This document shows positions 1 through 64,000 of a DNA stretch of 64,000 nucleotides, piece by piece. Under the pieces are notes generated by a model, which worked only from the letters and a program-made list of their open reading frames with translations, was not told where the DNA came from and did no database searches. Every line of letters begins with the position of its first letter. Within the stretch, counting starts at the first letter, position 1. The stretch lies in NCBI GenBank assembly GCA_012517735.1, contig JAAYUK010000075.1, positions 1-64,000 on the forward strand, written 5' to 3'. A program made the translations under genes and the position numbers. Source of the stretch: Nitrospiraceae bacterium. Its GTDB lineage: Bacteria; Nitrospirota; Thermodesulfovibrionia; Thermodesulfovibrionales; Dissulfurispiraceae.

Positions 1-154
1 GTACGACAACCGGATGCGCAGCAGGATACGAACCGACATGACGCCGCAGAACGTTCAGTTCATGGACCAGCTTGCGGATGTCGTGAAACGATTGATTGCC
101 GCCCTGCACGCCCAACAAGCCTCCCGGCCGTTCCGGTATCCGTCCCGGAAATAG
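1..154 (+). CDS. C-terminal end of an unknown protein (partial)
   Basis: An open frame enters from the left edge and stops with TAG at 152-154, giving about 50 residues. The visible part is basic and mostly helical-looking (a segment reading MDQLADVVKRLIAALHAQQ). It shows no signature I recognise. Only the tail is in the window, so no function is assigned. Confidence 0.4.
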   Translation, partial: YDNRMRSRIRTDMTPQNVQFMDQLADVVKRLIAALHAQQASRPFRYPSRK

Positions 155-334
155 CGCCCATATCCGACATACCTTTATTTATTCTATCACAGCGTCTGCC
201 TTCAGATAGTCACCTATGCGCACCAGATTCTGTGCTATACTCGCAAAATATATTTTCTTGGGGGGGATTCATGAAATGCGGGTATGCACTATTCAGCGCT
301 GCACTTCTCGACTCGAAGGGGTTTTGACGAGTCG
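155..334. other. Intergenic stretch with a possible 18-codon ORF
   Basis: No convincing gene. A G-rich run at 260-267 precedes an ATG at 271 that opens an 18-codon frame ending TGA at 325-327. A TATACT box lies at about 234-239. The end of the frame overlaps an inverted repeat (CGACTCG / CGAGTCG) close to the stop of the diadenylate cyclase gene. It may be a peptide or a truncated gene start; there is no direct support for either. Confidence 0.25.
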
Positions 335-1234
335 CTAAACCACCCGCCGGCTGATGAGGGGTTCCAGCGTTGCGACAATGCGCCCGTGCTTGAAGAGCGT
401 GACCTTTCCGGTACTTTCGGAAACGACGATAGCAACCGCATCGGTCTTTCGTGTCATTCCGGCGGCAGAGCGGTGGCGAGCGCCGAGGCCGCCGAATTTT
501 TTCTCCGCAACCGGTGCAGCCTCGAGATGGCGCCCGGCGGCTTCGACGACACCATCGGACGAGATAACGATAGCCCCATCCAGCTTCGCAAGCTCCTTCA
601 GGCTTTCCACCACCTGCGGCAGTGTGATGAGACGCTCTTTTTTGGGATACCCCCTGAACGGGTTGAACACAACCTGACGTGAGGACGCCATCACCGCATC
701 CGAATCGCCGATCACGAAAATCGTACCGACCGATTTGCCCTCGCGCCCGAGCGCCCCGATATCGAGCGCAATATCGATGACCGCCATGATCGTATGAAAC
801 GCCTTGTTGTGAATCAGCGCCTCGACATCAAACGGATACTCCTCGCTCCAGGAATGTTTCAGATCGTGAATCGTGATCGTATCAAGATGCGGCTTGCCGT
901 GCGGACCGAGCAGGCAGACCAGACGACTGTCGGGCCGGATCACTCCCTGAATGACGCCATGGAGAAATGCATATTTGATGCGTGAAAAGCGCGTCTGGTT
1001 GCCCGACCAACTCCTGACGACTGCAGCGCAACTCTTCTTCAGCTCGGCATCACGAATATCAATCAGCTTTGGGACAACCAGCACAATGTGCTGACGATCA
1101 GAAATCTGCGCCTTCGCGAACCAGCGGCACTCGGCTGCATCGTTCAGAAACAGGAAGAGCTTCTCCGCTCCGGTCCCCTGTACGATGTCAAGCGCATTTT
1201 CAACAAGAAGTATTTGCTGATCTTTGGCAGCCAT
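335..1234 (-). CDS. Diadenylate cyclase (DAC/DisA_N domain), c-di-AMP synthase
   Basis: 299 aa. The C-terminal third (about residues 200-299) is a DAC domain that condenses two ATP to cyclic di-AMP. The two catalytic signatures are visible: DGA at 219-221 and RHR at 253-255 within GLGARHRSAAG. The N-terminal ~180 residues are not the membrane anchor of CdaA nor the HhH region of DisA. The layout, a cytosolic N-domain followed by a DAC, is closer to the archaeal/bacterial DacZ-like enzymes. It has no membrane segments, so it should be cytoplasmic. The ATG has only a weak G-rich Shine-Dalgarno. It stands alone, convergent with the unknown gene at the left edge. The catalytic call is firm; the DacZ-like grouping is inference. 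Confidence 0.85.
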   Translation of the reverse strand: MAAKDQQILLVENALDIVQGTGAEKLFLFLNDAAECRWFAKAQISDRQHIVLVVPKLIDIRDAELKKSCAAVVRSWSGNQTRFSRIKYAFLHGVIQGVIRPDSRLVCLLGPHGKPHLDTITIHDLKHSWSEEYPFDVEALIHNKAFHTIMAVIDIALDIGALGREGKSVGTIFVIGDSDAVMASSRQVVFNPFRGYPKKERLITLPQVVESLKELAKLDGAIVISSDGVVEAAGRHLEAAPVAEKKFGGLGARHRSAAGMTRKTDAVAIVVSESTGKVTLFKHGRIVATLEPLISRRVV

Positions 1235-1372
1235 ACCGCCCCACAGAAAGGTTTTCCGGTCGCCCGGTCACTCTTCAAACTAACAGAATCGCCATCCGGT
1301 GTCAAACCCGAACCAACCTGGGGGGTATTCCCGAAGTCCGGTTCATCGGGCGTGTCAGAAACGCCTGAGCAC

Positions 1373-1400
1373 AAAAAAAGCCCCTCCGGGGAGGGGCCTT
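1373..1400 (-). terminator. Rho-independent terminator after tRNA-Gly
   Basis: On the - strand a GC-rich stem (GGCCCCTC / GAGGGGC) with a short CCGG loop is followed by a run of seven T. It sits 16 bases beyond the 3' end of the tRNA gene and would end the ilvD-tRNA or tRNA transcript. Confidence 0.85.
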
Positions 1401-1415
1401 TCGCTGACAGAACAA

Positions 1416-1486
1416 GCGGGCGACGAGATTCGAACTCGCGACCTTCAGCTTGGGAAGCTAACACTCTACCACTGAGTTACGCCCGC
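1416..1486 (-). tRNA. tRNA-Gly (anticodon CCC)
   Basis: 71 nt cloverleaf read on the - strand. The acceptor stem GCGGGCG pairs with CGCCCGC, the D arm contains AGTGGTA, and the anticodon stem TTAGC/GCTGA carries loop TTCCCAA, so the anticodon is CCC (reads GGG). The T arm GCGAG-TTCGAAT-CTCGT is canonical. The CCA end is not encoded. It lies 24 bases after the ilvD stop and is followed by a terminator. Confidence 0.95.
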
Positions 1487-1510
1487 GTGCCCTGTAGCAT
1501 ACCATGAAAG

Positions 1511-3169
1511 CTACTCTCCGTTCATCACTGCACCGGTACCGGCGGACGACACCATCTGTGCGTAGCGGGAGAGCCAGCCTTTCTTGATCTTCGGCTGCGG
1601 CTTTTTCCAGGCTGCCCGGCGTTTTGCCAGATCCGCATCTGACACGAGCAGATCAACCGTACGTTTCGCAATATCGATGCGAATGCGATCTCCGTCACGA
1701 ATAAGGGCAATCGGCCCGCCCTCCATCGCCTCAGGCGAAACGTGCCCGATGCACGGGCCGCGGGTGCCGCCCGAAAACCGTCCGTCCGTTATCAAGGCAA
1801 CTGATTCAGTCAGGCCCATGCCCGCAATAGCCGATGTCGGCGAGAGCATTTCGCGCATGCCCGGTCCTCCCTTGGGCCCCTCATAGCGGATGACCACAAC
1901 GTCACCGGCCTTGATTTCACCGGCAAGGATCGCCTTCATGCCCGCCTCTTCGGAATCGTACACCTTTGCGGTCCCCTCGAATTTCATCATGTTCTTGGAG
2001 ACCGCCGTCTGCTTGACCACCGAGCCCTGCGGAGCAAGATTGCCCTTGAGAATCGCAATGCCCCCCTGCTTATGATACGCCTTCGCCATCGGACGGATAA
2101 CTTCGGAATCCATGACAACGGCCGCATCGGCAATCGCCAGAACATCCTTGCCGGACACGGTCGGATTCGGCTTGAGCAGCTCTTTCAGCTGCTTCAGCAC
2201 CGCCGGAATACCGCCTGCATGATCAAGGTCCTCCATATAGTGCGGGCCGCTGGGAATCATGCTTGCAATGTGCGGCGTCCGGCGTGCGATATGGTCAAAG
2301 GTCTCCAACGGCAGCTTTACGCCCGCTTCATGCGCAATGGCGGGGATATGCAGCGCCGTATTCGTCGATCCGCCCAGCGCAAGATCCACGGTAATCGCAT
2401 TATGAAACGCCTCGGGAGTGAGGATTTTCGACGGGGTGATATTTTTCTTCACCAGTTCGACGATCCGTTGACCACTCGCAAAAGCAATGCGACGCTTCTG
2501 CGCCATGACCGCAGGGACCGTTGCGCAGCCGGGCAGACTCATGCCGAGCGACTCGGTAACACACGCCATCGTGTTTGCCGTATACATGCCCTGGCAGGAG
2601 CCGGCACCCGGACAGGCGCAGACTTCGAGCGTCTGGAGCTCAGCCTGATCGATCAGACCCTTTTTGAATTTGCCGACCGCCTCAAAGGTGTCACTGGTGA
2701 GATTGAGCCTCCTGCCGCGATGATGCCCCGAGATCATCGGGCCGGCGGTGACGACGATGCTCGGGATGTTGAGCCGGGCCGCGGCCATGAGCATGCCGGG
2801 GGTAATCTTGTCGCAGTTGGTCAGGAGGACAAGACCGTCAAGCCGGTGCGCTTCGGCAATCGTCTCGACCATGTCGGCGATCAGCTCCCGCGAGGCAAGC
2901 GAATAATGCATGCCTTTGTGCCCCATGGCAATGCCGTCGCAGATGCCCGGAATGCCGAAAAAGAACGGATATCCTCCTCCCGTATGAACGCCCTTTTCGA
3001 TGAATCGTTCGAGGTCGCGCATGCCGATGTGACCCGGAATAAGATCGGTAAAACTGGTTGCGACACCGATGAACGGTTTGTCCATTTCGGTCTGCGGGAT
3101 GCCGGTGGCGTACAGGAGCGCGCGATGCGGAACCCGTTCGAGTCCTGATTTGATGGTCTTGCTTCTCAT
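1511..3169 (-). CDS. ilvD: Dihydroxy-acid dehydratase
   Basis: 552 aa, normal length for IlvD/Edd enzymes. It dehydrates 2,3-dihydroxy-isovalerate and 2,3-dihydroxy-3-methylvalerate in valine, leucine and isoleucine synthesis, in the cytoplasm, using an Fe-S cluster. Cysteines expected for the cluster are visible: Cys77 ([13 protein letters not shown]), Cys119 ([10 protein letters not shown]) and Cys192 ([16 protein letters not shown]). The ATG follows a purine-rich AAGGGAT. No other ilv genes are adjacent; a DUF465 gene precedes it and tRNA-Gly follows. No T-box, leader peptide or attenuator is evident upstream. Confidence 0.97.
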
Positions 3170-3236
3170 GGCAATACGATCCCTTTCACGTTTTCGTCAT
3201 GGATTGCAACAGACAGGTTTTGTGGGTATCCGGCAC

Positions 3237-3467
3237 TCAGGCTTGCGGCTGATGCGCCCGATAATCCCGGATAAAAGCCGCTATTTTATCTTTTTTGTAG
3301 AGTTTTTCTTTCTGCAGTCGTTTTTTTTCGATTTCTTCGTCGGGCGAGAGGTAGTGTTTTGCGTTGTAGTCATTGAGCAGTTCGTCCAGATGCCGGTGTT
3401 CACTGTACAGCTTGCGGAAATCATCGTTTTCGGACTTCAGCACTTCGACAATCTTTTCGTCATTCAT
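3237..3467 (-). CDS. DUF465 / YdcH-family small helical protein
   Basis: 76 aa. The composition (many Glu, Lys, Leu; segment EEIEKKRLQKEKLYKKDKIA) and the pattern SEHRHLDELLNDYN are typical of DUF465 (YdcH-like), short antiparallel helical-hairpin proteins of unknown role. It has an AGGAGG-type ribosome site just before the ATG. It lies between the transglutaminase gene and ilvD with 67 bases to ilvD, and probably has its own promoter (see 3509-3550). Confidence 0.8.
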   Translation of the reverse strand: MNDEKIVEVLKSENDDFRKLYSEHRHLDELLNDYNAKHYLSPDEEIEKKRLQKEKLYKKDKIAAFIRDYRAHQPQA

Positions 3468-3508
3468 GGCAGCCTCCTCAAAGTGTGGAAATTTACCATC
3501 GTGATTTC

Positions 3509-3550
3509 ATTTTACACCAAACCCCACGAAAATTGTCACCGGATTGTCAC
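3509..3550 (-). promoter_or_regulatory. Possible promoter with GTGACAAT direct repeat before the DUF465 gene
   Basis: On the - strand the octamer GTGACAAT occurs twice, 11 bases apart (3532-3539 and 3543-3550). The nearer copy gives a TGACAA -35-like box 18 bases before a TAAAAT -10-like box at 3509-3514. The repeat could bind a regulator. Support is only by pattern. Confidence 0.35.
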
Positions 3551-3552
3551 AA

Positions 3553-5496
3553 TCATGTATCAGTTTGAATTTGCTTGATTTTTTGAAGAATTTGGCCCAA
3601 CCCGCGCAAAGATTCTGCATCGAAAGCCCCGTCGCGGTAGTAACAGCGATGATAGCGTTCCACAAAACTGCCCGCTTCATCACGGAGCTCGGTCTGCGAA
3701 ATCCGGGAAACCAGCTCCGAAAGGCCCTCACCGTCCCGCCGCGCATAGCCGGACCGCGCCAGACACGAAAGGAACTCCCCGAGCAGACGCTGTTCCGGTC
3801 CTGGGCGATGTTTCAGATACCACACAAGGGCCGCGGCAAGAGCGCATGAAACAAGCACGGCACCAAACACCGCCAGATCATTTTTGCTCAATGACAACCG
3901 GGTATCCATATTCCGGGCGCTGTCCCGCATCGTCTGGAAGAGCCGCATCTGTTTCTCGAAGTCATAGCTGATCACGAACGCGTTCCACGCATACTGCACC
4001 GAGTCCATGAGCATGCGCATCTTCAGCGCAAAACTCCGCTCCACAGCGGCTGAATAGGTCTCCGCAGAGGAAGGCGTCGGATCAAACCTCACCCACCCCT
4101 GTCCGTCAATATGCGCCTCCACCCATACATGCGCGCTTTTCTGCGGCACCGCATAATACCCCGCAACTTCATTGTAATAGCCTCCCCGATACCCGCCCAC
4201 CAGCCGCGCCGGGATATCGATCATCCGCAGCATTACCGCCATGGACGAGGCAAAGTATTCGCAATTGCCCCGCCGCACCTCAAAAAGAAAGGTCTGCACC
4301 GGATCGCCCCCCTGGGGAAGCGACTGCAGCGCATAGGTATACCGCCCGCTGTCGCGAAGATGCGCCGCTATTGCCGCTGCCGCTTCCGCGCCCCGCGCAC
4401 GGCCGGTTACCGAACGGACCAGCGCCCTCACCTCCGACCACTGACGCTCGGGCAGCCGGGTATATTTGGGGGAAATCGCTTCACGGGATGCGGTCTGCGC
4501 CATCGGGGCCGAGACCGCTTCATAACGGATTCTCCGCTCAAAGACCCGGGGCAGGGTTATCGTCAGATCGGAGGCCATTTGCGCCTGCCGCAGGGAAACG
4601 GACATCGGCCGGTCAAGCGCGAAAAGATACCGGTTCTGGTACGGTTCCAGATAGATAACCTGCTGCACGACCGGTCCACGCGCAGACTGATACTCCGCGG
4701 CGCCGGATCTGTCGGCCGAACGGGTCCACTTCTGGCCGTCGAAGGTATCGAGCACGATTCCGCGCCAGTACAATGCGTCGTCATCAATGCGCTGCATCTC
4801 CGCCCGAAAAGCAAAGAGCGTGTTTTCCTGAATCCCGGCAACATCGCCCAGCGAAACCTGCTCGCTGAATCCGCTGGAGCCGCCCGAGCCGCGGTTCAGA
4901 AACGTCATGAGCGGAAACGTCGAACGCGGCATGACGATAAAAAACAGGAGGCTCAAGGGCAACGCGATCGTCGGAATCAGCAGCGATGTCGCGAGCATGC
5001 GCCGCACGACCGGCCGTGAGACTTCGAGCCGGGCATCCTGGACATAATAGGTCAGCAGCACAATGGCGGTTGACAGCAAATACATGAGCGCGATCAGGGC
5101 GGCGAGAAAATCCATATCGATCGAAACCAGCGCAGAGCCGGCGAGCAGAAAGACCGAAAGCAGATAGATCTGCATGTAGTCCCGGAACCCTTTCTGTTCG
5201 AGGAGCTTGATGCCGACCATCAGCAGGAGCATCTGGAGCACCGGCGTTACCGGGTCTGCAAGCGAAATACGGAACAGGCTCATGACAAGAATGACGAGCG
5301 CCATGAGGTTCAGCACCCACCGCGGCACGACAAACCGCGCCTGCCGCTCGAATGCCACCGAAAGTGCGGCCATTGCAAGAAAGATCAATGCATAGACAAG
5401 CCCGGCCGGACGCGCAACCATGACAAACGAGAGCATGCAGATCGCATACGTCAGGACCTTTACAACCGCTTCGATGCGGACGCTTTCAGCGGCCAT
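3553..5496 (-). CDS. TgpA-like membrane transglutaminase-core protein
   Basis: About 647 aa from the ATG at 5494-5496; the frame is open further upstream, but that part overlaps the DUF58 gene and looks non-coding. The N-terminal ~190 residues hold several hydrophobic membrane segments (TgpA N-domain). A soluble region follows with a transglutaminase-like triad: Cys in RRGNCEYFASS, His in KSAHVWVEAH and Asp in GWVRFDPTPSS. A further membrane helix lies near residue 540. The family is thought to act on cell-envelope peptides; the substrate is unknown. The start overlaps the end of the DUF58 gene by 11 bases. MoxR, DUF58 and TgpA in this order form a well-known conserved operon. Confidence 0.88.
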   Translation of the reverse strand: MAAESVRIEAVVKVLTYAICMLSFVMVARPAGLVYALIFLAMAALSVAFERQARFVVPRWVLNLMALVILVMSLFRISLADPVTPVLQMLLLMVGIKLLEQKGFRDYMQIYLLSVFLLAGSALVSIDMDFLAALIALMYLLSTAIVLLTYYVQDARLEVSRPVVRRMLATSLLIPTIALPLSLLFFIVMPRSTFPLMTFLNRGSGGSSGFSEQVSLGDVAGIQENTLFAFRAEMQRIDDDALYWRGIVLDTFDGQKWTRSADRSGAAEYQSARGPVVQQVIYLEPYQNRYLFALDRPMSVSLRQAQMASDLTITLPRVFERRIRYEAVSAPMAQTASREAISPKYTRLPERQWSEVRALVRSVTGRARGAEAAAAIAAHLRDSGRYTYALQSLPQGGDPVQTFLFEVRRGNCEYFASSMAVMLRMIDIPARLVGGYRGGYYNEVAGYYAVPQKSAHVWVEAHIDGQGWVRFDPTPSSAETYSAAVERSFALKMRMLMDSVQYAWNAFVISYDFEKQMRLFQTMRDSARNMDTRLSLSKNDLAVFGAVLVSCALAAALVWYLKHRPGPEQRLLGEFLSCLARSGYARRDGEGLSELVSRISQTELRDEAGSFVERYHRCYYRDGAFDAESLRGLGQILQKIKQIQTDT

Positions 5497-6358
5497 ACAA
5501 CGCCAGTTCCCGGAGCATTGCCCGCTTGTGCGCGGTTGACAACGCCGGCTTGAAGAGTCTGTCCCCGCAGGAGAGACCGACGGGTATGCCCTTTTGACAC
5601 ATGTGGAGGATAAAGCCGGTGACACACGAAATCCGCTCTTCAAGGTCTTCGATCTGCACGCGTTCGAACTCCACGACAACGGGTTCGTGTACCAGGGACG
5701 CGAGTTCCTTGGTTTTCAGCGAGCCGGTGCGCGCCGTCGCTTTCCAATGGACATATTTCAACGGATCGCCCGGAACATAATCGCGGACGGAAATGGGCTC
5801 AGCATCGAATCCGGCAGCGTCGAGCGACCGCTCACCCTGCATCCGTCTCTGCGCGGACGACGCCTCCTGAAAGAGCGCGCACCGCCTGGGCCGGGCAAAA
5901 ACGATACCGGCATGATCGGCGGAGAGTCCCCGGCAGCGGGTGAAGAAACTGAACGGAAACACCGAACAGATACGGACCCGCTCAAACCGGTAGGCGCCAC
6001 GTTGACTGAATTCCCACGAAACATGGAGCGTCTCTTCCCGTCCGGCATCAACGAATGGAAACACCACTTCCCTCCCTTCGATGATCACCTTCATCAGAAA
6101 TACCGGAAAAAAACGTCTCCGGTTTCTGAGCGTGACCGCAAGGGGGAATTCCGTGCCCGCATACACCTCATCGGGCAGAGAGAAGTGTACCTCTACCGCA
6201 GACAGATTGTGCCGGCCGAGGAACCCGGAAAGCGCCATATAGCTGAGGAAAACCGATACGATGAGGTAGATCAGATTGTTGCCGGTATTGACTGCACCGA
6301 ACCCGAGCAGGAGCGTAACCGCAATGTACAGCCATCCGGCCTTCGAGATCCGGATCAC
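5486..6358 (-). CDS. DUF58-domain membrane protein
   Basis: 290 aa. Two hydrophobic segments near the N-terminus (about residues 10-50) anchor it. The C-terminal half carries the DUF58 signature SVRDYVPGDPLKYVHWKATA, which belongs to a vWA-like fold usually paired with MoxR ATPases. The first codon overlaps the stop of moxR by 4 bases and the last codons overlap the transglutaminase start, so translation is probably coupled. Role inferred: MoxR-dependent assembly or maturation at the membrane. Confidence 0.9.
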   Translation of the reverse strand: MIRISKAGWLYIAVTLLLGFGAVNTGNNLIYLIVSVFLSYMALSGFLGRHNLSAVEVHFSLPDEVYAGTEFPLAVTLRNRRRFFPVFLMKVIIEGREVVFPFVDAGREETLHVSWEFSQRGAYRFERVRICSVFPFSFFTRCRGLSADHAGIVFARPRRCALFQEASSAQRRMQGERSLDAAGFDAEPISVRDYVPGDPLKYVHWKATARTGSLKTKELASLVHEPVVVEFERVQIEDLEERISCVTGFILHMCQKGIPVGLSCGDRLFKPALSTAHKRAMLRELALYGR

Positions 6359-7287
6359 ACCGGGAGGCGTATCTGCTCGACGAGCGATTGGATGATCTCC
6401 TTTTTATCGACGCTGCCGTATTCTTCCCGGTAAATGAGCCGGTGCGGCACCGTATAGGGTGCAAGCACCTTGACATCCTCGGGAATCACGTAATCGCGTC
6501 CGCTGAAATAGGCCAGGGTCTGCGCAGTCGCCTGAATGGCGAGCACTCCCCGCGTCGAGATGCCTGCCAGAATGAATTTGCTCGATCGCGTCGCCTCAAC
6601 GATATCCAGGATATAGTCAAGCACTCTGTCGGAAATCACCACGCTCTTCCGGATATCGTCCTGGATCGCAATAACATCTTCTTTCGTCATCATCGGAACG
6701 ATGTCGTATAGCTCTTCCCGGCGGCTGCCGGACTTCAGGATCTCCATCACGGCGTTCCGGTCAGGATACCCGACACTGATCTTCATCATGAAACGGTCGA
6801 GCTGTGACTCCGGCAGCGGAAACGTGCCGAACTGCTCCACCGGATTTTGTGTGGCGATCACAAAAAAGGGCCGGATCAGTTTGTAGGTCTTCCCTTCGAT
6901 CGTCGTCTGCTTCTCGGCCATCGCCTCCAGCAGCGCGCTCTGCGTCTTCGGCGTGGCTCTATTGATCTCGTCCACCAGCACGATATTGTTGAAGATGGGA
7001 CCGGGATGAAATTCGAACGCACTGGTGTCCTTGTTGAACATCGAAAGCCCGGTGATATCGCTCGGCAACAGATCGCTCGTGCACTGGATACGGCCGAAAT
7101 TCATGCCGAGCGCTTTTGCAATGGCGATCGCAATCGTCGTCTTGCCGAGTCCCGGCATGTCTTCCACCAGCAGATGTCCCCGCGAGAAAAAGGCGATCAG
7201 CGCGAGTTTCAGGGAACTGGACTTGCCATGCAGGTACTTCGAAAGGAACGTTATGATTTCGTCAATGGTCTTATTGCGCAGTTGCAT
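6355..7287 (-). CDS. MoxR-family AAA+ ATPase
   Basis: 310 aa, full length for MoxR. Walker A is GLGKTTIAIA near residue 46-55, Walker B is VLVDEINRATPKTQSALLEA, and sensor 1 lies in VIATQNPVEQFGTFPLPESQ. MoxR ATPases act as chaperones that help vWA-type or metal proteins mature. First gene of the moxR-DUF58-tgpA operon. The ATG is followed by a normal N-terminus (MQLRNKTIDEII). The region upstream is gene-free. Confidence 0.93.
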   Translation of the reverse strand: MQLRNKTIDEIITFLSKYLHGKSSSLKLALIAFFSRGHLLVEDMPGLGKTTIAIAIAKALGMNFGRIQCTSDLLPSDITGLSMFNKDTSAFEFHPGPIFNNIVLVDEINRATPKTQSALLEAMAEKQTTIEGKTYKLIRPFFVIATQNPVEQFGTFPLPESQLDRFMMKISVGYPDRNAVMEILKSGSRREELYDIVPMMTKEDVIAIQDDIRKSVVISDRVLDYILDIVEATRSSKFILAGISTRGVLAIQATAQTLAYFSGRDYVIPEDVKVLAPYTVPHRLIYREEYGSVDKKEIIQSLVEQIRLPV

Positions 7288-8014
7288 GCTTCATTGTAGC
7301 GCATTTCCGGACCTCCGCGAAACAGACGATCCGGTCAAAAACAATCCGCGCCTGCACAATACCACCGCAGAAAATGGCCGGAAATGACATGCGCCCTTTC
7401 GGCGGCCCGCAAAAACAGGCGGTCAAGCTGCGCGGGACGGGACTGGATCAGGAGATAACGTTATCCGCCCCTGCACCGGCAATGCCCGCAGCCAAAAACT
7501 TCATTCAACCGAGAATGGTCATTAAGCCTGACAGGACAAGCAACGCCGCTCAACTGCCATCCCGAAAAGTCATCGACATTTTCGGGGGCCCCGCTTCTCG
7601 GACGGCGTCCAGCTATCCTCCGAGGTATTCGCCTCGCACATACGTCCTGTATGTGCCGCTTCGCCGGATAAATCCGCTCTGTTGCCAGTCCAGCCTGGCT
7701 CTGAGCGCTTTTGGTCGAATCCAATGACAATTTTGGGATAAAGCTCGATGATATCCGCCGGGATTGTTTGCATGAGCCATCTCCGTTTGGGATTGATGCT
7801 CAGCTCCGCGTAGTCGCGTCTTACAGGCAGGCCGCCTGATGGCAAGCCCACATCTCTCTACCGATATTCTTTTCTGACTATTTGTCGCTATATTCATAAT
7901 TACATCAGTCAGTTAGCCAAGTCTTTTCTCTTTGACTTCATATGCCCCCTATGATATCTTTAACAGAAGTCGTTCAGATAATAATTTGTTATTTTTGAAA
8001 TCAGGGAGATCGAT
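7288..8014. other. Gene-free stretch with hairpins, a dispersed repeat and a GTTAGCC box
   Basis: No ORF here is convincing; frames on both strands run through repeat sequence. It holds an 8-bp-stem hairpin (CCCGAAAA / TTTTCGGG, 7561-7586) and a copy of the dispersed repeat (7600-7741). At about 7911-7917 there is GTTAGCC, the same heptamer that ends the attC-like site at 8993-8999, so this may be the left border of the cassette island. One frame on the - strand (about 7720-7851) has protein-like composition and may be a gene remnant. Confidence 0.5.
7600..7741 (-). repeat. Dispersed palindromic repeat, copy 1
   Basis: Read on the - strand it matches copy 2 (30700-30844) almost throughout: a start like TTATCCCAAAATTGTCATTG, then AAGCGCTCAGAGCC, CAACAGAGCGGATTTAT, an inverted repeat GCACATAC...GTATGTGC, CGAATACCTCGGAGG and CTGGACGCCGTCC. 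Copy 3 (51023-51103) has the first third. The sequence carries no ORF of its own. It may be a non-autonomous mobile or REP-like element. Confidence 0.75.
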
Positions 8015-8938
8015 TTGAGTTTTGCTGACATCATTTGTCAAATCTTGCGAACGACTCCGGAAGGTATGACGCCTCAACAAATTCGAGAAGTCATCAAGAC
8101 GAGATTTCCTGATTACTACGATACTGAATCTCATCGCCGCAATGTGGCACAAGGACATTACAGTGATGTTGACCATGCTCTCCTCGCACAGATTTATGGT
8201 GTCTCCCGCACTAGCGGCCAAGTAGTTGTCGATAAAACACTAAAACCAATAAGGCTGGTGCTCTCTCTAGGGCAGGTTGGCCATGTCAGTAATGGCGTAG
8301 GTAAAGACAATGTCGTGAGGCGGACGGAACAGACTACGCAACGTGAAGCAATAATGTCAGAACCGTTGACGCCGACGTGCGACCTCTTATCAGACTATCT
8401 TGCCAAGTGGAAACAATTAGAAAATTACCGACTCCAGGAGGCATCGCTCGGCCTCCTCTTTCAAAATCTGTGTCCAGAGAACAAGGAAATTGAACACGTG
8501 TTGCTGAAAGTAAGCGCCCTCAACGATTTCTACAGCACCAATATTTTCGACACATATTCTGTTGCCAGGCATATTCTCACGAAGGATATTGATGATAGGC
8601 TAAAAACAGACGACTATTCTCTTGTGAACGACATAGCACAAATATCAATCAAGAACAAAAACAAGAATTTTTATTCGTTCGCCTCAAAGTACTGTAGCCA
8701 TCACAAACCCACCAGCTATCCGATCTATGATTCATTTGTTGAAAAGATGTTGTTGCATTATAAATCAAGAGACAACTTCGATAGCTTCGACAAGGTCGAT
8801 CTGAAAAACTACGGTCGACTTATCAAGGTCATCAGAAACTTTCAAGGCTTTTACAAACTCGATAAGTTTACCTTGCGAGAAATCGACATCTTTCTATGGC
8901 TCGCAGGTAAAGATTGGTTCCCGAAAAAATACAGATGA
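8015..8938 (+). CDS. Winged-helix N-terminal protein of unknown function (first island gene)
   Basis: 307 aa. The start is TTG at 8015 with AGGGAGA upstream. Residues 1-75 look like a winged-helix/HARE-type DNA-binding domain (TPEGMTPQQIREVIKTRFP). From about residue 115 the protein is a separate helical domain. Its segment FASKYCSHHKPTSYPIYDSF resembles the core of 8-oxoguanine-glycosylase-fold (OGG-like) proteins found in accessory and defence loci; that match is from memory and tentative. It is AT-richer than the neighbours, and its stop is directly followed by an attC-like site, as expected for an integron cassette gene. Function unknown; a DNA-related role is inferred. Confidence 0.75.
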   Translation: MSFADIICQILRTTPEGMTPQQIREVIKTRFPDYYDTESHRRNVAQGHYSDVDHALLAQIYGVSRTSGQVVVDKTLKPIRLVLSLGQVGHVSNGVGKDNVVRRTEQTTQREAIMSEPLTPTCDLLSDYLAKWKQLENYRLQEASLGLLFQNLCPENKEIEHVLLKVSALNDFYSTNIFDTYSVARHILTKDIDDRLKTDDYSLVNDIAQISIKNKNKNFYSFASKYCSHHKPTSYPIYDSFVEKMLLHYKSRDNFDSFDKVDLKNYGRLIKVIRNFQGFYKLDKFTLREIDIFLWLAGKDWFPKKYR

Positions 8939-8939
8939 G

Positions 8940-8999
8940 TAATAACCTGCCGGTCCACAGCGACGCGCCCAAAAGCGGCGCGTGACCGGCGCGTTAGCC
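8940..8999 (+). repeat. attC-like recombination site 1
   Basis: AAC (8944-8946), two bases, GCCGGTC, a bulge of eight, CGCGCC, a short loop, GGCGCG, one base, GACCGGC, two bases, GTTAGCC (8993-8999). The two arms pair in two blocks flanked by AAC...GTT, the plan of an integron attC site. It begins within 6 bases of the stop of the preceding gene. Loop and bulge sizes are not fully typical. Confidence 0.5.
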
Positions 9000-9009
9000 G
9001 CTGACTAGC

Positions 9010-9930
9010 ATGAAGAAGAAACCACCAGCAGATGAACGAGCGATCATTGTAGGTCAACCCAACAAGCGGCCCTATGGTGTGGCCGTTCGTATTCATCTTC
9101 AAACCGGCGGGGCCATTGGCAATGTTGAGAACGCATCCGTACCGTTGAGCACTGGCGCGTTCTTGACCATCGCTCCTGCGAGAACAGCACCGTGGGAAGG
9201 TGGAAAGAAGTTTGTTGTCACGCTCGAAGGCTTTCCAACGGCCGCAGCGGCCGAGGCTGCTGGCCGTCGGCTCGTTCAGGCGCTCCTTTGGATGTCGATC
9301 AGCACTGACTTCCCGCTCCGGCTTGAGTATCAAAGTTACAAGCCAGCAGCAGTTTTTGAACGAAATCGATCTGACGGCGTTCGCCTGGAAGCCTTCGGAG
9401 AGCTCTGCTTCGCACCAGAAGTTGTTCTAGGTGAACTGCACGATGCATTCGGTGATCTGCAAGAACCTGATGAGAAGCTTCTCCTGTCAATGGAGATCTT
9501 CTGCGCTGCTCGGATGGAGTCGAGCCAACGAGCTGTATTTCTATCGGTCGTGTCGGCATTGGAGCCCTTAGCTGTCGAGGCAGAATACGGGGAGCCGATA
9601 CTCAAATTCGTAACTAACTCCGTAGCCCAATTGAAGGCTTCGGACGAAATTCCCGACGAACACCGCCAATCTCTCGAAGGTCGCCTCCTTCAACTTCGCC
9701 GAGAATCGATCCGACAGGCACTTAAGCGCTTAGTACGTGAAGTGCTGCCTGATGATCCGGAGGCAGTGGGTGTCATAGACGACGCATACGCTCTCAGAAG
9801 CCAGATTGTTCACACGGGCTCACCCGCAGATCTCGACGTGGATCTGGAGCATGAGGTCAAAGTTGTGTCAGCAGTTATCCGGAGGATTTATGCGAAGAGA
9901 CTCCATCGCAACGTTCTTCGGAATGGCTAA
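9010..9930 (+). CDS. HEPN (Apea-like) domain protein
   Basis: 306 aa. The C-terminal part contains the HEPN signature R-x4-H in ALRSQIVHTGSP (about residue 266-277), preceded by long helices, and resembles Apea-like HEPN proteins. Many HEPN proteins are RNases in abortive-infection or toxin systems; whether this one cleaves RNA is not known. The N-terminal ~130 residues are mostly strands and not recognised. The ATG at 9010 lies 10 bases after an attC-like GTTAGCC. The TAA stop forms the start of the next site. No partner antitoxin gene is adjacent. Confidence 0.7.
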   Translation: MKKKPPADERAIIVGQPNKRPYGVAVRIHLQTGGAIGNVENASVPLSTGAFLTIAPARTAPWEGGKKFVVTLEGFPTAAAAEAAGRRLVQALLWMSISTDFPLRLEYQSYKPAAVFERNRSDGVRLEAFGELCFAPEVVLGELHDAFGDLQEPDEKLLLSMEIFCAARMESSQRAVFLSVVSALEPLAVEAEYGEPILKFVTNSVAQLKASDEIPDEHRQSLEGRLLQLRRESIRQALKRLVREVLPDDPEAVGVIDDAYALRSQIVHTGSPADLDVDLEHEVKVVSAVIRRIYAKRLHRNVLRNG

Positions 9931-9983
9931 CAAAACCATGCAACCGACGTGCGAAGCCGCGCGCGGCTGATGGTTGGCGTTCT
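9927..9983 (+). repeat. attC-like recombination site 2
   Basis: AAC (9929-9931) overlaps the HEPN gene stop. Two bases later AACCAT pairs with ATGGTT (9970-9975). The centre contains the perfect palindrome AGCCGCGCGCGGCT (9955-9968). GTT follows at 9979-9981. A second box, GTTAGGCC at 10018-10025, also complements GGCTAAC at the left end, so the site may instead extend to about 10025. Confidence 0.5.
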
Positions 9984-10058
9984 TTCCCTTCGCTTCGCTG
10001 CGCTCGATTATCACCCGGTTAGGCCAAGATTATCCTCAAAACGAACAAGCAATCTATG

Positions 10059-10104
10059 GTTGCACTATGCAACATTACTATGTATAATGACTACATGTTG
10101 CAAC
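10059..10104 (+). promoter_or_regulatory. Promoter with palindromic operator for the ParD-like/RelE-like pair
   Basis: TTGCAC (10060-10065), a 17-base spacer and TATAAT (10083-10088) form a strong sigma-70 promoter. The palindrome GTTGCACTATGCAAC (10059-10073) covers the -35, and a second half-palindrome GTTGCAAC lies at 10097-10104 after the -10. Both would suit autorepression by the antitoxin. A GGAGG ribosome site follows at about 10115. Confidence 0.7.
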
Positions 10105-10126
10105 ATAATCATCTGGAGGAGCAAGC

Positions 10127-10345
10127 ATGCCCACAGCAGTAAGAATATCCGAAAAACTTGCAGATGAGGCAAAAAGATTCGGGCGGATCGACCACAGATC
10201 TTTAGCCGGTCAGATTGAGCATTGGGCACTTATGGGCAAATGCGTCGAGGAGAATCCTGACCTGCCATATTCCCTCATAAAGGAAATCCTGATTGGGCTG
10301 GACGAGTTAGATGAAAACGAGAAAACCGAATATAAGTTTGGATAG
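10127..10345 (+). CDS. ParD-like antitoxin
   Basis: 72 aa. The N-terminus PTAVRISEKLADEAKRF followed by DHRSLAGQIEHWALMG is the ribbon-helix-helix pattern of the 'TA system antitoxin ParD-like' family. It should bind the toxin encoded 6 bases downstream and repress its own promoter. It has a clear GGAGGAG site before the ATG and palindromes in its promoter. The first gene of a two-gene cassette between attC-like sites 2 and 3. Confidence 0.85.
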   Translation: MPTAVRISEKLADEAKRFGRIDHRSLAGQIEHWALMGKCVEENPDLPYSLIKEILIGLDELDENEKTEYKFG

Positions 10346-10351
10346 ATCGGT

Positions 10352-10633
10352 ATGCATATCTACCAGTCAAGGTCTTTCGAGAAGAAAGTAAAAAAGATGT
10401 CGAAGACCGAAAAGGACACATTGGATCGGGAAATCAGGAGAATAGCTGAAAACCCGGGCATTGGTGAGGAAAAGAAAGGCGACCTGAGAGGCATATTCGT
10501 ACATAGGTTCAAACTCAAGACCACCCAGTATTTACTCGCTTATCGAAAAGCTGGCGGTGATCTGGAACTTGTTATGATCGGACCTCACGAAAATTACTAT
10601 CGAGACTTGAAGCACTATCTGAAGGACCGATAG
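10352..10633 (+). CDS. RelE/ParE-superfamily toxin
   Basis: 93 aa, the usual size. The pattern KKMSKTEKDTLDREIRRIAENPGIGEEKKGDL, then HRFKLKTTQYLLAYR and the C-terminal ELVMIGPHENYYRDL, is typical of RelE/ParE-fold toxins of the type II class. These cut ribosome-bound mRNA or poison gyrase; which applies cannot be told. It is 6 bases after the antitoxin gene, so co-transcribed. An attC-like site follows. Confidence 0.85.
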   Translation: MHIYQSRSFEKKVKKMSKTEKDTLDREIRRIAENPGIGEEKKGDLRGIFVHRFKLKTTQYLLAYRKAGGDLELVMIGPHENYYRDLKHYLKDR

Positions 10634-10652
10634 TGCGGGCGAGAACAGGATG

Positions 10653-10703
10653 ACAACGTGATGAGCCTACGCCTTGTAGTCGCGGCTCATCATGGCGTTC
10701 TTC
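10653..10703 (+). repeat. attC-like recombination site 3
   Basis: AAC (10655-10657), one base, TGATGAGCC, a loop of 16, GGCTCATCA (10684-10692), four bases, GTT (10697-10699). The perfect 9-bp stem framed by AAC...GTT fits the attC plan. The right end GGCGTTCTTCCCC and following bases repeat those after site 2 (9976-10000), with CGCTTCGCT in both. Confidence 0.45.
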
Positions 10704-10741
10704 CCCCTCCGCTTCGCTCCGGGGAAGAATCGTTTTTGCTA

Positions 10742-10770
10742 TTGACAAAATATGTATTACATTGTAAACA
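10742..10770 (+). promoter_or_regulatory. Promoter of the RelE-like/RHH pair, probably leaderless
   Basis: TTGACA (10742-10747), 17 bases, TAAACA (10765-10770). The ATG begins only 6 bases after the -10 box, so the transcript probably starts at or next to the start codon. There is no Shine-Dalgarno. The region ATGTATTAC...ACATACAT is an imperfect palindrome that could be the operator. Confidence 0.6.
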
Positions 10771-10776
10771 TACATC

Positions 10777-11046
10777 ATGGTATTTTACGAGGAAAGCGTC
10801 AAGAAATCGGTGATAAAGGGTCTGCTGCCCAAAGATATTTTTGCAAAATTCAACAATGTGTTCATTGCTTTGGATACAACTCATGATCTCGGTCTTTTCG
10901 ATATTAAGAGATTAAAGGCAAATGAAAAAAGAACTTACTATCGCGTCAGAAAAGGAAAATACAGAGCAATATTCTATATTGAAGATAATAACTACTATGT
11001 CATATCGATCGCCAAGAGAGAGGAGGTTTATGATCAATGGGTGTAA
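10777..11046 (+). CDS. RelE-like toxin (toxin-first TA pair)
   Basis: 89 aa. It carries the RelE-fold features: LKANEKRTYYRVRKGKYRAI then FYIEDNNYYVISIAKREE, with basic and aromatic residues near the C-terminus as in mRNA interferases. Much more AT-rich than the chromosomal genes around the island. The stop overlaps the antitoxin start by 10 bases (ATGGGTGTAA). Toxin-before-antitoxin order resembles higBA-type modules. Confidence 0.8.
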   Translation: MVFYEESVKKSVIKGLLPKDIFAKFNNVFIALDTTHDLGLFDIKRLKANEKRTYYRVRKGKYRAIFYIEDNNYYVISIAKREEVYDQWV

Positions 11047-11252
11047 TATCCATAAGATTGAATAAAGACGAAGAAAAGATTCTGAAAATATTATCTGATC
11101 ATTTTCATGAAGAGAAATCATCTTTGCTCAAAAAGTCATTGTTTGAGCTGTATGAAAATACGTTAGATCTGGATGTGATCAAGAAATATGAGGCCAAAGA
11201 ACGTAAAGGTAAGACTTCTTTTTTTACGGCGCAGGACATTTTGAAGCAATAG
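11037..11252 (+). CDS. Ribbon-helix-helix antitoxin (RelB/DUF6290-like)
   Basis: 71 aa. The N-terminal ISIRLNKDEEKILKILSDH, with KSSLLKKSLFELYE after it, is a ribbon-helix-helix DNA-binding domain; the remaining ~30 residues (YEAKERKGKTSFFTAQDIL) would form the toxin-binding tail. It overlaps the toxin gene, so translation is coupled. It ends just before the attC-like site at 11258. Confidence 0.8.
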   Translation: MGVISIRLNKDEEKILKILSDHFHEEKSSLLKKSLFELYENTLDLDVIKKYEAKERKGKTSFFTAQDILKQ

Positions 11253-11257
11253 AAGCC

Positions 11258-11324
11258 TATAACCAAGCGCTACACCGGATTGGCGTGAAACGCCCCACGC
11301 CTCCCCGTGAGCTTAGACGTTGTG
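11258..11324 (+). repeat. attC-like recombination site 4
   Basis: AAC (11261-11263), one base, AAGCGCT, then CACCGGATTGGCGTG pairs imperfectly with CACGCCTCCCCGTG, then AGCTT, four bases, GTT (11319-11321). About 65 nt with a near-continuous folded-back stem and small bulges. The start TAACCAAGCGCT is the sort commonly seen in attC sites. One of the most convincing sites of the island. Confidence 0.62.
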
Positions 11325-11346
11325 CAGTGGAAGGTAAATTGATCCA

Positions 11347-12789
11347 ATGAATATGGAACAACGCGCTTGGCAGCCCGTCCCCGGGAATGACGAGGCACAT
11401 GTCTATCCAATCGTTGACGGCGCCACCATTTTTCTCTCCAATGCTTACATTATCAGGATGCCCGGTCTCATGGTTGTTGTCGACCCCGGCGATGCGGTCA
11501 GCCAAATCGAGACTATCCGCCGAGTGCTCGATGATTTGGGGAACAGCGACAAACCGGTGCTTGTCCTGCTGACGCATTGCCATGTGGATCATTGCTTCGA
11601 ATTCTTGTCGGCTCCCGCCAGGCTCGCGCCGGGGCGCCGTCTTCTGGTGGCTCTTCAGGAGGAAGGAATCAAGGCGCTGAAACTGAAGGACAGGGAATTA
11701 ACCGGCGCCGGGCGCTTTCACAAGATGATTCCTGATATCGATCCGGATATTTGTCTATTATCCGCCGACGCAAGGGAATTCAGGTCATCAGAATGCTTGC
11801 GCCTTGGGGACGGCATTGTGTTAAGCCTGACGACAGAGACCATCACGACGCCTTACGGAAACACGGTATATGTCCAGAATCTGTCCGGCTCAGGGTTCGG
11901 GATCAAAGCCTATTACTCTCCGGGGCATTCGCCTGACAGCACCGTCTTTCAAGTCGGAGACCTTCTTTTTACCGGGGATGCCTTGCTCGCCGCGGAACAT
12001 TTCGTGGCCGGCCTGCCGGGTTGGAACAAGAACGATTCATTGGCAACCGCCCAGAACCTCCTGTGGTTGGTTGAAAACAAAGGGATTTCCGTGGTGGCCC
12101 CGGGGCACGGCAGCGTCTTGACCTCGGACCAGGCGGTCGGTAAACTCCAGAAGATGATTTCGCGGCTCACAGCCATGGAAATCCACAAAACATTCACCGT
12201 CCCGGCTATTCTCGCATCTTCCGAGCATGCCATGGATGTTGCGAGAGAAGCCCGGGATATCGTTGCGGCGCTGGCGGATTCCCTGAGTCAGACCGCCCAC
12301 TATCTTTCCATTCTTGATGAAAAGAGCGAGGCCGATCGCTACGATTCGGCAATCAACCGTAAAAGGTTTGATGACGTCTTTGCGGCGTTCAATGAAATAG
12401 CAACCAGCATGCAGTCAGGCAGATTGCTCGAGATGGTACTGGTTACCAATTGCTCGATGTTGTTCTTCAAGATGGGCAAACTCCTGAGAGCGGCAGAGCT
12501 GGAACACATCGCGGACCGTTCATTGCTCATCCGGTTGGAACGAATGCTCGATGATTTCAGGGAAGATTCGGCGTGCAGGCCGATACGATTGCAGACCGAG
12601 CCGGAGCTGATTTGCATCGCCATCAACGGCGACCGGTTGCCCGCCGCACTTCTGGCAAACAGCTATCAGAAGCGGGGGCTGGTCAGGCGTCTCAAATGGC
12701 TTGGGGGGCGTTTAGTGGTTGACAGCAGACAGGATGCGCCGAGGCTGATGGTGATGGTGCCGGCCCCGATGAACCGCACTGATGTATGA
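11347..12789 (+). CDS. Metallo-beta-lactamase-fold hydrolase with a large unknown C-terminal domain
   Basis: 480 aa. Residues 1-290 form an MBL fold: the metal motif THCHVDHC (H-x-H-x-D-H), a further His in YYSPGHSPDST, Asp in LLFTGDALL and His in VVAPGHGSV. The remaining ~190 residues are mainly helical (RLLEMVLVTNCSMLFFKMGK) and unrecognised. The arrangement resembles MBL proteins with an appended signalling or regulatory module, but no such module can be named. Most likely a hydrolase of unknown substrate. It follows attC-like site 4; no clear site separates it from the next TA pair. Confidence 0.8.
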   Translation: MNMEQRAWQPVPGNDEAHVYPIVDGATIFLSNAYIIRMPGLMVVVDPGDAVSQIETIRRVLDDLGNSDKPVLVLLTHCHVDHCFEFLSAPARLAPGRRLLVALQEEGIKALKLKDRELTGAGRFHKMIPDIDPDICLLSADAREFRSSECLRLGDGIVLSLTTETITTPYGNTVYVQNLSGSGFGIKAYYSPGHSPDSTVFQVGDLLFTGDALLAAEHFVAGLPGWNKNDSLATAQNLLWLVENKGISVVAPGHGSVLTSDQAVGKLQKMISRLTAMEIHKTFTVPAILASSEHAMDVAREARDIVAALADSLSQTAHYLSILDEKSEADRYDSAINRKRFDDVFAAFNEIATSMQSGRLLEMVLVTNCSMLFFKMGKLLRAAELEHIADRSLLIRLERMLDDFREDSACRPIRLQTEPELICIAINGDRLPAALLANSYQKRGLVRRLKWLGGRLVVDSRQDAPRLMVMVPAPMNRTDV

Positions 12790-12801
12790 TGCTTTACCAG
12801 T

Positions 12802-12832
12802 GATACTCCCACGCGGCAAGCCGCGGGGTATC
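12802..12832. repeat. REP-like GC-rich palindrome
   Basis: GATACTCCCACGCGGC then AA then GCCGCGGGGTATC folds into a long stem (GATAC/GTATC outside, CGCGGC/GCCGCG inside). It has the style of REP sequences and lacks a T-run, so it is not a plain terminator. It sits between the MBL gene and the HigBA-like pair. Confidence 0.5.
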
Positions 12833-12865
12833 CTGCAAAGCCTTTCGGTGAACATATGCCCTCAG

Positions 12866-12894
12866 TTGACATGAGTTAGCATACTTGCTAACAT
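12866..12894 (+). promoter_or_regulatory. Promoter with embedded palindromic operator for the HigBA-like pair
   Basis: TTGACA (12866-12871), exactly 17 bases, TAACAT (12889-12894). The palindrome GTTAGCATACTTGCTAAC (12875-12892) fills the spacer and the -10 box, a placement expected for autorepression by the XRE antitoxin. The toxin ATG at 12905 is only 10 bases beyond the -10, so the leader is nearly absent and no Shine-Dalgarno is seen. Confidence 0.72.
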
Positions 12895-12904
12895 ATCAAC
12901 AACG

Positions 12905-13231
12905 ATGAATTATACCGTTGAATATTTTCATCCTCGCGTAAAGGCGGAGATTGAAAATTGGCCTGATGGCATACTTGCTGACTATGCGAAAATAGTAGAA
13001 CTTCTGATGGAATTCGGCCCCAGTCTGCGAATGCCTCACTCGCGACCCTTGGGTAACGGGCTTTTTGAATTGAGACCGAAAGGACGTGAAGGCATAGGCC
13101 GGGCATTTTACTGTTATGTCATAAAGCAACGCATTGTTATTCTTCACGCGTTCATAAAGAGAACACAAGATACGCCGGAGCGAGAGCTCAAAGTTGCGCG
13201 CAGAAGAATGAAGGAGGTACAGAATGGCTGA
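12905..13231 (+). CDS. HigB-like toxin (phage Gp49-like RelE family)
   Basis: 108 aa. The pattern HSRPLGNGLFELRPKGREG followed by RAFYCYVIKQRIVILHAFIK and RTQDTPERELKVARRR is the classic Gp49-like/HigB toxin signature. It is expected to cleave ribosome-associated mRNA. It overlaps the antitoxin start by 8 bases. The promoter upstream carries a palindromic operator. Confidence 0.9.
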   Translation: MNYTVEYFHPRVKAEIENWPDGILADYAKIVELLMEFGPSLRMPHSRPLGNGLFELRPKGREGIGRAFYCYVIKQRIVILHAFIKRTQDTPERELKVARRRMKEVQNG

Positions 13232-13583
13232 ATTAAAATATCAACCCATTTCCCATAATCATGAGGATTTCCTCAAGAAAGCATTCAAACGCAAAGGATT
13301 CAAGAAAACATACGACGAATTGGGAGAAGAGTATGCTCTTGTTCGTCAAATGCTTGCAGCGCGCTCACAGTCCGGCCTTACCCAGGAAGCGGTAGCCGAA
13401 AGGATGGGAACCACAAAGAGTGCCGTTTCACGGCTCGAAGCAGTAGGCAAGCATGTACCATCTCTTACTACTCTGAAAAAATATGCCAAAGCTGTCGGAT
13501 GCAATTTGGAAATAAAACTGATCCCGATGAATCGCCTGACAAAGCGCTCAACCGGACGCGCGAGAAAACTGCGCGCTGGTTAG
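13224..13583 (+). CDS. HigA-like XRE-family antitoxin
   Basis: 119 aa. An XRE helix-turn-helix lies at about residues 47-100 (SGLTQEAVAERMGTTKSAVS then RLEAVGKHVPSLTTLKKYAK). It should neutralise the toxin encoded just upstream and bind the promoter palindrome. The last ~17 codons read into attC-like site 5 and produce a basic tail (RSTGRARKLRAG), a common feature of cassette genes. Confidence 0.9.
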   Translation: MAELKYQPISHNHEDFLKKAFKRKGFKKTYDELGEEYALVRQMLAARSQSGLTQEAVAERMGTTKSAVSRLEAVGKHVPSLTTLKKYAKAVGCNLEIKLIPMNRLTKRSTGRARKLRAG

Positions 13584-13597
13584 TTATCGCGTTAACC
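13534..13597 (+). repeat. attC-like recombination site 5
   Basis: 64 nt from GCCTGAC to GTTAACC. Complementary blocks in order: TGAC/GTTA, GCG/CGC, AACC/GGTT and CGCGC/GCGCG, around a loop of AGAAAACT. It has the paired left and right boxes expected of an attC site and overlaps the 3' end of the higA-like gene. Confidence 0.6.
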
Positions 13598-13602
13598 AGA
13601 AA

Positions 13603-13974
13603 ATGAACAATAAAACGACACATGAAAAAGAAGCGGAAAAGATTACAAAGGCCGTGCTTGAGGTTATGGGGCTGCATTTTGACGCATCTCTTCTTCAAAG
13701 AACGGATCTGCTCGCCATGACATCATTCAAGCCGCTTGCTGACGTCCTCAGGAATAAAAGAATCGAAATGAACGACGATTTCAAGTCTTACTGCAAAGCA
13801 AACGGCTTGCCGCAATACAAAATCAAGTATATTGAGGACGGCAATATCGGAAATATCGATCTCATGGTGTTTGCAAAGCATATCAGAATACTGAGCGCAG
13901 AAAATGAACTGACGGACTGGATCTCGAAATATCCAGGCATTGCACGGAAATACAAAATCAATACGATCGTGTAA
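13603..13974 (+). CDS. Small HTH-like orphan cassette protein
   Basis: 123 aa; function not recognised. The middle region (FKPLADVLRNKRIEMNDDFK, then NGLPQYKIKYIEDGN) has spacing like an XRE-type helix-turn-helix, so it may be a solitary regulator or antitoxin-like protein. The ATG lies 5 bases after attC-like site 5. The stop TAA is followed by a short attC-like remnant. There is no partner gene. Confidence 0.6.
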   Translation: MNNKTTHEKEAEKITKAVLEVMGLHFDASLLQRTDLLAMTSFKPLADVLRNKRIEMNDDFKSYCKANGLPQYKIKYIEDGNIGNIDLMVFAKHIRILSAENELTDWISKYPGIARKYKINTIV

Positions 13975-14008
13975 CGAAGCGCTCCATGGAATCAGCGCCT
14001 CTGTTTGG
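13972..14008 (+). repeat. Truncated attC-like end of the island
   Basis: AAC (13973-13975) then AAGCGCT, ten bases, AGCGCC, three bases, GTTTGGC. The AAC...GTT framing and the AGCGCT/AGCGCC arms repeat the motif of sites 4 and 5, but at 37 nt it is shorter than a working attC. It may be a decayed last site marking the right border. Confidence 0.3.
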
Positions 14009-14095
14009 CACAAGAATACGATATAAGGAACCGTTTATTACATGGATTTCAAGTCCCTCCGGCCCAGAACACCTGAAATAGCGTAAAATAGATAC

Positions 14096-15256
14096 ATGAA
14101 AAAAGTAATGCTCCATCGCGCCAGTCGCGTTCTGTCGGGCCACCCATGGATATTCTCCAATGAAATCGCCGGGAGCCCGAAGACCTTCGAGCCGGGAGCG
14201 CTGGTAGCGGTATTGGACACAAAGGATATTTTTCTCGGCATCGGCTATATCAATCCGAACTCGCTCATCGCAGTCCGCCTCCTGACCCGCCAGAACGAAA
14301 CCATTGATCAGGCGTTCTTCTCCCGAAGGATCAATGACGCGCTTGCACGCAGAAAACAGTTTATCGCCGGACGTAACGCATACCGTGTTGTTTTCAGCGA
14401 GAGCGATTTTCTGCCGGGTCTCATTGTCGACCGCTTCGGCGACACCCTGTCGGTCCAGATACTCACCCTCGGCATGGAGTGTCTGCGCGAGACCATTCTG
14501 GCAGCGCTTGACGATGTGCTCAAGCCGGCGACCATTGTGCTCCGCAACGACAGCAAGGCAAGAACGCTGGAAGGCTTGCCGCTCGAAAAAGGCATTGTCA
14601 AGGGATCGCTCGACAGTCTTCCCCGCATAACCGAAGGGACCGTGTCCTTCGAAATCGATCCGTTGGCGGGCCAGAAAACCGGCTTTTTCCTTGATCAGTA
14701 CGAAAACCGCATGGCACTTGCCGCACTGGCACAAGGAGGCACCGCGCTCGATCTCTTCTGTTATGCAGGAGCATGGGGAATGCAACTTGTGCAGCGGGGC
14801 ATGCAGGTCACGTTCGTTGACGATTCGGAGCCAGCGGTCAGGCAGGTGCAGCGGAATGCGGAGTTGAACAACGGTACTGACCGTTGTGCAACAGTCAGGG
14901 ACGACGTTTTCCTGTTTCTGAAGCGCAAGATCGCCGCAGGCGCGGCATATGACGTGATCGTCTGCGATCCGCCCGCCTTTGTGAAGAGCAAGGCGAAGAT
15001 CAAGGAGGCCCTGCGCGGATACCGCGATGTCAACACCATGTGCATGAAACTGGTGCGGCAGGGAGGTCTGCTGGCGACATCGTCCTGCTCCCATCACATC
15101 GACCGAGAGTCGTTCCTCGATATGCTGCGGGCCTCTGCACGAGACGCCGGACGCTCTCCGCGGATGCTCGAATACCGCTCGCAGGGCAAGGACCACCCTG
15201 TTCTGCTCGCTGCTCCGGAGACCGAGTATCTGAAGTGTGCATTTCTCCAGTTCTGA
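14096..15256 (+). CDS. rlmI: Class I rRNA large-subunit methyltransferase (RlmI-like)
   Basis: 386 aa. An N-terminal PUA domain (residues 1-75, beginning MKKVMLHRASRVLSGHPWIF) precedes an EEHEE/Rossmann methyltransferase. AdoMet motif I is TALDLFCYAGAWGMQLV and motif IV is DVIVCDPPAFVKSK; a Cys-containing motif TSSCSHHID is also present. The family methylates cytosine 1962 of 23S rRNA (m5C). First conserved chromosomal gene to the right of the cassette island. Confidence 0.9.
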   Translation: MKKVMLHRASRVLSGHPWIFSNEIAGSPKTFEPGALVAVLDTKDIFLGIGYINPNSLIAVRLLTRQNETIDQAFFSRRINDALARRKQFIAGRNAYRVVFSESDFLPGLIVDRFGDTLSVQILTLGMECLRETILAALDDVLKPATIVLRNDSKARTLEGLPLEKGIVKGSLDSLPRITEGTVSFEIDPLAGQKTGFFLDQYENRMALAALAQGGTALDLFCYAGAWGMQLVQRGMQVTFVDDSEPAVRQVQRNAELNNGTDRCATVRDDVFLFLKRKIAAGAAYDVIVCDPPAFVKSKAKIKEALRGYRDVNTMCMKLVRQGGLLATSSCSHHIDRESFLDMLRASARDAGRSPRMLEYRSQGKDHPVLLAAPETEYLKCAFLQF

Positions 15257-15287
15257 CCCGGCCAAACGGAGCCTGACCGGCGGCCTC

Positions 15288-15315
15288 TTGACCTCTGCCG
15301 CCGAATCGCTATAAT
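15288..15315 (+). promoter_or_regulatory. Sigma-70 promoter for the universal stress protein gene
   Basis: TTGACC (15288-15293), 16 bases, TATAAT (15310-15315). It lies about 54 bases before the ATG at 15369, which has an AGGAGG site. Confidence 0.7.
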
Positions 15316-15368
15316 TGAATTAGCCATACGGCACCAGTTCATTCCGGATCACACAGGAGGGTACATTC

Positions 15369-15815
15369 ATGAAAATAACCAAGGTCCTTTTCCCCGCAGA
15401 CTTTTCTGAAGGTTCACTGTATGCTTTTCCCTACGCCATCGACATGGTAAAAACGCACAATGCCGAACTGCATCTGGTCCATGTCATTTATGATGTCGTT
15501 GTCGCAACCGGACTCCACGTGCCGCACACTTCGCTGGACACCCTGAACCGTGAGCTGGAAGCAACGGCAGCCAAGCAGCTCGAATCCTTCGGTCTCGACC
15601 AGCGCAAAGGATTAAGCGGCGTCAAAACCGCAGTGTTGCGGGGCGTTCCGTACGAAGAGCTCCTGAAATATGCCAATGAGCAGGGGATCGATCTCATCGT
15701 TATCGGCACCCATGGCAGGAAGGGACTCGATCGGGTGTTTTTCGGCAGCACGGCCGAACGCATCGTGCGGAATGCTGCGTGTCCGGTTCTGACGGTCAGA
15801 AAACCGGGGGAGTGA
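15369..15815 (+). CDS. Universal stress protein (UspA family)
   Basis: 148 aa, one Usp domain. The ATP-binding pattern G-x2-G-x9-G-S/T is visible in IGTHGRKGLDRVFFGSTAER near the C-terminus, so it is likely of the nucleotide-binding type. The N-terminus KVLFPADFSEGSLYAF is typical. Monocistronic: own promoter upstream and terminator at 15902-15929. Confidence 0.93.
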   Translation: MKITKVLFPADFSEGSLYAFPYAIDMVKTHNAELHLVHVIYDVVVATGLHVPHTSLDTLNRELEATAAKQLESFGLDQRKGLSGVKTAVLRGVPYEELLKYANEQGIDLIVIGTHGRKGLDRVFFGSTAERIVRNAACPVLTVRKPGE

Positions 15816-15901
15816 TTCCTCACGCAGCGGTTTCGCGCCGAGAGCAACCGGATTTTTGGGCCGCGCATCAGGTAACCTGTATCAGTCTTGAGCACTACGC
15901 G

Positions 15902-15929
15902 CCCGGAGTTTTCAGGCTCCGGGTTTTTT
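15902..15929 (+). terminator. Rho-independent terminator after the usp gene
   Basis: Stem CCCGGAG / CTCCGGG with an 8-base loop followed by six T. Confidence 0.85.
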
Positions 15930-16025
15930 CTGGGACAGCAGCATGACAATTCCCGGTTCATCTGTCCCTGAGAAAGAGATGTTCCGAAAGGAATCAGTTC
16001 TGCACATATCTTCAGGAGGGGCGCT

Positions 16026-16454
16026 ATGAAAAAAGCCGGCCACGGAGACCAGATAAAAGTACACTATACCGGAACCCTTGATGACGGGACGGTTTTCGAC
16101 TCATCGCGTGAGCGGGAACCGCTCGAATTCACCATCGGCAACGGACAACTGATCAAGGATTTCGAGACCGCCATTGTCGGCCTGACCGAAGGGGAATCGA
16201 CTATCATCAGGATACCGGCTGACCGTGCCTATGGCGTGTACAGCGAGGAGCTGCTGATCGAGATACCGAGAGAACACTTCCCGGCCGAGATCGATCCGCA
16301 GCCCGGACTTGCGCTCTGCATGCAACGTGATACCGGCGAGGTGCTGAACGTTGTGGTCGCAAAAATCGCCGATTCTGTCGTGACGGTCGATGCGAATCAT
16401 CCCCTTGCCGGCAAAGACCTGACTTTTGTGATTGAAGTGGTATCCATTGCGTAG
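16026..16454 (+). CDS. FKBP-type peptidyl-prolyl isomerase, SlyD-like
   Basis: 142 aa. The FKBP core begins KVHYTGTLDDGTVFDSS and continues EFTIGNGQLIKDFETAIVGL; an insert-in-flap domain lies at about residues 70-120 as in SlyD, which adds chaperone activity. The His-rich metal tail of E. coli SlyD is absent. Cytoplasmic, no signal peptide. Preceded by AGGAGG at 16013-16018. Confidence 0.92.
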   Translation: MKKAGHGDQIKVHYTGTLDDGTVFDSSREREPLEFTIGNGQLIKDFETAIVGLTEGESTIIRIPADRAYGVYSEELLIEIPREHFPAEIDPQPGLALCMQRDTGEVLNVVVAKIADSVVTVDANHPLAGKDLTFVIEVVSIA

Positions 16455-16527
16455 ATAACGGGTCGCATCATGCAACACCCTGCTCTCGTCCATGACGCCC
16501 ACTATCTCCAAGAGCGAGCCTGACTGA

Positions 16528-16556
16528 TTGTATCGGAATCGCAGCTCAGCTAGAAT
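16528..16556 (+). promoter_or_regulatory. Promoter for the thioredoxin-reductase-like gene
   Basis: TTGTAT (16528-16533), 17 bases, TAGAAT (16551-16556). The ATG at 16563 follows 6 bases later, so the mRNA is probably leaderless or nearly so. Confidence 0.5.
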
Positions 16557-16562
16557 AAAGGC

Positions 16563-18182
16563 ATGGATCAGAAGATCGTTACCGCAGAACTGAGGAACGT
16601 CCTGCAGGAACTTCTCGGCGCATTGCGTGAAGAGGTGATCGTTGAAGTCTATACCCAATCGGGAACCAATGATCATTACAATGTGGCGACAACCGAACTG
16701 ATCCGTACGCTTGCCGAACTTTCGCCGAAAATCCGGGCATCCTATCACCCGCTCCAAAGCGAACAGGCCGCTGTGCGGAACGTTACGCGCTCCCCTTCCG
16801 TCTTGCTCGCGCCTGACCGTTACAGAATCCGCTTTACCGGTTCACCGCTGGGAGAGGAAGGCAGATCGTTTCTGATGACCTTGATCATGCTTTCAACCGG
16901 AAGTGTTGTCCTCTCGCCGCAATCGATCGCACGATTGTCGTCTCTGCAGGAATTACGCACCATTGAAGTCTTTGTCAGCCCGACCTGCCCTTACTGTCCG
17001 CAGCAGGTGCTGTACGCCGTCTGTTCGGCGATTGCACGACCGGACATCATTTCCGCCGATGTCATTGAGATATTCGAGCATCAGGATATTGCAGCAGCCC
17101 GTGGGGTGCAATCCGTGCCGCAGACCTTCATGAACGGAGTCCTCGTTGCCCAGGGAGCGGAACCGGAAGAGTTCTTCATTGAATCGCTCTTCACCCTGAA
17201 GGAACCTGATCTGGTTCTGCCGACGGAGCCGGGCGGAGACGAAACCATCGATCTTTTGATCGTCGGCGCCGGGCCGGCCGGACTTACCGCGGCCATCTAT
17301 GCAGGGAGATCGGGGCTGTCCACAGCCGTTATCGAACGGAAAACGATCGGCGGCCAGATCATGATTACGCCGGTTGTTGAGAATTATCCCGGCTTTGCCA
17401 AGATAGCCGGCCGCTCGCTGGTCGAACTCATGGTGCAGCAAACCCTTCAGTATACGAAGATCCGCACATCGGAAGATATCCTCTCCGTAACACGGGAGAG
17501 TGAACGCTATGCGATACAGACCAACCGCCGTCGTTATCGGTGTAAGGGAGTCATTGTCGCAACCGGTGCCGCACCACGGCATCTGAACATTCCGGGAGAA
17601 CGGGAGTTTGCCGGAAAAGGGGTCAGCTACTGTGCGGAGTGCGACGGCTACTTTTACCGGAACGGCAAGCAGGTAATTGTGGTCGGCGGTGGAAATACAG
17701 CACTGACGGAAGCACTCTACCTGCACGAACTGGGAGCGCAGGTTACCATCGTCCATCGCCGCGACCGGCTTCGGGCTGAGGAGCGCCTGCAGAAAAGCAT
17801 CAGGGATGCTGGTATTCAGATTCTCTGGAATACTGAGCTGACAGAGATTATCGGAACACAAGCGGTCTCCGGAGTCCGCCTGCGCACTACCAGGTCTGCG
17901 GAAACCACTGAGCGAAAGACCGATGGCGTCTTTGTTGCAATCGGGTATGAACCCAATAACGAAATAGCGCACATGATGGGTCTGCCCATGAATGAGTACG
18001 GGTATATCAAGACCGATATCCGCCAGCGCACAGAACTTCCTCTGGTATATGCGGCGGGAGATGTGACCGGAGGCGTCAAGCAGATTGTGGTCGCCGTCGG
18101 GCAGGGCTCAGTAGCTGCAATCTCGGCATTTGAAGACATTGCCAGTCCCTATTGGGCGCATGAGGCTTCACGTCGCTCATAA
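16563..18182 (+). CDS. Thioredoxin reductase-like flavoprotein fused to a glutaredoxin-like domain
   Basis: 539 aa. Residues 1-215 form a tandem thioredoxin-fold domain as in AhpF and archaeal PDO, with redox motif CPYC at 142-145. The rest is a low-Mr thioredoxin reductase: FAD motif GAGPAGL from 235, NADPH motif [13 protein letters not shown], and an active-site pair CAEC at 357-360 where most relatives have CATC. It would pass electrons from NAD(P)H through FAD to its own CPYC and then to a partner thioredoxin or peroxidase. No ahpC is adjacent; a DsbC-like thioredoxin-fold gene follows. Confidence 0.92.
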
Positions 18183-18261
18183 TTCATCATCGCTACTGAC
18201 TCTCTGGATTCGCTTCGCAAAAACACGGTATAGTAATCAGGTATATTTTTGAGGAGGAACG

Positions 18262-18996
18262 ATGAAAAAAATCATTCTTTTTGCTGCGCTGGCTCTGATG
18301 CTCGGTGCGGCAGCGCAGCCGTCCGGTGCTGCTGATCTGTGCAGCGGTGTCACCAAGGAGTTTCTTTCGTCGAAACTGCCGTTCAAGGTTGATGAAGTGC
18401 TGGACAAGCAGCCGCTTCCCGACTACAAGCTCTGTCAGGTCATCATCCGGGCGCAGTCTGACAAAGGGACTGCATACGTTACCGCCAACAAACAGGGAGT
18501 ATTGCTCGGCAACCTGTTCGTTAACAAACAGGCATACGCCGAGAAGGCAATGAACACCATGAATGAGCGTTCATTCAGGAAAAATGAAAAGAATCTGCCG
18601 GGCGTGGTGGCTTTCAGTTATAAACCGACCGGTGCAAAAAAAGCGATCTACATGTTTACCGACCCTGACTGCCCCGCATGCAACCAGACCAAGGCAGAGG
18701 TGCAGCAATGGGCGTTCGAGAAAAAGGTTGAGGTGCGCGTTGTGCTCTTCCCCCTGCCGATGCATCCGGCCGCAAAGGATAAATCCATCAAGGGAATCTG
18801 CGGCAACATGACGTTTGACCACTACATCAGGGGAGAATATCCGGGACAGTCCTGCAAGGATGGCGAGAAAAAAGTCGAGGACTCCATCAGGATGGCGTCA
18901 GAGCTCGGCATTGACGGAACGCCGAGTTTCATCGGGCCGACCGGCAAGAAAACAACAGGGTTTTCCCGTCAGGCGCTCGACAGGATTGTGCAGTAA
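18262..18996 (+). CDS. Periplasmic DsbC/DsbG-like thiol-disulfide protein
   Basis: 244 aa. Signal peptide 1-23 (KIILFAALALMLGAAAQ, cleavage near AAD). The C-terminal thioredoxin fold contains CPAC in TDPDCPACNQT and a cis-Pro in GTPSFIG, as in DsbC/DsbG isomerases. Extra cysteines occur (KGICGN, QSCKDG). Likely a periplasmic disulfide isomerase or reductase, possibly for c-type cytochromes. GAGGAGG precedes the ATG; a strong terminator follows. Confidence 0.85.
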   Translation: MKKIILFAALALMLGAAAQPSGAADLCSGVTKEFLSSKLPFKVDEVLDKQPLPDYKLCQVIIRAQSDKGTAYVTANKQGVLLGNLFVNKQAYAEKAMNTMNERSFRKNEKNLPGVVAFSYKPTGAKKAIYMFTDPDCPACNQTKAEVQQWAFEKKVEVRVVLFPLPMHPAAKDKSIKGICGNMTFDHYIRGEYPGQSCKDGEKKVEDSIRMASELGIDGTPSFIGPTGKKTTGFSRQALDRIVQ

Positions 18997-19010
18997 CGAT
19001 CCAAAAGAAA

Positions 19011-19042
19011 AAGGGGGACAGCGTGGTGCTGTCCCCCTTTTT
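19011..19042. terminator. Bidirectional terminator between the dsbC-like and lysR-type genes
   Basis: AAGGGGGACAGC and GCTGTCCCCCTT form a long stem flanked by A-run and T-run, so it can stop both converging transcripts. Confidence 0.85.
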
Positions 19043-19050
19043 CATGCTCC

Positions 19051-19941
19051 CTATTTTTTGGCGCCCTGCAACAGATGCCGCACAAACGCCGCGTAGGCGG
19101 ACGGCAGGGTCCGCTTCTGATGGGTGACGAGAAAGAATTGACGGCGCATCTTCAGCCCACTGATCCTGATCTCCTGAAGAACTCCTGCGTTCAGCTCACC
19201 GCGCACAGCCACCCGTGAGAGGACAGCAACTCCCAATCCTGCAAGTACCGCCTGTTTGACCGCATCGGTCGTCCCGAAAATACCGCTCACCTTCAGATCG
19301 TCAATCGAATGGCCTTTGGCTTCGAGAATGCGCTCGATCTCCCTGCGCGTCCCCGATCCCTCTTCACGCATGATAACCGGCATACCCAGAAAATCGGAGA
19401 GCGAAACAGTCTGCTTCAGGGCAAGATCCTGGGCGGCGACAACAATCAGTTCATCGTCATAAAAAGGCTCGTACTGTAACTGGCTATTGTTCAGACGGGT
19501 TCCGACAATACCGACAAGAAGATCATGATCCAGCAGGCGTTCGACAACAGTCTGCGAGTCGCCGATATCGATCTGGAAAGCTATTGACGGATATTTCTTT
19601 CTGAACTTCGCCATGATCGTCGGGAGCAGATACGTGCCCGGTATCGTGCTGGCGCCGATCATCACCTCTCCACTCGGCTCAGCCCGGAACTGTCCCAGCA
19701 CCTCCCTGACCGCATCGGTACGCTGGATGATATCCACCGCATGAAGATAAAGCGCCTCCGCCTCTTTCGTCGGGAGAATGCTCCTGCCGAGCCGGTCGAA
19801 CAGCCGGCAATCGAACTCCTGCTCGATCGACCGGATATGGTCGCTCACCGTCGGCTGCGTAAGGTTCAGCTGCTCTGACGCACGCGAAAAACTCCGGTTC
19901 TTGAAGACCGAAACAAATACTCTCAGGTGATGGATGTCCAT
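19051..19941 (-). CDS. LysR-family transcriptional regulator
   Basis: 296 aa. N-terminal winged helix (MDIHHLRVFVSVFKNRSFSR then ASEQLNLTQPTVSDHIRSIE) and a periplasmic-binding-like effector domain (residues ~90-290). Selenium/sulfur or CO2-related CysB/CbbR-type homologues look similar, but the ligand is unknown. Divergent from queE; the coding start lies only a few bases past a TATAAT box (19949-19954 on the - strand), so its mRNA may be leaderless. A candidate autoregulatory site lies at 19967-19984. Confidence 0.9.
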   Translation of the reverse strand: MDIHHLRVFVSVFKNRSFSRASEQLNLTQPTVSDHIRSIEQEFDCRLFDRLGRSILPTKEAEALYLHAVDIIQRTDAVREVLGQFRAEPSGEVMIGASTIPGTYLLPTIMAKFRKKYPSIAFQIDIGDSQTVVERLLDHDLLVGIVGTRLNNSQLQYEPFYDDELIVVAAQDLALKQTVSLSDFLGMPVIMREEGSGTRREIERILEAKGHSIDDLKVSGIFGTTDAVKQAVLAGLGVAVLSRVAVRGELNAGVLQEIRISGLKMRRQFFLVTHQKRTLPSAYAAFVRHLLQGAKK

Positions 19942-19966
19942 AGCAGAAATTATAGCACATTTCGAT

Positions 19967-19984
19967 ATTGCTTATAGTCGCAAT
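19967..19984. promoter_or_regulatory. Candidate LysR-type operator
   Basis: ATTGC-N8-GCAAT, an interrupted palindrome containing the T-N11-A core of LysR-type binding sites. It lies between the divergent lysR-type and queE genes. Confidence 0.5.
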
Positions 19985-20056
19985 GCCTATACGCTTGGGG
20001 AAGCCGGCACCTCACGGTCTTTTGACCCGCCGGAAAACAACGTGCTAGAGTACCCC

Positions 20057-20701
20057 ATGCCTGCGATCACGGTGTGCGAAATCTTTGCGAGCATTCAGGG
20101 AGAATCGACCCATGCCGGCCGGCCATGCGTGTTTGTGCGGCTGGCCGGCTGCAACCTGCGCTGTGCCTGGTGCGACACAGCATACTCCTATGAGGAAGGC
20201 AACGAAATGTCGATCGAGGGCATCCTCGACAGGGTTGACCCGTTCGGCATCAATCTGGTCGAACTGACCGGGGGAGAGCCCCTTCTGCAGCCGGACAGCC
20301 CTTCCCTGGTTGGGGCTCTCTGCAATGCAGGCTATGAACTGCTCATCGAAACGAACGGTTCGCAGGATATCGAGCATATCGATCCGCGCGCAAAAATCAT
20401 CATGGATATCAAAGCTCCGTCCAGCGGCATGGCCGACCGGATGTTCTGGCCCAATCTGGAGTTTCTGAAACCGGACGATGAGATCAAGTTCGTGCTGGCT
20501 ACCCGGGAGGACTATGAATGGGCCTCGAACCTCGTTCGGAATGAGGAGCTTGCTGCAATCTGCAGCATTCTCTTCTCGCCGGTCTTCGGCATGCTGAAGC
20601 CTGCGGATCTGGCAGCATGGATTCTCGAAGACCGCCTTCCCGTTCGATTGAATCTGCAACTGCACAAGTACATCTGGCCGCCGGAACAACGGGGAGTCTG
20701 A
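20057..20701 (+). CDS. queE: 7-carboxy-7-deazaguanine synthase (radical SAM)
   Basis: 214 aa from the ATG at 20057; the frame is open further back but that part overlaps the regulator start and lacks family similarity. The radical-SAM cysteines are in GCNLRCAWCDTAYS (CxxxCxxC), followed by the glycine motif VELTGGEPLLQ. It converts 6-carboxytetrahydropterin to CDG in queuosine synthesis. ITVCEIFASIQGES is the typical QueE N-terminus. No other que genes are adjacent. No preQ1 riboswitch is seen in the short leader. Confidence 0.92.
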   Translation: MPAITVCEIFASIQGESTHAGRPCVFVRLAGCNLRCAWCDTAYSYEEGNEMSIEGILDRVDPFGINLVELTGGEPLLQPDSPSLVGALCNAGYELLIETNGSQDIEHIDPRAKIIMDIKAPSSGMADRMFWPNLEFLKPDDEIKFVLATREDYEWASNLVRNEELAAICSILFSPVFGMLKPADLAAWILEDRLPVRLNLQLHKYIWPPEQRGV

Positions 20702-20720
20702 AATTCGAAAAGCCGCGCGC

Positions 20721-21140
20721 CTATACAGTGAACTTTTTTACGATCGCCCTGCAGAACTGTTCAATGTCCTTGCTGTGAAGCGTCCAGACGGTGTGGACAA
20801 TATTCATGTCGGTTTTCTCATACGCATGCACAATTCTGTTGCGAAATCCAACCATACGAACCATCTTCTGCGCAAGTGGTTTGGTGATGATTTTATGCTC
20901 TGCAAGGATGATAAAAACGTCTGCCTGGGTTGACGGCGTTTCCCACCCTTCATCACTGATGATATGCGTGCCGATATCGACACAGGTCTGGACCGATTGT
21001 ATCAGATTGAAGAGGATAATGCTCTGAAGATCCCTGTCCTTTCTGAAAATGCCGATCCCCGGATCCTTCTTGGTCCTGATATGACCAAGATAGTCCAAAA
21101 CCTTTTCCAGCTTTCTGCCGACAAGACTTTTATCGACCAA
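20721..21140 (-). CDS. hepT: HepT-like HEPN toxin
   Basis: 139 aa from a TTG at 21140, chosen because AGGAGG lies 7 bases upstream (the frame is open further but that is the antitoxin region). It contains the HEPN motif R-x4-H-x-Y in FRNRIVHAYEK. HepT toxins are RNases that are silenced when the partner MntA adds AMP to the tyrosine of this motif. The start lies within the 3' end of mntA (11-base overlap). Confidence 0.88.
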   Translation of the reverse strand: MVDKSLVGRKLEKVLDYLGHIRTKKDPGIGIFRKDRDLQSIILFNLIQSVQTCVDIGTHIISDEGWETPSTQADVFIILAEHKIITKPLAQKMVRMVGFRNRIVHAYEKTDMNIVHTVWTLHSKDIEQFCRAIVKKFTV

Positions 21141-21561
21141 CTGCCGTCCTCCTGACCCTTGCGGCAACCGCGCCGAGACAAATATCCTCAATCGGTTTGT
21201 AATCGAAATACTCCAGCACCGCACGCGTAGTGAACCTGACACGCAATTTCTTGTTCCGGTCAAAGAGCAGTGTTCCCGTTTTCAGAATACGATGCTTTAG
21301 ATATGCCGGAGCAGTATTGAGAATAACAATGTCCACCACCCGAAGGGAAAGATACGGTGAGACAGCATAGTATTGCCGCCGCAGCGTCTCATAACCGATC
21401 GTTCCCCGCTTGCTGTCGTCAATGAGCACGGCGATATCAATATCGCTGTCATGCTTCTGCATCCCATGCGCAGCGCTGCCAAAGAGATACAGGGCGGATA
21501 CTTCGCTCCGTTTTTTAAAGTAATCGATTATTTTCCTGCTCGTATCTGCCGGCACTGACAT
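21130..21561 (-). CDS. mntA: MntA-like minimal nucleotidyltransferase antitoxin
   Basis: 143 aa. The nucleotidyltransferase motif GS-x10-D-x-D is present as GSAAHGMQKHDSDID (about residues 28-42). A third Asp (VVDIVIL) completes the catalytic triad. MntA antitoxins transfer AMP to HepT and block it. Placed before hepT with overlap, the standard type VII-like arrangement. Not part of the cassette island 7 kb to the left. Confidence 0.9.
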   Translation of the reverse strand: MSVPADTSRKIIDYFKKRSEVSALYLFGSAAHGMQKHDSDIDIAVLIDDSKRGTIGYETLRRQYYAVSPYLSLRVVDIVILNTAPAYLKHRILKTGTLLFDRNKKLRVRFTTRAVLEYFDYKPIEDICLGAVAARVRRTAVGR

Positions 21562-21680
21562 GCCTCAACTCCTTGTTTTATGGTGATTATAGCATACAAT
21601 TGAGAGCGCTCCTCCTGTGCTGCATGGCACAATCCATACTGCACAAGTGGCCGTCCAAACAGCAGGGGGGCTCAAGAGAA

Positions 21681-22490
21681 CTACCGGCAAATGAGAGCAA
21701 TCGCCCCGGCCGGACAGGAGTTTCTGCATAAACCGCAGCCATAGCACGCATGCGCATCAATAACTGCATAGTGACTCCCTGAATCTTCCCGTTCGCCGAT
21801 AGCCTTGAACTGACACTGTGCCGCACACTGGCCGCATCCAATGCACTGCTCTTCATCCACCGCAGCAACAAACTCGGCACGGGCCATCGTCTCGACCTTG
21901 ATGCCCGAAAGGGTGCGCATGGCAAGGCAATCGTCGAGCGTACAATTGCAGATGGCTCCGATGAAAGGCGTCATCATGGTCCAGATCGTATGCACCGCGC
22001 CATGTTCTTCAAGATGTTCCATCTGGCGGATCGCCTCTTCCCGATCCACCGATTCCAAACCCTCGTCAGGCAGAGGACCAAAAGAACTCATGTCAATGTG
22101 GCGATACCACTGCTCCGGCCCGATGCTGATGCCGTAACATGCCCTGACCTCCCCCTTTCCCATTGCCCACCGGCATGCGCACGGCATACGGACAACGGTT
22201 TCCGCCTTGCGAACCAGTTCGCGAATCTCTTCCATCGGGAGCACCTGACCGAAATGCTCCTGTCGGGCTTTCTCTTGCATACCGACACGCACACGATCCG
22301 GCAACGCTCCTTTCTTCTGAACCAGGGCTTCCAGTCTGCCGAGCGTGACAAACCCTTCCTGTATCGTATCTTTCACAAACCGTTCGATATAGCCACGGCG
22401 CCTCAGGTCTGACACGAGGTCCCCCGAAAAATTTTTCGCGTTCTTGTACCAGACCTGCCCGTCACCATGTTTTGTACAGAACTCACACAT
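21681..22490 (-). CDS. 4Fe-4S ferredoxin-domain protein
   Basis: 269 aa. The C-terminal 70 residues carry two [4Fe-4S] motifs (CIGCGQCAAQCQ and CYGCGLCRNSCPAG). The N-terminus starts with CEFC, and more cysteines occur in RMPCACRWAMGKGEVRACYG and AICNCTLDDCLAM. This layout resembles iron-sulfur proteins found beside unknown anaerobic redox enzymes in deltaproteobacteria and Nitrospirota. Cytoplasmic electron carrier or enzyme of unknown reaction. It follows nupC by 10 bases, probably one transcript. Confidence 0.8.
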   Translation of the reverse strand: MCEFCTKHGDGQVWYKNAKNFSGDLVSDLRRRGYIERFVKDTIQEGFVTLGRLEALVQKKGALPDRVRVGMQEKARQEHFGQVLPMEEIRELVRKAETVVRMPCACRWAMGKGEVRACYGISIGPEQWYRHIDMSSFGPLPDEGLESVDREEAIRQMEHLEEHGAVHTIWTMMTPFIGAICNCTLDDCLAMRTLSGIKVETMARAEFVAAVDEEQCIGCGQCAAQCQFKAIGEREDSGSHYAVIDAHACYGCGLCRNSCPAGAIALICR

Positions 22491-22499
22491 TGAATCCTC

Positions 22500-23741
22500 C
22501 TAATAAACGATACCGACAATCGCTCCGGTGAGCAGTGTTGACATGGTCCCGGCAATGAGGGACTTCATGCCGAGCGCAACGATCTCGCTCCGCCGCTCGG
22601 GGGCCATCACCGCGAGCCCGCCGATCATGATGCCAAGGCTGCCGAAATTCGCGAACCCGCATAATGCATACGTCATGACAATACGGCTGCGCGGGCTGAG
22701 GGCGGCATCAGAAAGCTTCGCCATATCCAGATAGGCAAGAAATTCATTCAGCACCGTTTTGGTACCCATCAACGCTCCGGCAGTCTGGGCCTCCTGCCAC
22801 GGAATGCCGATCATCCATACAATCGGGGCCATGACCCAACCGAGCATTCGCTGAAGCGTAAGGGGGGCTCCCTGCACCTGCGGCAGCAGCCCGACAACCT
22901 GGTTGGCAAGATGTACCAGAGCAACGAGCACCACCAGCATGGCGATGATATTGATCAGCAGACTCACGCCCTCGGTCGTGCCGTTGGTAATCGCATCCAT
23001 GGTGCTCGTCGCAGGCATCGGAGGGACAATGTCGCCGCAGGTGAGCAGGCCCGTTTCAGGAATCATGACCTGCGAAAGCATGATCGCAGCAGGAATGCTG
23101 ATGACCGATGCAACGAGGATATGCCCGAGCGGGTCGGTGATCACCGGGCTGAGAATGCTGGCATAGAGGATCATGACCGTCCCCGCGATGCCCGCCATGC
23201 CGCAGGTCATGGTCACAAACAATTCGCTCCGGGTCATGATCGAAAGATAGGGTCTGACAAAGAGCGGGGCCTCGATCATGCCGAGAAACACATTTGCCGC
23301 AGCCCCGAGCCCGACGGCGCCGCCGATGCGCATGGTTTTCTGTAAAAACCACGAGAATGCCTTTACCACAACCGGCAGAATCCTCCAGTAGAAAAGCAGC
23401 GAGGAAAGCGCACTCACCACCAATACCAGCGGCAGTGCCTGCAGGGCAAGCACAAAGCTCGCCCCCGGATACGACTCCGCAAACGGCAACGGCCCGCCGC
23501 CGATATATCCGAACACGAATGAGGTGCCGGCTCGCGTAGCTTGCTCGATTGCCGACACAGCCTGATTCAGCAGGCGGAACACCTCTTTGGAAGCCGGGAC
23601 TTTCAGCAGCAGCACGGCAAGCAGTATCTGAACCCCCAGGCCGATTGCAACGCCGCGCCACCGTATTTGACGACGGTTTTCACTCAGCAGCCAGGCAAAC
23701 CCGACCACTGCAACAACACCGATTATCCCTTGACCATACAA
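22500..23741 (-). CDS. Concentrative nucleoside transporter (NupC/CNT family)
   Basis: 413 aa with about ten hydrophobic segments. CNT motifs are visible: GMIEAPLFVRPYLSIMTRSE, the gate domain FVTMTCGMAGIAGTVM, TNGTTEGVSL and YALCGFANFGSLGIMIGGL. It imports nucleosides with H+ or Na+. It is upstream of the ferredoxin-domain gene and divergent from the AICAR transformylase gene, so both flanks touch purine metabolism. Confidence 0.93.
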   Translation of the reverse strand: MYGQGIIGVVAVVGFAWLLSENRRQIRWRGVAIGLGVQILLAVLLLKVPASKEVFRLLNQAVSAIEQATRAGTSFVFGYIGGGPLPFAESYPGASFVLALQALPLVLVVSALSSLLFYWRILPVVVKAFSWFLQKTMRIGGAVGLGAAANVFLGMIEAPLFVRPYLSIMTRSELFVTMTCGMAGIAGTVMILYASILSPVITDPLGHILVASVISIPAAIMLSQVMIPETGLLTCGDIVPPMPATSTMDAITNGTTEGVSLLINIIAMLVVLVALVHLANQVVGLLPQVQGAPLTLQRMLGWVMAPIVWMIGIPWQEAQTAGALMGTKTVLNEFLAYLDMAKLSDAALSPRSRIVMTYALCGFANFGSLGIMIGGLAVMAPERRSEIVALGMKSLIAGTMSTLLTGAIVGIVY

Positions 23742-23894
23742 TTCTGAGAACTTCCTTTCCCGATGTCTGCGAACATGCTGCTTATTCTAGGCTTCACAGG
23801 AACTGCCGGTCAAGACAACGGTGATTCTCCTTCTTTCCCCCAATCTGGTATGCTTAAAGACACCCCATAATTTCTGTTCTCAGGAGGCTCGCAC

Positions 23895-25187
23895 ATGGCA
23901 GATCTCAAGAAGATGTACAAAACCATCATGGACGATCACTTCCCGGATTCGATGACCATACAGTTCGGCGATCAGACGCTCGTCTACCGCAAGCGCGCAT
24001 GGAAGATTCCGGATGAAAAAACCGGTGACATCATTGAAAAGGGGCTCCGCTACGGCGAAAACCCGGATCAGGAAGCAGCCATGTATGAGTTGATCAACGG
24101 CAATCTCCTCCTCGGCAACTGCCAGTTCATCAATCCGGGCAACGGGCTGGTGAGCAGCATCACTGAAGAGGACATGATTCAGGCCGGCAAGCATCCCGGC
24201 AAGACGAACATGACCGACCTCGACAATGGGCTCAATATCCTCAAGTTCCTCGGAGACCGGCCTGCAGCCGCGATCCTGAAGCATAACAATCCGTGCGGTG
24301 TCGCATACGGTGCGACCGTAGCCGAAGCGTACGACCGTGCAAACATGGCCGACCGTATTGCCGCGTTCGGCGGATGCCTCGTCGTCAACCGCCCCATGGA
24401 CAAAGCAGCGGCAGAGCTGGTGAGTGAAAACTATCTCGAAGTGGTTGCCGCCCCGGACTTTGAGCCCGGCGTTGTCGATATCCTTGCCAAACGGAAAAAT
24501 CTCCGTATTGTGCGAGTGGCAAAGATCAATGATCTCGAAAAATTCCGTTCCTCCCGATTTGTGGACTTCAAATGCCTGATCGACGGCGGAATAATCGTGC
24601 AGCAGTCTCCGGTGAACCGCATCCGGACAAAAGACGATTTTCTTCCGGCAACAACGGTGTATAAAGGACAGGAATTCAGCATTGACCGGCAGCCGACCGA
24701 AGAGGAATACGCGGATATGCTCTTCGGCTGGAATGTCGAGCAGGGAATTACCTCAAACTCGGTTATCTATGTAAAAGACGGCTGTACCGTCGGCATCGGA
24801 ACCGGCGAACAGGATCGTGTCGGTGTTGCCGAAATTGCCGTATTCAAGGCATATACAAAATATGCGGATGCACTCTGTTTCAGACAGTTCGGCATCCCTT
24901 ACAAGACCTATGAACTCGAAGCACGTCAGGGCAAGCGCGATATCGCCGCACTGAAGGAGATCGATACCCGGACGGAACGGGAAAAGGGTGGGCTTATCGG
25001 ATCAACGATGGTATCCGATGCATTTTTCCCGTTCAGGGATGGAGCCGATGTCGGCATCCGGCAGGGAGTGCGGGCGATTGTTCAGCCGGGCGGCTCCGAG
25101 CGTGATTTCGAGACGATTCAGGCATGTAATGAAGCAAGCCCGAAAGTCACCATGGTATATACCGGCCAGCGTGCTTTCAGGCATTGA
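23895..25187 (+). CDS. Stand-alone AICAR formyltransferase (PurH C-terminal domain)
   Basis: 430 aa. The AICAR transformylase domain is recognisable from GLRYGENPDQEAAMYE, the catalytic KHNNPCGVA and DAFFPFRDGADVG with IVQPGGS. The IMP cyclohydrolase (MGS-like) domain that makes up the first ~190 residues of bifunctional PurH is missing. It converts AICAR plus formyl-THF to FAICAR; cyclisation must be done by another protein. AGGAGG precedes the ATG. It shares its upstream region with divergent nupC. Confidence 0.9.
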   Translation: MADLKKMYKTIMDDHFPDSMTIQFGDQTLVYRKRAWKIPDEKTGDIIEKGLRYGENPDQEAAMYELINGNLLLGNCQFINPGNGLVSSITEEDMIQAGKHPGKTNMTDLDNGLNILKFLGDRPAAAILKHNNPCGVAYGATVAEAYDRANMADRIAAFGGCLVVNRPMDKAAAELVSENYLEVVAAPDFEPGVVDILAKRKNLRIVRVAKINDLEKFRSSRFVDFKCLIDGGIIVQQSPVNRIRTKDDFLPATTVYKGQEFSIDRQPTEEEYADMLFGWNVEQGITSNSVIYVKDGCTVGIGTGEQDRVGVAEIAVFKAYTKYADALCFRQFGIPYKTYELEARQGKRDIAALKEIDTRTEREKGGLIGSTMVSDAFFPFRDGADVGIRQGVRAIVQPGGSERDFETIQACNEASPKVTMVYTGQRAFRH

Positions 25188-25219
25188 GCCGGGATATCCG
25201 AAAACCGACCAGGCAGGGA

Positions 25220-25702
25220 TCAAACGATGGGTTTGATCTCTGCCTGCATCGTCGCCAGATCGACCAAGGCAACTGACGGCTTTCCGTGCAGCCATCCGCA
25301 GACCTCGCCGGGATTGACCACCAGCGTGCCACCGACCCGCTTGATTACCGCCTCATGGGTATGCCCGTAGACAACCAGATCGTACATGCCGCTTGCAGCC
25401 AAGGCATCGACAACATGATGCTCATGCATCATGACAATTCTCCGATCCCCCAGCGTAAACGCATACGGCTGCGCATGAACCGAATCTCCGTACATTTGTT
25501 TGATAAGCACACGATCACCATCGTTATTGCCGAAAATCGCGGTAAAGCCCCCCTGAAAGTCCTTGAGCACCCGATAGGTAAACGGGGAAGCAAAGTCTCC
25601 GGCATGGAGAATATGCTGCACGTTCTGCGCTGCAAAGAGCGCGCATGCTTTCCTCATGTTGTCAAGATGATCGTGGGTGTCTGACATGATTCCAATCAGC
25701 AT
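25220..25702 (-). CDS. YfcE/MJ0936-family metallophosphoesterase
   Basis: 160 aa. Metal motifs: MSDTHDH near residue 7, HAGDF, FGNNDGD, MMHEH and YGHTHE. A small phosphodiesterase of the MJ0936 family with unknown natural substrate. Convergent with the AICAR transformylase, and likely co-transcribed with tsaD upstream (63-base gap). Confidence 0.92.
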   Translation of the reverse strand: MLIGIMSDTHDHLDNMRKACALFAAQNVQHILHAGDFASPFTYRVLKDFQGGFTAIFGNNDGDRVLIKQMYGDSVHAQPYAFTLGDRRIVMMHEHHVVDALAASGMYDLVVYGHTHEAVIKRVGGTLVVNPGEVCGWLHGKPSVALVDLATMQAEIKPIV

Positions 25703-25765
25703 TTGTCCTCCTCAACCTGGCATTCCATGAACATCCTTTTCCCTGCTGTCCCGAATGGCCTCCGT

Positions 25766-26797
25766 TCAGATCTCCGTTGCCGGTGATCCGAGCGGCAGAT
25801 AGGCCTTTGCGTTGAGATCAAGCCCGGCACGGTGTCCCGCGCAATAGTGCCGGTAGCCGGCAGCTGCTATCATGGCCGCATTGTCTGCGCACAGCCTCAC
25901 TGATGGAACGTGCAAGGCGATTCCACGCTCGCCTGCCACTGTCTGCATACGGGAGCGAAGGGCACTGTTTGCAGCCACCCCGCCCGAAAGAACCACGCGG
26001 GCAATTCCGCAGGAATCGACGGCCGACTCGACCTTGCGAACCAGCACATCAACAACAGCCTCCTGAAAAGACGCCGCAACATCCTTCCTGAAGCCATCGG
26101 AGAGCATACTGTCGGCACGCCGGAGCTCTTTCTGAATACTGTTTCTTACCGCCGTCTTCAGTCCGCTGAAGCTGAAATCAAAGGTATCGGGAAGATACGC
26201 ACGGGGGAAGTGGAACGCCCTCGGGTCACCCTCCCCGGCAAGGCGGTCGATAATGGGCCCTCCGGGATATGACAGACCGAGCAGCTTCGCAACCTTGTCG
26301 TATGCCTCTCCGGCGGCATCATCCCGCGTTCTGCCGAGTTCATGATAGCGGCCAAAAGCCTCCACCCGATACAGGCTGGTATGCCCTCCCGAGACGATCA
26401 GGGCGAGAAACGGGAAAACGGGAGGATTACCCTCAAGAAATGCCGCATAGATATGCCCTTCAAGATGATGCACCGCGACCAGAGGGATCGCGCGGGCGAA
26501 GCTGAGCGACTTGGCAAAGCCGCAACCGACAAGCAGGGAACCGATCAGTCCGGGGGCATGACAGACCGCTATGGCATCGATATCGTCAAGGGTCAGGGAG
26601 GCTCCCGACAACGCTTCATCCACAACCGGCCAGATCATCTCGAGATGACGCCGGGATGCAAGCTCCGGTACGATGCCTCCGTATTTCTGATGTATTTCCG
26701 ACTGCGAAGAAACGATGTTCGAGAGTATTACCGAGCCGTCGCGGACAACGGCTGCAGACGTATCGTCACATGAGGTATCTATGCCGAGGATAACCAT
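25766..26797 (-). CDS. tsaD: tRNA N6-threonylcarbamoyladenosine transferase
   Basis: 343 aa, normal length. ASKHA fold with the metal motif HHLEGH (VAVHHLEGHIYAAF) and the N-terminus VILGIDTSCDDTSAAVV. With TsaB/TsaE/TsaC it makes t6A37 in ANN-reading tRNAs. The start lies 34 bases from a 105-bp heptanucleotide tandem repeat, which therefore falls in its promoter or leader region. Confidence 0.96.
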   Translation of the reverse strand: MVILGIDTSCDDTSAAVVRDGSVILSNIVSSQSEIHQKYGGIVPELASRRHLEMIWPVVDEALSGASLTLDDIDAIAVCHAPGLIGSLLVGCGFAKSLSFARAIPLVAVHHLEGHIYAAFLEGNPPVFPFLALIVSGGHTSLYRVEAFGRYHELGRTRDDAAGEAYDKVAKLLGLSYPGGPIIDRLAGEGDPRAFHFPRAYLPDTFDFSFSGLKTAVRNSIQKELRRADSMLSDGFRKDVAASFQEAVVDVLVRKVESAVDSCGIARVVLSGGVAANSALRSRMQTVAGERGIALHVPSVRLCADNAAMIAAAGYRHYCAGHRAGLDLNAKAYLPLGSPATEI

Positions 26798-26830
26798 CGC
26801 TCATTTCACCCTATCCTCTCAACAATCATC

Positions 26831-26935
26831 TACTTACTACTTACTACTTACTACTTACTACTTACTACTTACTACTTACTACTTACTACTTACTACTTAC
26901 TTCTTACTTCTTACTTCTTACTTCTCACTTCTCAC
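26831..26935. repeat. Heptanucleotide tandem repeat, 15 units
   Basis: Ten perfect TACTTAC units (26831-26900), three TTCTTAC and two TTCTCAC units, 105 bp without interruption. It occupies nearly all of the space between the ccsB stop (26946) and the tsaD start (26797). On the tsaD sense strand the unit is GTAAGTA. A graded change from perfect to variant units suggests slippage growth at one end. Confidence 0.95.
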
Positions 26936-26945
26936 TTGTCTCTCC

Positions 26946-28034
26946 CTACATTCCGCCGTACGAATGCAGACCGCTCAGAAGCAGGTTCACGCCGAGATAG
27001 GTAAAAATGGTCGAGACAAACCCGATTACGGCAACGATCGAAATCTGTGTGCCACGCCAGCCCCGCACATGGCGGACATGCAGGTAAAATGCATAGACGA
27101 ACCAGGTGATCAGTGACCACGTTTCCTTCGGATCCCAACTCCAGTAGCGTCCCCATGCCTGATCCGCCCATATCGCCCCAAAGACTAGACCACCGAGCGT
27201 GAATACGGGAAATCCGATGGCAATGCATTTATAGGTCAGCTCTTCAAGCTGATCGGCTGAGACTGCAAACCGGGAGATCACATTTTTCAGTACAAAGCCG
27301 TACCGCCATACCAGAAACACGAACACGAAGAGCATCGCGTAGCTCAATGCAGCAATGCCGCCGGAAGCGCTGCGGAAAGTCGCCCTGAACAAATAGTTCT
27401 TGATGAACGACTCCGCCCCTTTTCCGGTCAGCTTGAACGCAACGAAGTCGATCCCCATGGCAATCAGGATGGCGCCGAAGAACGCGAGCACCACCGTCCA
27501 GAAAACATACGGTCCGGATTTTCTGTTGTCACTCGTAGTGCAGGCAAGATACATGATCGCCGTGGCAAAGGAGATGGCAAACGCTGCATATGCGAGAAAA
27601 CTCATGGTCACATGCGCAAGAAGCCAGTTGCTCTGAAGCGCTGGAATCAGCGGATGAATATCCTTCGAAATGCCCGAAATATCGATAAATGCCATGATCA
27701 TACCGGCAATCGGGGTAATGAAGGCTCCAAACGAGCGGGTCTTGTATTTCCACTCGATAAGCAGATATCCCAGCATGATGCACCAGACAAAGAAGATCAG
27801 CGATTCATACAGGTTGGTCAGCGGAATCGACCGCATGATGCCCATACCGCCGATATCCGCAAATTCCTTCCAGCGCAGGAAAAAGGCGCAGGTATGGGAG
27901 AGAAAACCGGCAACGGTCAGCGTTGTTGCGATAATACCGACAGCCCCGGCACGAAAGGCAAGGAATGCAATATAGGAGATCATCGCAAGAATATAGGCTA
28001 TACTCGAGAGACCAAAAAAAAGGGAACTATCCAT
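26946..28034 (-). CDS. ccsB: Cytochrome c biogenesis protein CcsB (ResC family)
   Basis: 362 aa from the ATG at 28034, picked because GGAGG lies 9 bases upstream. Eight or so membrane helices; the haem-handling tryptophan-rich motif WGRYWSWDPKETWSLITW and conserved histidines (SHTCAFF, LLAHVTM, YLHVRHVRG) are visible. With ResB it forms the System II synthetase that ligates haem to c-type apocytochromes outside the membrane. Directly follows resB. Confidence 0.94.
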   Translation of the reverse strand: MDSSLFFGLSSIAYILAMISYIAFLAFRAGAVGIIATTLTVAGFLSHTCAFFLRWKEFADIGGMGIMRSIPLTNLYESLIFFVWCIMLGYLLIEWKYKTRSFGAFITPIAGMIMAFIDISGISKDIHPLIPALQSNWLLAHVTMSFLAYAAFAISFATAIMYLACTTSDNRKSGPYVFWTVVLAFFGAILIAMGIDFVAFKLTGKGAESFIKNYLFRATFRSASGGIAALSYAMLFVFVFLVWRYGFVLKNVISRFAVSADQLEELTYKCIAIGFPVFTLGGLVFGAIWADQAWGRYWSWDPKETWSLITWFVYAFYLHVRHVRGWRGTQISIVAVIGFVSTIFTYLGVNLLLSGLHSYGGM

Positions 28035-28057
28035 GAACACCATCCTCCGAAAAGCGC

Positions 28058-29503
28058 TTAGGCTTTATCTGCCGCTGACAGTTTCTGTGCAAGCCGTTCA
28101 ATGCCGGATTCAAACGCAACCCGGTTCTTGCTGCTCGAGCCGGCCAGAAGGAAACGGACCTTCCCGCGCTCCTCGCGCATCACAACCCAGACGCGGGCAT
28201 GACTCATGAAAAATGACATATAGAGCCCTATCGTCATCAGGATGCACCCAAGATACACAATTTCGACACCAGGGTCCTTTCTGACCTGCAGCCCTGTATA
28301 CTGAGCCCCCCAGAGATCGACAAACTCAACCTTTCCGTCGGGAACGTCCCACGTCTCAGGATGGCGCAAAAGGATCCATCGGGAATATCTGACTTTCCCC
28401 TTTTCCGAGAATTCAACAAACACCGCCGGGTTGCTCATTATCTCGGCATAGGTAAACAGTTTGCCGGACTCGTCGACAGCGATTGCCGGACTGAAATCCG
28501 CAACCTTGCCCTTCACGTCGGTTCCCGGAATGGTGAACGACTCCTCGAACTTCAGGCTGACGCCCTGTTTTTTCCCGTCTCTTCCGATCAGGGCAAACTT
28601 GAACTGGGCATCGCGGTTCGGCGCAAACCCGTAACTGGACTGATAAAAGGTGATTCCCTTATACCTGAGCGGCCGGTTGACCTCGATCTCGGTCGTCTCC
28701 CTGCCATCGATCAGGACGGGTTTGCCGTTTTCAAGAATGGTCAGCCAGCTTTTGAAACTTTTGGGAGTATCCGATCCGTCATAATACGACACATTGAAGT
28801 CCTCACAGCGAATTTCAAACCCGAGCGGAATCTCCTTGTCCGCGCCTCCATAGGCGACCGCGGATGACGTCCCCTCAAGCAAATTCAGGTTCGCGTTGAA
28901 TCCGAACTTCATCCCGACGATTGCGCCGGCCAGAATAATCACAATGCTGAGATGGGTCAGATACACGCCGAGCCTGCTGTAGCGTCCCTTCTCCGCAATG
29001 AACTGGACCGTCGCGTCCTCGGCCTTTGCTTCAACTGCATGGAAACCGAAGGATTTCATTGCATCGAGAACCGCCGGACGGGCTTCATCTTTCTTGCGGC
29101 TGAAGACGACTTCACGCCGAACCGGCATGGTATTGGCCTGCTCAAACGTGAGCGCCCGTATCGGTTCCCTGACGACGTTCCAGATGCGCGGCAGGCGCTC
29201 CAATGAACAGACAATCAGGTTGGCTGCAAAAAGATAGAGCAAGGCGATGAACCACCAGCTGTGATACATGTCGGTAAAACCCGCAGCGTCAAGAAATGCG
29301 AACACTTTGGGCGCCGCGCCGGATCCGACGAACTTCGCGACGATCTTCAGATTTTTCGAAACATCTCCGCTCTGGTCAAGCAAGGTCCCGACAATCGACG
29401 TACCTGAAATGAGGGCGAACACGACAACCGCCAGTTTGATCGATGCAAGCGCATTCCATATGCGGTCTACAACGGATGTTTTCCGGTTTTTTTCGTCAGC
29501 CAC
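28058..29503 (-). CDS. resB: Cytochrome c biogenesis protein ResB (Ccs1)
   Basis: 481 aa from a GTG at 29503, preceded by AAGGAG. The frame is open six codons further. ResB layout: three N-terminal membrane helices (SIKLAVVVFALISGTSIVGT; WWFIALLYLFAANLIVCSLE; LTHLSIVIILAGAIVGMKFG), a large periplasmic domain, and a last helix near residue 425 (VYLGCILMTIGLYMSFFMSH). Partner of CcsB in System II haem ligation; the pair is encoded in one operon. Confidence 0.93.
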   Translation of the reverse strand: MADEKNRKTSVVDRIWNALASIKLAVVVFALISGTSIVGTLLDQSGDVSKNLKIVAKFVGSGAAPKVFAFLDAAGFTDMYHSWWFIALLYLFAANLIVCSLERLPRIWNVVREPIRALTFEQANTMPVRREVVFSRKKDEARPAVLDAMKSFGFHAVEAKAEDATVQFIAEKGRYSRLGVYLTHLSIVIILAGAIVGMKFGFNANLNLLEGTSSAVAYGGADKEIPLGFEIRCEDFNVSYYDGSDTPKSFKSWLTILENGKPVLIDGRETTEIEVNRPLRYKGITFYQSSYGFAPNRDAQFKFALIGRDGKKQGVSLKFEESFTIPGTDVKGKVADFSPAIAVDESGKLFTYAEIMSNPAVFVEFSEKGKVRYSRWILLRHPETWDVPDGKVEFVDLWGAQYTGLQVRKDPGVEIVYLGCILMTIGLYMSFFMSHARVWVVMREERGKVRFLLAGSSSKNRVAFESGIERLAQKLSAADKA

Positions 29504-29641
29504 AGCTTTCTCCTTCACCAATACGCAGATGCGCCGTGCTCGGAACTTACAGGGAATCTTGAGGAGACCATCCGGTCGGCCGCGCAGCAGTAGTAGATTA
29601 TGGTAACAAATGTGCCCTGAATCTGCAATGTAAAGAATCGG

Positions 29642-30532
29642 TTAATCTGCGATCACGACAACATTCCGGCCTTGTTCCTTGGCCCGATACAGAGCGGCAT
29701 CGGCCCGACCGAGAATGTCGTCAACGGTGACTTCCGGCTCTCCATGGAAAGTTGCCACACCGGCGCTGATGGTCACGGAGAACCGCAATCGGTCATCCGA
29801 ATAAAAGCCGTTTCCGGCGACCGCCTGCCTGAGCGATTCAGCGGCTGCATACGCGACGCCGGCATCGGTATTGGACATCAGGATGATAAACTCTTCCCCG
29901 CCGAAACGGGCCAGAATATCGTTCGCACGCAATCGTGCGGTAATCAGCTCACACACCTGCTGGAGGACATGATCGCCGGTACAGTGTCCATAGGTATCAT
30001 TGATTTTCTTGAAATAATCGATATCGATCATCACGATCGATATCGGCTCGCCATACCGGTGCGCCCATGACGATTCTTCCTGAAAACGCTCCATGAAGAA
30101 CTTCCGGTTATACGAGCCGGTCAGATAATCGCGCACCAGCAATCCTTCAAGCTCCCGGACCCTGTCGCAGACCTGTCTGATGTTCTGCAATCGGGCGCTC
30201 ACCTCTTCCGGAAACCAGGGCATCGAAATATAGTCATACATGCCGCCTGCATAGCCCCGCCGCAAATGGCTGCGCGCATTGCGTGGTGCAAGATAGAAAA
30301 CCGGGATGTCGCGGGTCGAAGGCGCGGCCTTGATTTTTTTGAGCAGGTAATGACAACCGGGCTGTTGCAAGCGGGTACAGAGCACCGCAATATCGGGGTT
30401 TTCCCGGTAGATCGCATCAAGTACGGCAGAGGGGTGTTGCACATGAATACAGATATGGCCTTCGCTCTCGAGGTACTGGCTGAGCGAATCGTCCTTGCAG
30501 CCGTTCTGATCCTGCGCAATGAGAATTTTCAC
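29642..30532 (-). CDS. Diguanylate cyclase with degenerate receiver domain
   Basis: 296 aa. Residues 1-115 resemble a response-regulator receiver, but the phospho-acceptor Asp is replaced (PDIAVLCTRL). The C-terminal GGDEF domain is complete: active site GGEEF, with an inhibitory-site RxxD (RAND) five residues before it. It should make c-di-GMP, with product feedback and a signal input other than phosphorylation. Monocistronic; a repeat-rich stretch lies upstream. Confidence 0.92.
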   Translation of the reverse strand: MKILIAQDQNGCKDDSLSQYLESEGHICIHVQHPSAVLDAIYRENPDIAVLCTRLQQPGCHYLLKKIKAAPSTRDIPVFYLAPRNARSHLRRGYAGGMYDYISMPWFPEEVSARLQNIRQVCDRVRELEGLLVRDYLTGSYNRKFFMERFQEESSWAHRYGEPISIVMIDIDYFKKINDTYGHCTGDHVLQQVCELITARLRANDILARFGGEEFIILMSNTDAGVAYAAAESLRQAVAGNGFYSDDRLRFSVTISAGVATFHGEPEVTVDDILGRADAALYRAKEQGRNVVVIAD

Positions 30533-30871
30533 GGTGGCAGCCTGCTTTCTTCACAGAAAAAACGCAACCTGTATAGTATGAACTGAACCCTCGGGCGATT
30601 GCAAGATCAGCATTGGTCCGCCTCACTACACCCAAAATTGTCATAATAAGAAGAGTGATCCCATTCATTGCGGCACGAAAGGATGGACAACAGAGCGGAT
30701 TTATCCCAAAAATGTCATTGGATTCGATCACAAGCGCTCAGAGCCGGGCTGGGCTGGCAACAGAGCGGATTTATTCGGCAAAATGGCACATACAGGAGGT
30801 ATGTGCCGGGCGAATACCTCGGAGGGCGGCTGGACGCCGTCCGGCTGAGGTCAGCGGTCCAGAGAACCTGG
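30533..30871. other. Gene-free stretch holding dispersed repeat copy 2
   Basis: 339 bases between the diguanylate cyclase start and the pyrF stop. It contains copy 2 of the dispersed repeat, a partial second direct copy of ACAACAGAGCGGATTTAT (about 30686-30703 and 30759-30775), and CCAAAATTGTCAT at about 30630. No gene is seen. Confidence 0.7.
30700..30844 (+). repeat. Dispersed palindromic repeat, copy 2
   Basis: Forward match to the - strand of 7600-7741. Contains GGCACATACAGGAGGTATGT, whose arms GCACATAC/GTATGTGC are conserved in copy 1 with only loop changes, and CGAATACCTCGGAGG, CTGGACGCCGTCC. The conserved hairpin with a variable loop suggests structure matters. Confidence 0.75.
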
Positions 30872-31591
30872 CTACGCGCTGAGCATTTCGAGTGAAATCA
30901 GTTCGATTGCCCGGGCAGGATCGTCCGCCGTGAGAATCGCCCGCCCCATGACAATATAGTCCGCGCCGTCATGGATAGCCTCCCGTGGCGTTGCAGTGCG
31001 TCGTTGATCGTCCGGCGGAGTCCATGAGGGCCTGATCCCAGGAGTAACGACCAGAAACTGCCTGCCGCACTGCTCCTTGATCATCGAGATCTCCTGCGGA
31101 GACGCCACAACTCCGTCCAATCCGGCTCTCTGCGCAAGCGAAGCGAGCGTCCTCACCTGTGTTCTGACCGGATGGCTGATCGCCAGTTCGTTTTTCAGGA
31201 CCTCGCTCGTTATGCTGGTCAGCATGGTAACCGCGATGATTTTGGGCCGGTCCAGCCCCTCTTTCGCGGAGATTTCATTGACCGCAGAAACCGTTCGCTG
31301 CATCATGTCGAGCCCACCGGAAGCGTGGACGTTAAACAGGAAAACACCCAGGCGCGTCGCGGCAACGGCAGCCTTTGCAACGGTATTCGGAATATCGTGA
31401 TACTTCAGGTCAAGAAAAACCCGCTTGCCCCGTTCATGAATCCGCCTCACGATGTCGGGCCCCGCCGAGACGAAGAGCTCGAATCCTACCTTATAGGTAG
31501 AAATATCACCTCCCAGACGGTCGACCATCGCAAGGGCCGCATCCGCGGTATCGACATCAAGAGCTACGATGAGGCGGTCTCTCCAGGGCAT
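30872..31591 (-). CDS. pyrF: Orotidine 5'-phosphate decarboxylase
   Basis: 239 aa, single-domain bacterial type. The catalytic K-D-x-K tetrad appears as FLDLKYHDIPNT, with LIVALDVDTADAAL at the start and TPGIRPS near the phosphate loop. Last step of UMP synthesis. GGAGG precedes the ATG; its start lies next to the stop of the Nudix gene, so the two are probably one transcript. Confidence 0.96.
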   Translation of the reverse strand: MPWRDRLIVALDVDTADAALAMVDRLGGDISTYKVGFELFVSAGPDIVRRIHERGKRVFLDLKYHDIPNTVAKAAVAATRLGVFLFNVHASGGLDMMQRTVSAVNEISAKEGLDRPKIIAVTMLTSITSEVLKNELAISHPVRTQVRTLASLAQRAGLDGVVASPQEISMIKEQCGRQFLVVTPGIRPSWTPPDDQRRTATPREAIHDGADYIVMGRAILTADDPARAIELISLEMLSA

Positions 31592-31593
31592 GG

Positions 31594-32202
31594 CTACTCC
31601 TCCCGCAACAGGCTGTCGGCAGCAATCTGCGACCAGGTTTCCAGTGTATCATAGTGTGCAAGCACTTCACGCCTCGGCGTCCACGCGCCTTCGATCTTGT
31701 CGGGTTCGTTTGTCCGGAACCGGTCGGCATTCGTATCCGCAACGTACCAGAGCCCCAGATGTACAGAACCGACATCATTTTCGTCGTCATTGATGATGCC
31801 GCGTACACTCAGCGAGTACTCGCCAGGCGCCAGGGCAACCTCCTCCATGAGCTCCCGCTCGAGCTCCGCACGGATGAGAGAAGCCCCCCGCGCACCGCTG
31901 AGGGGATTGATATGCCCCCCCTGACCGATGGAATACAGATCATGCAGGCGCTGCTCAGTCTGCTTCCTTTTGCGCCGGATCATCAGGAGCCGATCATTGC
32001 AGCAAAGGGTTACATAGGGAATGATCTGCTTGCAGCAAGCGTCATTCTCCGCAGCGGACCGCTCCATGAAAAACGCATCCCGGTAAATAATCTCCAGTAT
32101 CTCAGCCACTGTTTCGGGGCTCGAGATCAGGCCCTTCCTGCAGGCCTTCAGATACGGAGCAATGTTCTCGCGGGCAACAACCAGAACCTCTTCGGACCGC
32201 AT
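31594..32202 (-). CDS. Nudix hydrolase
   Basis: 202 aa from the ATG at 32202, chosen for its AGGAGG site. The Nudix box core RELMEEVAL (RE-x2-EE) follows GQGGHINPLSG. An N-terminal region of ~55 residues is outside the fold. It hydrolyses a nucleoside-diphosphate-X compound; the substrate is not predictable, though similar proteins are called phosphoesterase- or isopentenyl-diphosphate-isomerase-like. Between hypC and pyrF. Confidence 0.85.
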   Translation of the reverse strand: MRSEEVLVVARENIAPYLKACRKGLISSPETVAEILEIIYRDAFFMERSAAENDACCKQIIPYVTLCCNDRLLMIRRKRKQTEQRLHDLYSIGQGGHINPLSGARGASLIRAELERELMEEVALAPGEYSLSVRGIINDDENDVGSVHLGLWYVADTNADRFRTNEPDKIEGAWTPRREVLAHYDTLETWSQIAADSLLREE

Positions 32203-32306
32203 AATCCTCCTGAAGAACTTCACGATATCCCATAAAAAATGCAGCAACAACCGTGAGACACAGTGTGGCTGCGTTCACCAGACAATACCTGATTTGACGG
32301 TAACGA

Positions 32307-32600
32307 TTATTCGCGGAACGGACTGAGCGGCTGCGACGGGACCCCGCATGCCTGAGCCCCGGCATCGGCAGCAGCCTGATCCATCAATGCTTCGTATTCC
32401 CGAATGAGTCTGATGGATTCCTGTGCAGCGGCTTCATCGATCTTTCTAAGCGCAAACCCCGCATGCACCAGCACATAGTCGCCGACCGACACTTCATCGG
32501 GAACAAGGATAATACTGACATCGCGACGCGCGCCCATGATATCGACCGTCGCCAGAATGTTGTCGATGCTGATTATCTTTGAAGGGACTGCGAGGCACAT
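32307..32600 (-). CDS. hypC: Hydrogenase maturation chaperone HypC/HybG
   Basis: 97 aa starting MCLAVPSKI at 32600 (AGGAG upstream). Cys2, needed for carrying the Fe(CN)2CO group, is present. It hands the Fe group from HypD to the immature large subunit. The C-terminus is extended beyond the usual ~80 residues (Ala/Gln-rich). It overlaps the end of the protease gene by 28 bases. Last gene of the hydrogenase locus. Confidence 0.94.
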   Translation of the reverse strand: MCLAVPSKIISIDNILATVDIMGARRDVSIILVPDEVSVGDYVLVHAGFALRKIDEAAAQESIRLIREYEALMDQAAADAGAQACGVPSQPLSPFRE

Positions 32601-33067
32601 TGGATATTCCACTCCTGGAGTTTTGCGATAACACGGTCAATCATCGTCTCTATTTTATCACTGACCCGCGGAGAGAGTTCAAGACCGAAACTGAATTCGC
32701 AGTCCTGCGGCTGTATACCGACAAGGCAGATTTTGGGGGGAAGCACCCCCGTCAGTTTCGCAACGGAAAGCAGATCCGCAAGGCCGACATGGTGAGCCGA
32801 GAGTTTGACGAAGAGTACGGCAGGAATTTCGTCGTCTTCCAGCACGCCGATATATCCGGGTTCCTTGCCGAAATTGACGGCATCCACAAACAATACCTTG
32901 TCGAACCGTTCAATAATGGGAAGCAGGTCGAGGCCCAGCGTCCCGCCATCCAGAATTTCGATCTCCGGAGAAAACGAGAATCGTTCACGGATGGTCTCGA
33001 CGACATGAACCCCGACCCGTTCGTCCTGCAGAAGGACATTCCCTATACCAATCAGCGCAACAGACAA
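32573..33067 (-). CDS. hyaD: Hydrogenase maturation endopeptidase (HyaD/HybD family)
   Basis: 164 aa; start codon TTG right after the cytochrome b stop. Metal/substrate ligands are visible: Glu in GNVLLQDERVGVHVVE, Asp in FVDAVNFG and His in LSAHHVGL. It removes the C-terminal peptide of the large subunit after nickel insertion; that subunit does carry a 15-residue extension after its last His. Intact, so the operon expects a full-length large subunit. Confidence 0.93.
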   Translation of the reverse strand: MSVALIGIGNVLLQDERVGVHVVETIRERFSFSPEIEILDGGTLGLDLLPIIERFDKVLFVDAVNFGKEPGYIGVLEDDEIPAVLFVKLSAHHVGLADLLSVAKLTGVLPPKICLVGIQPQDCEFSFGLELSPRVSDKIETMIDRVIAKLQEWNIQCASQSLQR

Positions 33068-33730
33068 TTAGTGGTGATCTCCAAAAAATTTGTACCCGCT
33101 GAAAATCGAACTGATGAGACCGTTCCGCTCAATTATATCATTATGCCATGAAATATAGACATGGATAATGACGAAAATCCAGATGCACCACATGAAGACA
33201 TGATGCAGCATGCGGATCGTCCCGGCAGAAAGGATGTCCAGCATCCAGCCGCCGCCGATGGCGTATATGATACCGCCGCCATTGGCCATATGCAGCAGGG
33301 CAAAGCCCGATGCCACCTCAAAGAGGAAAAGCATGAAGACCACGATATACGAAAGACCGGCCATGCCGGTATGCCCCGGGGAATGGGGAATCTCATCTTC
33401 CATGAAACCGTAAAACAGCGCGCATTGCACCGTATTCTGCACCCGCCCCCATGTGGTGGGGATAAACTGGTTCAGCCGGGCATACTGATTGCCGACAAAC
33501 CACCAGTAGACACGGAACAGAACGCTGGCGGTGAAAATATAGCCGGCAACAAAATGAATGAATCGCATCATCGCCATCGGAAGCACGTCGTCTCCGGCAG
33601 GTATGCCGAGAAACGGCGCACCGATGTAGAATCCGGTCACCGAAAGGGTCAGGATGCTGAGGGCATTGACCCAGTGGGTAATACGAACCGGCAATTCCCA
33701 GATGTATTCCCTGTGTGTGGTAGTAGCCAT
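33068..33730 (-). CDS. hyaC: Ni/Fe-hydrogenase b-type cytochrome subunit
   Basis: 220 aa from the ATG at 33730 (GGGAGGCAGGT upstream). Four hydrophobic helices with haem-ligand histidines: ITHWVNALSIL, RFIHFVAGYIF and HHVFMWCIWIFVIIHVYISWH. It anchors the periplasmic hydrogenase and passes electrons from H2 to the quinone pool. Directly follows the large subunit gene. Confidence 0.94.
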   Translation of the reverse strand: MATTTHREYIWELPVRITHWVNALSILTLSVTGFYIGAPFLGIPAGDDVLPMAMMRFIHFVAGYIFTASVLFRVYWWFVGNQYARLNQFIPTTWGRVQNTVQCALFYGFMEDEIPHSPGHTGMAGLSYIVVFMLFLFEVASGFALLHMANGGGIIYAIGGGWMLDILSAGTIRMLHHVFMWCIWIFVIIHVYISWHNDIIERNGLISSIFSGYKFFGDHH

Positions 33731-33741
33731 ACCTGCCTCCC

Positions 33742-35460
33742 TTACCGCACCCGAACCTGAACGATCTCCTTGCCGTTGGCATCGACCGCATGAATCGCAC
33801 AGGCCATGCACGGATCAAACGAATGGATCGTCCTGATGATTTCGAGCGGCTGATCCGGTTTGGCGATCGGCGTTCCGATCAGCGCCTCTTCGTCCGGACC
33901 GCGCTGTCCCTTGGCGTCGCGCGGTGATGCATTCACGCCGCCCGGCACCACGCACTGATAGTTTGCAATCTGCCGGTCCTTGATCACGATCCAGTGGCAG
34001 AGCGCTCCGCGCGGAGCTTCATGATAGCCATAGCCCTTTGCCTCTGCAGGCCAGGTGGACGGTTCCCACTTGTCGGTGTTGGCAACACGGTAGTCGCCTT
34101 TTTTGATATTTGCCGCGAGCTCCATGATGTACGACGGGAGCTTGTCAGCGATCAGTTTTGTTTCAATACCCCGGGCAGCCGTGCGTCCGAGTGTCGAGAA
34201 GAGTGCCGCAGGACCGACGCCCAGTTTGCCGAGGACAAAGTCGATGAGTCCCTTGGCTTCCTTGTGCCCGGCAGCATATGCAATAACCATGCGGGCAAGC
34301 GGACCGACCTCGACCGGTACGCCGTCATACCGGATCGCCTTGACCCAGCTGTATTTGTTTTTGCCGTCGGTGTTCAGTTCCTTGTAGGTTTCCTTCGGAC
34401 CGGTATAGTTCGGGGTGGTTTCGCCGTCCCACGGATGAAGCGGCTTGTCATCGCCGCCGGCATACTTGTACCACGAACGGGAAACCTCTTCAGTCATCTT
34501 CTTGTGATCGACCTTCTCGATCTTTGTCAGGTCCTTGCCTTTGATGAATCCGGCCGGCAGCCAGACATTGGTCGTGTTCGGCAGATTGTCGTTCTGGAAT
34601 TCACCGTAGGAAAGGAAGTTTCCGACACCCGCACCGATGCCCGCCCAATCCTTATAAAATGAAGCAATCGCCAGAAGATCGGGAATGTAAACCTTGTCGA
34701 CAAATGCCTGTGCACGGTCCGCATACTCAAGCAGCTGGGCAATCGTGTTGGCATTGATCGCATTCTGGCTGTTCGGATCGATCGGCGTTGCCATGCCGCC
34801 AACCAGATAGGTCTGCGGATGCGGGTTCTTCGCGCCAAGCAGCGCCATCGCCTTGATGAAGTCTCTCTGCCAGTCAAGCGCTTCGAGATAGTGCGCAACA
34901 GCCATGAGGTTTGCTTCCGGCGGCAGTTTATAGGCCGGGTGCCCCCAGTAGCCATTGGCGAAAATACCGAGCTGGCCGCTTTCGACGAACGCCTTCAGTT
35001 TGCCGGCGACTGCCTTGAAATAACTGGCTGATGCGTTGTTCGGCCAGTCGGAGATCGACGAGGCAAGCGCCGCCGTCTTTGCCGGATCGGCCTTCAGCGC
35101 GCTGACCACATCCACCCAGTCGAGCGCGTGGAGATGATAAAAATGAATGACATGGTCATGGATAGCCTGGATTGCGTTGATAATGTTCCGGAGAATTCTC
35201 GCATTGTCCGGAATGGTAATGTTCAATGCATGTTCAACAGCTCTCACGGAGCTGGTGGAGTGTACGGTCGTTCAGACCCCGCAGATGCGGGAGACGAACG
35301 TCCAGGCATCGCGCGGATCGCGGCCTTTCAGGATCGTCTCGATGCCACGCCACATGGTGCCCGCAGCCCAGGCGTCGGTGATCTTCCCGCCCTCGACCTG
35401 CGCTTCGATTCTCAGGTGACCTTCTATTCTGGTAATCGGGTCAACTACAATTTTTGCCAT
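33742..35460 (-). CDS. hyaB: [NiFe] hydrogenase large subunit with in-frame TGA at an active-site Cys (candidate selenoprotein)
   Basis: 572 codons if the TGA at 35272-35274 is read through. The first 62 residues ([20 protein letters not shown]...) end at RICGV, then TGA, then [18 protein letters not shown] in the same frame. The family motif here is RxCGxCxxxH, so the TGA replaces exactly the second Cys, a ligand bridging Ni and Fe. The C-terminal motif DPCMACAIH keeps both Cys and is followed by a 15-residue peptide for the protease. No other frameshift or stop is seen. Either selenocysteine is inserted (see the hairpin at 35238-35254) or a single TGC/TGT-to-TGA change has broken the gene. 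Known [NiFeSe] enzymes carry Sec in the C-terminal motif, not here. Confidence 0.85.
35238..35274 (-). promoter_or_regulatory. Candidate bacterial SECIS hairpin after the in-frame TGA
   Basis: On the - strand, 17 bases after the TGA, CAGCTC pairs with GAGCTG around the loop CGTGA (35244-35248). The stem is 6 bp, with two more pairs beyond one mismatch. The loop begins 23 bases after TGA and has a G in its first two positions. Bacterial SECIS elements typically have a small loop with such a G about 16-37 bases after the UGA. Fits by geometry only. Confidence 0.5.
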
Positions 35461-35521
35461 GGTGCAACCTCCGCTCGTTTGTCTCTATTTTTTTGTATTT
35501 CGTGATCTTTACAGATAAAGA

Positions 35522-36607
35522 CTACTCGTGCCCTTCGTCCTCGCTCTTGCTGCACTCTTTGCGGCGCTTTGCCGCACGGATTGCGCCATGAGCCGCAACC
35601 GCCGCAGCGGTGGCAGCCGCAACGCCAAGACCGATCTTGTCGGCATTTGCCTGCCAGCCGACACCCGGAACCGCCTTCATGCGCTGATAGAACGGATAGG
35701 CAGCATCCCAGTTATCGGGAGTCGCGCATGCAATGCACGGATGCCCTGCCTGAACCGGCCAGCTCGTGCCTTCGTTCCAGCGGATGGTCGGGCAGTTCTG
35801 GAATGCCATCGGACCCTTGCAGCCCATTTCATACAGGCACCAGCCGAGACGGTGGCCCTGATCGCCCCACTGACGGACGAACTGGCCCTGATCGAAATGA
35901 GGACGGCGCTCGCAATTGTTGTGAATCAGCTTGCCGTAGGCAAAGAGCGGACGGCCGAGGCTGTCGAGCGCCGGCAGCGATCCGAACGTGAGGAAGTGAA
36001 CAACCACAGCAGTAAAGTTTTCGGGATTCATCGGGCAGCCCGGGATATTCAGCACCGTTCCGCCGATAATATCCCTGATGCCTTTCGCCTCGGTCGGATT
36101 CGGCTTTGCCGCCGGCACACCGCCGAAGCAGGCACAGTTACCGACCGCAATGTTTGCCATCGCACCTGCGGCAACCTCCTTGCAGGTGTCGATTGATTTC
36201 TTTCCACCCACAAAGCAATATATGCCTCCGTCCTTCGTCGGGACAGCGCCCTCGTATACGGCAATATACTTGCCTTTTTTCTTGGTGATAGTATCGTGCA
36301 GCGACTTTTCTGCTGCATGCCCCGACGGCGCCATGATGGTCTCGTGGTAATCCAGAGAAACAATATCAAGAATCACCTTGGCGATTGAGGGTTTGCTTGC
36401 CCTGAGCACCGATTCGGAATCACCGGTGCATTCCTGGAAATGCAGCCAAACGACTGATGGACGCTCTTTTTTCTCCAAAGCCTCCGCAATCTGCGGAACC
36501 ATGGAAGACGAGAGCCCGAGTGTTGCGGCGGTTGCCGAGCAGAACTTCAGGAAGTCCCTTCGGGTGACGCCGCGACTAAGAAGATGATGATAAATACTCC
36601 CCGCCAT
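35522..36607 (-). CDS. hyaA: [NiFe] hydrogenase small subunit (Tat-exported), with Asp at a proximal-cluster position
   Basis: 361 aa from the ATG at 36607 (GAGGAGGTG upstream). Twin-arginine signal TRRDFLKFCS. The proximal cluster motif reads ECTGDSES where most have CTGCSES, so one of four Cys ligands is Asp; the others are in GNCACFGG and IPGCPMNP. Medial and distal cluster residues are normal (HNNCERRPHF, GWCLYEMGCKGP, HPCIACATP). A C-terminal Ala-rich segment (GLGVAAATAAAVAAHGAI) may anchor it. A 3Cys/1Asp proximal cluster is known from actinobacterial-type [NiFe] hydrogenases. Confidence 0.93.
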   Translation of the reverse strand: MAGSIYHHLLSRGVTRRDFLKFCSATAATLGLSSSMVPQIAEALEKKERPSVVWLHFQECTGDSESVLRASKPSIAKVILDIVSLDYHETIMAPSGHAAEKSLHDTITKKKGKYIAVYEGAVPTKDGGIYCFVGGKKSIDTCKEVAAGAMANIAVGNCACFGGVPAAKPNPTEAKGIRDIIGGTVLNIPGCPMNPENFTAVVVHFLTFGSLPALDSLGRPLFAYGKLIHNNCERRPHFDQGQFVRQWGDQGHRLGWCLYEMGCKGPMAFQNCPTIRWNEGTSWPVQAGHPCIACATPDNWDAAYPFYQRMKAVPGVGWQANADKIGLGVAAATAAAVAAHGAIRAAKRRKECSKSEDEGHE

Positions 36608-36641
36608 ACGCACCTCCTCGAGAAATTGCACAATCTGCATA

Positions 36642-36681
36642 AGTGTAGCGAATATGATCCCGAAGGTCAATATAATGACCT
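36642..36681 (-). promoter_or_regulatory. Promoter and palindromic operator of the hydrogenase operon
   Basis: The inverted repeat AGGTCAATATAATGACCT (36664-36681, one central mismatch) contains, on the - strand, TTGACC as a -35 box (36665-36670). Seventeen bases later is TACACT (36642-36647), the -10. The leader of about 28 bases ends in GAGGAGGTG before the small-subunit ATG. A factor bound to the palindrome would cover the -35, suggesting repression or direct activation. Confidence 0.6.
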
Positions 36682-36747
36682 ATGAATTATTCTCATAACA
36701 GAATAAGTTTTTCTATTAAGATTTCTTATGGCAATTATTCAGGACTT

Positions 36748-39051
36748 TTATAAATGCTTGACAGTCTTGGCAAGAAGCCGGATTTGTCCCAGCGAAACAC
36801 AGGCATCGTTCTGGGGAAGAGCACGGTTGGTGACTACACAAAAACCATCCGCCGTCAATACCGTTTCTGCCTGCGACAGAAGATACGCATTCTGGAAAAC
36901 ACCCCCGCTCAGGGCAATCGTGCGGGTAGCCAACCTTGAAGCGAGCCGATGCGCCATTGCTCTGATGACATGGACTATCGTATTGTGAAATCTCAAAGAA
37001 ATCAAAGCATTAGATACCCCTTCGGAAAGATCCGCAACCACACTCCGGACCAGCGGTCCGAAATCGATGACCACCGGTGACGATTCATCCACAGCATACG
37101 GGTAGACGATTCCCGGATCATAGGACGCATCCAAAGGAAGGAGGCTCTCCAGGGCAATCGCCGCCTCCCCCTCATAGGTATTACTACTGCATGCACCGAT
37201 CAGTGCCGACAGTGCATCAAAATATCTTCCGGCACCGCAGGATACCGGCGAAAACTGGCGTACGGCTGCAAGATGCAGAATCTGCCGGAGCTGACGCTCT
37301 CCGTACCGGGAGAGAAAACCGACCTGATCCAGAATCTCCATGCAGTCGTTTGCTCCATATGTCATTTGCACCAGAGCAACCGAAATGCGCCAGCATTCGC
37401 GGATCGCCTGCTCTCCTCCGGGCAGCGCAAGATAGGAAAAATGACCGTATCGCTCAAATTCCGTCCCACGGCAGCAGAGGAACTCGCTTCCCCATATGGT
37501 TCCGTCTGTACCATAGCCGGTGCCGTCAAGGGCAATGCCGACAACCGGCCCATCGAGAGCATGCTCGGCCATGACCGATGCAATATGCGCATGATGGTGC
37601 TGGACGCCAAGGCACGTCGCCCCGGAAGCCTCGCACTGCCGGAGCGCCCACTGGCTGGCGAGATACCCCGGATGCAGATCGTACGCGATTGCGCGCGGCT
37701 CGGCCCGGTAAACCTGCCTCAGATTTGCGAGCGCTTCCTCAAAGAACGAGAGCGTTTCATAATTCTCCATGTCGCCGATATGCTGGCTGACAATCGCATA
37801 GCGCCCTTTGGTGATCGCAAAGGTATTCTTCACCTCGCCGCCGGCTGCAAGAAGATCGGGAGCTTCCTCCCCAAGATCAATCGCCTCGGGAGCATACCCT
37901 CGGGCTCGCCGGATGAAACGGGGCGATCCATTGACCACCCTCACCACGGAATCATCGGCCCGCATGAAGATATCGCGATTATGCAGGAGGAATGCATCTG
38001 CAAGACCAGCCAGCCGCTCCCTTGCCTCATCGTTGTCAATAACGATCGGCTCTTCCGAAAGGTTTGCACTCGTCATCACCAGCACGCTGAAAGCGCGACT
38101 CCCGTTTTCGAACAGCAGATGATGAATCGGCGTATACGGCAGCATGAACCCAAAGGTTGCATTGCCCGGCGCCAAAGCAGCGGGAAGAGAGCACTCCGGT
38201 CGCTTTCTGAGCAGGACGATCGGCCGCCTCCGGTCGGTCAGTAACGCAGCCTCTTGGTCGGAAACGATACAGTGAGAGCGGATGTCATCCAATGCAGCGG
38301 TCATCAGCGCAAACGGCTTGTTTCTGCGCCGCTTGCGTTTCCTGAGCTCTTCCACCGCGGACGGATTCGTTGCATCGCAACACAGGTGGAATCCGCCGAG
38401 GCCTTTCACCGCAACGATTCCACCCGCCCTCAGCACGTCTCGCGCAGACGCAATCGGGTCTGCCTGCTCGGCAGAGGAGAATCCACCGGTCGATTCAAAC
38501 ACAACCTGAGGCCCGCAGACCGGACAGGCATTGGGCTGCGCATGAAAACGCCGGTTTCTCGGGTCATGATATTCCGCTGAGCACTGCCCGCAGAGGGGAA
38601 ACCGGGCCATAGTCGTGTTCGGCCGGTCATACGGAACACGTCTGGTAATCGTAAAACGGGGACCACAGTTCGTGCAGTTGATGAACGGATACCGGTAGCG
38701 GCGGTCATGGGGATCGCGCATCTCACGCAGACAATCGTCGCATACGGCGACATCAGGCGAAATATGGGTAAAGCTCCCCTCATCCCTGCTTTCCACGATC
38801 CGGAAAGCACCGTCTCCCTGCGGAGGAATATCGGCAACACTCAGGGAAAGAATCTGCGACAGCGGTGGCGCTTCACTGCGCAACGCCTCGACGAAGGCAT
38901 CACTCTTCAGCCCTTCAGCCTCGATCAGCACGCCCCGCGAAGTATTGGTCACATATCCGGCGATACCGAAACGCTCGGCAAGCGTGAAGACGAACGGACG
39001 GAAACCAACCCCCTGAACAATGCCGCTGATCTCGATGCGAAGGCGTTTCAT
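36748..39051 (-). CDS. hypF: Carbamoyltransferase HypF
   Basis: 767 aa, full length. Domains in order: acylphosphatase (residues 1-90, VQGVGFRPF), two zinc-finger pairs (CDDCLREM...CTNCGPR; CGQCSAEY...CPVCGP), YrdC-like (about 200-385, GGIVAVKGLGGFHLCCDA), and a Kae1-like domain with VQHHHAHIASVMAEH. It makes the thiocarboxamide on HypE from carbamoyl phosphate, the source of the cyanide ligands of the hydrogenase iron. It lies just upstream of the structural genes; HypA, B, D and E are not in the window. Confidence 0.96.
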   Translation of the reverse strand: MKRLRIEISGIVQGVGFRPFVFTLAERFGIAGYVTNTSRGVLIEAEGLKSDAFVEALRSEAPPLSQILSLSVADIPPQGDGAFRIVESRDEGSFTHISPDVAVCDDCLREMRDPHDRRYRYPFINCTNCGPRFTITRRVPYDRPNTTMARFPLCGQCSAEYHDPRNRRFHAQPNACPVCGPQVVFESTGGFSSAEQADPIASARDVLRAGGIVAVKGLGGFHLCCDATNPSAVEELRKRKRRRNKPFALMTAALDDIRSHCIVSDQEAALLTDRRRPIVLLRKRPECSLPAALAPGNATFGFMLPYTPIHHLLFENGSRAFSVLVMTSANLSEEPIVIDNDEARERLAGLADAFLLHNRDIFMRADDSVVRVVNGSPRFIRRARGYAPEAIDLGEEAPDLLAAGGEVKNTFAITKGRYAIVSQHIGDMENYETLSFFEEALANLRQVYRAEPRAIAYDLHPGYLASQWALRQCEASGATCLGVQHHHAHIASVMAEHALDGPVVGIALDGTGYGTDGTIWGSEFLCCRGTEFERYGHFSYLALPGGEQAIRECWRISVALVQMTYGANDCMEILDQVGFLSRYGERQLRQILHLAAVRQFSPVSCGAGRYFDALSALIGACSSNTYEGEAAIALESLLPLDASYDPGIVYPYAVDESSPVVIDFGPLVRSVVADLSEGVSNALISLRFHNTIVHVIRAMAHRLASRLATRTIALSGGVFQNAYLLSQAETVLTADGFCVVTNRALPQNDACVSLGQIRLLAKTVKHL

Positions 39052-39063
39052 TGTTCCGAAAGA

Positions 39064-39102
39064 TTAAAAAAAGAGCGCCGGCTTTTGCAAACCGGCGCTC
39101 CG
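39064..39102 (-). terminator. Terminator between the DtxR-type gene and hypF
   Basis: GAGCGCCGG / CCGGCGCTC stem with T-run on the - strand (seven T), stopping the regulator transcript before hypF. Confidence 0.8.
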
Positions 39103-39138
39103 ATCACTTCCCGATTCAGCATGTCCAGCATTCTTCAC

Positions 39139-39795
39139 TTATGCATCGGCAACCCGTTTCACGAAAATATCGCGGGCAAGTTCCGGGTCAACAGCAATGG
39201 TGGTCTCGTCGATCTGGAGCACCACCGACGGTTTCTTCTGGAGCAGCCTGATGACCGAGCCCGGAATGATACCGATGGAACTGAGCCTGCTGATACGACC
39301 GGCATCGGATTGCTGGATAAAAACGATCTTGCATCGTTTGCCGACTTCAAACTCGGTCAGTTGCGTCACCAGCGGCTGCACGTCAACACGATATTTCTTG
39401 CAGCACTCGCCACGGGGGATAGCCTTGCCGTGCGGACAGGTGGTCGGATGACCGAGAAACGTGCAGATACTGTCGGTCAGCGCTTCGCTCAGAATATGTT
39501 CGGTCTTGCATGCACCGCCTTCGACTTCGTCCATCGTCAGGTCAAAGACATCGAAAAAGAGCCGCTCCGACAGCCGGTGACGCCGGATCAAACCGCTTGC
39601 AGCAGCCGCTCCTGCGTCGGTGAGACGGATCGTATCACCGTCGATGACCGCCAATCCGTCGCCGACAAGCTGGTGGATCAGGGCTTCAATGTCCTGATCG
39701 TCTGAACCAAGCCGGAAATGTTTCTGGTCATGGCGGGCATCCTCGTTGAGCACCCAGAGCAATTCGAGCGCCTCGTCAATGCGTTCCTGTTCCAT
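39139..39795 (-). CDS. DtxR-family metal regulator with FeoA-type C-terminal domain
   Basis: 218 aa from the ATG at 39795 (GAGGAG upstream). An N-terminal winged helix (residues 1-65) is followed by the DtxR dimer/metal domain (RLSERLFFDVFDLTMDEVEG; HPTTCPHGKAIPRGECC) and an SH3-like FeoA domain (residues 140-218). The Cys/His-rich CPHGKAIP segment belongs to the metal-binding region. Expected to sense Fe2+ or Mn2+ and repress metal uptake genes; no such genes are adjacent. Confidence 0.88.
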   Translation of the reverse strand: MEQERIDEALELLWVLNEDARHDQKHFRLGSDDQDIEALIHQLVGDGLAVIDGDTIRLTDAGAAAASGLIRRHRLSERLFFDVFDLTMDEVEGGACKTEHILSEALTDSICTFLGHPTTCPHGKAIPRGECCKKYRVDVQPLVTQLTEFEVGKRCKIVFIQQSDAGRISRLSSIGIIPGSVIRLLQKKPSVVLQIDETTIAVDPELARDIFVKRVADA

Positions 39796-39912
39796 TTCGT
39801 TCTCCTCACATAAACCCGGAATTGTCATTCGCCCGGCAGGGCAGGCAACGCCGGGATTCGGCATTTCCCTTGATACCATTCTTGCATCGCATTATCGCGG
39901 AACATCGCTGCG

Positions 39913-40527
39913 TCAGGCAAACGGCAGCGGCACGGTTCTTACCTGATCAAAGCTCATGCGATGAATCGGGCACGGACCATACTGCCGGATACGGTCGATA
40001 TGATCACGGGTACCGTATCCTTTATGGCGGTCAAACCCGTAATGCGGATAGTGTTCATGATAGCGCACCATAAGACGATCGCGCGTTACCTTGGCAACAA
40101 TCGATGCTGCAGCAATCGATGCGCTGGTCGCGTCTCCCCTGATGATGGAACGCTGCTCATCAGCAAGGGCGGAAAGCCGCACCGCATCGATGAGCACCAG
40201 ATCGGGCTTGACCGTGAGCTGATTCAGGGCAGCCATCATCGCCGAGCGGGTCGCCTGGAGAATATCGGTCCGATCGATTTCATCCGCCTCGACAATACCG
40301 ATACCGTATGACTCCGCAGCATCCGTGATACGGGCAAACAGCAGTTCACGCTCGGGCGCCGGGACTTTTTTTGAGTCGCGAACTCCATCGATCACTGCTG
40401 AAGCGGGGAGGATGACTGCTGCCGCAACGACCGGTCCGGCCAGCGGACCACGCCCCGCCTCATCCACACCCGCAAGAACAAAAAAGCCCTGCTCACGCAG
40501 GGCTTTATCATGGGCAAACAGATCCAT
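39913..40527 (-). CDS. rnhB: Ribonuclease HII
   Basis: 204 aa from the ATG at 40527. Catalytic residues are in GVDEAGRGPLAGP (Asp-Glu), ILIDAVRL-type VLIDAVRL (Asp) and the later Asp of YPHYGFDRHKGYGT. It removes RNA from RNA/DNA hybrids and single ribonucleotides. A terminator-like hairpin lies in codons 7-16. Last gene of the rpsP-trmD-rplS cluster. Confidence 0.95.
   Translation of the reverse strand: MDLFAHDKALREQGFFVLAGVDEAGRGPLAGPVVAAAVILPASAVIDGVRDSKKVPAPERELLFARITDAAESYGIGIVEADEIDRTDILQATRSAMMAALNQLTVKPDLVLIDAVRLSALADEQRSIIRGDATSASIAAASIVAKVTRDRLMVRYHEHYPHYGFDRHKGYGTRDHIDRIRQYGPCPIHRMSFDQVRTVPLPFA
40480..40508 (-). terminator. Terminator-like hairpin inside the start of rnhB
   Basis: GCCCTGC / GCAGGGC with a TTTTTT run on the - strand, 30 bases past the rplS stop. 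It lies within the first codons of rnhB and would make rnhB expression depend on readthrough. Confidence 0.6.
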
Positions 40528-40537
40528 CCGAAGACAG

Positions 40538-40900
40538 TTACACTGTCGCCTTCCTGACCTCGCGAGCCTTTTCCTTGACCTTTGCATCCTTACCCTTCTT
40601 GCTTCTCAGGTAATAGAGCTTCGCACGACGGACATCGCCGCGCTTGGTCACCGTAATCCTGTCGATCGAAAGCGAGTGAACCGGGAAGATTCTCTCGACG
40701 CCAACGCCAAACGAGATCTTGCGGACCGTAAACGTTTCGCGCACACCGCTGCCCTTGCGGGCAATGACAATTCCCTCATACGGCTGGAGACGTTCCTTGT
40801 CTCCTTCAACAACCTTGACGAAAACCTTCACCGTATCGCCGATATTGAATTCCGGCACTTCCTTCCTGTAACGCTCTTCAACAGCCTTTATAAGACTCAT
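40538..40900 (-). CDS. rplS: 50S ribosomal protein L19
   Basis: 120 aa. Typical segments: [26 protein letters not shown]-type [10 protein letters not shown], and [15 protein letters not shown] at the end. Binds 23S rRNA at the 30S-50S interface. Its start overlaps the trmD stop by 23 bases, so translational coupling is likely. Confidence 0.97.
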
Positions 40901-41663
40901 CGGTATCCTCCCCAGATGATTTCGTTCTATCAGAGCAAAGCTCCCGCAAGAACCTAGTATCCTCTTCCGTCAAACGCGCCCGGTCAAGCAGGTCGGGACG
41001 ACGCTCAAGCGTTCTTCTCAGTGCTTCCCGCCTCCGCCAGCGCATGATCTCTGCGTGATTACCCGAAAGGAGCACCGCCGGCACGCCATATCCCAGAAAC
41101 TCGGGAGGCCGGGTATAGTGCGGATAATCGAGAATTCCCCAGCTGAACGACTCCTCGCGGCTTGAAGCATCATCCCCCAGCACCCCGGGAATCAGCCGCG
41201 CAACGCTGTCTATTATAACCAAAGCGGCCAGCTCTCCACCAGTCATGACATAATCACCGATCGAAAGCTCGTCATCGACCAGCAGCTCGCGTACCCGCTC
41301 GTCGATGCCTTCATAGCGTCCGCATATGAATACCGGCCGGCGATCGTCCTGAACAAACTCCTCCGCCATCTGCTGATCGAAGGTTCTGCCCTGAGGGGTC
41401 AGGAGAATAACTCTCCGCGCACGTCCATCCTTCCGCAGATCGGTAAGCAGCTCGTACAGCGGTTCCACCTTCATCACCATCCCGGAGCCGCCGCCGTATG
41501 GATAATCGTCAACGGTCCGGTGGCGGTCTTTGGTGTAATCACGGGGATTGTAGACCGCCACGTCGAGCAGTCCATTCCGGATCGCCCGGTTGACGATACT
41601 CTCCCCGAGATATGATTCAATCATCCCGGGGAATATCGTTACCACATCAAATCCTCGTCGCAT
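40878..41663 (-). CDS. trmD: tRNA (guanine-37-N1) methyltransferase
   Basis: 261 aa from the ATG at 41663 (GGGGAGA upstream; earlier frame is non-coding). SPOUT knot motifs: [31 protein letters not shown] and [13 protein letters not shown]. It makes m1G37 in tRNAs reading CUN, CCN and CGG. In most bacteria rimM sits just before it; here khpA does. Confidence 0.97.
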
Positions 41664-41673
41664 GCCGTCTCCC

Positions 41674-41704
41674 CAAAAAGAAAGGGCGTCGCAGAAACGC
41701 CCCT
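41674..41704 (-). terminator. Weak terminator or attenuator between khpA and trmD
   Basis: GGGGCGT / ACGCCC stem then TTTCTTTTT on the - strand, in the 69-base gap between khpA and trmD. The interrupted T-run suggests partial termination. Confidence 0.5.
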
Positions 41705-41728
41705 CCGGTCGCATCTATCGTTTGGGTG

Positions 41729-41959
41729 CTACTCAAGAATCTCCAGCACGCAACGCTTTCCCATCTTGGTACCAGCGGCGCCGATAATGGTCCGCATGGC
41801 ACGGGCCGTCTTCCCCTGTTTGCCGATAACCTTGCCCAGGTCCGTCTGCCCGACCCGAAGTTCGTATACGGTCGTCTTCTCTCCCTCGATTTCCGAAACA
41901 CGAACGTCTTCCGGCTTATCCACAAGAGATTTCGCCATCATCTCAATCAAGGCCTTCAT
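41729..41959 (-). CDS. khpA: KH-domain RNA-binding protein (KhpA)
   Basis: 76 aa from the ATG at 41959. A single KH domain with the GxxG loop in [17 protein letters not shown]. The protein binds RNA with KhpB in many bacteria. Located between rpsP and trmD, its usual place. Confidence 0.92.
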
Positions 41960-42017
41960 GCTCCACCTCCACAAGGATTACCGCCCCCATAAGCGGCGAC
42001 AGAGCGGGGAACGTCTG

Positions 42018-42254
42018 CTACATACCGGCTTGTTTCAAAAGCTTCTGGCACGTAACGGACGGCTGGGCACCGTTCGCAATCCAGTGCTTGGCACGTTCGA
42101 CATCAACTTTCAGCGTAGACGGCTCGGTCCTGGGATCATACGTACCGAGAATCTCGATGAATGGTCCGTCTCTCCGGGACTTTGCATCTGCGACGATCAT
42201 GCGGTAGAAAGGCTTTTTATGCTTTCCCATCCGCGTCAGGCGAATCTTGACCAA
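42018..42254 (-). CDS. rpsP: 30S ribosomal protein S16
   Basis: 78 aa. It starts VKIRLTRMGKHKKPFYRMIV and contains IEILGTYDPRTEP, standard S16 features. First gene of the rpsP-khpA-trmD-rplS-rnhB cluster, downstream of ffh. Confidence 0.97.
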   Translation of the reverse strand: MVKIRLTRMGKHKKPFYRMIVADAKSRRDGPFIEILGTYDPRTEPSTLKVDVERAKHWIANGAQPSVTCQKLLKQAGM

Positions 42255-42444
42255 AACAACACCTCCAATTCAGTACTCTAAGTAACCGAAATTGTACTAT
42301 ATTTCAGTGGATTGATGCAAACAAAATGTCAGAGGGAAAGGAACAACGCTTGACGCATGGGCACGACCCTCCGGAGCACTGATGAATCCTTGCGCTCCTC
42401 CGCAGCTTCGTTTTTTTTCGCACCCTTCCCTTTTGGCAGCAACC

Positions 42445-43782
42445 TTAGAACGGCATCGGAAACTTCGGCATTCTGAACCCCTTCTTGCCGCCCATGCCGC
42501 CTTTCATCATCTTCATCATCTTGCGCATTTCGAGAAACTGCTTGACGAGGCGGTTCACATCGGCCACCGTCGTTCCGCTCCCCATGGCGATCCGCTTGCG
42601 CCGGCTTCCGTTCAGCAGATTGTGGTCGCGCCGCTCGGCAGCGGTCATGGAACTAATGATCGCATCAATCCGGACAAATTCCTTTTCATCGACCTTTACA
42701 TCCTTCATCGCCTTGCCGACTCCCGGAATCATGCCGAGAATGTTTTCGAGCGGACCCATGTTCCGCAGTTTTTTCAGCTGGTCGCGGAGGTCATCGAAGG
42801 TAAAGCTGTCCTCCATGATGCGATTGGCAAGCTTTGCTGCTTCCTTCTGGTCATAGACCTCCTGCGCCTGCTCGATCAACGACATGACATCGCCCATGCC
42901 GAGTATGCGGCGGGCGATGCGGTCGGGATGGAACGGCTCGAGCATATCGATCTTCTCGCCGACGCCCATGAACTTGATCGGTTTTCCGATTACCTGACGG
43001 ATCGAAAGTGCCGCACCGCCCCGGGCATCGCCGTCCATCTTGGTCAGAATGATGCCGTCGATACCGACCTGTTCATTGAACGACTTTGCACTGTTTACCG
43101 CATCCTGTCCGGTCATGGCATCGGCGACAAACAGCACTTCCTTCGGCTGCACCGCCTGCCGGACCTGACGGAGCTGGGTCATCAGTTCGTCATCAATGTG
43201 CAGGCGGCCAGCCGTGTCGAGAATCACGACGTCACGTGCATCGAGCTTTGCTTTTTTCAGGGCGTCGGAACAGACCGCCACCGGGTCCTTTGTTGTTTTA
43301 TCGCTGTATACCGGAATGTCGAGCTGTTTCCCGAGGGTGATCAGCTGATCAATCGCAGCGGGGCGTTGCAGGTCGGCTGCCACAAGCATCGGACGACGGC
43401 CCTCCTTTTTGAAAACGCGGGCCAGTTTCGCCGATGTGGTTGTCTTGCCCGATCCCTGCAGCCCGATCATCATCACGACGGTCGGAGGATTCGGCGCAAG
43501 CTGGATGCGGGTCACCGTGGTACCGAGCAGCTCACAGAGGGCGTCATGCACGATCTTGATAACCTGCTGCCCGGGCGTGAGGCTCTCGAGAACCTCCTTG
43601 CCGACCGCCTTTTCACGAAGCGAGGCGATAAAATCCTTCACGACCTTGAAGTTGACATCCGCCTCCAGAAGCGCCAGACGCACTTCCTTCAGGGCGGCAT
43701 CGACATCCTCTTCCTTGAGGACGCCCCTTCCCTTCAGTTTCTTGAATACGGCATCGAGCTTTTCGCTCAGATTGTCAAACAT
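42445..43782 (-). CDS. ffh: Signal recognition particle protein Ffh
   Basis: 445 aa. N-domain helices (1-90), GTPase G domain with P-loop GLQGSGKTTTSAKLA, VILDTAGRLHID and TKMDGDARGG, and a Met-rich M domain (MKMMKGGMGGKKG) that binds 4.5S RNA and signal sequences. It targets nascent membrane proteins to FtsY and the translocon. No 4.5S RNA gene was found in the window. Confidence 0.97.
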   Translation of the reverse strand: MFDNLSEKLDAVFKKLKGRGVLKEEDVDAALKEVRLALLEADVNFKVVKDFIASLREKAVGKEVLESLTPGQQVIKIVHDALCELLGTTVTRIQLAPNPPTVVMMIGLQGSGKTTTSAKLARVFKKEGRRPMLVAADLQRPAAIDQLITLGKQLDIPVYSDKTTKDPVAVCSDALKKAKLDARDVVILDTAGRLHIDDELMTQLRQVRQAVQPKEVLFVADAMTGQDAVNSAKSFNEQVGIDGIILTKMDGDARGGAALSIRQVIGKPIKFMGVGEKIDMLEPFHPDRIARRILGMGDVMSLIEQAQEVYDQKEAAKLANRIMEDSFTFDDLRDQLKKLRNMGPLENILGMIPGVGKAMKDVKVDEKEFVRIDAIISSMTAAERRDHNLLNGSRRKRIAMGSGTTVADVNRLVKQFLEMRKMMKMMKGGMGGKKGFRMPKFPMPF

Positions 43783-43808
43783 TGCAGAACCTCCAGATAG
43801 TTCTTCTC

Positions 43809-44342
43809 TCAGCGCAGCGTGTCGAGTTGCCTGCTCACCTGCTCATAGAGATCTCGCCGGGCTCCCATGATTCTGGTCCGGGTGGTGCCAGCAGCATCAA
43901 TGATCATGACGGCAGGAACCGAAAATATGCCGGTTATCTCCCGGATCCGTCCGTCATCGATCACCACGGGAAACGGTATGTTGTGCTTCTGGACAAAACG
44001 CCGGACAGCCTCATGATTGCCGGGAACATCAAGGGAAACACCGACAACAACGACCCCCTTCTGCCCATACTGCCGGTAGATGCGTTCAACCTGAGGAGCA
44101 ACCTCCCTGCATGGCTCGCACCATGAGGCAAAGAAATCGATCACAACGACTTTCCCCTGAAACGACCTGAAATCAACCATCGTGCCGTCATTACCGGGGA
44201 GCGCAATCGAATAGAGCGATGAACCTGATTCCCTGGGAGCTGCCGGTTGATGTTCCGTACAGGCGGAAATCGTCAGACAGAGAAAGACCAGCATAAGGCA
44301 ATGCCATCGCCCCAGCTGGTCTTTTAGATATGGCAAATGCAT
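43809..44342 (-). CDS. TlpA/ResA-like thioredoxin-fold lipoprotein
   Basis: 177 aa. The N-terminal hydrophobic segment LMLVFLCLTISAC gives a lipobox with Cys ~28. The redoxin domain has the active site SWCEPCREVAPQ (CEPC) and cis-Pro FSVPAVMIID. A membrane-tethered thiol reductant facing the periplasm, probably used for cytochrome c haem-site reduction in the System II pathway. Upstream of ffh and after trx. Confidence 0.9.
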   Translation of the reverse strand: MHLPYLKDQLGRWHCLMLVFLCLTISACTEHQPAAPRESGSSLYSIALPGNDGTMVDFRSFQGKVVVIDFFASWCEPCREVAPQVERIYRQYGQKGVVVVGVSLDVPGNHEAVRRFVQKHNIPFPVVIDDGRIREITGIFSVPAVMIIDAAGTTRTRIMGARRDLYEQVSRQLDTLR

Positions 44343-44367
44343 TGCTGTCCGGCTTCGGGAGCCGGCG

Positions 44368-44697
44368 CTATGCGAGCAGTCCGTCGATCTTCGCTTTCAG
44401 GGCCTGCTTCGGCACCGCGCCTACAATCTGATCAACCTTCTGTCCGTCCTTGAAAAACATGACCGTCGGAATCCCCATGATCTTGAACTTGGCCGCAATT
44501 TCGGAATTCTCGTCGGTATTCAACTTGCCGACCTTTGCCTTGCCGGCATATTCCTTGGCAAGCTCCTCTATCGTCGGGGCGATCATTCTGCACGGCCCGC
44601 ACCAGACCGCCCAGAAATCGACCATCACCACGCCTTTTGAATTGGTCACTTCTGCATCCCAGTTTGCACTGGTCAGTTCAAAAACACCCTCCGCCAT
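44368..44697 (-). CDS. trxA: Thioredoxin
   Basis: 109 aa from the ATG at 44697 (AAGGAGGAACTG upstream). Active site WCGPC in FWAVWCGPCRMIAP, cis-Pro in MGIPTVMFF. General cytoplasmic disulfide reductase. Head of a small thioredoxin cluster with the TlpA-like gene. Confidence 0.96.
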   Translation of the reverse strand: MAEGVFELTSANWDAEVTNSKGVVMVDFWAVWCGPCRMIAPTIEELAKEYAGKAKVGKLNTDENSEIAAKFKIMGIPTVMFFKDGQKVDQIVGAVPKQALKAKIDGLLA

Positions 44698-44880
44698 CAG
44701 TTCCTCCTTGCACCTCATCAGAAATTGAGTTATTGTAATGCCCCCTCTCTGCCTTTGTCAATTTGAAACACCTTTAGTCCAAGGAATTCCAATGGGTTAC
44801 CGGTTCTTTGTTCATCACCGTCCTTCCCCTGCGGAAAGCGGTGGGGCATGGTATTCAGGGGGCATCTGGTACAATAGGTC

Positions 44881-46074
44881 ATGCGATATCTTATTGTCGG
44901 CAATGGCGTCGCGGGAATATCCGGGGCGTTGGCCATCAGGAAACATGATGCCGACGCAGACATAACCATCCTCGCCGCAGAGCCCTTTCCTTTTTACAGC
45001 AGGATCAGGCTGATCGATTACCTGGCCGGTTCGGCATCGGAATCCGATCTGGTCATTTTCAGGCCGCAATGGTATGAGAACAACAGGATAACCGTGCATC
45101 CCGGGGTTGTCGCCACCCGGATTGACCCCGACGCGCACACCGTCGTCTGTGCGGACGGAACCACCTATTCCTATGACCGTCTCCTGGTGGCAACCGGAGG
45201 AATCCCCGCTGTTCCTGCCGTTACGGGAATACGGCAGGATTTTGTTTTCACCTTGCGTTCACTTGCCGATGCCCAGCGCATCAAACAGTTCGCGCAGCAG
45301 TGCGAATCGGTTCTTGTCATGGGCGGTGGAGTCCTCGGCATTGAAACAGCACACGCGCTCGTCAGGACAGGCAAACAGGTCACGGTTATCGAATTCTTTC
45401 CGCGGCTTCTTCCCCGACAGATGGACCGTGACGGCGCCGCCGTGTTGCAGATGGCGCTGGAGCGGCTCGGCCTCAGATTCGCGCTCGATGCAAAAGCCGA
45501 AGCAGTGGTCTGCGATCGCGACCGGAAAGGAATCGCGCTCAGCGACGGACGCTTCATTGCAGGCGACATGATTATCATATCCGCCGGCATTACTCCTCAA
45601 ACCGCGCTGTTCGATACGCTCCCTGTTGCAAAAGGCCGGGGAATCCAGGTCAACGACCACATGGAGACCGGCATTGCCGACATATACGCTGCAGGCGATC
45701 TTGTCGAGCATCGCAATGTTGTGTACGGTATCTGGGCTGCTGCAGAAAAGCAGGGAAAGGTGGCAGGCGCAAACATGGCAGGGTCGCGTGAGCGGTACGA
45801 AGGAACGCTCCCGTCCACTATCCTGAAAGTTGCCGGCATCGATCTTCTGTCTGCCGGAGATATTGATGCCGACCAAAGATTACGCTCGGTTGTCGAAGTC
45901 GACCGTGAGCATGGTATTTACCGCAAACTGGTATTGGAGGGAGATACCCTGGTCGGCTGCATTCTCTGCGGCAGTACTGAAGGAAAAAAAGAGATTCTCG
46001 CCGCCATTCAGGGGAAACAGCCTGCTCCAGATATTCAACGAACTGCATCATCAGGCAACACAGACGCGTCATGA
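44881..46074 (+). CDS. NAD(P)/FAD-dependent oxidoreductase (NirB/rubredoxin-reductase type)
   Basis: 397 aa. FAD motif YLIVGNGVAGISGALAIR at the start, NAD motif VMGGGVLGIETAHAL and a later FAD motif DIYAAGDLVEH. It resembles the N-terminal half of NirB and NAD(P)H:rubredoxin reductases. It likely passes electrons from NAD(P)H to a small iron-sulfur protein; the partner is not nearby. It overlaps the DUF1992 gene by 4 bases (ATGA). Confidence 0.88.
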   Translation: MRYLIVGNGVAGISGALAIRKHDADADITILAAEPFPFYSRIRLIDYLAGSASESDLVIFRPQWYENNRITVHPGVVATRIDPDAHTVVCADGTTYSYDRLLVATGGIPAVPAVTGIRQDFVFTLRSLADAQRIKQFAQQCESVLVMGGGVLGIETAHALVRTGKQVTVIEFFPRLLPRQMDRDGAAVLQMALERLGLRFALDAKAEAVVCDRDRKGIALSDGRFIAGDMIIISAGITPQTALFDTLPVAKGRGIQVNDHMETGIADIYAAGDLVEHRNVVYGIWAAAEKQGKVAGANMAGSRERYEGTLPSTILKVAGIDLLSAGDIDADQRLRSVVEVDREHGIYRKLVLEGDTLVGCILCGSTEGKKEILAAIQGKQPAPDIQRTASSGNTDAS

Positions 46075-46454
46075 ATATCTTTCTCACCATAGCCGAGCGA
46101 AAGATTCAGGAGGCAATCGCCAACGGAGATTTTGAAAACCTTCCGGGTGCTGGCAGACCGATTGACGAGGATCAGGATACGTGGGTTCCCGAGGATCTCA
46201 GGATGGCATACCGGATTCTGAAAAATGCGGGGTGCATACCGCCTGAACTGCAACTGCGCAAGGAAATTGCGGCCATGAAGGATCTGATACGTTCGCTTGA
46301 CGACTCTCCGGCACGGACAGACAAACTGCGGGAACTGAACTTCAGGATCATGAAGCTGAACATGATGCGCAAGCGGCCGCTCTATCTTGAAGAGCTTCCG
46401 GAGTATGAAGCCCGCTTCTACGAAAAGGTTCTCGCCTCCTCCGGGGACGACTAG
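46071..46454 (+). CDS. DUF1992 (DnaJC28-like conserved domain) protein
   Basis: 127 aa. Signature AERKIQEAIANGDFENLPGAG and GRPIDEDQDTWVPEDLRMAY of DUF1992, related to the conserved part of DnaJ homologue C28. Function unknown. Coupled to the FAD oxidoreductase by start-stop overlap, and its own stop overlaps the converging gene at 46451. Confidence 0.9.
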   Translation: MNIFLTIAERKIQEAIANGDFENLPGAGRPIDEDQDTWVPEDLRMAYRILKNAGCIPPELQLRKEIAAMKDLIRSLDDSPARTDKLRELNFRIMKLNMMRKRPLYLEELPEYEARFYEKVLASSGDD

Positions 46455-47254
46455 TGGTGTTTGGCAGCTTCCGCCTCGGCTGCCTGCTGTTTGCTGTACA
46501 GAATCATGTACTCTTTCTCGATATCCTCATACTGCGCGGCCATCTTCTTCAGCTCCTCCTGCGCAAGGGCGAGCTTTTCTTCGCTCTCCCGCAGCTTGTC
46601 CTGCAGGGCTTCGATGTCTCCGGCAGCAGTCTCAACAACCACCTGCTCTCCCGCAGGCAGTTCGTCGGCGATTTCCCGGGCCTCCTGCCAGAGCACCCTG
46701 AGTTCCTTTTCCCACTCTTCCATTTTGCTGCCAAGCGCGATACTGTTCCGCTGCAGCACGCTGATGTAGTTGCCGAGCTCCTGATTGCTCGTCGAAATCA
46801 GGGAGGATACTTCTCCAAACTCCTCCGGCTTTGCTGATGCCGCGACCAGGCTCACAATGCGATTCTCAAGATCGATGTTCTTCTGGCGGAGCATTTCGAG
46901 CTGTTTGTGGGCGTCGTCAAGCATGTCGCGCATGCAGAGGAGGTCCATGATCTTCTGCTTCTGGAAATCGATAATTTCAAGGAGTTTGCGCACGTTCTGC
47001 GGCATCGGCTCATCAGTCTCTGCAACTACCGCAGAAATCTGCTCTTCGAGATCGGATTCCGGGGCAGGAGGGAGCGGTTCGGGAACCGGCTCGCTGATCA
47101 TGTCTTCGGGCATTTCGGGAGGAGTCGCTGACAATGCCTGTTCATAGAGCTTCCGGTATCGGCGCCCCCTGATAAAAAAAATGATCGCAAGCACAAAAAA
47201 TACGCCGGCAGCCTCGATCAGAAACAGGAAGACAAGGGGATCAATCTTTACCAT
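46451..47254 (-). CDS. Membrane-anchored coiled-coil protein
   Basis: 267 aa. A single membrane segment near residues 8-28 (FLFLIEAAGVFFVLAIIFFI) and RGRR after it, so the rest is cytoplasmic. Two long heptad regions: about 90-135 (DFQKQKIMDLLCMRDMLDDA) and 205-260 (LQDKLRESEEKLALAQEELK). Not a recognised family. Immediately upstream of the VWA-protein gene's stop, probably the downstream partner in one operon. Confidence 0.75.
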   Translation of the reverse strand: MVKIDPLVFLFLIEAAGVFFVLAIIFFIRGRRYRKLYEQALSATPPEMPEDMISEPVPEPLPPAPESDLEEQISAVVAETDEPMPQNVRKLLEIIDFQKQKIMDLLCMRDMLDDAHKQLEMLRQKNIDLENRIVSLVAASAKPEEFGEVSSLISTSNQELGNYISVLQRNSIALGSKMEEWEKELRVLWQEAREIADELPAGEQVVVETAAGDIEALQDKLRESEEKLALAQEELKKMAAQYEDIEKEYMILYSKQQAAEAEAAKHH

Positions 47255-47285
47255 TGCCGCTCACCTCACCGACATTGCTTTCCGG

Positions 47286-48899
47286 TTATTGTTCCGGCTC
47301 ATGCTCGCCCTGCTTTTCCGCAGCTTTCAGCGCAGCGGCCTTTTTTCGCGCAGCAAGTGCAGCACCCGCTTTCCGCACCGCCAGAATCAATGCAATCACA
47401 ACAAGAATCCCCGCATTCACCATGCCGAACTGCATCAGCACCCATTGCCAGTCCACCTCACTCTGCGGAGGCGCTGCCTGCGGTTTTTGAACCGGCTGGG
47501 TCGGCACCTCCTGCGGCGTCGGCTCAGCTACCGCAACCCTGAATTCACGCGTCCGGTTGAATGTCTTTCCTCCCGAATGCAGCAGGATGGTATGCTCCCC
47601 CGCTTTTTTGAAGGGAAGCTCGATGGCGAACAGCCCTTCCTTGCCGGTGGGCTTGAGCTCCAGCATCTGCTTGGTGCTGTCCGGTTCAATCAGGTCGGCA
47701 AAAAACCCGATCTGGCTCAGGACATCACGATTCTGCACCACCGCTCCGTCGCGCTCCAGCCATGCATCGAGCACCACTTTTGCGCCCTTGACGATCCTGT
47801 CCTTCGCGAACGTGGTCTTGAGCTTGAGATCGGTCAAAACAAAAATCTTGTTCCCCTCTTTTGTGCTCAGCCGGATCCGCCATTTCCCAACCGCCGGCTC
47901 CCTGATGGTGATCATGTCGAAAACCTTGGAGCCAAACCACTCGATATCACGGGAAATCCTGCCCTGCACAACTCGCCTGCCGGAAGGGTCAAACAACACG
48001 GTGGCAGTGCCAGGCAGCTTGTTGATGAGGAGAACCGCTTCCTTGACGTCCTTATCGACCAGGAACGTGTCTCCTTCGAGCGCAAGCGTGTCGGGCGCTT
48101 TCAGTCGCTCGAAAATCGAGGAGAATACAACGTGAATATCGCGATCCGTCTGTGCATACCGAAATGCCCCCGCAGTCTTCTCCGCGACCGCCCGGAGGAG
48201 AGCGGCGTCTGAAAGTTCGCTGAATGCAACGGTATATATCCGGATACCCGCCTTTGCGATATCCGGAAGCATCTTTTCAAGCTCGAGCGCTGCCGCAGCA
48301 TCCTTTTCCGGGGAAAGCAGATCGATCTTTCCGTCCGACATCAGCAGAATGACGCGGTTCTGACGTTTCGACTTCTGAAGCGAATCAAACGCAAGACGCA
48401 CCGCTTCCGGAATATTTGTCGTCATCTCCCGTGAGGTAATCCTGCCGATCGCCCGGAACAGCGCAGCCCGTTCGCCTTTTCCTCCCGGGGTCAGCGGGGC
48501 CAGTTCCTGCGCAGTATCGCCAAAGCTGACGATACTGACCGAATCGCGTTCGGACAGCAACGAGACAAACAGTTTGGCCGCTTCCTTGCGATAATCCTTC
48601 GGGTCGGTCTTCTTCATGCTGCCGGAGCTGTCCATCAGCAGAACGATGTCAAAGCCTTCATCGGCTTTCTGAGCAGGAGCGGCTTCGGGTTTCTTTGCCG
48701 GTTCGGCTGGTTCGGACGGTGCGGCCTTCTGGTCCGGAGGCTGCGGAAGCGGATCCGTTTGTTTCGGCTCGCCGGCTGAGGAAATACAGGCAAGGCAATA
48801 CAGGCAAAAAAGGAGAGCACAGGAAAAGAATACCTGGCGCATCGACAGCGGAGGTCGAACGGAAGAGCAACGCATTCTCTGGCTGATTTTTCGTATCAT
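47286..48899 (-). CDS. VWA-domain protein with signal peptide and C-terminal membrane anchor
   Basis: 537 aa. Start supported by AGGAG; the N-terminus is long but leads into a signal sequence (VFFSCALLFCLYCLACISSAG). A Pro/Ala-rich linker precedes a VWA domain (about 85-270) with the MIDAS motif DSSGS in VLLMDSSGSMKKTDP. A further beta-rich region follows and a membrane helix lies near residue 485-505 (FGMVNAGILVVIALILAV). Likely a periplasmic adhesion or assembly protein; no MoxR is adjacent. Confidence 0.82.
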   Translation of the reverse strand: MIRKISQRMRCSSVRPPLSMRQVFFSCALLFCLYCLACISSAGEPKQTDPLPQPPDQKAAPSEPAEPAKKPEAAPAQKADEGFDIVLLMDSSGSMKKTDPKDYRKEAAKLFVSLLSERDSVSIVSFGDTAQELAPLTPGGKGERAALFRAIGRITSREMTTNIPEAVRLAFDSLQKSKRQNRVILLMSDGKIDLLSPEKDAAAALELEKMLPDIAKAGIRIYTVAFSELSDAALLRAVAEKTAGAFRYAQTDRDIHVVFSSIFERLKAPDTLALEGDTFLVDKDVKEAVLLINKLPGTATVLFDPSGRRVVQGRISRDIEWFGSKVFDMITIREPAVGKWRIRLSTKEGNKIFVLTDLKLKTTFAKDRIVKGAKVVLDAWLERDGAVVQNRDVLSQIGFFADLIEPDSTKQMLELKPTGKEGLFAIELPFKKAGEHTILLHSGGKTFNRTREFRVAVAEPTPQEVPTQPVQKPQAAPPQSEVDWQWVLMQFGMVNAGILVVIALILAVRKAGAALAARKKAAALKAAEKQGEHEPEQ

Positions 48900-49104
48900 G
48901 CGCTCCTGCGTTAACTATAGCATATACGGAAAGCTCTAGATATCACTATCGGACGGGCTTGGGAAAACTTTAGCCGCAGGAGTCCAGCCCCATCGTATGC
49001 CCTGCCTCACCGAGTGCTGCGGGATCACTGCTCCGGGGAGTCCGCATGGTCGGCAGTCAACCGGGATTCTGCAATCGGCTATCGCATCAGTTACAATAGT
49101 GATC

Positions 49105-50991
49105 ATGCCGTCCCCGCTTGCACAGGCATCTGTAGCCTTTCTGCACCGAATGGCCGCTCCTTCCATGGCGGAATATGAGCCGCGCACCGAACAGGAACGC
49201 ATGATCGAGGCCTGTGCCGACGCGATCGAGGAGCACGCCGTGTTGCTCGCTGAAGCCGGAACCGGAACCGGCAAGACCTTTGCCTATCTTATTCCGGCGA
49301 TGCTCTCCGGCAAGCGTGCCGTCGTCTCGACCCGCACGATCAACCTGCAGGAACAACTGGTGCGAAAAGACCTGGCCTTTCTCGGCTCGCTCATCGACGT
49401 GCCATATGCCATCGCCAAGGGACGGGCGAATTATCTTTGTCTCCGCAGACTGAATGCATTTCGCCCGGAAACAGAGAAAGATGAACAGGAGTACCTGCAT
49501 CTGCTCAGGTGGGCAGAACAGACGAAAAGCGGTGATCTCGAGGACTTCGGCTTTGCCGACGTGACCGTCTGGGATCGTGTCTGCTCCGATGCGGATGCAT
49601 GCAAAGGCCGCAACTGTGCGTATTGTCAGCGCTGTTTCTATTACACAGCACGAAGAAGCTGGGAAAATGCACGGGTCATCGTGGCCAATCATGCCCTTAT
49701 CGCCATCAATGGGCTTCTTGCTCCGGACGCCAGGATTCTTCCCCAGACGGAACTGCTCATCATTGATGAAGCGCACAGCCTCGAAAAAGTGCTCTCCGAC
49801 CAGATCGGAATTGCCCTCACCAACCGCGGCTTTGATTATGTGCTGAACAGACTGCTCAGACATGACGAGCGCGGCATATGCAAAGGGCTGCTCTCGCTGT
49901 CCCCGGTCGCGTTCCCTGCCGTACAATCCGTGAGAGACCGGCTCGCGGGACTCTGGAGCGCTGTCAGGGAACAGTACCGTGACCGGCAGACAGTGCGTGG
50001 CCGCGTTCTCGTTGAAGATGCATTAAGCGCCGTGCAGGGCGCCTTACGTGCCCTGATAGAAGAGGCTCCGGCCGCCGCAATCGGCCTGTATGCCGAAGAC
50101 GACGAAATCGAGCTGAAGGCCGCACTTGCCAAGCTGTCCGCCTATGCCGACGCAATCACCGCTTTTCTCGATGAGCCCGAAGAAGCTGTCCGCTGGACCG
50201 AAATCGAAACTCACCGGACAGCGCTCAGAATGGCCCCGCTCTATCCTCACGCCTTTATGCAGAAAAACCTGCTCCCCGAGTATGAAACGGTTCTTTTCAC
50301 CTCGGCCACACTGTCGGTCAATGGCGATTTCCGTTTCATGCGCGAACTGCTCGGCATTGCGCAGGCTTCGTCGATCAGCCTGCCGTCCCCCTTTGACCTC
50401 GAGCGGCAGGTGCAGGTTGAGATTGTTGAAGGCATCGATCTGCGCACAGACGCGATGAGTTTCAAGAAACTCGCCGATGTCATCGCTGCAGCTGCCGAGA
50501 ATGAAACCGGGGGCATGCTCGTGCTGTTTACCTCGCGTGATGCAATGCGCCGGGTTTGGGATATATCCGCCACGCACCTGCGTGCACTCGGACGGCGCGT
50601 GATGATGCAGGGCGATGAATTCCAGAACCGTGCCATGCTCGAAATCATGCGCGAGCATCAGAACGCTGTCATCTTCGGGCTCGATTCGTTCTGGGAAGGC
50701 GTGGACATCCGGGGGGATGCGCTCCGCTGCCTCATCATTACGAAACTTCCATTCGAGGTTCCGACCGAGCCGGTCAATCAGGCGCGCACTGAGGATATGG
50801 AACGGCAGGGGAAAAACGCGTTTATGGAATACAGTCTGCCGCGTGCGGTCCTGAAGTTCAAACAGGGATTCGGGCGCCTGATCCGTTCAAGAACCGACAC
50901 CGGACGGGTGATCATCTGCGACGAGCGGATCAGGACGAAACGATACGGCCGCCTGTTTCTGGAGAGCATTCGCCGGACATCTCTACGGTAA
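49105..50991 (+). CDS. DinG-type Fe-S DEAH helicase
   Basis: 628 aa from the ATG at 49105; the frame is open from 48997, and a later Met at 49150 is also possible. Walker A AEAGTGTGKTFAYLIP, Walker B LLIIDEAHSLEK, and a four-Cys Fe-S cluster segment between them (ANYLCLRRL, DRVCSD, DACKGRNCAYCQRC). The C-terminal helicase motifs include SFWEGVDIRGD and QGFGRLIRSRTD. DNA-repair superfamily 2 helicase of the XPD/DinG kind. Monocistronic. Confidence 0.92.
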   Translation: MPSPLAQASVAFLHRMAAPSMAEYEPRTEQERMIEACADAIEEHAVLLAEAGTGTGKTFAYLIPAMLSGKRAVVSTRTINLQEQLVRKDLAFLGSLIDVPYAIAKGRANYLCLRRLNAFRPETEKDEQEYLHLLRWAEQTKSGDLEDFGFADVTVWDRVCSDADACKGRNCAYCQRCFYYTARRSWENARVIVANHALIAINGLLAPDARILPQTELLIIDEAHSLEKVLSDQIGIALTNRGFDYVLNRLLRHDERGICKGLLSLSPVAFPAVQSVRDRLAGLWSAVREQYRDRQTVRGRVLVEDALSAVQGALRALIEEAPAAAIGLYAEDDEIELKAALAKLSAYADAITAFLDEPEEAVRWTEIETHRTALRMAPLYPHAFMQKNLLPEYETVLFTSATLSVNGDFRFMRELLGIAQASSISLPSPFDLERQVQVEIVEGIDLRTDAMSFKKLADVIAAAAENETGGMLVLFTSRDAMRRVWDISATHLRALGRRVMMQGDEFQNRAMLEIMREHQNAVIFGLDSFWEGVDIRGDALRCLIITKLPFEVPTEPVNQARTEDMERQGKNAFMEYSLPRAVLKFKQGFGRLIRSRTDTGRVIICDERIRTKRYGRLFLESIRRTSLR

Positions 50992-51022
50992 TTGATGCCT
51001 TTTGTCGCAACCAGGAACCCAG

Positions 51023-51103
51023 GGATTATCCTGGAATTGTCATTGGCCCAGCAGGGCTCGGAGCGTTTTGGATAGAATCCAGTGACAATTTTGGGATTAT
51101 CCT
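51023..51103 (-). repeat. Dispersed palindromic repeat, copy 3 (short)
   Basis: The - strand reads GGATAATCCCAAAATTGTCACTGG, matching the start of copies 1 and 2 with AACGCTCCGAGCC after it. Its two ends are also inverted repeats of each other (GGATTATCCTGGAATTGTCATTGG on the other arm), so the copy is a self-complementary unit of about 80 bp. It lies between the helicase and cNMP genes. Confidence 0.65.
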
Positions 51104-51199
51104 GCCGGATCGCCCCAAGCTCTGCCCCAAAAAGCCGAGGCATTGATTTTTGGTCCATGCGCGATTATAATTTGGCAGTATTCATGGAGAGGACACGGT

Positions 51200-51604
51200 A
51201 TGAGAAAAATTGTTGATAAACTCCGCTACACGAACGGTCAGGTCATTCTCAAGGAAGGCAGTTTCGGCGATGCCCTGTACCTGATTCTGGACGGCAAGGT
51301 TGAGATATACAAAACGATCGAGGGGAAAAAATCGGTCGTCGGCTATCTTGAAAAGGGAGCTATCCTCGGGGAGCTCAGCTTTATCGACAAAAAGCCTCGC
51401 CCCGCAAGCGCTGCTGCTGTCGGTGATGTTGAAATCGGAGTGATCGACAAGGAGTTTCTTGAATACGAAATCAATAAAATGTCGTATGAATTCAGCCTCG
51501 TCCTGAATGCACTGGCTGAACGCCTGCGAAAAACAACCGAAGAATATGCTGCATTAAAAAGCGAAAACGAGCGCCTCAAAGCCCGCTCCACGGTGATCAA
51601 ATAA
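51200..51604 (+). CDS. Cyclic-nucleotide-binding domain protein
   Basis: 134 aa from the ATG at 51200 (GAGAGG upstream; earlier Met is non-coding). A single cNMP-binding fold: EGSFGDALYLILDGKVEIYK, the phosphate-cassette region GAILGELSFIDKKPRPASAA and a C-terminal helix (AERLRKTTEEYAALKSENER). No DNA-binding domain. Probably a signalling adaptor, in a neighbourhood with the twitching ATPases. Confidence 0.88.
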   Translation: MRKIVDKLRYTNGQVILKEGSFGDALYLILDGKVEIYKTIEGKKSVVGYLEKGAILGELSFIDKKPRPASAAAVGDVEIGVIDKEFLEYEINKMSYEFSLVLNALAERLRKTTEEYAALKSENERLKARSTVIK

Positions 51605-51607
51605 CCG

Positions 51608-52084
51608 TCAGGTTCTCCCCCGGTGGGCAAGGGTTTCGCGCATTACCCGGAAAAAACGTTCATTTTCCGCCGCGCTTTTTGCCAGAATTGAAGCAAGCTG
51701 GCCTGCATCGCGCATGTTGATCACCACATTGACGTTGTTCGCGTATGCGGTCAGATTATCAAGGGTCGGCAGTGTCTGGCTGAGCAGCACGATCAGCATC
51801 AACCGGCGGGCACTCATCGGCATCTCCTCGAAAAACCCGATTGCCTCATTTTCGCCGCGGGGGTTCAGACCGAACCGCTCGTTGACAATCACAAAATCAT
51901 ACTGGTTGTACTTGACGCTCTCCATGAGCTGATCGACGGACCCCACCGCTTCTATTCTGAGGCGGAGCGGCGCAAGGGCAGCCGCCAGGTTTTTCTGCAT
52001 TGCGGGGTCGGTCTCGCAAATAAGTGCGCGGCGGGAAGTCTCATCGTACGGAGCAAAAGTATTCGGCCTGCTGTCAGTTGTCAT
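51608..52084 (-). CDS. Degenerate receiver-like protein
   Basis: 158 aa. The order of strands and helices (RALICETDPAMQKNLAAALA) looks like a CheY fold, but the phospho-acceptor position reads FVIVNERFG, with no Asp. The Lys/Thr switch residues are not clear either. Likely a pseudo-receiver acting by protein contact. It ends 4 bases from the stop of the cNMP gene and follows the pilT-like gene by 14 bases. Confidence 0.65.
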   Translation of the reverse strand: MTTDSRPNTFAPYDETSRRALICETDPAMQKNLAAALAPLRLRIEAVGSVDQLMESVKYNQYDFVIVNERFGLNPRGENEAIGFFEEMPMSARRLMLIVLLSQTLPTLDNLTAYANNVNVVINMRDAGQLASILAKSAAENERFFRVMRETLAHRGRT

Positions 52085-52098
52085 CGCAATTCCTCTCC

Positions 52099-53298
52099 CT
52101 ACAGCTTTTGCTGCTGCATCGCCTTTACACGGCGCGCGTACTCTGCATCAAGCTTGAGCCCGTCAATGTCGGACGTTTTCTGCCCTTTCGCGGCTTTCAG
52201 CGTATCGATGCCCCTGCCGACCACCGCCTTTCTCGATGCATAGGCCAGTGCGGTATCTTCGGTAATAAAACCTGCCTCATAATTCCGTATGATCGCCTTG
52301 TCGAACGTCTGCATCCCGAATGCCTCGCCGGCTTCGATAATATCATGAAACGTCTTGCCTTCAGACTCACCGAGCAGGACGCACTCCTTGACGCGCAGAT
52401 TGGTCTTCAGGATTTCGACGGCAGCGATTCGGCCGCCGCCGACCTTCGGCATGAGCCGCTGGCTGACGATCCAGCGCAACATGTCGGCGAGCCGGATACG
52501 GACCTGCCGCTCTTCCTCCTTGTCGAAAAAACCGACGATACGGTTTATCGTCTGTCCGGCATCAATGGTATGGACGGTAGACAGCACCAGATGGCCGGTC
52601 TCTGCTGCAGTCAGCGCAATGTCGACCGTCTCACGATCGCGAATTTCACCGACCAGAATAATCTTGGGCGCCTGGCGGAGCGCGGCGCGCAGCCCCCCTG
52701 CATACGTATCAAAATCGGTGCCCAGTTCCCGCTGGTTGAACGTCGCCTTCTTGTGAGAGTGGACGAATTCGACCGGGTCTTCGAGCGTGATAATATGCAC
52801 CGCGCTTGTCTCGTTCACAATATCGAGGATCGCGGCCAGCGTGGACGATTTACCGGACCCCGTAGCACCGGTTACCAGCACCAGTCCGTTTTTTTCCTCC
52901 GCGATCTGGGCGAGAACCGGCGAAATCCTGAGTTCGGACAATGTCGGGACGCGCGTCGAGAGCTTTCGGAGAACGATGGAGTACTGATTGCGCTGCTGAA
53001 AAATGTTGACACGAAACCGCGCCCGGCCGGGCAATGAATAGGAAAGATCGCAGTAGCCCTCATTGATCAGGTTTTCGGTGAGGCGACGGTCTGCATTGAT
53101 CAGGTTGAGGGCGATGACCTCGGTCTGAAACGGCGTCAACGGCCTGCCGAGCAGCGGGTGGTCTTCAAACGGAACCACCTTGAGCTCTCCGGCGGATTCG
53201 ACCTGCGGCGGCTTGCCGACAGTAAAATTCAGGTCGGAGACGTTCTCAAAGCTCTCCAGCATGGTAGCGAGAATAAGATCGATTTCCTTTTTGCGCAT
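52099..53298 (-). CDS. PilT/PilU-like twitching ATPase
   Basis: 399 aa. Walker A GATGSGKSSTLAAI, Asp box and Walker B IILVGEIRDRETVDIAL, His box VHTIDAGQTINRI. The N-terminal region (~100 residues) is unlike canonical PilT, and the C-terminal motif is less clear than in its neighbour, so PilU-like is the better name. It likely supports pilus retraction. Gene order on the - strand is pilT, this gene, degenerate receiver. Confidence 0.9.
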   Translation of the reverse strand: MRKKEIDLILATMLESFENVSDLNFTVGKPPQVESAGELKVVPFEDHPLLGRPLTPFQTEVIALNLINADRRLTENLINEGYCDLSYSLPGRARFRVNIFQQRNQYSIVLRKLSTRVPTLSELRISPVLAQIAEEKNGLVLVTGATGSGKSSTLAAILDIVNETSAVHIITLEDPVEFVHSHKKATFNQRELGTDFDTYAGGLRAALRQAPKIILVGEIRDRETVDIALTAAETGHLVLSTVHTIDAGQTINRIVGFFDKEEERQVRIRLADMLRWIVSQRLMPKVGGGRIAAVEILKTNLRVKECVLLGESEGKTFHDIIEAGEAFGMQTFDKAIIRNYEAGFITEDTALAYASRKAVVGRGIDTLKAAKGQKTSDIDGLKLDAEYARRVKAMQQQKL

Positions 53299-53319
53299 GC
53301 TGCCTCCCGCTTCGTATTT

Positions 53320-54393
53320 CTAGAATTCCGGCGGCGCTTCGCGCAGAAAGGACTTGAATTTATCCTTGTCGACCGCCTTGTCGTATGCGTCTTCCGGCGA
53401 AATCCACTTTCTCTGCAACAGATCCATGATCGCATCGTCCAGCGTCTGCATGCCGATTTTCCTGCCGGTCTGCATGGAAGAGGAAAGCTGATGGGTCTTG
53501 TTTTCCCGAATCAGGTTGGCGACCGCATACGTGACAACAAGAACTTCAATGCCCGCGCAGCGTCCTTTCTTGTCGACGCGCTTGAACAGGTTCTGTGCAA
53601 TGACACCCTTCAGACTTTCCGAAAGCGTTGTCCGGATCTGGGCCTGCTGGTGCGCGGGGAACACGTCGATAACACGGTCGACCGTCTTGGTAGCGCTGGT
53701 CGTGTGGAGCGTACCGAAAACGAGGTGACCCGTCGACGCTGCCTCAAGCGCAAGCTGGATCGTTTCGAGATCGCGCATTTCACCGACCAGGATGATGTCC
53801 GGGTCTTCACGCAACGCCCCGCGCAGGGCAGCGGCAAAAGAACGGGTGTGTGTGCCCACTTCACGATGGTTGACGATACAGCCTTTGCTGGTATGGACAA
53901 ATTCGATCGGGTCTTCAACGGTAATGATATGGTCCTTCCGGTTTTTGTTGGCATGATCGATGATTGCCGCAAGCGTGGTTGATTTACCGCTGCCTGTCGG
54001 ACCGGTCACCAGAATCAATCCCTTGTGCAGCATCGCAAATTTCTTGCAGATCTCAGGCAGTCCAAGCTGATCGACCGTCATGATCTCGCTCGGGATCAGA
54101 CGGAAAACCGCTCCAACGCCGTATTTCTGCATAAAGAAATTGGCGCGAAAACGCGCCATGCCCGGTATTTCATACCCGAAGTCGATATCACCTGTTTCTT
54201 CAAACACCTTGATCTTTTCCTCGGTTGCTATTTCATACAACATGGCTCGCAGATCGTCATTGTCAAGCACCTTGTACTGGACGCGCTCAAGATCGCCGCG
54301 AATGCGGAGCACCGGCTGCTGACCGGCGACCAGATGCAGGTCCGAAGCATTCTGCTCGAGCATCAGTTTGAAAAAAGCGTCAATTTTTGCCAT
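53320..54393 (-). CDS. pilT: Twitching motility retraction ATPase PilT
   Basis: 357 aa, canonical length. Walker A GPTGSGKSTTLAAI, Asp/Walker B DIILVGEMRDLETIQLALE, His box TLHTTSATKTVDRVIDVFPA and the retraction motif NLIRE (ANLIRENKTHQ). It retracts type IV pili by ATP hydrolysis. The start is preceded by AGGAG. Followed by the PilU-like gene after 21 bases. Confidence 0.96.
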   Translation of the reverse strand: MAKIDAFFKLMLEQNASDLHLVAGQQPVLRIRGDLERVQYKVLDNDDLRAMLYEIATEEKIKVFEETGDIDFGYEIPGMARFRANFFMQKYGVGAVFRLIPSEIMTVDQLGLPEICKKFAMLHKGLILVTGPTGSGKSTTLAAIIDHANKNRKDHIITVEDPIEFVHTSKGCIVNHREVGTHTRSFAAALRGALREDPDIILVGEMRDLETIQLALEAASTGHLVFGTLHTTSATKTVDRVIDVFPAHQQAQIRTTLSESLKGVIAQNLFKRVDKKGRCAGIEVLVVTYAVANLIRENKTHQLSSSMQTGRKIGMQTLDDAIMDLLQRKWISPEDAYDKAVDKDKFKSFLREAPPEF

Positions 54394-54597
54394 GATTGCA
54401 ATCTCCTGTCGTGCTGATACCTGCGGTTACGGTTGATAACAGTTATACCAAATTCATCCTAAAACATCAATCAATGCTTTCTCATTCGCCGATACACGCG
54501 TGCGGCACCGGCTTGGTAATGCCCCTGTTACAGACAGCATGCTCATGAGGACACCCTGCGGATTTATTCCGTTACGGAAAGTGTGCTAACGTAAACC

Positions 54598-56535
54598 ATG
54601 CATTTTTTCCTGGCACTCGTCTTGGCAATAGCTGTCTCCACCCTCTCTGTATCGGTGAACATTGCGTCGGCTGCAGAATCTCTTCCCCGCGGGAAAGCAC
54701 GTAGTCAGGCCGCGGTATCCCTGTATGAAGGGAAGCTTGCTCTTGATTCCGGGCAGTATGGACGGGCGATCGAGCAACTCACCATGGCACGGGAGCAGCT
54801 CCCGCTCCTCGCCGATTACATACTCTATTGGCGGGCGCGGGCATTCCTGGCCTCCAATGACTTCAAACGGTCGGCAGATGACATCCAGGCCCTCCGGAAG
54901 GTGGCAAAAAATGGCTTGTTTGCCAAGCCCAGCCGCCTTCTGGAACTGGAACTGGCAGAGCGCGAGAAGAGTGATGGATTGGAAGATTTATACCAGCGCT
55001 ACCTGAAGGATTATCCGTCTGATACGCAGGTCAAGCTTGCATATGCCAAATATCTGAAAAAAAACGGAAACAGGAGTCGCGCCACCAGAATGCTCCGGGA
55101 ACTCTTCACCACCGTGACGCCTTCAGCCAAGGCTGCCGAGGCCGAACTCGGTCCCGACGAAATTACTGCGGAGGATTGGCTCAAAAAGGCACGAAACCTG
55201 AATTCCGGATGGCTCTTTGTCGAGGCCGAACAGGCATTTCGCGAAGCCATTCGCAAAAACAGCCGTCTGCGCTCCGCTTCCCTTGACGGTCTCGCGTATG
55301 CGCTCTTCCGCCAGAAACGGTACGCGGAAGCTGCCGAAACCTATGCAATGTCCGGAAATGTGTACTGGCATGCCAGGTCATTGCTCAGGGCCAACGATCT
55401 CGATGCGTTTGAGACAAAAATCCCGACCCTTCTGAAATCCCGCGAGGGGCGTACCGGGTCCCTGCTTCTCGCCTATGCTTCAAAAAAGAGGCGAGCGGGA
55501 GATTGGGAAACCGCCCTGAAAACCTATCAGCGCGTTGCGGGCAGCTATGCATCGGAACGGGAAGAGGCGCTCTGGCTGACCGGATGGTCATACTATCGCA
55601 AGCATGATTTTTCGCAGGCATCCGAAACATTTGCCAAGCTCCACGCACAATATGGAGGACTCAAATACCTCTACTGGAAAAACCGGTCTGTCGAAAAACT
55701 GAATCCTGCAGAGACCGCTCACATTCCCGGAACGTCCATGGGAGTCCGTGATTTTTATGGGTACCTTGCTGCCATCAGACAAGGGCTTCCATTGCCGGAC
55801 GTGGTTACCTCCCCACCGTCCGAACGGCTGCTCAATGCCGACCGTGCACAACTGCTTGCCGCACTCGGGCTCCGGCATGAAGCAGCGCAGGAACTGCAAT
55901 ATCTTGCCGACAAATCCTCGTCTCCCACCGTGCTCGTTGCGCTCAGTGAACACATGAAGCAGGTGGGCGATTTCAGAAATGCGGTCAGGACTGCCCTGCG
56001 GGTTCCCTATTCACAGGCCATACACGACCTTCACTACCCGGTCGCATACTGGCCCGAGATCGGAGCAGCTGCAAAAACGCATGGGCTCGACGCTCACCTT
56101 CTGCTGGCCATCATTCGGGAAGAGTCCCGGTATGACACCGACGCACGATCCATTGCAGGCGCACTCGGCCTCATGCAGATCATGCCCCAGACCGCCCGGA
56201 GAATAGCAGAAGGCAGCAATATTCCTTACTCCGGACCAGAGTCTTTGCATGTGCCCGGAACGAATGTGATGATCGGGGCAGCATATCTGAAAAACCTCAT
56301 CAGCGAATTCGGCAGCTTCCCGTATGCAATCGCCGCGTATAACGCCGGAGAAGACGTTGTCCGCTCGTGGGTGCGGGAAGGAAATTACGCCACGGTTGAC
56401 GAATTCATCGAAGATATTCCATATTATGAAACACAGAATTATGTTAAGAAAGTTTTAACCTCATATTTTCAGTACCTCAGGGTGCAGAATGTTACCGCTA
56501 CCGGAACCATACAACGACAACTCGGCCGTCTCTGA
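54598..56535 (+). CDS. Soluble lytic murein transglycosylase (Slt70-like)
   Basis: 645 aa. A signal peptide (1-~27, FFLALVLAIAVSTLSVSVNI) and long helical repeats (30-460) form the ring, then a lysozyme-like SLT domain with the catalytic Glu in AIIREESRYDTDARSIAGA and LGLMQIMPQTA; AYNAGEDVV lies in the Slt active-site cleft. It cleaves peptidoglycan to 1,6-anhydromuropeptides in the periplasm. Followed by division-related genes. Confidence 0.92.
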   Translation: MHFFLALVLAIAVSTLSVSVNIASAAESLPRGKARSQAAVSLYEGKLALDSGQYGRAIEQLTMAREQLPLLADYILYWRARAFLASNDFKRSADDIQALRKVAKNGLFAKPSRLLELELAEREKSDGLEDLYQRYLKDYPSDTQVKLAYAKYLKKNGNRSRATRMLRELFTTVTPSAKAAEAELGPDEITAEDWLKKARNLNSGWLFVEAEQAFREAIRKNSRLRSASLDGLAYALFRQKRYAEAAETYAMSGNVYWHARSLLRANDLDAFETKIPTLLKSREGRTGSLLLAYASKKRRAGDWETALKTYQRVAGSYASEREEALWLTGWSYYRKHDFSQASETFAKLHAQYGGLKYLYWKNRSVEKLNPAETAHIPGTSMGVRDFYGYLAAIRQGLPLPDVVTSPPSERLLNADRAQLLAALGLRHEAAQELQYLADKSSSPTVLVALSEHMKQVGDFRNAVRTALRVPYSQAIHDLHYPVAYWPEIGAAAKTHGLDAHLLLAIIREESRYDTDARSIAGALGLMQIMPQTARRIAEGSNIPYSGPESLHVPGTNVMIGAAYLKNLISEFGSFPYAIAAYNAGEDVVRSWVREGNYATVDEFIEDIPYYETQNYVKKVLTSYFQYLRVQNVTATGTIQRQLGRL

Positions 56536-56599
56536 CGACTCGATGCACCTTTTTGAGGGGAATCCTGAACTCTGCAGAACCATTTCCAAGGAGAACATC

Positions 56600-56830
56600 A
56601 TGAATTACACCGTGCCGACCACCATAGAACAGAAAATCGCCCAGGCGGTTGAAAAAGTCAAAAGTCTGAAGGAAGAGAAAGAAATCCTCGAAGGCCGTGT
56701 TGCAGCCCTGGAACAGGAGCTTCGCCAGAAAGACGCGGAAATCGCCCGTCTCGCCGCAGAAAAAGAAGACGTCAAAGGCCAGATAGAAGGACTGCTCGAC
56801 GAACTCGATAATCTTGTTGCGAGCGCCTGA
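56600..56830 (+). CDS. zapB: ZapB-like coiled-coil division protein
   Basis: 76 aa from the ATG at 56600 (AAGGAG). Nearly all heptad-patterned (IAQAVEKVKSLKEEKEILEG, then AALEQELRQKDAEIARLAAE), the size and style of ZapB. Next to the zapA gene, which supports a Z-ring role. Exact orthology is inferred from length and context. Confidence 0.75.
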   Translation: MNYTVPTTIEQKIAQAVEKVKSLKEEKEILEGRVAALEQELRQKDAEIARLAAEKEDVKGQIEGLLDELDNLVASA

Positions 56831-56850
56831 CCGGTCGGCCTTCGCTCACC

Positions 56851-57126
56851 ATGCACGGCGTTGAAGTAACCATTCTGGGGCAGAAGTATCTCATCAAGGG
56901 AGACGCTGCCCCCGAACACATCGAAAAGGTTGCCGAGTATGTCCATCGGGAACTTCGCAGGGTTTATGAAAACAATCCGAGCATTACTCCCCTGCGGGCT
57001 GCGATTCTGGCTTCCCTGAATATTGCCGACGAGCTGCACCGGACGAAGGACTACTATGCATCGGTCTCACAGAGCATGAAAACGCTCGAGGATCAGACCG
57101 ATTCCATCATCAAACTGTTCGATTAG
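56851..57126 (+). CDS. zapA: Cell division protein ZapA
   Basis: 91 aa. VEVTILGQKYLIKGDAAPEH, the tail VAEYVHRELRR and ASLNIADELHRTKD are the standard ZapA features. It promotes FtsZ bundling. It follows the ZapB-like gene by 20 bases and its stop overlaps that of the converging GGDEF gene. Confidence 0.93.
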   Translation: MHGVEVTILGQKYLIKGDAAPEHIEKVAEYVHRELRRVYENNPSITPLRAAILASLNIADELHRTKDYYASVSQSMKTLEDQTDSIIKLFD

Positions 57127-58058
57127 GATTCTTTCTTTTTGGACAGCGTACGACGATCGATGCTGTATGCGCTGCCTTTCTTGCCCTTTGCATGCTTCTT
57201 CATTTCAGAAGCAACCTCGACCATTTCGCCGTAGTGAACAAAGGAACGAAGCTTGTTATGTGCAATGCCGATTGAGATCGACATGAGCGGAAAGGACTTC
57301 TGGCGTCCTTCCCGGTCAACAGAGACTATACTCCCGCGCTGCCGATCGTCCATATCGTAAAATGTCGGCACAATCTGTTTATAGTAGGAGATAATCTGCG
57401 TTGCCGTGCCTTCAACCTTGTCGACATCCATGATAAAGACGAAGTCATCGCCCCCGATGTGACCGATGAAGCTGCCCTGCGGCTGCTGTTCACGGACAAT
57501 ATTCAGGATCAGCCTGCCGACCATCTTGAGCACCTCATCACCCCGGCCGAACCCGTACTTGTCGTTAAACGGCTTGAAGAAATCGAGGTCGGCGTATGCA
57601 AGGGCAAAGGTGTCGCCGTTGTCGAGCCGTGTCATGATCTGGCGGGAAATGGTGATGTTGCCCGGAAGGCGTGTCAACGGATTGATCTCGACAACCCGCT
57701 CCGCACGCGCCAGACACAACTGAACCCGCAACAGGATTTTCCGTTCCATATCCGAACGCCAGACGAAATCATCCACCAGAAGCTCATTCCATGAGTCCAC
57801 GGAGTAATCGTCACCGAAAATGGCTATGATCGGGAGCCGGCCGAAGACGGGGTCGTTTTTCAGATCGTTGATAATCCTGACGGCAGGAGCATCGGCCCGG
57901 CCGATCTCGATGACAACAAGGTTCGGCTGGCGGTTATAGATGAGATCGAGCGAAGCGGTGATATCCTTGAACGTGGTAACGTCAAACGCGCTCAGCAGAC
58001 GCTCGAGAATGCTGGTCAGAACAATATCGGAAGAGATGACAACAACCGAATCATTCAT
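57123..58058 (-). CDS. GGDEF-domain protein with receiver-like N-domain
   Basis: 311 aa from the ATG at 58058 (earlier frame overlaps HDOD only). Residues 1-120 are receiver-like but lack a clear phospho-acceptor Asp (LVVIEIGRADAP). The GGDEF domain has the active site GGDDF, so cyclase activity is possible; an RxxD inhibitory site is not evident. The C-terminus is Lys-rich. It overlaps the HDOD gene by 8 bases in the order PilZ-free HD-GYP-N, HDOD, GGDEF. Confidence 0.85.
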   Translation of the reverse strand: MNDSVVVISSDIVLTSILERLLSAFDVTTFKDITASLDLIYNRQPNLVVIEIGRADAPAVRIINDLKNDPVFGRLPIIAIFGDDYSVDSWNELLVDDFVWRSDMERKILLRVQLCLARAERVVEINPLTRLPGNITISRQIMTRLDNGDTFALAYADLDFFKPFNDKYGFGRGDEVLKMVGRLILNIVREQQPQGSFIGHIGGDDFVFIMDVDKVEGTATQIISYYKQIVPTFYDMDDRQRGSIVSVDREGRQKSFPLMSISIGIAHNKLRSFVHYGEMVEVASEMKKHAKGKKGSAYSIDRRTLSKKKES

Positions 58059-58896
58059 CGGAAAGCATGAAGTCCGCGGCTTCCTGCAAGGCATCCTCCA
58101 GTTCCCGGAAGATGTCCTTCAGATCGTCTTCCTTCAGATCGAGACTGTACCATGCGCTCTGGTTCAACTGCGGCACCAGACCGTCACCGGCAAATCCGAA
58201 ACCGCGGGCGCGAACCATGATATCGGCAAGATGGACAACGGCCGTCTGGAGGGGAAAATTCTTCGCCAGATGCGGTTTCTGGTGATACTCGATGATTTCG
58301 ACCAGATTCGGCGGAAAGTTCCAGCGCTTTGCAACCCAGGCTCCAGCCTCGGCATGGGTGATCTCGAACATCTCTTTTTCACCGTCAAAAATGAGCTGGC
58401 GTTTCTGTTCAACGTTCTTCAGCACCTCTTCGTATTCCGGCGGAAACTTGAGGCTGAGCGCGACTTTACCGATGTCATGGAGCAGTGCGGCAATCGAAAC
58501 CTCCTCCGGTTCATTCAGCTTTTTCTTCTTGGCAATAATACGGGCGGCTATCGCCGAACCGAGCGAATGCTCCCAGAGCCCAAGCATGGACTTCTGCATT
58601 GCCTCAAAAACCGACACGCCGAGCAGCAAACCACGAACGACATTCAGCCCGAGCAGAATGAGCGCCTGATTGACGGAAGAGATGCGGCCGGGAAATCCGT
58701 ACACCGGAGAGTTGACCATACGCAGCACGCGCGAGGTGAGTACCGGGTCATTCGAGACAAAATTGCCGATGGTGGTCAGTGATGCTTTCGGGTTCTCGAT
58801 CACGCCGAGGAGCTTCTTGAGGATGGTAGGGATGGTCGGCAGCGTATCGATACGCTCGATTTCAGCGCGAATGGTTTTTATGTCCTTGTCGATCAT
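58051..58896 (-). CDS. HDOD-domain signalling protein
   Basis: 281 aa. An HDOD domain (residues 10-210) with LPTIPTILKKLL and the histidine-aspartate pair in AALLHDIGKVALSL. HDOD proteins usually lack a hydrolase activity and act as scaffolds, though a partly kept HD leaves it open. It overlaps the small upstream gene by 4 bases and the GGDEF gene downstream, so the three should be co-translated. Confidence 0.9.
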   Translation of the reverse strand: MIDKDIKTIRAEIERIDTLPTIPTILKKLLGVIENPKASLTTIGNFVSNDPVLTSRVLRMVNSPVYGFPGRISSVNQALILLGLNVVRGLLLGVSVFEAMQKSMLGLWEHSLGSAIAARIIAKKKKLNEPEEVSIAALLHDIGKVALSLKFPPEYEEVLKNVEQKRQLIFDGEKEMFEITHAEAGAWVAKRWNFPPNLVEIIEYHQKPHLAKNFPLQTAVVHLADIMVRARGFGFAGDGLVPQLNQSAWYSLDLKEDDLKDIFRELEDALQEAADFMLSDE

Positions 58897-59192
58897 GACT
58901 GGTAGATTCCCTCGATATGTTCTTTGAGAATGCGTTTCATCATCTGCATGAGCGGCTGGTCTTCGGACAGGCTGAAGCGGGCATCGATTTCGGCAAGCAC
59001 TTCTTCCTTCGGCTTCCGCTGTTCATTCCCGCCTTCAATGCTGACAGCGGTCAGATCCATGTTTTCTATGCGTCGTATGTGAGCATCCGTCAGGACAGTT
59101 CCCTGCGGCAGCAAAACCATACCGCTCTCATTCATGATCGGCTTGGAAAGTTTCATCCCGGGCTTGAGATTAGCAATAGTAACAGACGCCAC
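58893..59192 (-). CDS. HD-GYP N-domain-like small protein
   Basis: 99 aa from a GTG at 59192. The segment TIANLKPGMKLSKPIMNESG and LLPQGTVLTDAHIRRIENMD is the domain usually found at the N-terminus of HD-GYP phosphodiesterases, here as a separate protein. The role is probably to partner the HDOD protein. The frame is open further back, but no family similarity continues. Confidence 0.75.
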   Translation of the reverse strand: MASVTIANLKPGMKLSKPIMNESGMVLLPQGTVLTDAHIRRIENMDLTAVSIEGGNEQRKPKEEVLAEIDARFSLSEDQPLMQMMKRILKEHIEGIYQS

Positions 59193-59285
59193 GCAGTACC
59201 CCGTTCCTGTTTTTGTGACTATTATAGCACAGCATTTGAACAAATAGAGCCACAAAGGCACGGCGACTGCTTACCCCTCTTTGCA

Positions 59286-59321
59286 CAAAAAAAGCCTTCC
59301 GCCATGCAGCGGAAGGCTTTG
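59286..59321 (-). terminator. Terminator after the lipoprotein gene
   Basis: AAAGCCTTCCGC / GCGGAAGGCTTT stem followed on the - strand by TTTTTTT, 19 bases after the stop at 59340. Confidence 0.88.
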
Positions 59322-59339
59322 CTCCGCAAATACCGTTTT

Positions 59340-59918
59340 CTACTGGCTCAATCCGAGCAACGCCATTGCAGCAGCAGCCTTTTCCTTGACCGCGCCCGAC
59401 TTGACGACCGCTTCGCTCAGCTTGCCCTCTTTGGCCGCAGCTTCAGCTTCGGCCCACAGCTTGGCGACCTCATCGACATCCGCCCTGGCTGTCTCAAGCT
59501 TCTCTTTGTCCATACCGGCGGGGAGTTTTTTCAGTTTCGAGAGTTCCGCAATTTTCGCGGCAAGCTGTTCGACCGTCTTCGGCACAGACGCGCTGATTTC
59601 AGCCCACTTCCTGGTCAGTTCCTCTTTTTTTGCCTGGGCAGTCGCAGGAATTTCCTTCACCTTGCTGACGACTTCGGTGGCATACAGGCTGGCAGCCGGA
59701 AAATCACCCTTCGCAACAGCAGCCTTGGCAGCCGCGATTTTATCCTCAAGCGCCTTGATCTGCTCCGGAATGTATTTTACCGCCTCCGCCTTGACCGGAT
59801 TCAATGCATTCTCGGCAATCTTGATCGCCTCTTCAGACCTCGCCTTCGGATCTGCACACGCCGCAAGCATCAGACAGCCGGCAACAGCAAGCACAGCAAT
59901 CATCAAAAGATTCTTCAC
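59340..59918 (-). CDS. Helical lipoprotein of unknown function
   Basis: 192 aa from a GTG at 59918 (GGAGGAG upstream). The signal peptide ends in a lipobox, LMLAAC, so Cys ~20 is lipidated. The rest is Ala/Lys/Glu-rich and almost wholly helical (IKALEDKIAAAKAAVAKGDF, EAEAAAKEGKLSEAVVKSGA). No family recognised. Downstream of ndk with 96 bases between; a strong terminator follows. Confidence 0.75.
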   Translation of the reverse strand: MKNLLMIAVLAVAGCLMLAACADPKARSEEAIKIAENALNPVKAEAVKYIPEQIKALEDKIAAAKAAVAKGDFPAASLYATEVVSKVKEIPATAQAKKEELTRKWAEISASVPKTVEQLAAKIAELSKLKKLPAGMDKEKLETARADVDEVAKLWAEAEAAAKEGKLSEAVVKSGAVKEKAAAAMALLGLSQ

Positions 59919-60014
59919 GCAACTCCTCCCGGATTCAAGAAAATAATGGGCCTCTGGCCTTTTTTGTGACCTGCTCGTGCATGCGCGCGGCAATACGAGT
60001 ACCATTCCGTTGTT

Positions 60015-60428
60015 TCAGCGAATTTCCATCCCCGCAAAGAAAAAAAGAATTTCAAATGCAGCCGATTCTGCCGAGTCGGAACCATGCACCGCGTTGCGTT
60101 CAATGCTTTCGGCAAAGTCCTTGCGGATGGTGCCGGGCTCGGCGTTCTCCGGATTCGTCGCACCCATGATCGCACGGTTTTTTGCGATCGCATCTTCCCC
60201 TTCCAGAACCATGACGACAATCGGACCTTCCGTCATGAATGTCGTCAGGCTGTCGAAAAACGGGCGATCCTTGTGGACATAATAGAATCCTTCGGCCTCC
60301 CGCTTGCTAAGCTGTATGCGTTTCATGGCGGCAATGCGGAGACCGTTCTGTTCGAACCGCGAGATGATCTCCCCAATGACATTCTTCTGCACGGCATCCG
60401 GCTTGATAATCGACAACGTCTGTTCCAC
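60015..60428 (-). CDS. ndk: Nucleoside diphosphate kinase
   Basis: 137 aa from a GTG at 60428 (GGGAGGATGCA upstream). It begins [12 protein letters not shown]. The catalytic His is in RNAVHGSDS and [17 protein letters not shown] is the nucleotide loop. It balances NTP pools. Last in a run of housekeeping genes led by acpS and etf. Confidence 0.96.
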
Positions 60429-60487
60429 TGCATCCTCCCGAGAAACGAATTTATGAAACTCCACTGGCTATAAGCGGTTCACGCAAA

Positions 60488-60727
60488 CTAGCCGCACAGG
60501 TGAAACGGCGGCTCGATACGGATATGCAGATGACCTTCCGGTTTCTTTTCCACGGTAAAATTGCCGCGGCAGGAACGGATAAACATCTCAAGCTTCCTGC
60601 GTTCTTCAGGAAGATCGTCAATCAGGATCTCGACCTCCTGAAAAACCGTACACAGACCTGCAAACGCATCCCGGAAAGCCCTGATGTGGCCGGGGTGGCG
60701 CAGGCCACGGGCATCAATCGTGGTCAC
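60488..60727 (-). CDS. TusA/SirA-like protein lacking the catalytic cysteine
   Basis: 79 aa. It begins IDARGLRHPGHIRAFRDAF, matching the TusA motif DxxGLxCPxP except that Cys is His, and the rest (ILIDDLPEERRKLEMFIRS, GHLHIRIEP) follows the TusA fold. TusA passes sulfur via that Cys; this protein cannot do so in the usual way, though Cys residues occur elsewhere (GLCTVF, RSCRG, HLCG). It overlaps fabD by 4 bases. Fold assignment by pattern, not by search. Confidence 0.7.
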   Translation of the reverse strand: MTTIDARGLRHPGHIRAFRDAFAGLCTVFQEVEILIDDLPEERRKLEMFIRSCRGNFTVEKKPEGHLHIRIEPPFHLCG

Positions 60728-61656
60728 AACTGCATGAGTCCTTCAAGCGTCTTGTCGAGTGAATCGGTATCCTCAACATTCAGGCAGGTGGCCGCCGGTT
60801 CAATCCGCTTGATCAGGCCCCCCAGCACCTTGCCCGGCCCCACCTCGACAAATTTCGTGATACCGGCGGCGGTAATGGTCTTCACGCAGTCCTCCCAGAG
60901 AACCGACTGGCTCAGCTGACGCACCAGCGAAGCCCTGATATCCGCGGCAGCAGACAGCTCCTTCGCATCGACGTTGTTCACAAACCTCACCTGCGCATCG
61001 ACGACCGGAACAGCGCTCAGCACCTCGGCAAACCTGACACCCGCCGGTTCCATCAATTTACAGTGAGACGGAACGCTGACCGCAAGGGGCAGCGCACGCT
61101 TTGCGCCCGCCTCCTTTGCCTTGGCCATGGCGGCCTCCACTGCAGCCTTTTCGCCCGATATGACCGTCTGGCCCGGACAATTATAGTTTGCAACGCCGAC
61201 GTATCCTTCGGTTACCCCCGCACAAATCCCGTCAAGCTTCGCACGGTCGATGCCGAGGATCGCAGCCATGAGCCCGGTGCCCGGTGCAACCGCCTCCTGC
61301 ATGATTCTGCCGCGGGTCTCTACCAGCTTCACCGCATCCCTGAATGCAATGCTGCCGGCGGCAACCAGTGCCGAGTATTCACCGAGACTGTGACCGGCCA
61401 CGACCGCCGGGACGATCCCTTTTTCCCGCAGTACCAGGCAGGCCGCAACGCTGGCGGTAAGCAGGCACGGCTGCGTCACATGCGTCTTGTTCAGCTCTTC
61501 AGCAGGCCCTTCAAAACTCATCTTTGCAACGTCGTAGCCGAGCGTTTCCGATGCCTCTGCATAGAGCGTTTTTACGGCATCGAACCGGTCGTAGAGGGTT
61601 TTCCCCATGCCGACCGCCTGCGAACCCTGTCCCGGAAAGACAAAACAGACGCCCAT
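60724..61656 (-). CDS. fabD: Malonyl-CoA:ACP transacylase
   Basis: 310 aa. It starts CVFPGQG-type VFPGQGSQAVGMG. The catalytic Ser is in VAGHSLGEYSAL and the His in VSVPSHCKLM. It loads malonate onto ACP for fatty-acid synthesis. It sits 1 base after etfA; fab genes usually near it (fabH, fabG, acpP) are not in the window. Confidence 0.95.
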   Translation of the reverse strand: MGVCFVFPGQGSQAVGMGKTLYDRFDAVKTLYAEASETLGYDVAKMSFEGPAEELNKTHVTQPCLLTASVAACLVLREKGIVPAVVAGHSLGEYSALVAAGSIAFRDAVKLVETRGRIMQEAVAPGTGLMAAILGIDRAKLDGICAGVTEGYVGVANYNCPGQTVISGEKAAVEAAMAKAKEAGAKRALPLAVSVPSHCKLMEPAGVRFAEVLSAVPVVDAQVRFVNNVDAKELSAAADIRASLVRQLSQSVLWEDCVKTITAAGITKFVEVGPGKVLGGLIKRIEPAATCLNVEDTDSLDKTLEGLMQL

Positions 61657-61657
61657 A

Positions 61658-62851
61658 TTATCCCTTCGCCTCCTTGATCTTTTTGATCAGCATCGGGAGC
61701 ACTTCGTAGAGATCGCCGACAATCCCGTAGGTCGCCACATTGAAGATCGGGGCATCAGGATTCTTGTTGATCGCAATGATGATGTCGGAGGACGACATGC
61801 CGACAAGATGCTGTACTGCGCCGGAAATACCGCAGGCGATATAAACCTTCGGACAGACGGTCTTGCCGGTCTGACCGACCTGGTGCCGATACGGAATCCA
61901 CCCTTCATCGACCGCCGCGCGGGACGATCCCACCACGCCGCCGATCAATTCCGCCAGTTCACGAATCAGTTCAAACCCCTTCGGATCACCAAGCCCACGA
62001 CCGCCGGAAACGATAATCTCGGCGTCCTGGAGATTGATTTTACAGGTACCATCCTCGCACACCGAAGAAAGAACCTTCGTGCGACAGGTCAGCCCGTCCG
62101 TCTTCACCGGAATGATCTCGCCGGTGCGGACAGCATCATACTCACCGCGTTTCATGACGCGGGGCCGGACGGTCGCCATCTGCGGACGGTAGTTGGGGCA
62201 GAGAATCGTCGCCATGATGTTGCCGCCGAAGGCTGGCCGTATCTGCATCAGGTTGCCGCTCTCCGGATCAATCTGAAGCTGCGTGCAGTCAGCCGTGAGA
62301 CCGGTTTTGATACGACCCGCAACCCGGGGAATGAATGAACGGCCGATGGCGGTCGCTCCCGCAAGGACGATCTCCGGCTTGTGCTCTTCGATCAGGCGGA
62401 TCATCATCTGTGAATACGGCTCGTCATTGAATGCATCAAAAATCGCATCTTTCGCATGGTAGACCTTGTCGGCACCCCAGCGGATCAGTTCCTGCGCTTC
62501 ATGCTCATCGGCGCCAAAAAGGACCGCGCAGAGCGCTGATTTCCGCTCATCGGCCAGCTGCCGGCCGATACCGAGAAGCTCATAGGCAACCCCGGCAATC
62601 TTCCCGTGGCGCTGCTCCGCAAAGATCCATACGTCTTTATAGTGCGACAGGTCCATATCCGGCGTGAATGCATCGCCGTCAGCAACCTCGGAAATTGCGC
62701 CCGCCGGACAGACATCGATGCAGCTCTTGCAGACACTGCAGAAATCGTTGATGACGGCCTTGCCGTCTTTCATCTCTATCGCACCGAACGGACAGGAACT
62801 GATACAGGCTTCGCACCCCGTACACTTTTCCGCATCAATGACTATACGCAT
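61658..62851 (-). CDS. etfA: Electron transfer flavoprotein alpha subunit fused to a ferredoxin domain
   Basis: 397 aa. Residues 1-65 carry two [4Fe-4S] motifs (CTGCEACISSCPFG and CSVCKSCIDVCPAG), unlike normal EtfA of ~320 aa. Then comes the EtfA fold, with the FAD-binding C-terminal (VVSSRAAVDEGWIPYRHQVG, SGAVQHLVGM). With EtfB it takes electrons from acyl-CoA or other dehydrogenases; the added clusters suggest exchange with ferredoxin-like partners. It overlaps etfB by 10 bases. Confidence 0.93.
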   Translation of the reverse strand: MRIVIDAEKCTGCEACISSCPFGAIEMKDGKAVINDFCSVCKSCIDVCPAGAISEVADGDAFTPDMDLSHYKDVWIFAEQRHGKIAGVAYELLGIGRQLADERKSALCAVLFGADEHEAQELIRWGADKVYHAKDAIFDAFNDEPYSQMMIRLIEEHKPEIVLAGATAIGRSFIPRVAGRIKTGLTADCTQLQIDPESGNLMQIRPAFGGNIMATILCPNYRPQMATVRPRVMKRGEYDAVRTGEIIPVKTDGLTCRTKVLSSVCEDGTCKINLQDAEIIVSGGRGLGDPKGFELIRELAELIGGVVGSSRAAVDEGWIPYRHQVGQTGKTVCPKVYIACGISGAVQHLVGMSSSDIIIAINKNPDAPIFNVATYGIVGDLYEVLPMLIKKIKEAKG

Positions 62852-63624
62852 TGCAGCCTCCTCAGCTCCGCGACCAGGGTATCGACCTGCTGTTCCAGGG
62901 AACCCTCCAGCACCTTGCGGTCGCCCTTTGCCTGCGGGGCGAAGATATTCTTGACCTGGGTCGGCGACCCCTTGAGTCCGACGTTCTGTTCCTCCGCCTC
63001 GATATCCTGAGCCGTCATTCTGGGAATGACCGCTTTCTTCGCCGCCATCTTTCCCTTCAGCGACGGCAGACGCGGTACGTTCAGCTCCTTCACGACCGTC
63101 AGCAGCACCGGCAGCGGGGTTTCGATGACATCATAGCCGTCATCCATCAGGCGCTGAACCCGCATGGATGTCCCGGTAACATCCTCGATTTTCTTGATAT
63201 ACGCAATATGCGGAATGTTCAGGTACTCGGCGATGTTCGGTCCGACCTGAGCCGTGTCACCATCAATCGCCTGCTTGCCGCAGAGAATGATATCCGCACC
63301 GATCTTCTGTATCGCCTTGAAAAGCGTGTACGAGGTTGCCCAGGTGTCGGATCCTGCAAACATGCGGTCGGAAATGAGCCGGACATCATCGGCTCCCATT
63401 GCGATCGCCTCGCGGAGCGCTTCTTCCGCCTGCGGGGGACCCATAGTGATAACAATGACCTTGCCGCCCGTTTGTTCACGAATCTGAAGTGCTGCTTCGA
63501 TGGCATGTACATCATACGGATTGATGATGCTCGGGACGCCTTCCCTGATGAGGGTGTTGGTTTCGGGATTGATCCTCACCTCAGCAGTGTCGGGCACCTG
63601 TTTGATACAGACAACGATCTGCAC
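62842..63624 (-). CDS. etfB: Electron transfer flavoprotein beta subunit
   Basis: 260 aa from a GTG at 63624 (GGGGAGGGC upstream; the frame runs further upstream but without family similarity). VQIVVCIKQVPDTAEVRI start, AMP-binding region GKQAIDGDTAQVGPNIAEYL and DDVRLISDRMFAGSDTWATS. Forms the heterodimer with EtfA; the genes overlap. Whether the pair bifurcates electrons cannot be told from the sequence. Confidence 0.93.
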   Translation of the reverse strand: MQIVVCIKQVPDTAEVRINPETNTLIREGVPSIINPYDVHAIEAALQIREQTGGKVIVITMGPPQAEEALREAIAMGADDVRLISDRMFAGSDTWATSYTLFKAIQKIGADIILCGKQAIDGDTAQVGPNIAEYLNIPHIAYIKKIEDVTGTSMRVQRLMDDGYDVIETPLPVLLTVVKELNVPRLPSLKGKMAAKKAVIPRMTAQDIEAEEQNVGLKGSPTQVKNIFAPQAKGDRKVLEGSLEQQVDTLVAELRRLQCV

Positions 63625-63673
63625 TGAGAGCCCTCCCCTGAAATGAAATAAATAACTGAAAACTGAAGAAAAA

Positions 63674-64000
63674 TTATACCGCTTGGGAAGCGGTTCTGGC
63701 AAGCACGACCGTGGCGGTCGCGTAATGCTTTTCGTGGGACATCGAGACAAGGAGTTCATGACCGGCAAGGATGTCCCGAAACGGTCCGGAAACCCGGATG
63801 CGCGGCAATCCCGAAATATCGTTGGTGATCTCGATGTCGGTCAGATTCGGCGCCCCGTCGGCAGGAGCGCGAAGCGGTGTCAACGCCTTGATAGCCGACT
63901 CCTTCGCCGCGAAACGCGCGGCGAAATGCGGATACGGATTTCTCCGTTCCATGCAGTATGCACGTTCCGCCGGCGTAAAAACGCGACTGAGAAAGTGGTC
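63674..64000 (-). CDS. acpS: Holo-[acyl-carrier-protein] synthase (partial, N-terminus outside)
   Basis: The frame is open to the window edge. Visible: DHFLSRVFTPAERAYC, then FAARFAAKESAIKAL with the AcpS metal/catalytic residues, and SMSHEKHYATATVVL at the end. It transfers 4'-phosphopantetheine from CoA to ACP. About 108 residues are inside, so only a small N-terminal piece is missing. Upstream of etfB; fabD nearby fits a lipid-synthesis setting. Confidence 0.92.
   Translation of the reverse strand, partial: DHFLSRVFTPAERAYCMERRNPYPHFAARFAAKESAIKALTPLRAPADGAPNLTDIEITNDISGLPRIRVSGPFRDILAGHELLVSMSHEKHYATATVVLARTASQAV

Follow-up and report, generated by a model that had tools for sequence, protein, structure and literature searches.

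In each CxxC pair of a [NiFe] hydrogenase, the first cysteine is a terminal ligand, whereas the second forms a bridge between Ni and Fe. Classical [NiFeSe] enzymes (HysA of Desulfovibrio and Desulfomicrobium; Vhu and Fru of methanogens) carry one selenocysteine (Sec) among the Ni ligands of the active site; it takes the place of the first Cys in L2, the C-terminal motif, and is a terminal ligand. A 2026 review of selenoproteomes gives the Sec of the hydrogenase alpha-subunit only as UxxC, lists the UxxU motif for other bacterial selenoproteins and relates the usual proposal that Sec protects against irreversible oxidation (PMC13188914); a 2025 review of maturation has Sec substituting for one Cys (PMC12134894). 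By engineering, each of the four Ni-ligating Cys of E. coli Hyd-1, bridging ones included, has been replaced by Sec, as stated in PMC11212049. The proximal cluster also varies: one of its Cys is replaced by Asn or Asp in group 1f (Roseiflexus, Geobacter, Frankia) and by Asn in group 2a, and group 1h has an Asp ligand (PMC5364354). The group 1h enzymes (C. necator HofKG), with a 3Cys:1Asp proximal cluster, have the L1 motif TSRICGICGDNH and lack a Tat signal.

We analysed a hydrogenase locus in a 64,000-nucleotide stretch of Nitrospirota DNA (the window). The locus resembles group 1f in having Asp for one proximal Cys, and the classical [NiFeSe] enzymes in having a predicted Sec among the Ni ligands; in contrast to the latter, the Sec of the window enzyme and its relatives would belong to L1, occupying either the bridging position alone or both positions. 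Unlike the engineered Hyd-1 variants, the L1 TGA is natural, conserved and often double. On the minus strand, the genes for the small subunit, large subunit, cytochrome b and protease follow in this order (Table 1). A Tat signal at the N terminus of the small subunit (start 36607) and a C-terminal membrane anchor, identified by profile match and motif, combine with the L1 and L2 motifs of the large subunit, the cytochrome b and the protease to give the features of a group 1 membrane-bound [NiFe] hydrogenase, L1 counting as such when TGA is taken as equivalent to Cys. We consider it highly probable that the locus encodes a 1f-like periplasmic hydrogenase with a proximal 3Cys/1Asp cluster and a Sec-containing L1 in its large subunit. 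The HypF-like gene lies directly upstream on the same strand, approximately 140 bases from the small subunit gene. An Rfam scan of the window returned a tRNA as its only match.

Table 1. Positions of the hydrogenase genes, motifs and the putative recoding element within the window.
Feature	Position	Strand	Evidence or remark
Hydrogenase small subunit, 361 aa	35522..36607	-	TIGR00391 459.8 bits, PF14720, PF01058; alignment to 1h2a_S
Twin-arginine signal region (TRRDFLK)	36473..36607	-	Small subunit
ECTGDSES motif	36410..36433	-	Asp63 in place of second proximal-cluster Cys
Asp63 codon GAT	36419-36421	-	Residue 63 of small subunit
Hydrogenase large subunit, 572 codons, one in-frame TGA	33742..35460	-	PF00374 757.9 bits
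TGC, Cys60, first L1 Cys; TGA in most relatives	35281..35283	-	Alignment
TGA, predicted selenocysteine 63, second L1 Cys	35272-35274	-	RICGV-TGA-TTVH
SECIS-like hairpin CAGCTC-CGTGA-GAGCTG, 3' of TGA	35237..35256	-	
L2 motif DPCMACAIH, ordinary Cys	33790..33816	-	Cys where classical [NiFeSe] enzymes have Sec
b-type cytochrome subunit, presumed to accept electrons on the quinone side	33068..33730	-	TIGR02125 157 bits, PF01292
Hydrogenase maturation endopeptidase (HycI/HyaD family)	32573..33067	-	PF01750 116 bits
HypF-like carbamoyltransferase, maturation gene	36748..39051	-	Read from translation alone

In-frame TGA codons in L1

Among solved structures, the large subunit matches best the Allochromatium vinosum hydrogenase (3MYR, 693 bits), which, unlike the window enzyme, has an all-Cys L1. 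We take the TGA of the window gene to occupy the Ni–Fe bridging position, and Cys60 of the large subunit the terminal Ni-ligand position. Because L2 is all Cys and the TGA lies in L1, the arrangement is not that of classical [NiFeSe] hydrogenases, and the scores of the large subunit against the NCBIfam NiFeSe models fall under their cut-offs (NF033181, 519 with 600 needed; NF045518, 381 with 780 needed).

L1 variants were coded as UU (TGA at both Cys), CU (second only), UC (first only) or CC (Cys–Cys). Of 80 relatives obtained by a genome scan, 54 were UU, three besides the window CU and 21 CC. Across 109 large-subunit frames, stop codons occurred only at the two L1 codons—two in 55 frames, one in 15 and none in 39. 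In 230 genomes of the class to which the window belongs, a census with a search pattern left open at both L1 codons recovered 136 motifs: 94 UU, 22 CU (the window type), 20 CC and no UC. At the level of the phylum, 72 of 395 Nitrospirota genomes contained the UU pattern, every one of them in the class of the window; the pattern was not found in the other Nitrospirota classes sampled, and a reversed-pattern control gave zero throughout the same 395 genomes. TGA at the second L1 Cys was also present in 26 of 346 genomes of a class reached from a Chloroflexota locus, mostly as UU. In all, L1 TGA, often doubled, occurs in more than 100 genomes of two phyla (Nitrospirota and Chloroflexota). No gene has TGA at the first Cys alone, which suggests either stronger selection on a bridging Sec or a recoding hairpin positioned for the second UGA. 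A second, Hyb-like clade (approximately 48% identity) has TGA at the same bridging Cys of L1, with eight CU and one UU among the sequences fetched (L185–L190, L201, L203 and L204).

Proximal cluster of the small subunit

Residue 63 of the small subunit falls in the column of the second CxxC Cys of the solved enzymes 1h2a and C. necator HoxK, and the same column holds Asp in a group 1h-like sequence (L134) and Asn in a Sulfurovum enzyme (L133). The first-pass annotation had correctly recognized that Asp replaces a proximal-cluster Cys within ECTGDSES, although it placed the motif at 36480–36560, about 60 bases upstream and within the Tat signal region. Among 88 clade members, position 63 is D in 58, N in 27 and C in 3, and it is the only variable cluster ligand: C60, C158 and C191, the remaining three proximal ligands, are invariant, as are H229, C232, C257, C263, C272, C291 and C294. 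A sequencing error, which the annotation had named, together with a tree placement in a subgroup with normal Cys, as the finding that would overturn its reading of the Asp, is excluded, because GAT is two bases away from TGT or TGC and the same Asp recurs in independent assemblies (for example, L009, L010, L011 and L012), Asp or Asn being present in 85 of the 88 relatives. The proximal Asp is a genuine and usual trait of the hydrogenase subgroup concerned; taken alone it is ordinary, as the trait has been published for groups 1f, 1h and 2a. Six Asn-type small subunits (L025, L048, L059, L067, L068 and L073) carry a further Cys next to the first proximal one (CCGN), and one Chloroflexota small subunit (L232) has CCGD.

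The co-occurrence of Asp and TGA in relatives, also raised in the first-pass annotation, fails as a rule. In clade A of the first set of sequences, Asp or Asn accompanies 53 of the 54 UU enzymes (D 31, N 22, C 1) and all seven CU enzymes (D 7), a pattern that would be expected had the Asp evolved as part of a selenium active-site design and been functionally coupled to Sec. The CC enzymes of that set, however, are likewise mostly D or N (D 20, N 5, C 7, with five outgroup references among those that have Cys), among them the Geobacter-type enzymes; the TGA enzymes of Chloroflexota have D, N or C at the proximal position, with Cys in several; and the Hyb-like TGA clade retains a normal four-Cys proximal cluster (CTGC). 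We therefore rejected the rule that Asp goes with TGA, regard functional coupling as improbable, and consider the proximal Asp and the L1 Sec, as read from these sequences, to be loosely linked. Since the Asp/Asn trait is common to the Cys–Cys Geobacter side, it probably precedes Sec.

Putative recoding hairpin and selenocysteine machinery

A hairpin with at least four Watson–Crick pairs follows the second TGA in 71 of 84 TGA genes, versus 0 of 29 Cys genes. Its loop is (C/G)GTG(A/C). In the first set, the Val codon that it contains is GTG in each of the 57 TGA genes; of the 21 Cys genes, just one has G at the third base. The arms covary (CCGCC/GCGGT, with one bulged base; CCAGC/GCTGT; TCTGC/GCAGT; TCGCC/GGCGT), and in the case of TCGCC/GGCGT even the encoded residue is different, with Gly replacing Ala. 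When distinct arms were shuffled, the observed pairing sum was reached in 0 of 10,000 trials, compared with 5,395 of 10,000 (that is, chance) for the Cys control. Kinship of the sequences inflates shuffle tests of this kind; the contrast with Cys genes and the recurrence of the hairpin in Chloroflexota are independent of kinship. The two-register stem test was devised post hoc, and its main safeguards are the Cys-gene control and the Chloroflexota sequences that were added later. RNAalifold found almost no consensus structure in the ungapped alignment, because the hairpin occurs in two registers that are one bulged base apart. Hairpin energies relative to synonymous randomization were modest (mean z of −1.29 for TGA genes and −0.74 for Cys genes); as these exceed chance only modestly, the case rests on covariation and on the contrast with Cys genes.

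Of the two Thr codons that follow the TGA, the second (35266–35268 in the window, minus strand) is ACG in 90 of 94 UU genes versus 4 of 22 CU genes (Fisher P = 8e-14), and from this bias an additional RNA element that serves the first UGA of UU genes seems likely. Pairing probabilities hint at a second hairpin around the second UGA, a candidate for this role, but this hairpin is not conserved in many Chloroflexota sequences. In double-TGA genes, one hairpin may have to serve both UGAs, 9 nt apart, a demand that counts against the recoding model. The Hyb-like clade has its own, different hairpin (ACGCACTG/CAGTGCGT) with up to eight pairs; this difference points to a separate gain or transfer of the TGA. 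We consider it likely that the Nitrospirota and Chloroflexota sequences represent a widespread [NiFe] class with a bridging L1 Sec, usually joined by a second, terminal Sec, that arose or was acquired in two clades with different hairpins.

The genome of the window encodes SelA (602 bits), SelB (335 bits; the gene is cut by a contig end) and SelD (331 bits; carrying a TGA of its own), as well as formate dehydrogenases that have TGA in the customary UH position. The 268 contigs of this assembly yielded no tRNA-Sec, the top match of the tRNA-Sec model being a tRNA-Ser; tRNA-Sec(UCA) is present in G001, a genome of the same genus, and in further relatives that were checked, and its absence here may reflect an assembly gap. 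The missing tRNA and the location of the TGA at Cys positions would also fit a reading of UGA as Cys or Trp by a special tRNA or suppressor, which would leave an ordinary four-Cys active site. This is nevertheless very unlikely given SelA, SelB, the Sec-type SelD and the TGA-containing formate dehydrogenases of the same genome, the tRNA-Sec of the congener and a hairpin specific to TGA genes, all of which favour Sec. The in-frame TGA almost certainly encodes selenocysteine.

Affiliation and proposed function

In a tree with few references, none of them labelled as 1f or 1e, the clade of the window enzyme lies next to enzymes of Geobacteraceae and Desulfuromonadales, from which we infer that the hydrogenase is 1f-like; its Geobacter-type relatives in the tree have a Cys–Cys L1, in contrast to the TGA at the second L1 Cys of the window enzyme. 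The first-pass annotation had likened the small subunit to the O2-insensitive actinobacterial type. The comparison is chemically apt: Asp ligation is known for group 1h (PMC5364354), and the Asp shares its column with the 1h-like L134. The likeness ends there: identity to L134 is only 28% for the small and 26% for the large subunit, L1 differs (RICGVUTTVH versus SRICGICGDNH), a Tat signal and a cytochrome b are present and the tree sides with Geobacter-type enzymes. We rejected assignment to group 1h, and a high-affinity, O2-insensitive enzyme of that group is exceedingly improbable. The TGA, which the annotation had also thought meaningful, is conserved class-wide at the second L1 Cys and does make the enzyme an unusual variant, whereas the Asp does not, as Asp/Asn was already published for group 1f (PMC5364354). 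In a single genome, a gene that had been broken could show just such a TGA within its catalytic motif, but a sequencing error or pseudogene mutation accompanied by a decayed cluster ligand has a negligible probability, as the same TGA occurs in dozens of independent assemblies and is conserved throughout the class, no frame has any other stop, all other metal ligands are invariant and the hairpin covaries.

From the computed gene structure, conservation, RNA covariation and Sec machinery, we infer Sec insertion, metal coordination and physiological effect as follows. The enzyme would be a group 1 [NiFe] hydrogenase, periplasmic and anchored in the membrane, of a Nitrospirota bacterium. Its proximal 4Fe–4S cluster would be coordinated by three Cys and, as an old trait of the subgroup, one Asp. 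The L1 UGA would be decoded as Sec through SelA, SelB, SelD and tRNA-Sec, directed by the hairpin just downstream, which would place a selenolate at the Ni–Fe bridge and, in most relatives, another Sec next to it as a terminal ligand of Ni. Judging by the operon and the family, the enzyme would oxidize H2 (uptake) and send the electrons by way of its three clusters (proximal, medial, distal) to cytochrome b and on to quinone. The Se ligand, which is softer, has a lower pKa and is reversibly oxidized, and the harder Asp ligand probably tune both redox centres and, by analogy, probably help against irreversible oxidation.

What is new here is the predicted arrangement of Sec in L1, the Asp alone being already known; the open-access literature that we searched contained no previous account of a Sec in this motif. 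The arrangement is chemically credible, because Sec has been put at each of the four Ni-ligating positions of E. coli Hyd-1 (PMC11212049). If Sec is inserted, the enzymes would be natural counterparts of those engineered replacements, with two at once in most relatives, and a bridging Sec would depart from the picture in reviews, where an active site has a single Sec and only in L2 (PMC13188914, PMC12134894). Close UU, CU and CC relatives, together with a Cys–Cys paralogue in the same genome, form a comparison set for chalcogen ligands that could address H2 catalysis, O2 tolerance and H2 production per ligand. In many genomes of Nitrospirota and Chloroflexota, automated annotation may split this uptake hydrogenase or discard it.

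The paralogue is a second large subunit (locus L107; contig C225, 2127–3839) that is 75% identical and has a Cys–Cys L1. Genes for a cytochrome b and then a YeeE/YedE-like transporter lie downstream, and rhodanese-like genes upstream. No small-subunit gene adjoins it, and the genome as a whole yielded just a single small subunit; the L107 protein may be a Cys isoform that uses the small subunit of the window, perhaps under regulation by selenium.
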